DNA of 28,174 nt from a virus, in IMG/VR virus record IMGVR_UViG_3300031669_000184, positions 1 to 28,174 of that record. One strand, given 5' to 3'. Of this stretch, positions 1 to 28,174 are shown one piece after another (positions within the stretch are counted from its first letter, which is position 1; the number at the start of each line of letters is the position of its first letter). The notes under the pieces are model-generated. The model did no database searches. It worked only from the letters and a program-made list of their open reading frames with translations, and had not been told where the DNA came from. Position numbers and translations under genes: made by a program.

Positions 1-436
1 CACTTTCCAAGGCTTTATCCAATATACCTTCCTGTTGAAGTTGCAATAGATTTATAATAACGAATGACATTGGACGATCATGCCGTCCGCTGTTTACTTC
101 TCGATCCCTTTTAACATACCATCCTGCCACAGTTTTATAGTCAGTCCCTCTGGGTTTCCATGGTTTTTCAGTGGATAGATTGATGACCAATTTTAACTCA
201 TCGTATATTTGAAGTAACATAAAAACTGTTGTTGCTGAAATTTGATAGTTATCACCAGTTGAAAATATGGTTGAATATCTGATAGATTCAGCAATTAATT
301 TCATTTGTTTTAAATCAATTGTGTCAACGAATCCGGTTGATTCTCTAATTGATAGGTAGTGTTCAATATCAAAGAACTCCGGAATCGCTACAAATTCGAT
401 AACAGTCGTAACTCTAACTCCATCATCATATGACAT
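1..436 (-). CDS. Unknown protein, 3' end beyond window
   Basis: An open frame runs from an ATG at 436 to the window edge (145 complete codons, no stop), so the C-terminus is missing. The start is supported by AGAGGA eight bases upstream. It begins MSYDDGVRVTTVIEF and looks like a soluble mixed alpha/beta protein; later it contains a basic patch around the residues KRDREVNSGRHDRP. I do not recognise a family. It follows the radical SAM gene by only 16 bases and is probably co-transcribed with it and the two small membrane protein genes, so it may belong to the same accessory module. No signal peptide or membrane segment is visible in the part present. Confidence 0.7.
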   Translation of the reverse strand, partial: MSYDDGVRVTTVIEFVAIPEFFDIEHYLSIRESTGFVDTIDLKQMKLIAESIRYSTIFSTGDNYQISATTVFMLLQIYDELKLVINLSTEKPWKPRGTDYKTVAGWYVKRDREVNSGRHDRPMSFVIINLLQLQQEGILDKALES

Positions 437-452
437 AGATCGATCCTCTTTT

Positions 453-1511
453 TTAAAATCCAGCTGGGCAGATGAACGGCGACTTTTTAAGTAATTTTCT
501 ATACTGTTTGAATGGGACAGCTTTTCGCCAAATATTTTCGATAGTATTTTTCTTATCAATTTGGACTCCCGAACTGGCACTCGCAAAACTGCAAGGCATC
601 ATCTTCATTGATGGGCTTATATATACTGACATTCTTGCACCTTCACAAGTATCAAGGGTTAACATTTGTTTGGATGATAACTTTACTCTTCTAACCATAT
701 GATTCACTAAGCAGCTATCCACTCCAATTTTAAATTTGAGTTTTTTAGGTTTTAATATTAACTCAGAAATTCTTCCAATATCAAATTTGCTCGGAGTCAT
801 GCCACTTTGATTTGCTCCCTCACCTTGAGGTTTAAATAATAAAAATACCACAGCGTTCAGTTTGTCAATATTAACCGAACTTACGTTTTGAAACGTCCAT
901 GGGTTATGGCCATATAAAATTTTTATGGTTTTTTCGATTGTTGCTTTTGATAAGACAATGTGAATGTTGGTTTTGATCCCGGCATTTATAAATCTGTCAA
1001 TAGCGTTGTATGTAAAATCAGACCCATAATCACTTACGGCTACGGCGCCACACAACTTTGATGTTTCGATATGTTCGTCGGTTAATCCGATTCCGCTAGT
1101 TGTGTAATTTGGAACGACATTGTTGGATCTTGAATACTCGACTATTTCTTTGAAATTTTCATGCAGATTTGGATCTCCTCTGCCTCCCAATGCGACTTGA
1201 TTTGTGTGATGTTTTACCTGGTCGATTATCAATTTGAAATCTTCCAGTTTCATATTGCTTTCCGATTGATGTCCTTGATAACAAAACTTGCACTTGTTTT
1301 CACAATGACCCATAACTCCAACATCACACATGAGAGGGAGATCAGTTGCGAATGGGTCGAGGTTCCCATTACATCCTCTGAGAACCTCGACTCCAGTATC
1401 CGAGTTAAAATAGACTTCATAAGAATCATTTATAAAATGCTTATCATAAGCTATTCTAACTGCCGTGCCTGTTTCAATATCACTTAAGATCGCTATTGTC
1501 TTTTTGGTCAT
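453..1511 (-). CDS. Radical SAM protein with SPASM-like C-terminal cysteines
   Basis: A 352-residue protein if started at 1511, where GAGG lies six bases upstream; an ATG at 1514 and a longer in-frame start at 1544 are possible, but the latter has no good ribosome site. The radical SAM cluster motif CxxxCxxC is C70-x3-C74-x2-C77 (CENKCKFC), followed by GGRGDP at about 109-114 in the place of the SAM-binding GGE strand. The C-terminal third has C267, then CEGARMSVYISP and MPCSF (C289, C307), and the protein stops just after C348 in CPAGF. This resembles the auxiliary-cluster (SPASM/twitch) region of peptide- and protein-modifying radical SAM enzymes, shortened at the end. By family knowledge it would cleave SAM reductively to start a radical reaction; the substrate is unknown. 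It overlaps the upstream 82-residue membrane protein gene by about 32 bases, implying coupled translation. It is not a typical QueE, which normally has a longer first cysteine spacing. Confidence 0.85.
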   Translation of the reverse strand: MTKKTIAILSDIETGTAVRIAYDKHFINDSYEVYFNSDTGVEVLRGCNGNLDPFATDLPLMCDVGVMGHCENKCKFCYQGHQSESNMKLEDFKLIIDQVKHHTNQVALGGRGDPNLHENFKEIVEYSRSNNVVPNYTTSGIGLTDEHIETSKLCGAVAVSDYGSDFTYNAIDRFINAGIKTNIHIVLSKATIEKTIKILYGHNPWTFQNVSSVNIDKLNAVVFLLFKPQGEGANQSGMTPSKFDIGRISELILKPKKLKFKIGVDSCLVNHMVRRVKLSSKQMLTLDTCEGARMSVYISPSMKMMPCSFASASSGVQIDKKNTIENIWRKAVPFKQYRKLLKKSPFICPAGF

Positions 1512-1728
1512 CATCCGCCTCTGCCATACAATCGGTGAAAACACCGAATTTATGAGCAGCTCGCACTCCGAAAAACGCGATAACTCCGAGTCCCAGGATT
1601 GCCTTACTCAAAAGCAATCCAACGATGATTGCTCCGCCGGTTGCAATAGGTTTTACAGTTTCGGGAACCTCATCCCATTTCTCATTTGCTGATACTGCGG
1701 TTTTACACATTAAATTGACAAAATCCAT
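1480..1728 (-). CDS. Small membrane protein, 82 aa
   Basis: The predicted protein has a short polar N-terminus, a glycine-rich hydrophobic stretch at about residues 28-56 (GGAIIVGLLLSKAILGLGV, then IAFFG), long enough for one long or two tight membrane helices, and an acidic tail (EADDDQKDNSDLK). Two cysteines lie outside the hydrophobic core, at C8 and C67. No family is recognised. The gene sits between another small membrane protein and the radical SAM gene, overlapping the start of the latter, so the three probably form one transcription unit read from about 2160 downward. It could be a membrane anchor, a holin-like protein or a partner of the radical SAM enzyme; the sequence alone does not decide. 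Confidence 0.65.
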   Translation of the reverse strand: MDFVNLMCKTAVSANEKWDEVPETVKPIATGGAIIVGLLLSKAILGLGVIAFFGVRAAHKFGVFTDCMAEADDDQKDNSDLK

Positions 1729-1743
1729 AGATCAATACTCCTT

Positions 1744-2160
1744 TCATTCAATAGTTCGAAATGTTGGTTGGCCCTCAGTTGGGCCTTTGTTTGGGATTTG
1801 TAATGATGGTATATCTTCTTCGATGGGTTTGTTTACCGATTCAATTCTTTCTTCTTTCGGTTTTTTCTGAGTGACTATAATAGTTTCATCCTCATTTTCT
1901 TTTTTAGCTCCCTCAACCTTTTGTTTATCATAATCTTCTTTGACCTTAGTGAGAGCCTCTTTTGCATCTTTAATCATTTTCTTCGCGTCTTCTTTGACAG
2001 TTTCTATAGTCTGCTTAGTTGATTCACTTATAGCAGGTTCGTCCGTCTTTTTAACATCAACGTCTTTTTTATCATCGTCGTCGAAAAAAATATTGTATGC
2101 AACAATACACATAAAAATAATACCACCAATTCCAATCCCACCTCCTGAACTACTACTCAT
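1744..2160 (-). CDS. Small membrane-anchored, Lys/Glu-rich protein, 138 aa
   Basis: The start at 2160 has a strong GGAGG six bases upstream. The N-terminus (MSSSSGGGIGIGGII, then a hydrophobic run to about residue 25) would form a single membrane helix. It is followed by an acidic DDDD cluster and about 100 residues rich in Lys, Glu and Asp, with a heptad-like stretch at about 45-85 (ESTKQTIETVKEDAKKMIKD) suggesting a coiled coil. There is no cleavable signal peptide pattern. It is the first gene of the minus-strand unit that includes the radical SAM gene. A spanin- or holin-accessory role is conceivable but nothing specific supports it. The family is not recognised. Confidence 0.65.
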   Translation of the reverse strand: MSSSSGGGIGIGGIIFMCIVAYNIFFDDDDKKDVDVKKTDEPAISESTKQTIETVKEDAKKMIKDAKEALTKVKEDYDKQKVEGAKKENEDETIIVTQKKPKEERIESVNKPIEEDIPSLQIPNKGPTEGQPTFRTIE

Positions 2161-2308
2161 ATGGCACCTCCAGGTTAAAAAAATACCAAATCACTTATCT
2201 TATCAATAATTAATATATATAGTTTGGTATTATAAAAAAGCAACGACATGCTGCTGAGTTTAGAACAAAATATAAATCTTAGTATATACCATAAATGGAT
2301 ATTGAAGT
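2161..2308. promoter_or_regulatory. Divergent intergenic region with mirrored TTTGGTATT element
   Basis: These 148 bases separate the minus-strand accessory unit from the plus-strand tail unit, so promoters in both directions are expected here. AATACCAAA at 2182-2190 and TTTGGTATT at 2223-2231 form a perfect 9-bp inverted repeat around a 32-base AT-rich spacer. Read outward, each strand shows TTTGGTATT followed by an A/T run. The remaining sequence is AT-rich with several TATA-like strings (around 2211-2220 and 2270-2292) but no convincing -35/-10 pair. The element could be an operator or a pair of divergent promoter elements for the phage polymerase. I saw no further copy at the other operon starts of this window. 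Confidence 0.35.
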
Positions 2309-2815
2309 ATGAATTTAGAAGACTATCTAAATAAAATACAGCAGGATGAGTCCATCTTTCCAATGGATTCATACCACAAGAAAAAGAAACCTTTCAAGGG
2401 ATCTTATTATCCGGAGTCAGCTCTTGTATTTGTTGAACAAAGACGGGCAATGATAGACCTTGACGGAACCATTCATAAGTATTCAAAAGGATTTCAAGAT
2501 GGTGATATTTATGACGATCCTTTTAAAGGTGCAAAAGAAGTAATTGAATGGTTAAAGAAAAATGGTTTCGAAATAGTTATATTTACAACGAGAGCTTCTA
2601 AAGGAAATGCAGAAGAAATGGGCGATGACGCAGATAAGCAAATCAGGAATGTTGAGAATTGGCTAAAAGATAACAATATTTATTTTGATAGAGTTACAGC
2701 TGACAAGCTAGCGGCAGACTTTTACATTGATGATAAGGCAATCGAAATTAAGAATGGAGATTGGGGCGCCGTGAAAAATGTTATAAAAAAGAGGATAAAG
2801 TATAAAGCTGACTAA
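2309..2815 (+). CDS. HAD-superfamily phosphatase (nucleotidase-like)
   Basis: A 168-residue protein with the HAD core in order: motif I D50-L-D52-G-T (nucleophile and acid/base aspartates), motif II threonine in FTTRAS at about 92-97, a lysine at about 133 that may serve as motif III, and the motif IV aspartates at D141-D142 in FYIDDKA. The size and the small helical cap between motifs I and II fit small phosphatases such as 5'(3')-deoxyribonucleotidases, so a nucleotide or other small phosphate ester is a likely substrate. The first 45 residues are basic and precede the HAD core. The start at 2309 has only a weak purine-rich site. The gene leads the plus-strand tail gene unit, separated from the next by 17 bases, an unusual place for a metabolic enzyme. 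Confidence 0.75.
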   Translation: MNLEDYLNKIQQDESIFPMDSYHKKKKPFKGSYYPESALVFVEQRRAMIDLDGTIHKYSKGFQDGDIYDDPFKGAKEVIEWLKKNGFEIVIFTTRASKGNAEEMGDDADKQIRNVENWLKDNNIYFDRVTADKLAADFYIDDKAIEIKNGDWGAVKNVIKKRIKYKAD

Positions 2816-2832
2816 TTTTGGAGGATAAAATA

Positions 2833-3564
2833 ATGTCTTTAAAAAATTCATTTGCGAAGGTTCCTAATAATAGACTTTCTAGAAACTTTGGTGGAACCGT
2901 AGCTGGTGTTGCTGATCCGTATTTGACTGGTTATCATTTTGTGTATTTCACAGCTTTCCCAACTGGTATTAAAACATACCTTCCAGGTGATAATAAAATG
3001 AATGAAACTGAAATGCAAAACCTGCTAGCAGGAGCTTGTTTATCAGTAACACCACCTGGTGGAACTTTAAATAAAGTAGAGTTCACTGGGCTTGGTGGCG
3101 TGAAGTGGGCAGTACCTGGTAACATCGACTATGGAAACTCTGTATCAGTTAAGTTTCTAGAGTTTAATGGTCTGCCGGTTTTAAATATCATGCACGCATG
3201 GATAAAGATGATCAGAGATTACAGAACTGGTACATCCAATCTGGTTGATGGACCTAGTCTTTCTGGTTATACAAAAGCAACTTATGCTTGTATTATGTAT
3301 TACTGGACTACAGCACCTGATGCTAAAACAGTTGAATATTATGCGGCATATGATGGTGTATTCCCAACTAAAGATCCACAAGATTTATTTACAAGTGATG
3401 TCGAAACAGTTGGGCGTCTTGATACTGAAATTGAGTTCAACGTTGATTATGTATGGCACGAAGATTGGACCAAAGCTAAATGTCAAGAGTATGCTGATGA
3501 GATTTTTGCTATTAAAGCAGACGTAGTTAATAAATACGGAGATACTGTTGCATCAGCAAGTTAA
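2833..3564 (+). CDS. Virion structural protein, possibly tail tube
   Basis: A 243-residue protein started at the ATG at 2833, which has GGAGG upstream; an in-frame TTG at 2818 would overlap that site and is rejected. The composition (Gly, Thr, aromatic and beta-prone, no membrane segment, no long helices) and the block SVKFLEFNGLPVLNIMHAWI followed by MIRDYRTG resemble the strand-helix arrangement in tail-tube-fold proteins of contractile phages. The position, ahead of baseplate genes in the same orientation, agrees. T4 gp19 is 163 residues, so this would be an enlarged version. It could also be a tube-fold terminator or neck protein. The assignment to a virion protein is fairly safe, to tube specifically less so. 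Confidence 0.5.
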   Translation: MSLKNSFAKVPNNRLSRNFGGTVAGVADPYLTGYHFVYFTAFPTGIKTYLPGDNKMNETEMQNLLAGACLSVTPPGGTLNKVEFTGLGGVKWAVPGNIDYGNSVSVKFLEFNGLPVLNIMHAWIKMIRDYRTGTSNLVDGPSLSGYTKATYACIMYYWTTAPDAKTVEYYAAYDGVFPTKDPQDLFTSDVETVGRLDTEIEFNVDYVWHEDWTKAKCQEYADEIFAIKADVVNKYGDTVASAS

Positions 3565-3590
3565 TAAATTAAAATAAGGAGAGTAGAAAA

Positions 3591-4790
3591 ATGTTCTTAG
3601 AAAAATTAAATGTAGGTGACTCGCTCTTATTTTTGAGTGCTGCTAGGGAGGCTCTTTGTAATATCATTGAATCTTCACATATGAGTTTAGCAGAAACCGA
3701 AAAAACTAAAGGCTTCTTAATGAACGAAGCTTCTGATTATGAAATTATGTCACTCATAATGGAAGGTGAGCTGCCCAAAGTAAAATACAATGATCTTGAT
3801 GAGGCTTTAATGTTTGAAGAGTTGAAATCTCAAATGTTACAAGATGCTGAAGTAGTTGGACAGTTTATGGACGAAACAATGTTTGCTTCATTTGTAAGCG
3901 AAGTAGATTCAGTCTTTCCAAGGTATTCATCAGCAAAACCGATCATGGAATATCAAGCAAAAAATCGTCTATCCTTTAATGGTGAAATGATTTCGGAAGT
4001 CGATGCCGTTCAAACAGCTACTGATATTGCAGCTAAAGGTGCTAGACTTTTTGATAAGATGAAAAATTCTGGTATTGTTAAAGCATTACAAGCTGATATT
4101 AGTAAAGGTACTGGTGGTACAAACGTAGATGCCTTAATTAAGAAAGCTATAAAAACTGCTTCTAGTGATATGACTAAACCTATTAGGGATATATATAAAT
4201 CTGCTGTGGGTAATTTGAAACAGTCTTGGGTAAAATCTTTACAAAAGACTGATCCTAACCTTGCTAGAATGAGAGCTCAAAAATGGTTTGGTGGAAGTGG
4301 TGGCAAAGTAGAACCAGGATATCTTGATAAGTTAAAGAGTCAAGCCGCTCTTCCTGATTGGAGAAAACAATTAAATCAAAGATTAACTGATGTTAAAAAT
4401 GCTGCTGATAGTGCTGTGGATGCAACAAAGAAAGCATTGGCGTCAGCACAACAATCAATAAAAGCTGGTGGTGAAGAAGCTGTAAAATATGTGAAAGCTA
4501 ATCCAGAACAAGGATATGTTGCTGCAGCTGCTTTGGCTTCATTAGCAATCTTTGCTGGTTACAAAACTTATAAGAGATTTATGAGTCAAGCTGCCAAAGC
4601 ATGTAAAGGACAAACTGGAGATCAGAAAACAGCTTGTATGAAGCAATATAAAAAGAAAGCGTTGCTGGCACAAGCACAAGATACTCAAGCAAGTGCCGCT
4701 GCCTGTGTAAAAACTAAAAATCCTGGTAAATGTAAAGAAGCAATTTCAAGGAAAGTTGTTAGATTAAAATCAAAAGCATCAAAATTATAA
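3591..4790 (+). CDS. Probable virion protein, helical, with a C-terminal four-cysteine segment
   Basis: A 399-residue protein with a good GGAG site at 3591. Residues about 140-300 are Ala/Lys-rich and predicted helical. Residues 309-324 are hydrophobic (YVAAAALASLAIFAGY), a possible membrane or buried helix. The last 70 residues carry two spaced cysteine pairs, C338-x10-C349 and C372-x8-C381, in a lysine-rich context, which suggests a helical hairpin held by disulfides or metal. I recall similar Lys-rich cysteine-pair tails in large phage proteins but cannot name a family. Placed between the tube-like and gp26-like genes, it is probably a structural or assembly protein. Catalytic motifs are absent. 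Confidence 0.6.
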   Translation: MFLEKLNVGDSLLFLSAAREALCNIIESSHMSLAETEKTKGFLMNEASDYEIMSLIMEGELPKVKYNDLDEALMFEELKSQMLQDAEVVGQFMDETMFASFVSEVDSVFPRYSSAKPIMEYQAKNRLSFNGEMISEVDAVQTATDIAAKGARLFDKMKNSGIVKALQADISKGTGGTNVDALIKKAIKTASSDMTKPIRDIYKSAVGNLKQSWVKSLQKTDPNLARMRAQKWFGGSGGKVEPGYLDKLKSQAALPDWRKQLNQRLTDVKNAADSAVDATKKALASAQQSIKAGGEEAVKYVKANPEQGYVAAAALASLAIFAGYKTYKRFMSQAAKACKGQTGDQKTACMKQYKKKALLAQAQDTQASAAACVKTKNPGKCKEAISRKVVRLKSKASKL

Positions 4791-4836
4791 TAAGAATATA
4801 ATACAATAAAAAAGCGAACTGAAAGGAGATAGACTA

Positions 4837-5622
4837 ATGTTCAAAGGATTTAATATTAAGTACCCGGAGTATGAAGTAATAACACCGCAAACAAACAGAT
4901 CATATCACGTTAGATCATTAAATGTACAAGAAGAAGAAAAGTTAAAAGGCAGTTTATTAACTCCTTCTAAAATTAATGAACATCTGAATAAATGTTTATA
5001 TGATTCCATTACAGTAAAACCCGAAGACATCATAGATTATGATACCTGGTTAAAACAAACAACACTTAAAGATAGGGACGCGATACTATATGGACTTTAT
5101 CATATAACGTATGATGAGATACGAAACTATGATGTTCTTTGTGGGAGTTGTGGAAAAGATTACCCTGTTACAGTTAAAGCATCTTCAACATTTAATTATA
5201 ATGCATTTCCTGGAGAAGATGTTCTTTCAAAAAGAGTACCTATCAAACTTCCTATATCAAAGGGTGTTATAGCATATTTAAAACAACCGAGCTTGTTTGA
5301 TGAAGTATCGGCTATTAAAACACTGGCTATTTCAACTAAATCTAATTTAGATATAATTACTGAGACATTGGTAATTGATAGATTTGAAGATCAAACAAAA
5401 CCAGATACACCGATTGTTTATCAAGACAGGGAAGATGTTAGAGATGCATATCTCACACTTCCAGCCGGAGATAAAAGAGAAATCTATAAACATTATCGTG
5501 AAGAGTTTGGTAAATATGGAGTTAGCCTCAAAATGAGAAGTAACTGTATTCATTGTGGATTTGAAGAAGAAATCAACTTAGACTTAGTATCAAGCTTTTT
5601 TCGTATGGTACACTCGGTCTGA
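4837..5622 (+). CDS. T4 gp26-like baseplate protein (zero-frame product)
   Basis: A 261-residue protein with GGAG eight bases before the ATG. It follows the T4 baseplate gp26-type pattern: an N-terminal RSLNVQEEEKL block, a helical region with conserved aspartates, a zinc-ribbon half C102-G-S-C105, the PIKLP and LKQPSLFDE blocks, and a second half C237-I-H-C240 preceded by GVSLKMRSN. The four cysteines probably bind one zinc ion. These proteins work in assembly of the baseplate hub. The frame ends at TGA 5620-5622, soon after a T6 tract; the overlapping +1 frame carries what looks like the missing C-terminal part (see the next two entries). The next complete gene is gp25-like, in keeping with a baseplate cluster. 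Confidence 0.75.
   Translation: MFKGFNIKYPEYEVITPQTNRSYHVRSLNVQEEEKLKGSLLTPSKINEHLNKCLYDSITVKPEDIIDYDTWLKQTTLKDRDAILYGLYHITYDEIRNYDVLCGSCGKDYPVTVKASSTFNYNAFPGEDVLSKRVPIKLPISKGVIAYLKQPSLFDEVSAIKTLAISTKSNLDIITETLVIDRFEDQTKPDTPIVYQDREDVRDAYLTLPAGDKREIYKHYREEFGKYGVSLKMRSNCIHCGFEEEINLDLVSSFFRMVHSV
5593..5602 (+). other. Candidate +1 / -2 programmed frameshift site in the gp26-like gene
   Basis: The zero-frame codons AGC TTT TTT CGT contain a T6 run followed by C. A P-site phenylalanine tRNA on TTT could re-pair with TTC after a +1 slip, or two tRNAs could slip by -2 on the T run; both enter the frame open to 5803. The overlap available for shifting is only 5588-5620, between a TAG in the new frame (5585) and the zero-frame TGA, and the slippery run lies inside it. 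The -1 frame closes at 5649, so it would give only a short tail. A homopolymer sequencing error would give the same picture. Confidence 0.5.
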
Positions 5623-5803
5623 ATCAGTGTCCGAGTATAGGGAAACGTTAGAAAAAAATATTTTTACTTGTATCGAAGTTGGTAAAATGTCTTATGCTGA
5701 TATAATGTGTATGCCAGTATTAAGGATGTATAATTATCTAAAATGGAAAGCTAGTCTTGAAGAAGAAAAGCAAAAGATGATGTCCGAGGAATTCATGAGA
5801 TAG
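5603..5803 (+). CDS. Trans-frame extension of the gp26-like baseplate protein
   Basis: This 66-codon open stretch lies in the +1 frame and has no start codon with a ribosome site near its beginning; the first ATG (5687) is internal and weakly preceded. Read as a continuation of the gp26-like frame it gives VWYTRSESVSEYRETLEKN, then IFTCIEVGKMSYADIMCMPV and a charged helical end. The pattern (aromatic plus acidic start, helix, a 'MSYADIMCMP' turn, helix) is typical of the C-terminal parts of tail and baseplate assembly chaperones. The fusion product would be about 321 residues (322 with a -2 shift). The ending TAG is 10 bases before the gp25-like gene, whose AGAGGGG site overlaps that TAG, as expected in a packed operon. 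Confidence 0.5.
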   Translation, partial: VWYTRSESVSEYRETLEKNIFTCIEVGKMSYADIMCMPVLRMYNYLKWKASLEEEKQKMMSEEFMR

Positions 5804-5813
5804 AGGGGTAAAG

Positions 5814-6257
5814 ATGGCAAATTTATTAGATAGATTTAATAAGCAAGTTAAAGGGTCTCAAAATAAAATCTATGACTACATCCCAAAAATCACTGCAAAA
5901 GGAGATTTTAAAAGAATCTCAGATTTAAATGTTATTATAAATTCCTGGAATAACATTCTAATGACTCCTCGTAGAACCTATATAAATGATCCAGAGTATG
6001 GAAGCGATTTACATTTACAAGTATTCGAACCCGCTGATGCTCTTACTTCTGAGAGGATTGAAACAGAAATTGTTGAAAGACTTCGTCACTATGATGATAG
6101 AGCATCAATAATCAGTATGAATGTATTTACTTTTAAAAATCAAAAAGGATTTGAAGTTGATATTCAAGTTGATTTTAAAGGTGAAAAAGGCGACCTATCT
6201 ATAACATTTACCGACAGTTCATATAGAGAGTTACTAGAAAAAGGATCACTAACATAA
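5814..6257 (+). CDS. gp25-like baseplate wedge protein
   Basis: A 147-residue protein, close to the usual size of the gp25/gpW-like wedge family (T4 gp25 is 132). The family signature is visible: a TPRRTYINDPEYGSDL block with the conserved Tyr-Gly-Ser-x-Leu, then LQVFEPAD, ERIETEIVERLRHYDDRA and a beta-strand C-terminal half. In contractile tails this protein sits in the wedge core and connects to the sheath. The site AGAGGGG lies just before the ATG, and the stop overlaps the next start in TAATG, indicating coupled translation with the following unknown gene. This is the most secure anchor of the baseplate cluster. Confidence 0.9.
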   Translation: MANLLDRFNKQVKGSQNKIYDYIPKITAKGDFKRISDLNVIINSWNNILMTPRRTYINDPEYGSDLHLQVFEPADALTSERIETEIVERLRHYDDRASIISMNVFTFKNQKGFEVDIQVDFKGEKGDLSITFTDSSYRELLEKGSLT

Positions 6258-6931
6258 TGACTACTCAAAAATTTGAAAGATTATATGGTTATATCGAGGA
6301 GTATCAAAGCCTTGTATATGATTTTTATAGTAAAGATATAGTTGCCTACCTTACAACGTACTATCATATAGATACAGGTGATACTATTTGGGAAGATGAA
6401 AATATGTTTGGTGGCGCTTATGAAAAGATTGGCGACTTATCAGGAGTCAGATGGAATAAATATCTTTTAATTCCTGTATATTATTCAGAAGAAATTAATA
6501 CAGCTTTTGATGGTCAAGATATTGGTTATGTAAAAGAGAATGAAACTACATTTGTAATTCCTAGCACATATGGATTTACTCCTTTCCCCAATGATAAATT
6601 TAAACTTGAACAACATTATCTTAGACCAACCAATGATGTTTATCCTGTTTACTCTGTGACAGGCGTTGAAAAGTCAGTGAACGCTGATAGGTTATTTTGG
6701 AAATTAAAAGTAGAAATTGAACAAAGTATAACTACAACACAAATGGATAGACAGGTAGTTGATACGTTCACTTTCTATGATTATGACAAAAAAATTCATA
6801 CAATAGATAATGCTGAATTTCTAACTAGACTTTTAGCTAAAAATAAAATTTTAAGAAATAGACTTAGAAATGAAATGTATGATAGTAATAGTGGTTATTA
6901 TTTTATTAATAATGTAGTTGCACCTTGTTAA
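6257..6931 (+). CDS. Baseplate-cluster protein of unknown fold, 224 aa
   Basis: Translationally coupled to the gp25-like gene (TAATG overlap) and followed 16 bases later by the gp6-like gene. The protein is acidic and rich in aromatic residues, without membrane segments; notable blocks are STYGFTPFPNDKFKLEQHYL and YPVYSVTGVEKSVNADRLFW. The N-terminal 40 residues are helical, the middle is beta-rich and the last 40 residues are basic and helical (FLTRLLAKNKILRNRLRNEM). Its position between two wedge proteins suggests a wedge or neck structural role. It does not resemble T4 gp53 in any way I can see by eye. The family is not recognised. Confidence 0.6.
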   Translation: MTTQKFERLYGYIEEYQSLVYDFYSKDIVAYLTTYYHIDTGDTIWEDENMFGGAYEKIGDLSGVRWNKYLLIPVYYSEEINTAFDGQDIGYVKENETTFVIPSTYGFTPFPNDKFKLEQHYLRPTNDVYPVYSVTGVEKSVNADRLFWKLKVEIEQSITTTQMDRQVVDTFTFYDYDKKIHTIDNAEFLTRLLAKNKILRNRLRNEMYDSNSGYYFINNVVAPC

Positions 6932-6947
6932 AAATTGGAGAATAAAT

Positions 6948-9416
6948 ATGGCTGAAACAACAACATCCCAACAAATTTGGGCCTCAAGGGATCAGATACG
7001 GAATCAGATTATTGGGTTTTATAAATCGTATATGGAACTCGAGAATGTTGATCTAACAAAATCTTCATGGAACTCTTTCGTCATTGAAATTCTCTCAACA
7101 CTAACCACTAATGTATTATTCTATCAAATTTCAACATATAAAGAATTTTTCTTAACTAAAGCTCAACTTCCAGAATCTATTTTAAACTTGGCAGCATTTT
7201 TAGGATATAGTGCTGGCAATGCTTCTTCTGCAACTGTGGATGCCTTTATGGTTATTCCTTTTGGTTTTGAAGACGCCAATACAGAAATTACAATTGCAGA
7301 AGGGTTTAAGTTTGAAGCTGAGGGTGGAATATTTTTCAGTACCGATTATATCACTACAATTATAGTGACAAATAACTCTGCTGTGAGGATAATAAGACAA
7401 CAAGGAAACAGTACATTTGATGTACCCGTAACAATAGATGTTGATGCCAATGAGTTTTCATTCGCTCTACCTGTTAGACAATTTCAAACTTTAACACAAG
7501 AATTTATAATTTCAGAAGATTTACAAACATATCAATTTACATCGCTTGACGTTCCTCTGTCAGATCAGATCTCTTCATTAGATGTTGATATTAAACCCCC
7601 AACGTCAGCAGGTTATGAACAATGGACAGAGGTTAGTAGTTTATTTCTTATGGATGAAACTACAAAAGGTTATGTTGCTAGAAGAACAGATACAGGATTA
7701 ACACTAGGTTTCGGTAATGGCCTGATTGGTGTGCAACCCGATCCTGGTAGTACTGTCTTAGTTACAACTGAATTGACAGATGGTGCTGATGGTAATATCA
7801 TTACCGGAAAGATTTCTGGCGGTGAGAGAATTTATAATACAACTGTTGCTGGGATTACAGAAATAGTACAATACGAAGTCACAAACTTAGTTCCTGCTAC
7901 AGGAGGTTCAGATGAAGAATCTCTTGAAGAAGTAAGAAGAAATTCAATTATAAACTTAACCTCGTTAGAAAGACTTGTTAGCGAAGAAGACTATCAAAAT
8001 GCAAATGTAATTATTGATGATTCCCCATTGGGGCAAAATTCTCTGCCAGTATTAAAACGATCTGATCTTACAATTAACGAAATTACTTTATTTACGACTC
8101 TATTATTTTTAGATGGTTTAGTTCCAACCAGAAATATAAAATACACATTTCCTGCAACAAGTTATGTTCCTCGGAATACTATATTAACTCAAGATGGTAT
8201 TGATTATTATACAATTTATGATATGTACGTTGATGTAATTAACTCAGTTGCTTCATACGTTTATATTTTATTTATAGTTGAACAAATTCCTTCGTTGGTA
8301 ACTAGTTATGGGTCTACGTATAATTTATATTCAGATCTTTTTATTGCTGAAAAAGATGGGATTGGTGCAACATTCGCTCTTGAATACCATTCAGATGAAG
8401 TTGACTCAGATTTATCAGAATGTGAAATGGAAATATTAGAAACTGGTGCTAAATATAATATGTCTACTGACTCATCAGCTACTCAGTTTATTCTTATATT
8501 TCCTGATAATACTGTAATCCCTAGTGGTGAGAATACATATTATTTTACAATTACACATCCGGTTGAGGGGTTGATTGCACAATATCAAGCGACATTCACA
8601 TTCAGAGAAGATTTACAAGATTTTGTAATATCTGATGCAGTAACTGATGGTACATCCTATGTTGTGTACGATGTACCTACCGTTCAAAAGGAGTATTACG
8701 ACGGTATTAATCAAGTAGACTTTGAAACACAAGTTCTACAAGTTTTATTATCAACAGTTACATTTAAAGATTATAAAATGTTAACTGATTTTGTTAATCT
8801 TAAGTTTGCAAATACAACTGGTGTTATGAATAATATGCAGTTAAATCCCGTAACCATTCCCGCCGTTATTGATATATTATCCGTTCCTCCTACGTCATGT
8901 AGTCTTGCTGATCGCTATATTGTATTGAATGGAACAGGTGCTTGGTTAGGGCATGATGATGATATTGCCACTTGTAATGACGCAACAGCATTAACTTGGG
9001 TTTTCACTAAAGCTAAGACTGAGCAAATGACATATGTAACTAATAAAAGTCTAAAATATTTATATTGCGAAAGCGGATGGGTTGTACCTTCATATAATAT
9101 TCCTTTAGATATTTCTGTTGATGTTTTCAAGACTTCTACATATACAGGTTCACTTACTGAACTAACCGATGCAGTAAGGAGTGCGTTGGTAGAAGCTTTT
9201 ACAGATAGGTTTGGAATTAATATATCACTTTATCGTTCAGAGCTTATTGATGTTATTCAAGAGGTGGAAGGAGTTGAGCACTGTAGGTTAATTCAACCAG
9301 AATCAAGTATTTTCTTTGATTTTGATATTAATGATTTTACTCAAGAACAATTACTATCATACGGTCCTGAGTATGTATATTTTACAGAAGATACTATATC
9401 AGTTAGGATATTCTAA
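6948..9416 (+). CDS. gp6/baseplate J-like wedge protein
   Basis: Started at the ATG at 6948 (822 residues), which has GGAG seven bases upstream; an earlier in-frame ATG at 6918 lies inside the preceding gene and has no such site. An N-terminal helical region contains WNSFVIEILSTLTTNVLFYQ and LAAFLGY, typical of gp6/J proteins. Then come LTLGFGNGLIGVQPDPGSTV and the signature GGSDEESLEEVRR at about 319-331 followed by LERLVSEEDY at 340-349. The remaining 470 residues are beta-rich and end in a hub-like EVEGVEHCRL segment. In T4, gp6 forms the inner ring of the baseplate and carries wedge dimers. The length exceeds T4 gp6 (660), so extra domains are inserted between about 400 and 720. Confidence 0.9.
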   Translation: MAETTTSQQIWASRDQIRNQIIGFYKSYMELENVDLTKSSWNSFVIEILSTLTTNVLFYQISTYKEFFLTKAQLPESILNLAAFLGYSAGNASSATVDAFMVIPFGFEDANTEITIAEGFKFEAEGGIFFSTDYITTIIVTNNSAVRIIRQQGNSTFDVPVTIDVDANEFSFALPVRQFQTLTQEFIISEDLQTYQFTSLDVPLSDQISSLDVDIKPPTSAGYEQWTEVSSLFLMDETTKGYVARRTDTGLTLGFGNGLIGVQPDPGSTVLVTTELTDGADGNIITGKISGGERIYNTTVAGITEIVQYEVTNLVPATGGSDEESLEEVRRNSIINLTSLERLVSEEDYQNANVIIDDSPLGQNSLPVLKRSDLTINEITLFTTLLFLDGLVPTRNIKYTFPATSYVPRNTILTQDGIDYYTIYDMYVDVINSVASYVYILFIVEQIPSLVTSYGSTYNLYSDLFIAEKDGIGATFALEYHSDEVDSDLSECEMEILETGAKYNMSTDSSATQFILIFPDNTVIPSGENTYYFTITHPVEGLIAQYQATFTFREDLQDFVISDAVTDGTSYVVYDVPTVQKEYYDGINQVDFETQVLQVLLSTVTFKDYKMLTDFVNLKFANTTGVMNNMQLNPVTIPAVIDILSVPPTSCSLADRYIVLNGTGAWLGHDDDIATCNDATALTWVFTKAKTEQMTYVTNKSLKYLYCESGWVVPSYNIPLDISVDVFKTSTYTGSLTELTDAVRSALVEAFTDRFGINISLYRSELIDVIQEVEGVEHCRLIQPESSIFFDFDINDFTQEQLLSYGPEYVYFTEDTISVRIF

Positions 9417-9418
9417 AT

Positions 9419-10540
9419 ATGGATATAATTTTAAACAAAGCAAAAATTAATTTACCACAGATACGAAGAGTAATTGAGAAGTTAGCGGCAAAAGAATTAT
9501 CTTCTTTATCAGAACCATGTTACTATCCTAAAACAAAGCGATTTTATTTTGAACTATTAAATATAATGGGGTTGAAAGATAAAGAATTTGCTGAGTTCAT
9601 TAAAAGAAATTACAAAGGTAAAAAAGCACAACAATGGGCAATGTATCAAGATAAGGGAACCAATATGTTGCTGTTTTTAATGCACCTCTTTTTAAAGAAA
9701 AACAATAAAGCAGGTTTCCATTCAGTTGTTTTATATCACCTCATTGTACAATACTCGCGTTTAATGCATAAACAATTACAGTATTGTAATCCCGATATTT
9801 TCAGACAAACTCTTGAAAGACTAACTAAAACACATTTATTTGCTAGAGAGAAAACAGTATCCAATGCGTTATATTACTTATCCAGAGAACTCTACGTCCA
9901 TAAAAGATTTATAGAAGCATTACTTGAATGGGATATGGATAAAGTATTGGAGTTTCAGGTTGTATCTCGAACTAGGGTTTCTCAAAGCGTTAAAAGTTTT
10001 GTTGAAAACTATTACAAAATAAAAGAGAGTGGAGATGTAGTTAAAACCCATGATGAACCCAGTGGAGATGAAGAAGATTATAGACCAGAAGTGAAGGTCG
10101 GTCAAAGAGGAAAGAAATCAATTGATGAAGTTGTTAAAAGATTTGTTGTATATAAAATTGTTGATAAGGTAGCACTAGAAGAAGCTAAAAAATTAAGTAA
10201 GGTTAAAACATCTATTGCTACTATAATAACAGAGAAATTAATAAACGAAAAATATATGGATAATATTAGAATGATCCTGCAGTTGTTTGTTAAAGAAATA
10301 CCTGATGTGTCGTCAATCTGTGGGAATAAATTTTATCCGTATGTGAAAAAATTGATGGCAGTAAAAAGGACCAGAGCAAATGTTTACTTTAAACAGCAAG
10401 TTAATATTCTTCTAGTTAAAGTTCTCGAAGCTGGTGGTCATAAAGAAGCATATGATTCATACACATCCCAAACCCAATTCATTATCAATACCTTCCTTGC
10501 GTATTACTTAACTATAGTGTTAAGAAATAGTCTCTGTTAG
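9419..10540 (+). CDS. Unknown helical protein at the end of the baseplate unit
   Basis: A 373-residue, basic and largely alpha-helical protein whose ATG follows the stop of the gp6-like gene by two bases, so it is probably translated by coupling (AGGA is 11 bases upstream). It has two helical halves separated by an acidic, probably disordered linker at about residues 205-225 (KTHDEPSGDEEDYRPEVKVG). No catalytic or metal motif is visible. It is the last gene of the plus-strand unit, and its TAG overlaps the TAA of the converging minus-strand gene. Its position suggests a virion or assembly protein; an early helical segment KKAQQWAMYQDKGTNMLLF is the most distinctive block. The family is not recognised. 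Confidence 0.6.
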   Translation: MDIILNKAKINLPQIRRVIEKLAAKELSSLSEPCYYPKTKRFYFELLNIMGLKDKEFAEFIKRNYKGKKAQQWAMYQDKGTNMLLFLMHLFLKKNNKAGFHSVVLYHLIVQYSRLMHKQLQYCNPDIFRQTLERLTKTHLFAREKTVSNALYYLSRELYVHKRFIEALLEWDMDKVLEFQVVSRTRVSQSVKSFVENYYKIKESGDVVKTHDEPSGDEEDYRPEVKVGQRGKKSIDEVVKRFVVYKIVDKVALEEAKKLSKVKTSIATIITEKLINEKYMDNIRMILQLFVKEIPDVSSICGNKFYPYVKKLMAVKRTRANVYFKQQVNILLVKVLEAGGHKEAYDSYTSQTQFIINTFLAYYLTIVLRNSLC

Positions 10541-11910
10541 AGAGTTCCTTCCGCTCTTCTTCTTTTTATCTCGTCAATTTGAAATTGATCTCTAGTTATT
10601 TTATTCTGATTCGTTACTACACAAAGAGAGGTAGCCCCCGGAATTTGAGGGCAATTTTCCATTCTAAGTTGATATAGAGAAATATTCGCTTTCAAACTAG
10701 AAATTAGTTCGGCAATTTGTATGTCGGTAAGGCGAGGGGCAACTTTCGCTTCTGCTTGTTGGTCTCTCCCAGGAGGATTACTTTTTTGAGCTTGTGTTTT
10801 TTCCACAATTTTTTGAGGAATTTTTACAGTTGGTGATGGAACAGATTTAGAGTTTGTTTTACTCTCTCCTTTATAATTTGAAACTTGTTTTGTAGTTTCC
10901 ATTCCTTGTAAATATTTTCGAAGTGTTGGTCTTGATTTTCCTGAAGCATCCCCAGTTGCTAATATACTACTAAATAGACTTCCGAAATCTATTCTTACAT
11001 CCGCCATAGCTAAAGATTGATTATATCCAATTAGTTGTTGGTCTCCGCCTTTAATAACTGTAATATTTGAGATAAATGCTGGATCGAGATCATATATTCC
11101 AGGAGATGCTATTCTATGAATAAATGGCCAACTGTAAGTAATTCCATCATCTGAAATTGGAATTCCAAGAAGCATTAATGCTGCAATTGGTCCTATAATA
11201 TATTTTTTGGTTGATTCAGCATTTCCTGGATTTGGATTATATAGTCTCACAGTCATTGTATATGAAGGCTGAAATCCACTCGACTTCCACACCATTGGAA
11301 AATCCATTCTACCGCCAGCCATTAATTTATTTACTGTATTTACCATAGTTCCGCCTGGACTTCCTATAGCATTAAATAACTTTTTGACTAAATTTCCAGC
11401 TGTTTGCATTCCTGACCCCAACGCTCCAACAGCTCCTCCTTCTTTAGATAATTTTGAACTAATATTCTGAAATCCTTCGGTTACACTTCTCCCTCCAGCA
11501 ATTTGAGCAAGAGATTGTGCTCCTTCTGAAGCAACGTCTGTAAATTTTTGTAAAAAGTTTTCTCCATATTCATTTGAAAATGAATCAGTTGGGAAACTAT
11601 CAGCTAAAAATGCAACTTCAACATACCCATTATGTTTTGTGCTAAGTGAAAACCCATGAGCTTTTAGTAAGTTATGATAGTATTTAGTTTTATCTGCACC
11701 TCTAACATTCGGGTTACTTACTGGTGGAGAGAAGGCTGACGCTCTTGTAAATAAATCAATACCTGCTGCAAACGACGGCAAACCTGGATATATTCTTGCT
11801 ATGGGCATTGAGTTTAAAAGCATTTGATTTGATTGAGGTATTAAATTTGATGGTGGCAACCCAAAAGTGAAATCTAAATCCACTAATCCACCAGTTTCTC
11901 CATTTGCCAT
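10537..11910 (-). CDS. Virion structural protein, baseplate or tail-tube-cap type
   Basis: A 457-residue protein with AAGGAG eight bases before the ATG. The N-terminal 60 residues (LDFTFGLPPSNLIPQSNQML) and the block at about 205-320 (FPMVWKSSGFQPSYTMTVRL, then YIIGPIAALMLLGIPISDDG and YSWPFIHRIASPGIYDLDP) look like a beta-barrel tail protein, with a Gly/Ala/Ser-rich low-complexity insertion at about 130-200. Residues 340-395 are a disordered Lys/Ser/Pro/Gln linker followed by a helical C-terminus. It follows the tape measure gene by 17 bases, where contractile phages often encode tube-initiator or hub-cap proteins. The general call as virion protein is reasonable; the exact role is inferred from position only. 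Confidence 0.5.
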   Translation of the reverse strand: MANGETGGLVDLDFTFGLPPSNLIPQSNQMLLNSMPIARIYPGLPSFAAGIDLFTRASAFSPPVSNPNVRGADKTKYYHNLLKAHGFSLSTKHNGYVEVAFLADSFPTDSFSNEYGENFLQKFTDVASEGAQSLAQIAGGRSVTEGFQNISSKLSKEGGAVGALGSGMQTAGNLVKKLFNAIGSPGGTMVNTVNKLMAGGRMDFPMVWKSSGFQPSYTMTVRLYNPNPGNAESTKKYIIGPIAALMLLGIPISDDGITYSWPFIHRIASPGIYDLDPAFISNITVIKGGDQQLIGYNQSLAMADVRIDFGSLFSSILATGDASGKSRPTLRKYLQGMETTKQVSNYKGESKTNSKSVPSPTVKIPQKIVEKTQAQKSNPPGRDQQAEAKVAPRLTDIQIAELISSLKANISLYQLRMENCPQIPGATSLCVVTNQNKITRDQFQIDEIKRRRAEGTL

Positions 11911-11927
11911 TTGTTATATCTCCTTGG

Positions 11928-14765
11928 TTAAAACATCTCTAAATCTAAATAACTGGAATCAACTTTTCCGGTTATTACTGTTCTCTTAAGATCCTGATAT
12001 AAATTATTTGCTGCTTGTCCGCCTGAAGTTGCTATTTTTTGTGAAGAATCCGAAACTGTATTACTTAAATTTGTTACTTGAGTCCCAACAGATTCGCTAA
12101 TATTCTTGCTCATTTCTTTAGTTGCATCTAAAGTATTCTTAGCATTTTCTTCTAGTGCCTCAATAGTTTTCTTAGATTTTGCTTCGGCATCTTTAGCATA
12201 ATCTTTGGCTATTTCACTTGTTTCTTTAACTGCTGTCTCAACTTTATCTTTAATCTCTGTGGCTTTTTCCTTCCCCCTACTCCATACTACTTTTGCTTTG
12301 TTTTTCAAATCAGTAGCAGTAGTTCCTACTACACTTTCTGGTACTTTTCTTTTGTTTCCATGTTCTTGAAGATATCGTAAGAACTGCATCTCACGCCTAG
12401 TACCATAATCATGTACTTCGCCTTCGTCTATTTGTTTTCCAAAGAAACTCCATTTTTTTCTAGAGAAGTGAGGAACACTTTTATCCTCTATGATCCATTG
12501 GTTTCTCATCGCCGCAATTTCATTCGGATCGTACATAGAATAGATATCCCAATTTTTCGCCTGGTATTCTCTCTGTGCTGCAGCTACTAATTGAGATGCA
12601 TGAACTCCTGCTTTACCTAGCTGACTTTTTCTTGCTTCTCCTGCTTTACCTGCACCTCCTGCTGTTTGAGATATTTGTTGAGCCATTATTATTTTTTCTG
12701 TTTCAGATATTAAAGCTTTGTCTTTAACTTGCCCTTTTACTGCTCCTAGTTTGTCTTCTGTCACTTTCATTTTCTTTCTATGAGTAGACTCTGCTTCCGC
12801 AATGAGTTTATCGAAGTGTGCTATCCATTTTTTTCTTTGAGGGCCACTTATATATTTATCAATTAACGTTCCAATACCATATCCTATTGCAAACCCCATA
12901 GCTGGACCCAAAAAATTCTTAAATGCTGCTGGACTGAGAAAGTTTGCTAACCATGCTTTATTTAAACCAAGACCAGCTAATACAGTTCCAATTGTACCTA
13001 CGATTGTACTAATGATACTTCCTATTCCACTAAATGCACCCATTATTAAATCCCAGATTCTTTTCATCTTACCACGTTTATTCATTTGATCTAAATCTTT
13101 AGCTATTCCTTTTTGAGTCTTCTGCTCTTTTTTATGTTGTTTTACATTTGCAGCATATAAATTATTAACACCACTTAACAAACTGCCGCTACTTTGTTGT
13201 TCATCTCTCCATTTTTTATCCTCAATTTTTTTGGCTTCTTTCGCATACTCTACAATTCTTACTGGAGTTGGTGCTTTATCAGTACCTTCTGTTAGCTGCT
13301 TTTGTATATCTCCCCCACCAGGAAGTTCTCCATATAAGCTTTTATTTATTTTTGCACCTTCAGTGGCCTCCAATATTTTATTAATTAAATCTGTTCCCCA
13401 CATCTTTCTTTCTTTTGAAAGCCAGTCTCCGAGAGTTTTACCTTTTCCCCATCCTGCTTTTCCAGAACCTCCAAGCATCAAATCAATTCCACCTGCAATT
13501 AAAGGCGGAACAAATTTTGCACCTAGATTTAATGCCTTTCTAGCTATACCCATTATAGACCAGAATGTTTTCTGTATTCCAAGTAGAGGTGGATATTTTT
13601 TACCAGTTATGAATGTTGATAAATCTCTAGTTGCCCAAGCTGTATGTCTTGTATTTAAAACAATATTATCCAATCTATGCATACTTTCTGCATATAACAT
13701 ACCAAGTATTATACTCATATTTTCATAAGGATTTTTAGAATTAGGTAAATGACTTTTGTAACCACCTCGTGCTTTAAATACTGAGTATGCTATTCTTCCA
13801 GGTAATGATAAACCAGTAGATATTGTCTTTAAACCGAACATGATTTGTCTAAATGTTGGATGTTCAATCAACATTTTAGTCCATACTTGTTCCCATGTTC
13901 CAATTGTTGCCCCTAATGTATCCTGAATTGATAACACAGCTCGAAGCATTCTCATCTGTTGAGGTTCTTCATATTGTGTTTGAACTTGGTGCATTGCTCT
14001 AAGGAACCCTTTAAAAATACCAACTTTTTCTAATTTTTCTTGACCTTTTACATATCCAGCCATATTTGCCATTTGATGTAATTGGGCTCGTTTGAAAGCT
14101 ACTCCAATTTCTTGAACTGCACCGACGGACTCATCTATTCTACTTAAAACTTTTTCAATAGGAGCTACAATTTCTCCGGCATGGACTTCGACCATACCAC
14201 CTTTTTTGACGTATCCACCCTTCTGCATCTTTGGGATATCGCCATCTTCTTCTCCTTTTTTCCTTCCTTTAAAGAACCCTCCGATTGTTTTTCCAATACC
14301 ACTAAATACACTTTTAAGAGATTCGGCCATTTTCTCTTTGCCTTTTTGAAAAACATCGGTCTCCATAAACTTAGCTGCAAAATAACCAAATAGGGGAGTA
14401 CTTCTTGAGAGTGCCATTGCGACTATATTTTGTTTATTATAACTGATGTCTTCTGATATAGCTTTTCCGTATTGTGAAATAGCATCTTTGGTGGCTGTTG
14501 CAGTTCCTAATGTAATACTACTAATACCTTGAGCAAACGAACCCATAGTTTCTTTCATTTTATGAAGAACACCAATAGTAGCATTTTGAACTTCAGCAAT
14601 ACCTTCACTATCTCCTGCCATTTGTTCAACTTCAGTTAATCGTTGATCGACTTCAGCTTGCATTTGATTGACAGTATTTGAAACACTACTGACCTCGGAT
14701 ATCCTTGTATTTTGTGAATCAGCAGTTTGTGTAATGCTACCTGGTTCTATGGGTTTATCGGGCAT
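11928..14765 (-). CDS. Tape-measure-like protein
   Basis: At 945 residues this is one of the longest proteins here. The N-terminal 60 residues and the last 130 are heptad-rich (KAKVVWSRGKEKATEIKDKV and following), typical of coiled coils. At about 178-205 it has the tape-measure signature GGYVKKGGMVEVHAGEIVAP. Hydrophobic segments lie at about 410-430, 570-610 and 620-645 (MGFAIGYGIGTLIDKYI), as in tape measures that insert into or cross membranes during DNA delivery. If it sets tail length at about 0.15 nm per residue, the tail would be near 140 nm, longer than T4. It follows the metallopeptidase-like gene by five bases. An alternative is another internal virion protein with the same glycine motif. 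Confidence 0.7.
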   Translation of the reverse strand: MPDKPIEPGSITQTADSQNTRISEVSSVSNTVNQMQAEVDQRLTEVEQMAGDSEGIAEVQNATIGVLHKMKETMGSFAQGISSITLGTATATKDAISQYGKAISEDISYNKQNIVAMALSRSTPLFGYFAAKFMETDVFQKGKEKMAESLKSVFSGIGKTIGGFFKGRKKGEEDGDIPKMQKGGYVKKGGMVEVHAGEIVAPIEKVLSRIDESVGAVQEIGVAFKRAQLHQMANMAGYVKGQEKLEKVGIFKGFLRAMHQVQTQYEEPQQMRMLRAVLSIQDTLGATIGTWEQVWTKMLIEHPTFRQIMFGLKTISTGLSLPGRIAYSVFKARGGYKSHLPNSKNPYENMSIILGMLYAESMHRLDNIVLNTRHTAWATRDLSTFITGKKYPPLLGIQKTFWSIMGIARKALNLGAKFVPPLIAGGIDLMLGGSGKAGWGKGKTLGDWLSKERKMWGTDLINKILEATEGAKINKSLYGELPGGGDIQKQLTEGTDKAPTPVRIVEYAKEAKKIEDKKWRDEQQSSGSLLSGVNNLYAANVKQHKKEQKTQKGIAKDLDQMNKRGKMKRIWDLIMGAFSGIGSIISTIVGTIGTVLAGLGLNKAWLANFLSPAAFKNFLGPAMGFAIGYGIGTLIDKYISGPQRKKWIAHFDKLIAEAESTHRKKMKVTEDKLGAVKGQVKDKALISETEKIIMAQQISQTAGGAGKAGEARKSQLGKAGVHASQLVAAAQREYQAKNWDIYSMYDPNEIAAMRNQWIIEDKSVPHFSRKKWSFFGKQIDEGEVHDYGTRREMQFLRYLQEHGNKRKVPESVVGTTATDLKNKAKVVWSRGKEKATEIKDKVETAVKETSEIAKDYAKDAEAKSKKTIEALEENAKNTLDATKEMSKNISESVGTQVTNLSNTVSDSSQKIATSGGQAANNLYQDLKRTVITGKVDSSYLDLEMF

Positions 14766-14770
14766 GATTT

Positions 14771-15667
14771 TTATCCTCTAGCCATCATTTTAAACGCTTT
14801 CTTAATATTTGCATCATTTGGAAACAGTTCAGCAACAACACATATAACTTCAGATACTGAGAACAGTTCTTGGTATACTCCTGTTATTGTATTCCTTTTT
14901 CCAAACGATGTTTTATATGCTCTATTCAGTGCACTTATTAAATGAGAATATTTACCATATGCTCTTTTAAATGCGTTGAAGTTTAAATTAATAATTTTAA
15001 TTGCTACAATATAGTCGGTTAATGCTCTCATAAAAGTATTTTCGTCTAATGCTGTATAAGGTTTAAAAGAAGATTCTAATAAATAAAAATATTTTGTAAG
15101 AGTTTTATTTACGTTTTCTCTTCCTGCTGCAGTATCTAATAGTGACATAAATCCTATAACTTTATCTAAGTCTTTGGGGGTACTTTTTAAATTAAATATT
15201 TCAGTGAAAAATGTATCGTAGTATTTTCGTAAAAATGGAGTAAAGAGTGAAAGAAACGATCTTAGATTTTTTCCAGCTGCTAAGTGCATACATTCATGCA
15301 TTGTTGTTGAAACAAGTTCATTGTTTGATGCTGTTCCGAAGATACTTATATTATTATCAATTAAAACAACAATTCTTTTTTCAGCAATATAATACATTGC
15401 CATTATATCGCTATCTGCTGAACCGAAAATTCTTCTTGCAAAAAATTTAATTAACCCTTTATGTTTGTAACATGGAACGATTGTTCCTTTTTCTACCATA
15501 GTTTGAATATCGTCAGCAATATCTTTTCCTCTGCTTGATTTTCTGAACGAAATGATGAAACTCTCTTTTAGTTTTTCGGAAGTGTAAAATTTACTTCCCC
15601 CGATTTCCAAAGCAACTTTCAAACCAATTGGTAGTGAAAATAACTCCTCTAAGTATTTATCGTCCAT
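14771..15667 (-). CDS. HExxH metallopeptidase-like protein
   Basis: A 298-residue protein with AAGGAG before its ATG at 15667. The segment LVSTTMHECMHLAAGKN contains H124-E125-x-x-H128, the zinc-binding and catalytic motif of gluzincin-like metallopeptidases, within a predicted helix after a beta strand (RIVVLIDNNISIFG), as expected for the fold. E156 in FFTEIF is a candidate third ligand. The rest is mostly helical. It has no signal peptide. The gene lies between terminase and the tape measure gene, nine bases after terminase. The position makes a role in virion maturation, in processing a tail protein, or as a virion-carried enzyme plausible. It shows no serine-protease prohead signature. 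The family is not recognised beyond the motif. Confidence 0.6.
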   Translation of the reverse strand: MDDKYLEELFSLPIGLKVALEIGGSKFYTSEKLKESFIISFRKSSRGKDIADDIQTMVEKGTIVPCYKHKGLIKFFARRIFGSADSDIMAMYYIAEKRIVVLIDNNISIFGTASNNELVSTTMHECMHLAAGKNLRSFLSLFTPFLRKYYDTFFTEIFNLKSTPKDLDKVIGFMSLLDTAAGRENVNKTLTKYFYLLESSFKPYTALDENTFMRALTDYIVAIKIINLNFNAFKRAYGKYSHLISALNRAYKTSFGKRNTITGVYQELFSVSEVICVVAELFPNDANIKKAFKMMARG

Positions 15668-15676
15668 TATAACTCC

Positions 15677-17329
15677 TTATTCTTTAAAGAACTGTAATGT
15701 ATCAATGAATCCAACTTCTTCTTTTTCTTTAACGTGTCTCATAATACTATAATCATTAAAATCTGTACCTGATCTCTCTGTATTCATATTCATTATATCA
15801 AGCATTTCGGTTGAAAGAGATGCATATTTTTTGGAGTCAAGTAATAAAGGTGGATCATACTTTCTAACATACATACATACGGCAGCAGCTAGTGCCAAGT
15901 CATCGTGACACCCTGTATCTGCTTCAACCTTACCACTTGTTTTTGAAACCAATCCTGTTAATTCAAGAGCAAGTCTTTCTGATCTAACACTTTCAGGATA
16001 TTGTGTCATATATGAATATAAAGCATCAATCATTAATGGTCTTGTTTTTGCAGTTGTTGATATGCCAGGTTTCCATGCATTTTTTCCAACTTTTTCTTTA
16101 TATAGTAATGTTGAAAACTCACTATTATTAATATGCTCAACAACCTGATTACCATATGAATTTGATTCTACAACCAAGGTACCAGGATATTGTGTTGCAG
16201 CAACTTGAACAACTTTGACAAAATCAAGGACTTTACACTTTCCTTGATATTCCCAAACCTGTTCTAATGTTTCATAATTCCACACAGTTATTGCTGACAT
16301 ATCCTGACCATGCTCTGGAGCTGTATCAACTCCAATTATATAATGAACTCCTGGTATCGGTTCTTCAAATTTCCAGACTTCACCATTGAATATTTTAAGT
16401 CTTTCTAACGGTTTGATACATGACGCTTGCATCTTTTCAACAGTGTCTGCTTCAAAGAATGAACCCTCAGCAGGTAAGAATTTTAACTCTAACTCTTGAG
16501 CTATTTTTTTATGATCATTGTTAAATAGTCTACATTGGGTTTCATACCACGAAGGATCTTCTGATAACTCAGGAATCATCTTCCAATGAATAACGAATGG
16601 ATGAAAAATATCTTCTCTTGAAATTGCTCTCATATATTTTTCAAAATACCACTGTCCAATTCCAATTGTTTTGTTTGGAGTTGAAAGAACTACAGTACCA
16701 TATGGAATATTTGCTTTTCTTGCGTGCATTTGGTTTGTTGAAAGAGCAGGAACCATGCTAGTCCATGCTGAATCAATATGACCAACAAATGCTGCCTCAT
16801 CAATTACTAATAGAGTAATTGCCTTACCACGAAGAGTCTTATCTGGAGCATTTGGGTTGACAGGCGAAGCATATACTTTACTTCCATTTGTAAGAATAAA
16901 TGATTGCTCTGCTCTTTTAGCAAATCCTCTTCCAAGAAGTCCACCAAGAGGTTTCATCCATTCAGGAATCTTTTCAACCATTCCTCTGATTGCTCTAGCA
17001 AAGTCTGTTGCTTCCTTGTAGTCTTTTGAAATAATCCCAATTACAACATTGTCATAAAATACTGATAACCAAGCAGAGTATGCTTGAATAATTGTTGATA
17101 TCCCAATTTGCCTACTTTTTAAAACTAATACATATTTATATCTTTCAACGCTATCAATTAACTCGACTTGTTTTCTGTACGGATTTAGTAATCGATCTTT
17201 CCCTGGCAATTCAATATATACATATTTTCTACAGAAGTAATCGAAGCTAGATTTACACTTTAAAAATTCTGCAACGAACTCATCTGCCATTTGAGTTAGT
17301 TGCTGCGAATTTCTAGCGATTGATAACAT
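15677..17329 (-). CDS. terL: Terminase large subunit
   Basis: A 550-residue packaging motor with AAAGGAG six bases before its ATG. The ATPase domain shows a Q-motif-like NPYRKQ at 49-54, a deviant Walker A KSRQIGIST at 71-79, Walker B LLVIDEAA at 173-180 with catalytic E178, and the coupling motif STPN at 216-219. The RNase H-like nuclease domain has its acidic residues at D335 (GVDTAPEHGQD), E388 (VVESN) and D476 (GCHDDLALA). The arrangement matches T4 gp17-type terminases, which cut concatemers and pump DNA into the prohead. No small terminase subunit was recognised nearby. The last 50 residues are a helical, charged tail. Confidence 0.95.
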   Translation of the reverse strand: MLSIARNSQQLTQMADEFVAEFLKCKSSFDYFCRKYVYIELPGKDRLLNPYRKQVELIDSVERYKYVLVLKSRQIGISTIIQAYSAWLSVFYDNVVIGIISKDYKEATDFARAIRGMVEKIPEWMKPLGGLLGRGFAKRAEQSFILTNGSKVYASPVNPNAPDKTLRGKAITLLVIDEAAFVGHIDSAWTSMVPALSTNQMHARKANIPYGTVVLSTPNKTIGIGQWYFEKYMRAISREDIFHPFVIHWKMIPELSEDPSWYETQCRLFNNDHKKIAQELELKFLPAEGSFFEADTVEKMQASCIKPLERLKIFNGEVWKFEEPIPGVHYIIGVDTAPEHGQDMSAITVWNYETLEQVWEYQGKCKVLDFVKVVQVAATQYPGTLVVESNSYGNQVVEHINNSEFSTLLYKEKVGKNAWKPGISTTAKTRPLMIDALYSYMTQYPESVRSERLALELTGLVSKTSGKVEADTGCHDDLALAAAVCMYVRKYDPPLLLDSKKYASLSTEMLDIMNMNTERSGTDFNDYSIMRHVKEKEEVGFIDTLQFFKE

Positions 17330-17356
17330 ACGATTCTCCTTTATTATTTGTTCTTA

Positions 17357-18634
17357 TTAGTTGATTGTCTTATTGGTCCTAACTAAGTATATACGTGCCA
17401 TTGATTCCCAGTCTCTTGCTTTTACAAAATCTAGTGTACTCGCTTTGAGAATATACTTTCCTGTAAGATTTGTAACTGAGGACATTTTAGAGTTTAATTG
17501 TACTGCTTCACCTACCTCCATAAGATTGAATAACATTAGACTTCTTTCTAATTGTATTGTTACTGTGGCTAATTCTGAAATTGATTTAGATAGATTAGCG
17601 TTGATATATGTTTGCGATTGATCATTTCCACTATGGTCTTTTGAATATAGAACTCTAGTTTTTGGATCAATATCTTGTTTATCAAAAAAGATTTCATTTG
17701 ATTTTGAAATTATTCCATATTTTCCGGCAAATGATTCAAGGTCTATATCAAATTGTGTAAATAATGTATCTTTTGGTTTGGCAATATATTTAATAGTTGG
17801 TGCGATTGCCGCAAATGTTGAACTTCCGCTATAACCAGTTTTTAAAGGGAGTAGTGTATAGTAAGTTGTTCCGTCTCCTGATTTCTTAATTATATCTTCA
17901 TTATTAGCTCCTGTTGCTAATTGCCAAACTGTAAATCTATGAGATGTTGTTATTTTCTTAGTTATATTTTTTATATTGAGTATCGACTTTGAAGGTTGGG
18001 TTGTATTAGAAGAACAATATACGGCAGGAATCCCATTAAAGATACCAATTGTTCTGTTTAAATATTTTATAGCTTGATATAATGTAGTTGGGGGTACTAA
18101 AATTTGATCTAGTACCTCAGTGTTTCTATCATTCGTATCATAATTTAAAGTAGTATTCGTTACATAAGTTGATACCAAATGGTTGATGGCTGTATATAAA
18201 TCTCTTCCAAAAAATACATCGTTTACAATTGTGTTCATTACTTTATAGGGGTATCTAGCAACTGCAGTAACTGTAAATGGTTTTCTTTCTTTATAACCAG
18301 TAGTCTGCAACGGAGGTCCAAGTTTATCGTACATTGGAACATCTATTTCTGTAGTAATAGGTAAGAGTTCCATGCTTATTCTTTCTAGAGAAAAATCTTC
18401 AGCAACAGTTCCGATAAATCTTATATTTAGACTGATAGGTTCTTGACCATATAACTTTTCTACAATAACATCAGAAGGATCCAAGAACATATCCAATATT
18501 ACTGTCTGATATGGAACTTCAATAGACGAAAGAATACTGATTTTATAAAGATCAGGAGTCAAATCAAGTTTGCCTATCTTTACTTCAAATTCATATGTTC
18601 TGGTTGGTGACCAGTATCTACTTTTTTCTACCAT
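17357..18634 (-). CDS. Baseplate hub protein (gp27/gpD-like)
   Basis: A 425-residue protein. The N-terminal beta domain begins RYWSPTRTYEFEVKIGKLDL and continues with ILSSIEVPYQTVILDMFLDP. The middle has FTVTAVARYPYKVMNTI and LYQAIKYLNRTIGIFNGIPA, and the C-terminal part LMEVGEAVQLNSKMS, then NLTGKYILKASTLDF, a strand pattern typical of the hub fold of contractile tails. The hub joins the tube to the central spike. AGAGG lies eight bases before the start. It is the first gene of the minus-strand structural unit that begins right after the intrinsic terminator, so a promoter should lie in 18635-18666, although I see none that is convincing. Confidence 0.65.
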   Translation of the reverse strand: MVEKSRYWSPTRTYEFEVKIGKLDLTPDLYKISILSSIEVPYQTVILDMFLDPSDVIVEKLYGQEPISLNIRFIGTVAEDFSLERISMELLPITTEIDVPMYDKLGPPLQTTGYKERKPFTVTAVARYPYKVMNTIVNDVFFGRDLYTAINHLVSTYVTNTTLNYDTNDRNTEVLDQILVPPTTLYQAIKYLNRTIGIFNGIPAVYCSSNTTQPSKSILNIKNITKKITTSHRFTVWQLATGANNEDIIKKSGDGTTYYTLLPLKTGYSGSSTFAAIAPTIKYIAKPKDTLFTQFDIDLESFAGKYGIISKSNEIFFDKQDIDPKTRVLYSKDHSGNDQSQTYINANLSKSISELATVTIQLERSLMLFNLMEVGEAVQLNSKMSSVTNLTGKYILKASTLDFVKARDWESMARIYLVRTNKTIN

Positions 18635-18666
18635 CCATATAACCTCTTCTTTTTATTTTTTGTTCC

Positions 18667-18699
18667 AAAAAAAAGAAGGTGGGGGTTAATAACCCCCAC
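18667..18699 (-). terminator. Intrinsic terminator, minus strand
   Basis: GTGGGGGTT (18679-18687) and AACCCCCAC (18691-18699) pair perfectly around a three-base loop. Read on the minus strand, the hairpin is followed by CTTC and then eight T residues (18674-18667). This is a textbook intrinsic terminator placed just after the stop of the minus-strand gene ending at 18705. It separates the RNA polymerase/FolE2 unit from the hub/terminase unit. The stem is far more GC-rich than its surroundings. On the plus strand the hairpin is followed by ACTTATTAAG, so it works in one direction only. Confidence 0.9.
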
Positions 18700-18704
18700 A
18701 CTTA

Positions 18705-19628
18705 TTAAGTAGTTTCTCCCGATTCTATCCTTGACAATACATCATACATTCTTGCCGGAATGACAAGAACGCTTTCAGCTGCACTCTCAAGCATTTTCTT
18801 TGCATTGAGGTTTTGTTCAAGACTACTATACCGAACAATTGCAAGGAACATTTGCCACAATGTTGGCAACCGGCCTTCTTCATCTTGCATATCTTCAAGC
18901 AATTTTGAAACTGCTTCTCTGCGGCGTTTACCAACAGCTTCAATCAGATCCATTGTACCGAGCATTTGTTGTTCAGTTACTTGCTCGGTAAAATTTTGTG
19001 ATATTAAGTCAATGATGTTTTCTGAAAATGCTCCCATATATGTTCCTATGGCTGAGGACATTGTTGTCCTTGCACTTTCAATGTGAACCATTCTCATTTC
19101 CCCTAATTTGAAGGCAAACGATAATGACTCACCATCATAATCCAATGAGATTGCAAATGCTACTGATGCCGCTTTTGTGCCGTCATAGCTATTATTTACA
19201 ACCATGACTGGGATAACATCGCCGGCTTCCAGAGTATTTTTACTGCTCTGAATGGCGATCTCATTTCTCATCCGGGTAAGGTCATATGACATAATGGTGT
19301 TTTCATCAATGATTGGGAATCCAATACTCTGGACTGAATCCCGAATCTGTTGATTTAAAACATCATTCCCAAGGAATTTATAAATGTTGGAAACATACCC
19401 ACAATATTTATAGTCTTCTTCGTCTGGTGGGCTTGTGTAAACTGCAACCACTGGGACAAAATCATTATCCGTTGGATGAACAAATACTTCATCCTCGCCT
19501 GGCAAATACCCTGTTGTCAATGCTCTATATGCAACAGAACCGTATCTGTCAGAATGGAAGAATAGCCCTTTGGCTGCTCCACTGGTGTTAAGACCCATTT
19601 CAGCTGCTCTCTCTGCGAAAGGTATCAT
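18705..19628 (-). CDS. Unknown phage protein, 307 aa
   Basis: Started at 19628 (MIPFAERAAEMGLN), where AAAGGAG lies upstream; a longer in-frame start at 19673 is inside the preceding gene and has no such site. The middle contains VIPVMVVNNSYDGTKAASVA followed by FAISLDYDGESLSFAFKLG, which faintly recalls DUF932-type phage proteins, and the C-terminal third is helical and charged (LIEAVGKRRREAVSKLLEDM). No membrane segment or catalytic motif is seen. It is the last gene before the terminator and overlaps the previous gene by 29 bases. Codons here are visibly more GC-rich than in the tail genes. Confidence 0.6.
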   Translation of the reverse strand: MIPFAERAAEMGLNTSGAAKGLFFHSDRYGSVAYRALTTGYLPGEDEVFVHPTDNDFVPVVAVYTSPPDEEDYKYCGYVSNIYKFLGNDVLNQQIRDSVQSIGFPIIDENTIMSYDLTRMRNEIAIQSSKNTLEAGDVIPVMVVNNSYDGTKAASVAFAISLDYDGESLSFAFKLGEMRMVHIESARTTMSSAIGTYMGAFSENIIDLISQNFTEQVTEQQMLGTMDLIEAVGKRRREAVSKLLEDMQDEEGRLPTLWQMFLAIVRYSSLEQNLNAKKMLESAAESVLVIPARMYDVLSRIESGETT

Positions 19629-19950
19629 TTGAAATCTCCTTTGTAAGCATATGTTCATCAAGAACATTGCCAATTGCTTTTTTCATCTCAAGAAAAAGTC
19701 CTTCTTGAAACACTACTGCGATGTCATTATATACTAATCTTGAAAAGTGTTTTAATAATATGTCCATAAATTGATCAGGAGTAACATCCCCGGTTATACC
19801 ATATCTACTTTTTCCGATATAGGTTTTATCCCTCATGCAAAATAATATCAGGTCTGCTTCATGTTGAAGATCATTTCTTGGGATTGTGTGAGTATGTGAC
19901 CCACCTCCCATACTGCCTGATAATTTTGAGTGAAATGTACTAGGAGCCAT
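19600..19950 (-). CDS. Hypothetical protein, 116 aa
   Basis: A small soluble protein whose ATG overlaps the stop of the methyltransferase-like gene in TAATG, with GGAGG upstream. It starts with a Ser/Gly/His-rich segment (KLSGSMGGGSHTHTIPRNDL), then forms a helical alpha/beta body (TPDQFMDILLKHFSRLVYND and VVFQEGLFLEMKKAIGNVL). The HTH residues in GGSHTHTIP could bind metal but are not a known site. It overlaps the next gene by 29 bases. The family is not recognised. Confidence 0.6.
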   Translation of the reverse strand: MAPSTFHSKLSGSMGGGSHTHTIPRNDLQHEADLILFCMRDKTYIGKSRYGITGDVTPDQFMDILLKHFSRLVYNDIAVVFQEGLFLEMKKAIGNVLDEHMLTKEISNDTFRRESS

Positions 19951-20543
19951 TATATCCTCCGGGCTTGAAACCTCAGATAGATATCTCGCCCATCAAACTT
20001 GAAACCAGGTTCAACATTTTCGACTTTGAATCTTCCTTCCATTTCCCAAAAATGATAAGCTCGGTCCGGAGTCCATATGGATGCATGAGGGCATGATGGT
20101 TCATTTAGAAGTTCTGTAGTTAATAAGATATTGTGTTCTTCAAAAGCTGGGCACGTTGGACTCTCATCTAATAATAGTTGAGCGAGTGTATTATAGTTAG
20201 GTACTATAATATCCACTCTGGCATTCTTTTTTGTAACAGTTGAAATAAGATAAATGAAATACATGAGCTGTGTAAATGATACATGCTCAAGGAATCTATA
20301 GATACAAACTCTATCAAACATCATGATAGTTCTTTCCATAAATTCAAAAGCATCCATTTTGACATTTGCTTTATGATACCTTGTACCAATCCACTGAGTC
20401 CAGTCATATTCTACTACTGCTGGTTCTGTGCAAAGCATATACATGGGGTCTACATTGACAAGAAATCTTTCTTGAAGATCGACATCTACAGTATCTATCG
20501 GTGGAATCTTTCCAGCTGCAATATTTAGTATTGTTTCTGACAT
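19950..20543 (-). CDS. SAM-dependent methyltransferase-like protein, reduced motif I
   Basis: A 197-residue protein with AAAGGAG before the ATG. ILNIAAGKIPPID at the N-terminus resembles motif I of class I methyltransferases but lacks the full GxGxG. Later, FDRVCIYRFLEHVSFTQLMY and ARVDIIVPNYNTLAQLLL match the motif IV and V region of methyltransferase type-11-like proteins, where the EH after the strand is typical. The C-terminal 60 residues form a beta extension ending FKFDGRDIYLRFQARRI. By family it would move a methyl group from SAM to an unknown substrate; the weakened motif I makes activity uncertain. Its neighbours are hypothetical genes and a possible polymerase-like gene. Confidence 0.55.
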   Translation of the reverse strand: MSETILNIAAGKIPPIDTVDVDLQERFLVNVDPMYMLCTEPAVVEYDWTQWIGTRYHKANVKMDAFEFMERTIMMFDRVCIYRFLEHVSFTQLMYFIYLISTVTKKNARVDIIVPNYNTLAQLLLDESPTCPAFEEHNILLTTELLNEPSCPHASIWTPDRAYHFWEMEGRFKVENVEPGFKFDGRDIYLRFQARRI

Positions 20544-20580
20544 ATAGTCTCCTTTACCAACTTACATTTTTTATTTTTTC

Positions 20581-21312
20581 TCATCGTACAAACTCAATCA
20601 CAATACTTTTAGTAAAGGGTTGAATATAGAATTTGAAGTACCTTTCTTTATCCACATCTTGTGTGTCCATTATTTTAAGGGTTTGAGAAGAAACTTCCAT
20701 TTCTCCAAACCGTTTTAAATAAATATTGAATTTGTTATTTTTAGATGGAATTGCAAACAATCTAGCATTCTGAGAGTTCATAAAATTATCTTTTATTTTA
20801 TGTAACCTTTTAAACATTGACTCTCTATTAAGGTCAACAGTTCTACATATTTGATCATAGATAACATCAATCTCGGGATATCTGAATGATACTCCTTTGA
20901 TTGTAACTTTGTTATTGTTATCGAGCGCAATATATTTAGTCCTGTCAATTGAGGATATGAATATCTGAAATGTTTTCCTCAGATCAAGTGGAGTTTGTTG
21001 AAGGTTTGTTTCTCTTAAAGATCGGGTTATTATAATTCCATCATATTGGCGTAAGATTATTTGTTCGTCTTTGACGTTATTTTTGCTAATATATTCATCA
21101 ATTATTGATTTGGTTGTATTTCTTAAAAGAGATGTTAACCTAGGATTCTTCTGCATCATTTTCCCAATTTGAATGTTTCTTGCTATCTTATCATTTGGGT
21201 CAATACCTGTCATATCGAAATCCAGTTTTTTCATTATATTATAATGACAGGCTTCAATATCATAGAGATATACATCTCTTAGGACTAGTTTTAATTCATT
21301 ATTTATTTTCAT
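20581..21312 (-). CDS. Unknown protein with polymerase-palm-like motifs
   Basis: A 243-residue protein. VYLYDIEACHYNIMKKL (D18) resembles polymerase motif A (Asp, then Tyr-Pro-like turn), KSIIDEY with a basic helix at about 58-75 could be motif B, IILRQYDGIIIT (D91) resembles a beta-hairpin motif C with only one acidic residue, and TKYIALDNNNKVTIKGV at 125-141 looks like the KKxY-plus-KG step found after motif C in family B polymerases. The order is right, but the protein is far smaller than a replicative polymerase and lacks an exonuclease. Seen as a whole it may be a reduced polymerase-related protein or an unrelated fold. The start has no Shine-Dalgarno site; a short upstream frame ends over it in ATGA. 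Confidence 0.4.
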   Translation of the reverse strand: MKINNELKLVLRDVYLYDIEACHYNIMKKLDFDMTGIDPNDKIARNIQIGKMMQKNPRLTSLLRNTTKSIIDEYISKNNVKDEQIILRQYDGIIITRSLRETNLQQTPLDLRKTFQIFISSIDRTKYIALDNNNKVTIKGVSFRYPEIDVIYDQICRTVDLNRESMFKRLHKIKDNFMNSQNARLFAIPSKNNKFNIYLKRFGEMEVSSQTLKIMDTQDVDKERYFKFYIQPFTKSIVIEFVR

Positions 21313-21323
21313 GATTTAAAAGA

Positions 21324-21395
21324 GGGCGGCGGGGATGGTTTCTGCTTAGACATGCTGTCGTCGCATCCAGCCATCGGGCCTGTGTCCCGCCGCCC
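21324..21395 (-). ncRNA. GC-rich foldable element between genes
   Basis: GGGCGGCGGG (21324-21333) and CCCGCCGCCC (21386-21395) are perfectly complementary over 10 bp, in a segment about two-thirds G+C inside an AT-rich genome. In the minus-strand transcript the inside can fold further: GATGG/CCATC stacks directly on the outer stem on one side with a 10-base bulge on the other, then CTG/CAG, then ATGC/GCAT with a seven-base loop. A short TCTTTT follows the outer stem on the minus strand, so it may act as a structured terminator or attenuator. It lies 11 bases before the ATG of the palm-like gene. Small overlapping frames (see findings) are a competing explanation. No known riboswitch or ribozyme core was recognised. 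Confidence 0.4.
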
Positions 21396-21404
21396 AAATC
21401 TCCA

Positions 21405-22166
21405 TTATTCCAGGGTATTGATGATCACGTTATCAATTTGGAGATGGTGATTGATATCCGTGACTTCGGCCTGACGAGCGAGTAACCAGTCAATGGCGTC
21501 GCCGTTTGTGGCAAGATCTTCGACCTTGCTACTTTGTTTGTACCGAAGATGTAACGCTTCAACATCGACCGGTTGGGCAAGTTTATCAACGATTGCGCCG
21601 GAGTCAGAAATTATACATTCAATTTCATTTTCTTTCTTTTTGACTCGAGATACTGAATAAGGAATCAGTTTCCCGTCGATATTGTTACAGAATACAACGA
21701 TGAGTCCAAGTCTTACCCCATAACATTTGATGAATATACCATTACCATAGTCGTAGGCTACTCGGAATCCGTTGTTGTAAATCTGCATATCTGATGCTTC
21801 CAGATCAAGAATAGGAAGTGTATCAGCGTGTTTGAAAATGAAAAGATCTCTCTTTTCATGTCCTTCTTCATCAGTTTCGCCACTGCCATCTGATACAGCA
21901 ATGATCATGTTTCTGACTGGGTCGACACCTCGGATTGCAACTCGAGGAATATTGATGTTTGGAAATTTATCAACGTTTTCCTCTAACCAGGTTGATAATC
22001 CTGTAACCCCGATGCCCGGAACTCCCGATGTCTCTGTGACTGCTTCAGTTTCCTCAGCTACTGCTTCGGTGGCCTCAACTGACTCATCCGGAATATCCAG
22101 TTCTGTTGCTGAAAATACGTTAGCTTCTGCTCCATCATCTTTTACCATGTCTGACAAGTTTTCCAT
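21405..22166 (-). CDS. Unknown protein with acidic N-terminus, 253 aa
   Basis: The first 50 residues are strongly acidic and rich in Glu, Ala, Val and Thr (EATEAVAEETEAVTETSGVP), probably disordered. The folded part is beta-rich: INIPRVAIRGVDPVRNMIIA, then FIFKHADTLPILDLEASD and FIKCYGVRLGLIVVFCNNID. No catalytic motif or membrane helix is evident. The ribosome site AAAGGAG is 11 bases from the ATG, a little far. The gene is noticeably richer in G+C than the tail genes. Its stop overlaps a short ATG frame in TAATG. The family is not recognised; a DNA- or protein-binding role would be a guess. Confidence 0.6.
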   Translation of the reverse strand: MENLSDMVKDDGAEANVFSATELDIPDESVEATEAVAEETEAVTETSGVPGIGVTGLSTWLEENVDKFPNINIPRVAIRGVDPVRNMIIAVSDGSGETDEEGHEKRDLFIFKHADTLPILDLEASDMQIYNNGFRVAYDYGNGIFIKCYGVRLGLIVVFCNNIDGKLIPYSVSRVKKKENEIECIISDSGAIVDKLAQPVDVEALHLRYKQSSKVEDLATNGDAIDWLLARQAEVTDINHHLQIDNVIINTLE

Positions 22167-22187
22167 TTAGTTTACTTCTCCTTTAGT

Positions 22188-22541
22188 TTAGTCTTCCCAC
22201 TTTAGTAGGTCTGTCTCAAGATTTGCTCTCCACTGATCTGGGTCATAATCCCCATATGTTTCAAGAGCTGCTCCTGCAAGAGCCATAATTTTAACTATTT
22301 CTTCATATGCCTTGGCTGGCGCTGATCCTTCATCTGCATGCTCAGTACAACCTTTTAGCCAAGGAGGTAACTCTTTCGACCACTTGCCGGCATAGGCGCT
22401 TTTGGCCTTGGTAAGATATTCTTCGATAATTACAAGGAAGCTGGCGAAGTTCAAAGTCTTTACATTTCGATATTCACCGAATGCTCGAGTTTGAAATGCC
22501 CTTTCCTTTCTATAAAGTTCTAACACTTTAAGTGTATTCAT
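22188..22541 (-). CDS. Hypothetical helical protein, 117 aa
   Basis: A small helical protein whose ATG overlaps the stop of the TIM-barrel gene (ATGA), with GAGG eight bases upstream. Distinct blocks are RKERAFQTRAFGEYRNVKTL, then NFASFLVIIEEYLTKAKSAY, ELPPWLKGCTEHAD and KIMALAGAALETYGDYDPDQW. I have the impression of a recurrent phage protein of this form, but cannot name it. It contains a single cysteine and no metal site. Coupled translation with the TIM-barrel gene suggests a related function or simple operon packing. Confidence 0.6.
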   Translation of the reverse strand: MNTLKVLELYRKERAFQTRAFGEYRNVKTLNFASFLVIIEEYLTKAKSAYAGKWSKELPPWLKGCTEHADEGSAPAKAYEEIVKIMALAGAALETYGDYDPDQWRANLETDLLKWED

Positions 22542-23239
22542 GTTATTAACCTCGTTAGATACTCATGATTCGTGTACAACTTGTGGTGATGTTCTGGCAT
22601 ATATTCCAAAACAATATCACCCTTCCAATGATACCTTCTTTTCAACTCTTTAACGAAGCCAGTTAAATTCAGATCTCCATTTTGAATATTAAATGGCAAA
22701 TGCTGTTTCCTTCCTATTCTGTTTGATAAGTGAATCACGGATGTATACTTTAAAATATACGGTAAAATGTGAGGATGGAACCAATGCTCTTCTGCATGGC
22801 TTGTATCAAAGCAAAGTTTTAATCGGTGCGGATTTTGCATACACCTTTCAATAATAAATAATGGATTTCGGAGTGCCTTTTTCTTCCTATGTTGGAAGTT
22901 TTCAATACACAATGTAGCATCAATATTACTTGATAAAAACGATTGTATGAAAAATTCTGCCCCTTTATTTGGATGTAGAATAAATTTTTGACAGAAGATT
23001 GTACTTGATAGTACTTCAATCATGCGTAGAATTTTATCAACTGGCTGCTTTAATGTATCAAGGGGAAGGTGGACTGCATTTACTCTGACATTGTTTTGAT
23101 AGATTTCGTTTACAATATCATCACTATAATCTTCCCATAATTGATACTTATATAAAGCTAATTGAATTGCTACGGGTATCTTTTTCAATTTGTATCTATT
23201 ATCAGGTCCGAAACCATATGATATAGATACATTTATCAT
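22538..23239 (-). CDS. Endonuclease IV / xylose-isomerase-like TIM barrel
   Basis: A 233-residue protein with repeated strand-helix units and metal-ligand residues at the places expected for the AP-endonuclease-2 superfamily: H57 (VHLPLD), H89 (LHPN), E113 (IENF), D145 and H148 (FDTSH), H170 (IHLSN), H180 and E212 (VLEYMPE). Compared by eye with E. coli endonuclease IV, most zinc ligands are kept, but the aspartate two residues before the H180-equivalent is a lysine here, and the protein is about 50 residues shorter. It could be a nuclease acting at abasic or modified sites, or a sugar-type isomerase. It is coupled by ATGA overlaps to the genes on both sides, downstream of FolE2, so a role in modified nucleotide metabolism or repair is attractive but unproven. 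Confidence 0.65.
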   Translation of the reverse strand: MINVSISYGFGPDNRYKLKKIPVAIQLALYKYQLWEDYSDDIVNEIYQNNVRVNAVHLPLDTLKQPVDKILRMIEVLSSTIFCQKFILHPNKGAEFFIQSFLSSNIDATLCIENFQHRKKKALRNPLFIIERCMQNPHRLKLCFDTSHAEEHWFHPHILPYILKYTSVIHLSNRIGRKQHLPFNIQNGDLNLTGFVKELKRRYHWKGDIVLEYMPEHHHKLYTNHEYLTRLIT

Positions 23240-23811
23240 GATAATTTCTCCACTACATTTTTTAAAAATTGGTCTAAATTATCAGACCACAACTCTTTTA
23301 TTACAGGTTCAATTTTTAAGTATCTTACACCTGTATGATCGTAAGGATAAGTTCCTACCCATGTCCAAGGAGATGTGGTATAATATTTTCTTATATGACC
23401 GGCTCTTTTACCTGTTAGCATTACGACTATTGAACCGTAGTCACTATATTTTTTTAACATTTTATGTTTAACCCATTTATATCTATTTAATATTATACCA
23501 AATTGATGGGCTGCATACATAGGTACTTGTGTTCGCCTTGCGCAATTTTCTTTCAATACCTGAAGATATTTGTCTTTTTCCATGAACCATGATTGCCAAC
23601 GTTGCTCATATTTCCAACTTCTATGATAACCGGAATCAAACTGAACAATATCGCCTGTTTTCCAATAACATCGTCCTTGATCATGGATGATTTCAAATGT
23701 AGCTTCATATGTTTCATAGAATGGTGCTATATTCATACGTCGATACTGTAATCCGTTACTGACACCGCTTTTTGTAACTTTATATGAATCTCCTTCCATC
23801 AAATCCTCCAT
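23236..23811 (-). CDS. Unknown protein coupled to FolE2, 191 aa
   Basis: The start chosen is 23811, with GGAAGGG five bases upstream inside the end of the FolE2 gene; an equally placed start at 23799 (site GGAGG) would shorten it by four residues. A still longer frame from 23910 lacks a site and lies deep inside FolE2. The protein is unusually rich in Tyr, Trp and basic residues. Blocks include MNIAPFYETYEATFEIIHDQ, CYWKTGDIVQFDSGYHRSW and a C-terminal beta region IVVMLTGKRAGHIRKYYTTS plus WVGTYPYDHTGVRYLKIEPV, which may be an SH3-like barrel. The family is not recognised. It overlaps FolE2 by about 30 bases and the TIM barrel by four. Confidence 0.6.
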   Translation of the reverse strand: MEDLMEGDSYKVTKSGVSNGLQYRRMNIAPFYETYEATFEIIHDQGRCYWKTGDIVQFDSGYHRSWKYEQRWQSWFMEKDKYLQVLKENCARRTQVPMYAAHQFGIILNRYKWVKHKMLKKYSDYGSIVVMLTGKRAGHIRKYYTTSPWTWVGTYPYDHTGVRYLKIEPVIKELWSDNLDQFLKNVVEKLS

Positions 23812-24718
23812 TAATTCCCTTCCAATTGATAGCAATTGCCTCAGATGTGTGTATTGATTCTTCATGACTGCATTTAATAATCCAATCAATGACACCTGAT
23901 ATATTGTCAACTGACTTACTTATTGCTCGAATTGCATCTTCGACGAACATGGGATTCTCCCCTGCAATTCTTGCTATCTCTTGTTCATCTACTCTTTTAA
24001 TGACTGGATATGGTAATGTAGGGATTACATTTTCAACTGCATTAATTATATCCTCTAACCAAATGTATTCACGCCCATATGTATCTTTTTCTATCAACAC
24101 ATGAGCAAATGATCTTTGATTATGAGGAAACCCTTTACTATCTAATACACTACATAGTTCGGCAGAGCATGGACAGTATGAAGAATATTGAACAGTAGCT
24201 CCCTGGAAAAATCTATAATACCATTTTTGCTTATAATCTCCAGAAGATTCTCTATAATTTACATCATACAATTGACCTTCAAATCTACATTTATAGTAGA
24301 TAGGAAATTCATTATCTGATTTGATTGATTTCCTTTTAATTGGCATACGAAAGTCAAATTTCATATATGCTGCATTTGTTCCCCACGGACTACCATCTCC
24401 AACGTTTTTAATAACTTCTTTTAATATGTGTTCGATTAATTTACTCTTTAAGGGTAGATCTAAATATGGTTTTAATGTTAAAAGGAGTCTTGACATAGAG
24501 ATCCCTTTCGTTTCAGAATCCAAACTAGTTCTTAATGAAACATTGGCGACCATTTGATTGAAACCGCCATTTTTGGATTCAAGTTTAAAAGGAACCTCTA
24601 CATTTTCGACTCCAACTTGCATGATGGGGATTTTGACATTTGGTTCGGTGCATTGTATATCTGGCAAGCACTCTTTAGCGTAGTCTTGTACTGATTTTTG
24701 AGTTGGAATTTCTGTCAT
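23780..24718 (-). CDS. folE2: GTP cyclohydrolase FolE2 (type IB)
   Basis: A 312-residue protein that matches the GTP cyclohydrolase IB family: KGISMSRLL at 71-79 (family GIHMSRF), YCPCSAELC with C182/C184 around the catalytic and metal cysteine, PHNQRS at 199-203 (the family's GAHNQRS), E260 in NPMFVED, and a C-terminal EESIHTSEA at 286-294 (family ESIHxHxA). The histidine of the HMSR motif is serine here and the last histidine of SIHxH is also serine, so details differ. The enzyme opens GTP to dihydroneopterin triphosphate, the first step to folates and to 7-deazaguanines such as preQ0. No QueD, QueE or QueC gene is visible in this window. The site GGGGG sits just upstream of the ATG. Confidence 0.85.
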   Translation of the reverse strand: MTEIPTQKSVQDYAKECLPDIQCTEPNVKIPIMQVGVENVEVPFKLESKNGGFNQMVANVSLRTSLDSETKGISMSRLLLTLKPYLDLPLKSKLIEHILKEVIKNVGDGSPWGTNAAYMKFDFRMPIKRKSIKSDNEFPIYYKCRFEGQLYDVNYRESSGDYKQKWYYRFFQGATVQYSSYCPCSAELCSVLDSKGFPHNQRSFAHVLIEKDTYGREYIWLEDIINAVENVIPTLPYPVIKRVDEQEIARIAGENPMFVEDAIRAISKSVDNISGVIDWIIKCSHEESIHTSEAIAINWKGINGGFDGRRFI

Positions 24719-24730
24719 TCCATTTCCCCC

Positions 24731-25012
24731 TTATAATTCCGGAAATATAAATTCATAAAAATGTTTAATGACCTTTTCCTCCCATTTCTGGTGAGCATGT
24801 CTGTACTCCGAAATGGGAGGAGGATCATTTAGTTCATGAGTTCTATCGTTTGAACAATAGAACTCAAGATGAGCGGTGCCTTCCCAAAGATCTTTATTGT
24901 TATCACGTTCAATTTTACCATTTTCAGAAAAGTAAAAATCAAGGGCAGGTCTTACATAGCTGAACATAATAGGTCCGCCACAAATAGGACAATCTCTTTG
25001 TTCAATAGTCAT
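24731..25012 (-). CDS. Small zinc-ribbon-like protein, 93 aa
   Basis: The N-terminus has DCPICGGPI (C8 and C11), and a further cysteine follows at about 53 in FYCSNDRTHEL with a histidine six residues later, which together could form a zinc site. The body is aromatic and acidic. Its ATG overlaps the stop of the previous gene in ATGA, and the FolE2 gene follows after 12 bases. The family is not recognised; a nucleic-acid- or protein-binding adapter is plausible from the CxxC pair. No membrane segment is present. Confidence 0.6.
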   Translation of the reverse strand: MTIEQRDCPICGGPIMFSYVRPALDFYFSENGKIERDNNKDLWEGTAHLEFYCSNDRTHELNDPPPISEYRHAHQKWEEKVIKHFYEFIFPEL

Positions 25013-25233
25013 TTAGTTGCTCCATCAACATCTAAATTATTTGGATCAAATGAAAGAACTTTACCAGAAATTCCAATTGTACGTTTTTGAATATCCTGTG
25101 CCCTTTCAGTGACCATTCTTCTGAACTCTCTAATCATTTCGTCGTGTTCTTCTTGAGAGTATCTGGGCAAGTGATCTCTATAATCATCTTGTATTGGTGA
25201 ATCATCGTCGATAACTATATTGACTCTACTCAT
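25009..25233 (-). CDS. Hypothetical charged protein, 74 aa
   Basis: A small, strongly charged protein starting MSRVNIVIDDDSPIQDD, with a central helix (EEHDEMIREFRRMVTERAQD) and the C-terminal block LSFDPNNLDVDGATK. The ATG overlaps the stop of the preceding gene in ATGA and has AGAGGAG upstream. The segment LSFDPNNLDV is similar to LSFDPEELYL at the end of the preceding 71-residue protein, hinting that the two share a short binding motif. No family recognised. Confidence 0.6.
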   Translation of the reverse strand: MSRVNIVIDDDSPIQDDYRDHLPRYSQEEHDEMIREFRRMVTERAQDIQKRTIGISGKVLSFDPNNLDVDGATK

Positions 25234-25445
25234 AAATATAACTCCTCTGGGTCAAATGAGAGGGGTATGGATTTTTCTTTTACTGGCTTTTCAACTTCAT
25301 CTATGTATGGATTTTTCAGTTTTGTTTTAATCTCTTTTAATTCACTCATCATTTTATATAAATGTGTGTCTCCCATTCCGTAAAACCCCGTAGATGATGA
25401 TGTAGATGTAGATGTGCCAGAAGACCAATCACTGATAGCAGACAT
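25230..25445 (-). CDS. Hypothetical protein, 71 aa
   Basis: A small protein whose ATG overlaps the stop of the RNA polymerase beta gene by one base (TAATG). It begins with a Ser/Thr-rich stretch (WSSGTSTSTSSSTGFYGMGD), then a helix (LYKMMSELKEIKTKLKN) and ends LSFDPEELYL. It could interact with the polymerase given strict coupling, but there is no direct evidence. No family recognised. Confidence 0.6.
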   Translation of the reverse strand: MSAISDWSSGTSTSTSSSTGFYGMGDTHLYKMMSELKEIKTKLKNPYIDEVEKPVKEKSIPLSFDPEELYL

Positions 25446-28174
25446 TATTTATGATTAACTCCTATGACGGTTAAGTATGAGTTAAGTAACTTAACTGATT
25501 CAGGAACTGTATCTAATTTTTCGGGTTCTTCTACTGCAGAAGGATCAATGAAGCTCCGTAGATATTGATTTTTAAGATCTATACAATCTGACTTGGTTGT
25601 TAAAAATTCAAACAGATTTTCTGGAGCATCATGAGCAATTATACAAGCAGTTTCCATTTCTCCACATCTTTGCCCACCTTTATTTTTTCTGCCACCTAAT
25701 GGTTGGAGGGTTCTCTTTGCATATGTTCCAATCCCTCTTGCTGCCAGTTTTTCTTCTGCAATATGAACCATACGGAAGAAGTAAATGAAGCCAACTGCAA
25801 TTTCATTTAAGAGATGGGTATTTGATAATGGATCAAATATTTTTTGCTTGAATTGTGTGCCCGTATATTCTAAAGCTTTTTCCATGTCCTCTATTTTACA
25901 TGACTCAAATGGAGGTTGAATAATTGTGAGATTCTTTATATATGTCGGAGTAATCATTTCGGGAAGTTGTTCTTCAAATTGTTCATAATACCACCCAGTT
26001 TCCGTTTTGTCTACCAGTTTAATATAATCTAATAGATACTTTCTAATCTCACTTTGATCCTGTTTAGTTTTCAACATCTCAAACATATTTCCCTTTAAAC
26101 TATCAAGAGACATAGCGAGATGCAACTCATATAGTTGACCAATATTCATTCTGGAGATGATACCTAATGGGTTAATACAGATATCAAGATGCCTACCATC
26201 CTCTAACTGTGGCATTTTTTCATGAGATACAATTCTTGAAATAACACCTTTATTCCCATGACGGTTGGCAATTTTGTCTCCACACTTTATTTGTCTGAAA
26301 TGTACACCAAACATTTGAACATGGATACCATTGATCTTTTCTCTTTTGTTTTTGTATTTACCAACGAAAGTAGAAATTTCTAAATCGTTTTCTTTTATAA
26401 ACTTATTTGCATCATCCTTCGGTAACTTACTTTTAATTAATTTCCTTAAATCAGCTTCCTTGTCTTGTTGTTTTTCAATAGTTTCCTCAACCCAATCCTT
26501 ATATTGAGGAACATCGTCATTCCATTCATTAGCAAATATTTTAACTTCTGATATGATGAAGTTTTTATCTGCTTCCAACCTTATCTCTTCACTAAATACA
26601 GAGTATAAATCTTCTGAGGTTAAGGTTTTGATTATGGCATATGGATTACCGATATTTATTTTTTCAAACTCATCTGGTAGAGGTTTATATTCGTCCTTTG
26701 AAAGAGATAGCAGAACTTTATTCGGCGGGATTGTAAATGATAGATCATGAAAATGTACAGATGTGAATGTACCTTCCTTTACCAATCTGTCGGATATAAT
26801 GATTCCGTCTTCATAGTTATTTCCATAATAAACCATAACGCCTGTTAATAGATTTTTACCAAATGATATTTCTCCATCCTTACAGTAATTGCTTTCTGCA
26901 AGTATTGTCCCAGCTTTAAATTTATCACCAGGTTTGACATAGATATTCATGAAGTCCATGTGCTCAACATATATTTTTCTATAACCAATATTGAATATGT
27001 CAAATTCATTATTATCATAAGCAACTATAAGATATGTGTTGTCTATGTGAATGACTTCGCCATCCCTTTTTGCTTTTTTCACAAATTGCGTATAATCTGT
27101 ATATAGACTTTCACATCCAGATTGAATCATTGGTCTGTCAAAGTCTTTTAACAATATCGCCTGACGCATTTGAGAAGCCGCCATTTGCAATCTTGTTTGA
27201 TCATCATGCTCTAATAATGGAGTGAACGAAACAGGGATTGAAATTGGTTGGTTTTTTAAGAAATCATCTTGAAATCTCAGATTATCATCAACCAATACAT
27301 TGGGTATAAGATTTTGTAGAACCCCACAATTGTCTCTATCTGGTGTATCAACTGGGCATACCCTTCCGAACATTGTTGGGCATATATCTCTGAGATGCCT
27401 TGGAATATTTTCTCTTTTGAATCCGCCTGGGCCAAGTAGACTTATTCTTGACAACTTTGTTAACTCTTCGACCGGATTTATTGAAAAGTCAAATTGAACT
27501 ATATCCGATACATTACATTCTGATAATATTTGAGTTGAGTTAATACTGAATTTTGGTTGTCTGCTTGATCTATTTGAGAAACATAGATCAAATATAATCT
27601 TGGACACTTTGGCATATATCATATACTCAAAACATCTTATTCTTTTATTGACGAATAGTGTATCATCAATATGTTTGGTTTTCATTGCTTCAATGAGTTC
27701 TTCAATAATTGAACCCGTTTGTAGGAAGTGGTTTGTTAAAACATCAACTTTGGGAATGAGATCTAATGCATAAATAATATCACTTCCCTTTGATTTTGCA
27801 TTGTAGCGAGAATAGACTCTACCTATTTCGTGAATAAAATCGTCTTGGCTGAATCCTTTTGATTCTTCATAAAAACTTTTAAGGTCTTCTAGTAGATTTA
27901 AATATAGATCTTCACTGGCTTCTTCGATTACCAAATTTTTAAAATCAAATCTTTGATTCAATACAGCTGGTCCGTAGAAACCAAACATTAAAAGAGCAAA
28001 TGAGATCTTTTTCCCAAGAAAACTGACTTGAACGTATGGTATTTCACGCTCTCTAAATAGCATCAGTGTTGCGACATTAGTCCTTAATTTAATGGACTCG
28101 CCTCTTGTTACGATTGGGATATCAAATAACTGAAATAATGGAATCTTTCTTCGACCGTTTATAATGATATAATT
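25445..28174 (-). CDS. Multisubunit RNA polymerase beta subunit, 5' end beyond window
   Basis: The frame is open through the window edge, so the ATG at 28063 is internal: 37 further codons (YIIINGRRKIPLFQLFDIPI and onward) match the beta-subunit INGxxx region. Visible length is 909 residues. Numbered from the window edge: SRISLLGPGGFKREN at about 242-256, GRVCPVDTP at about 270-278, YYGNNYEDGIIIS at about 449-461, GDKIANRHGNKGVIS at about 632-646 with the two lysines near the catalytic site, INPLGIISRMNIGQ, and LQPLGGRKNKGGQRCGEME. The C-terminus VPESVKLLNSYLTVIGV matches the end of bacterial RpoB. So from about E. coli residue 135 to the end beta is one chain, much compacted. It would transcribe phage genes with a beta' partner encoded elsewhere. 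Confidence 0.93.
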   Translation of the reverse strand, partial: NYIIINGRRKIPLFQLFDIPIVTRGESIKLRTNVATLMLFREREIPYVQVSFLGKKISFALLMFGFYGPAVLNQRFDFKNLVIEEASEDLYLNLLEDLKSFYEESKGFSQDDFIHEIGRVYSRYNAKSKGSDIIYALDLIPKVDVLTNHFLQTGSIIEELIEAMKTKHIDDTLFVNKRIRCFEYMIYAKVSKIIFDLCFSNRSSRQPKFSINSTQILSECNVSDIVQFDFSINPVEELTKLSRISLLGPGGFKRENIPRHLRDICPTMFGRVCPVDTPDRDNCGVLQNLIPNVLVDDNLRFQDDFLKNQPISIPVSFTPLLEHDDQTRLQMAASQMRQAILLKDFDRPMIQSGCESLYTDYTQFVKKAKRDGEVIHIDNTYLIVAYDNNEFDIFNIGYRKIYVEHMDFMNIYVKPGDKFKAGTILAESNYCKDGEISFGKNLLTGVMVYYGNNYEDGIIISDRLVKEGTFTSVHFHDLSFTIPPNKVLLSLSKDEYKPLPDEFEKINIGNPYAIIKTLTSEDLYSVFSEEIRLEADKNFIISEVKIFANEWNDDVPQYKDWVEETIEKQQDKEADLRKLIKSKLPKDDANKFIKENDLEISTFVGKYKNKREKINGIHVQMFGVHFRQIKCGDKIANRHGNKGVISRIVSHEKMPQLEDGRHLDICINPLGIISRMNIGQLYELHLAMSLDSLKGNMFEMLKTKQDQSEIRKYLLDYIKLVDKTETGWYYEQFEEQLPEMITPTYIKNLTIIQPPFESCKIEDMEKALEYTGTQFKQKIFDPLSNTHLLNEIAVGFIYFFRMVHIAEEKLAARGIGTYAKRTLQPLGGRKNKGGQRCGEMETACIIAHDAPENLFEFLTTKSDCIDLKNQYLRSFIDPSAVEEPEKLDTVPESVKLLNSYLTVIGVNHK

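Follow-up and report, generated by a model that had tools for sequence, protein, structure and literature searches.

A stretch of viral DNA of 28,174 nucleotides (IMG/VR record IMGVR_UViG_3300031669_000184; hereafter the window) carries a gene related to gp26, a baseplate hub protein of T4-like phages, and the end of this gene raises the question of how an overlapping open frame of 66 further codons is expressed. An earlier note on this DNA had proposed a programmed frameshift, leaving open whether by +1 or −2, and had named a sequencing error or indel as the alternative. Comparison of 88 homologues strongly supports programmed shifting, without protein-level proof. We consider, with a probability of about 0.9, that the gp26-like gene gives rise to two proteins by programmed +1 ribosomal frameshifting.

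Results

The gp26-like gene and its overlapping frame

The elements at the end of the gene are the following:

4837..5622, plus strand: gp26-like gene, zero frame, 261-aa short form ending ...DLVSSFFRMVHSV*; PF12322, phrog_150, Shine-Dalgarno and ATG
5596..5604, plus strand: putative shift site TTT TTT CGT; TTT CGN at the same position in 88/88 homologues
5603..5803, plus strand: +1-frame C-terminal extension, 66 codons and TAG (V W Y T R S ... E E F M R)
join 4837-5601, 5603-5803, plus strand: inferred transframe long form, gp51-like, 321 aa, read with CGTA=V; profile match to cyanophage fusion

The zero-frame product matched PF12322 (T4_baseplate; 35.8 bits, cut-off 24.5, residues 10-256), the match extending to the FFR of the shift site, as well as the phrog_150 baseplate hub profile (E 6e-10). 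The gene starts with an ATG preceded by the Shine-Dalgarno sequence AAGGAGA (4823-4829), and its 3' end reads GTA TCA AGC TTT TTT CGT ATG GTA CAC TCG GTC TGA, with the stop at 5620-5622. The +1 frame stays free of stops from 5588 up to its TAG at 5801-5803. These frames agree with those of the earlier note, except that the overlap measures 35 bases instead of 33. The TTT TTT C claimed for the overlap is present (5596-5602), its triplets being those of the zero frame, and 66 codons were indeed counted after the shift codon. The +1 frame was also correctly said to lack a plausible start: the earliest in-frame start codon, a GTG, comes only at codon 8, has no Shine-Dalgarno and is not conserved. 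Within the site, TTT 5599-5601 would be the slippery P-site codon, C 5602 the skipped base and CGT 5602-5604 the A-site codon.

Conservation of the putative shift site

Nineteen homologous loci were taken from IMG/VR via patterns outside the shift site, and further IMG/VR homologues came from an alignment query, which is partly biased since one of its two patterns covers FFR. GTDB genomes, searched with patterns away from the shift site, gave three contigs binned as archaea (L095, L096 and L097; Thermoplasmatales, Lokiarchaeota and Woesearchaeota MAGs), which may point to the host or to mis-binning. The set comprised 88 aligned sequences, 44% to 100% identical, of which 52 representatives remained after clustering at 85%; some homologue contigs exceed 200 kb.

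The earlier note had asked whether the overlap and the T run are conserved. The same split frame was kept in all 88 homologues, including all 22 collected via patterns outside the shift site, and the same T6 run in 87 of them, the exception being homologue L018. That a sequencing error or recent indel broke one continuous gene, an idea to which the homopolymer at the junction lends itself, is refuted by this result, as a continuous frame was found in none of the homologues, and it can practically be discarded.

The extension lay in the +1 frame in 88/88 homologues, the direction being fixed, and an invariant TTT CGN stood 5-7 codons before the zero-frame stop in every one. The arrangement, its conservation and the +1 direction are thereby shown, the last by comparison only, and such constancy goes far beyond what chance would give. 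CGN accounts for 20-22% of Arg codons upstream in the same genes versus 100% at the shift site, and TTT for 78% of upstream Phe codons versus 88/88. All four CGN codons occur at the site; CGC and CGG together occupy it in 43/88 homologues, compared with about 3% of Arg codons upstream. For the excess of CGN a naive P of about 2e-35 was obtained with the 52 cluster representatives taken as independent. Phylogeny makes this P too small; despite this caveat, the enrichment is very large. The preceding E-site codon is TTT in 87 homologues, TTC in one and UCC in none.

In-frame TTT CGN within six codons of a gene end also occurs in two minus-strand ORFs of the window, probably by chance. At ORF 19600-19950 the pair falls where the following gene begins, which has a Shine-Dalgarno and an ATG of its own, and ORF 1744-2160 has no extension; both were taken as coincidence. 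Elsewhere in the window no avoidance of TTT CGN was detected (4 observed vs 2.3 expected), thus there is no sign of genome-wide counter-selection.

Direction and level of the proposed shift

The T6 run leaves room for two other routes to the extension. A −2 ribosomal frameshift on TTT TTT would lead to the same frame with one more Phe, and the run would permit this slip of tRNA-Phe in 87/88 homologues. If, instead, the polymerase dropped one U within T6, ribosomes could read the edited mRNA without changing frame and would produce exactly the protein that a +1 ribosomal shift gives; the T6 run of the same 87/88 homologues is compatible with such transcriptional slippage, and ORF 25445-28063, judged by eye and by AR9 kinship, suggests that the virus has an RNA-polymerase-like subunit of its own. 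Six T residues are a short run for slippage by bacterial polymerases.

The exceptional homologue L018 is informative here. Its shift region reads AAT TTC TTT CGG and the split frame is kept; tRNA-Phe would need to re-pair on TCT after a −2 slip, and only T3-C-T3 is left for a slipping polymerase. Since L018 offers good pairing neither for −2 nor for a T-run slip, but re-pairs perfectly after a +1 slip (UUU to UUC), the shift is taken to be +1; tRNA-Phe can make this slip in all of the homologues. Furthermore, a +1 shift ahead of a slow CGN codon predicts the invariant C and G that follow TTT, whereas the −2 slip leaves them without a reason and transcriptional slippage gives the CGN codon no role. 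A −2 shift and transcriptional slippage are thus both very unlikely; between the two directions that had been left open, the evidence favours +1 and disfavours −2.

Selection on the extension and absence of a start

Past the overlap, the extension read in the +1 frame had a mean pN/pS of 0.38 and a median dN/dS of 0.35, compared with 0.37 and 0.24 for the gene body; the other two frames of the same region gave ratios of 0.96 and 1.25. The extension is under purifying selection in the +1 frame only.

It might instead be a small gene in its own right, starting independently, which is how databases annotate gp51 in cyanophages, many of which carry it as a separate CDS. Across the homologues, though, the extension frame has neither a conserved start codon nor a conserved Shine-Dalgarno. 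An ATG becomes common only at about codon 23, and initiation there would discard conserved residues. Most homologues lack a Shine-Dalgarno for the extension, unlike the gp26-like gene and the gp25-like gene in the window, and the profile match to the cyanophage fusion described below crosses the junction. A separate gene is therefore highly improbable.

Possible stimulatory elements

One candidate element was found next to the shift site:

5612..5636, plus strand: possible stimulatory stem-loop ACTCGG / CCGAGT, 6 bp, 10 nt downstream of the slippery codon

Some of the homologues have stems of 6-10 bp in this register (12/52 representatives share it), and folding downstream of the site is mildly more stable than that of shuffles, with a mean z of −0.7 to −0.9 versus 0.0 upstream. 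RNAalifold gave no consensus structure on the ungapped region. Upstream of the shift site, no match to the anti-Shine-Dalgarno sequence beyond 4 bases was seen. The downstream stem is not universal among the homologues and may be a lineage-specific stimulator.

Gene neighbourhood

Genes resembling those for tail components lie on both sides of the gp26-like gene:

2818..3564, plus strand: tail-tube-like gene, two genes upstream of the gp26-like gene; phrog_45 tail tube, E 8e-7
5814..6257, plus strand: gp25-like baseplate wedge gene, immediately downstream; phrog_261 (E 1e-18), phrog_43

In named T4-like phages the gene order is tail tube, gp26, gp51. The gp25-like gene has an ATG and its own Shine-Dalgarno-like, purine-rich stretch. 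A tail assembly chaperone of the G/GT type would be expected between the tail-tube and tape-measure genes; in the window, a tape-measure-like ORF (11928-14765) sits in another place, on the minus strand, the gp26-like gene being on the plus strand. Two further minus-strand ORFs were noted: ORF 25445-28063 resembles, by eye, a subunit of RNA polymerase of the beta type, which fits AR9/PBS1-like jumbo phages, and ORF 453-1544, near the tail genes, contains CENKCKFC, a CxxxCxxC motif of the kind usual in radical-SAM enzymes.

Relation to gp26 and gp51 of T4-like phages

On phrog_150, T4 gp26 (208 aa) matches positions 14-235 and T4 gp51 (249 aa) positions 13-280, which makes them a short and a long paralogue. 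The zero frame of the window ends at position 235 of this profile and the fused form reaches 264. In cyanophages and their relatives, the gp26 frame ends NNT TTT TTC NNN stop and is followed by an extension in the −1 frame in 96/96 IMG/VR loci, a count that excludes L195 (without a full-length match) and L178 of AR9. In marine T4-like phages this T_TTT_TTC lies three codons ahead of the stop of the gp26 gene. The extension is labelled 'gp51, baseplate hub assembly catalyst' or hypothetical protein, or is left unannotated. Among named isolates, P-SSM2, S-PM2, DLP6, VH7D and SRB7757 carry T_TTT_TTC, and phiM19 and pf16 carry T_TTT_TTT, all with −1. Taken together, homologues and isolates indicate that the shift position is conserved at two Phe codons and that its direction differs by lineage, T4 having two genes.

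The long form of the window clade aligned end to end, through the FF junction, with the cyanophage gp26-gp51 fusion (residues 7-320 to 6-299, probability 92.7, P 4e-7), which shows the two to be related. The cyanophage fusion in turn matched T4 gp51 (probability 98, P 3e-14), while the window-clade long form and T4 gp51, compared directly, gave no significant profile match. When only the extensions were compared, that of the window clade matched the cyanophage one weakly (P 0.02; too short for significance) and the cyanophage one matched T4 gp51 with a probability of 93 (P 4e-7). The putative transframe product is best described as a gp51-like long form of gp26, linked to T4 gp51 only via the cyanophage fusion.

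Three phage records stand apart. In Bacillus phage AR9 (L021, 2150-3573) the homologue, g231, is followed by a 66-aa ORF, g230, which is annotated from CTG, is similar to the extension and stays open in the −1 frame. Both shift motifs are missing there, and AGGAGG occurs just before the stop. Listeria phage LPJP1 (L022, 3320-3341) has CTT TTT CGT in frame at the equivalent position, and the record ends a few codons later. In Synechococcus phage S-SCSM1 (L026, 2163-2374) T_TTT_TTC is kept, the −1 frame closes at once and the extension is in the +1 frame; this may be a genuine exception, or else reflect an error or a local indel.

Predicted fold

An AlphaFold2 model was made on the long form of homologue L012 (mean pLDDT 87.8). 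The body of the model contains two CxxC pairs whose four Cys are all invariant, and the extension is predicted to form two long helices. The named BFVD matches of the model were mostly gp26-type baseplate hub proteins. A sequence search for a solved structure gave a best E of 0.36, and Foldseek against the PDB no match under E 0.001. VIA-align ranked two structures highest, 3klu (Z 7.2), which is YqbN from a prophage, and 2ob9 (Z 7.1), the tail assembly chaperone of HK97; 5ir0 (Z 5.2) and a fourth chain (3.9) followed. 3klu, 2ob9 and 5ir0 all match within model residues 1-96, the N-domain, whose predicted fold resembles the HK97 chaperone and, more broadly, siphophage tail-assembly chaperones. 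We take YqbN to belong to the tail-assembly-chaperone group. A Z near 7 is below the comfort level of VIA-align and may reflect a common arrangement. With this reservation, two phage tail proteins standing clear of the other VIA-align matches to the predicted fold suit a reading of gp26/gp51 as G/GT-type chaperones.

Discussion

In the mechanism that we propose, most ribosomes would decode TTT TTT CGT in frame and terminate six codons later, giving the 261-aa short form. Peptidyl-tRNA-Phe on UUU may, however, slip one base forward to UUC in front of CGN, UUC being a better match than UUU for the GAA anticodon of tRNA-Phe, and reading in the +1 frame would then add 66 residues to yield the 321-aa long form. 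The two forms would be the counterparts of T4 gp26 and gp51, which are hub-assembly proteins. The occurrence of shifting and its efficiency are inferred, with no peptide, reporter or ribosome-profiling data behind them.

By its in-frame UUU CGN in the overlap and its +1 extension, the presumed site is of the UUU_CGN class. In influenza PA-X, the shift at such a site was shown to be +1 by mass spectrometry (PMC3498833), and for amalgaviruses, where all four CGN codons occur, the motif was proposed and stated as UUU_CGN only (PMC5052127). Influenza A PA-X and the plant amalgaviruses share with the window a P-site UUU, a skipped C, an A-site CGN and the +1 direction, and amalgaviruses also the variable N of CGN seen among the window homologues. 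These are, however, RNA viruses translated by eukaryotic ribosomes, whereas the window belongs to a dsDNA phage using prokaryotic ribosomes. The E site of PA-X is UCC, which is not known to define the whole class, compared with UUU or UUC in the window family. Within our incomplete coverage of the literature, no report of UUU_CGN in a phage was found, the papers retrieved concerning eukaryotes and their viruses. In bacteria, +1 slippage in the P site while the A site holds a slowly read codon is known from prfB and Listeria phage PSA; there the codon is a stop or the proline codon CCC, whereas the window has a sense Arg codon and no Shine-Dalgarno. Among +1 cases in phages, a review lists Listeria phages and HSTV-2 (PMC5009743).

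The earlier note had regarded a +1 or −2 shift in a gp26-type gene as unusual. A shift as such is not unusual in the family, where it appears widespread, elsewhere as −1; the unusual features here are the +1 direction and the putative UUU_CGN site. S-PM2, P-SSM2, DLP6, VH7D, phiM19 and pf16 share with the window the gene, the shift position at the FF codons, the kind of extension and the nearby stop, but shift by −1 at T_TTT_TTC or T_TTT_TTT instead of by +1 at TTT TTT CGN. T4 shares the family (PF12322/phrog_150) and the possession of a short and a long form, both hub assembly chaperones, gp51 and the window long form having in common an extra C-terminal segment with the pattern Y..I..MP..R....L; it differs in encoding them by two divergently placed paralogous genes, where the window virus has one gene and a frameshift. 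We found no report of −1 or +1 frameshifting of gp26/gp51, subscription journals being incompletely covered.

Judged by fold and gene position, the short and long forms most likely act like the gpG/gpGT tail-assembly chaperones, a role that is inferred. As in lambda gpG/gpGT, a short protein would be accompanied by a low-abundance frameshift extension, and the gene lies near that of the tail tube; unlike here, G-T shifting is mostly −1, and a sequence relation of the gp26-like protein to G proteins has not been shown. G-T shifting is described as widely conserved 'except T4' (review, PMC5009743), and gp26/gp51 looks like the G/GT chaperone system said to be absent from T4. On balance we lean, with some reserve, towards gp26/gp51 being the tail assembly chaperone pair of the entire T4-like supergroup, made by programmed frameshifting in most of its members, with gene duplication having taken the place of the shift in T4 and the direction having switched between −1 and +1 at one and the same pair of Phe codons.

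A frameshift origin of the long form would explain where the T4 helper protein gp51 comes from, and the programmed +1 frameshift, with its comparative support and no protein-level proof, opens a testable account of that protein. To judge from the results, many 'gp51' entries seem to be wrongly annotated pieces of transframe proteins; 547 phage records match the cyanophage extension. UUU_CGN, known from eukaryotic RNA viruses, is hereby placed on prokaryotic ribosomes, where dissection is easy, and if the reading for the T4-like supergroup is true, it would be a +1 shift motif that works on prokaryotic ribosomes as well.
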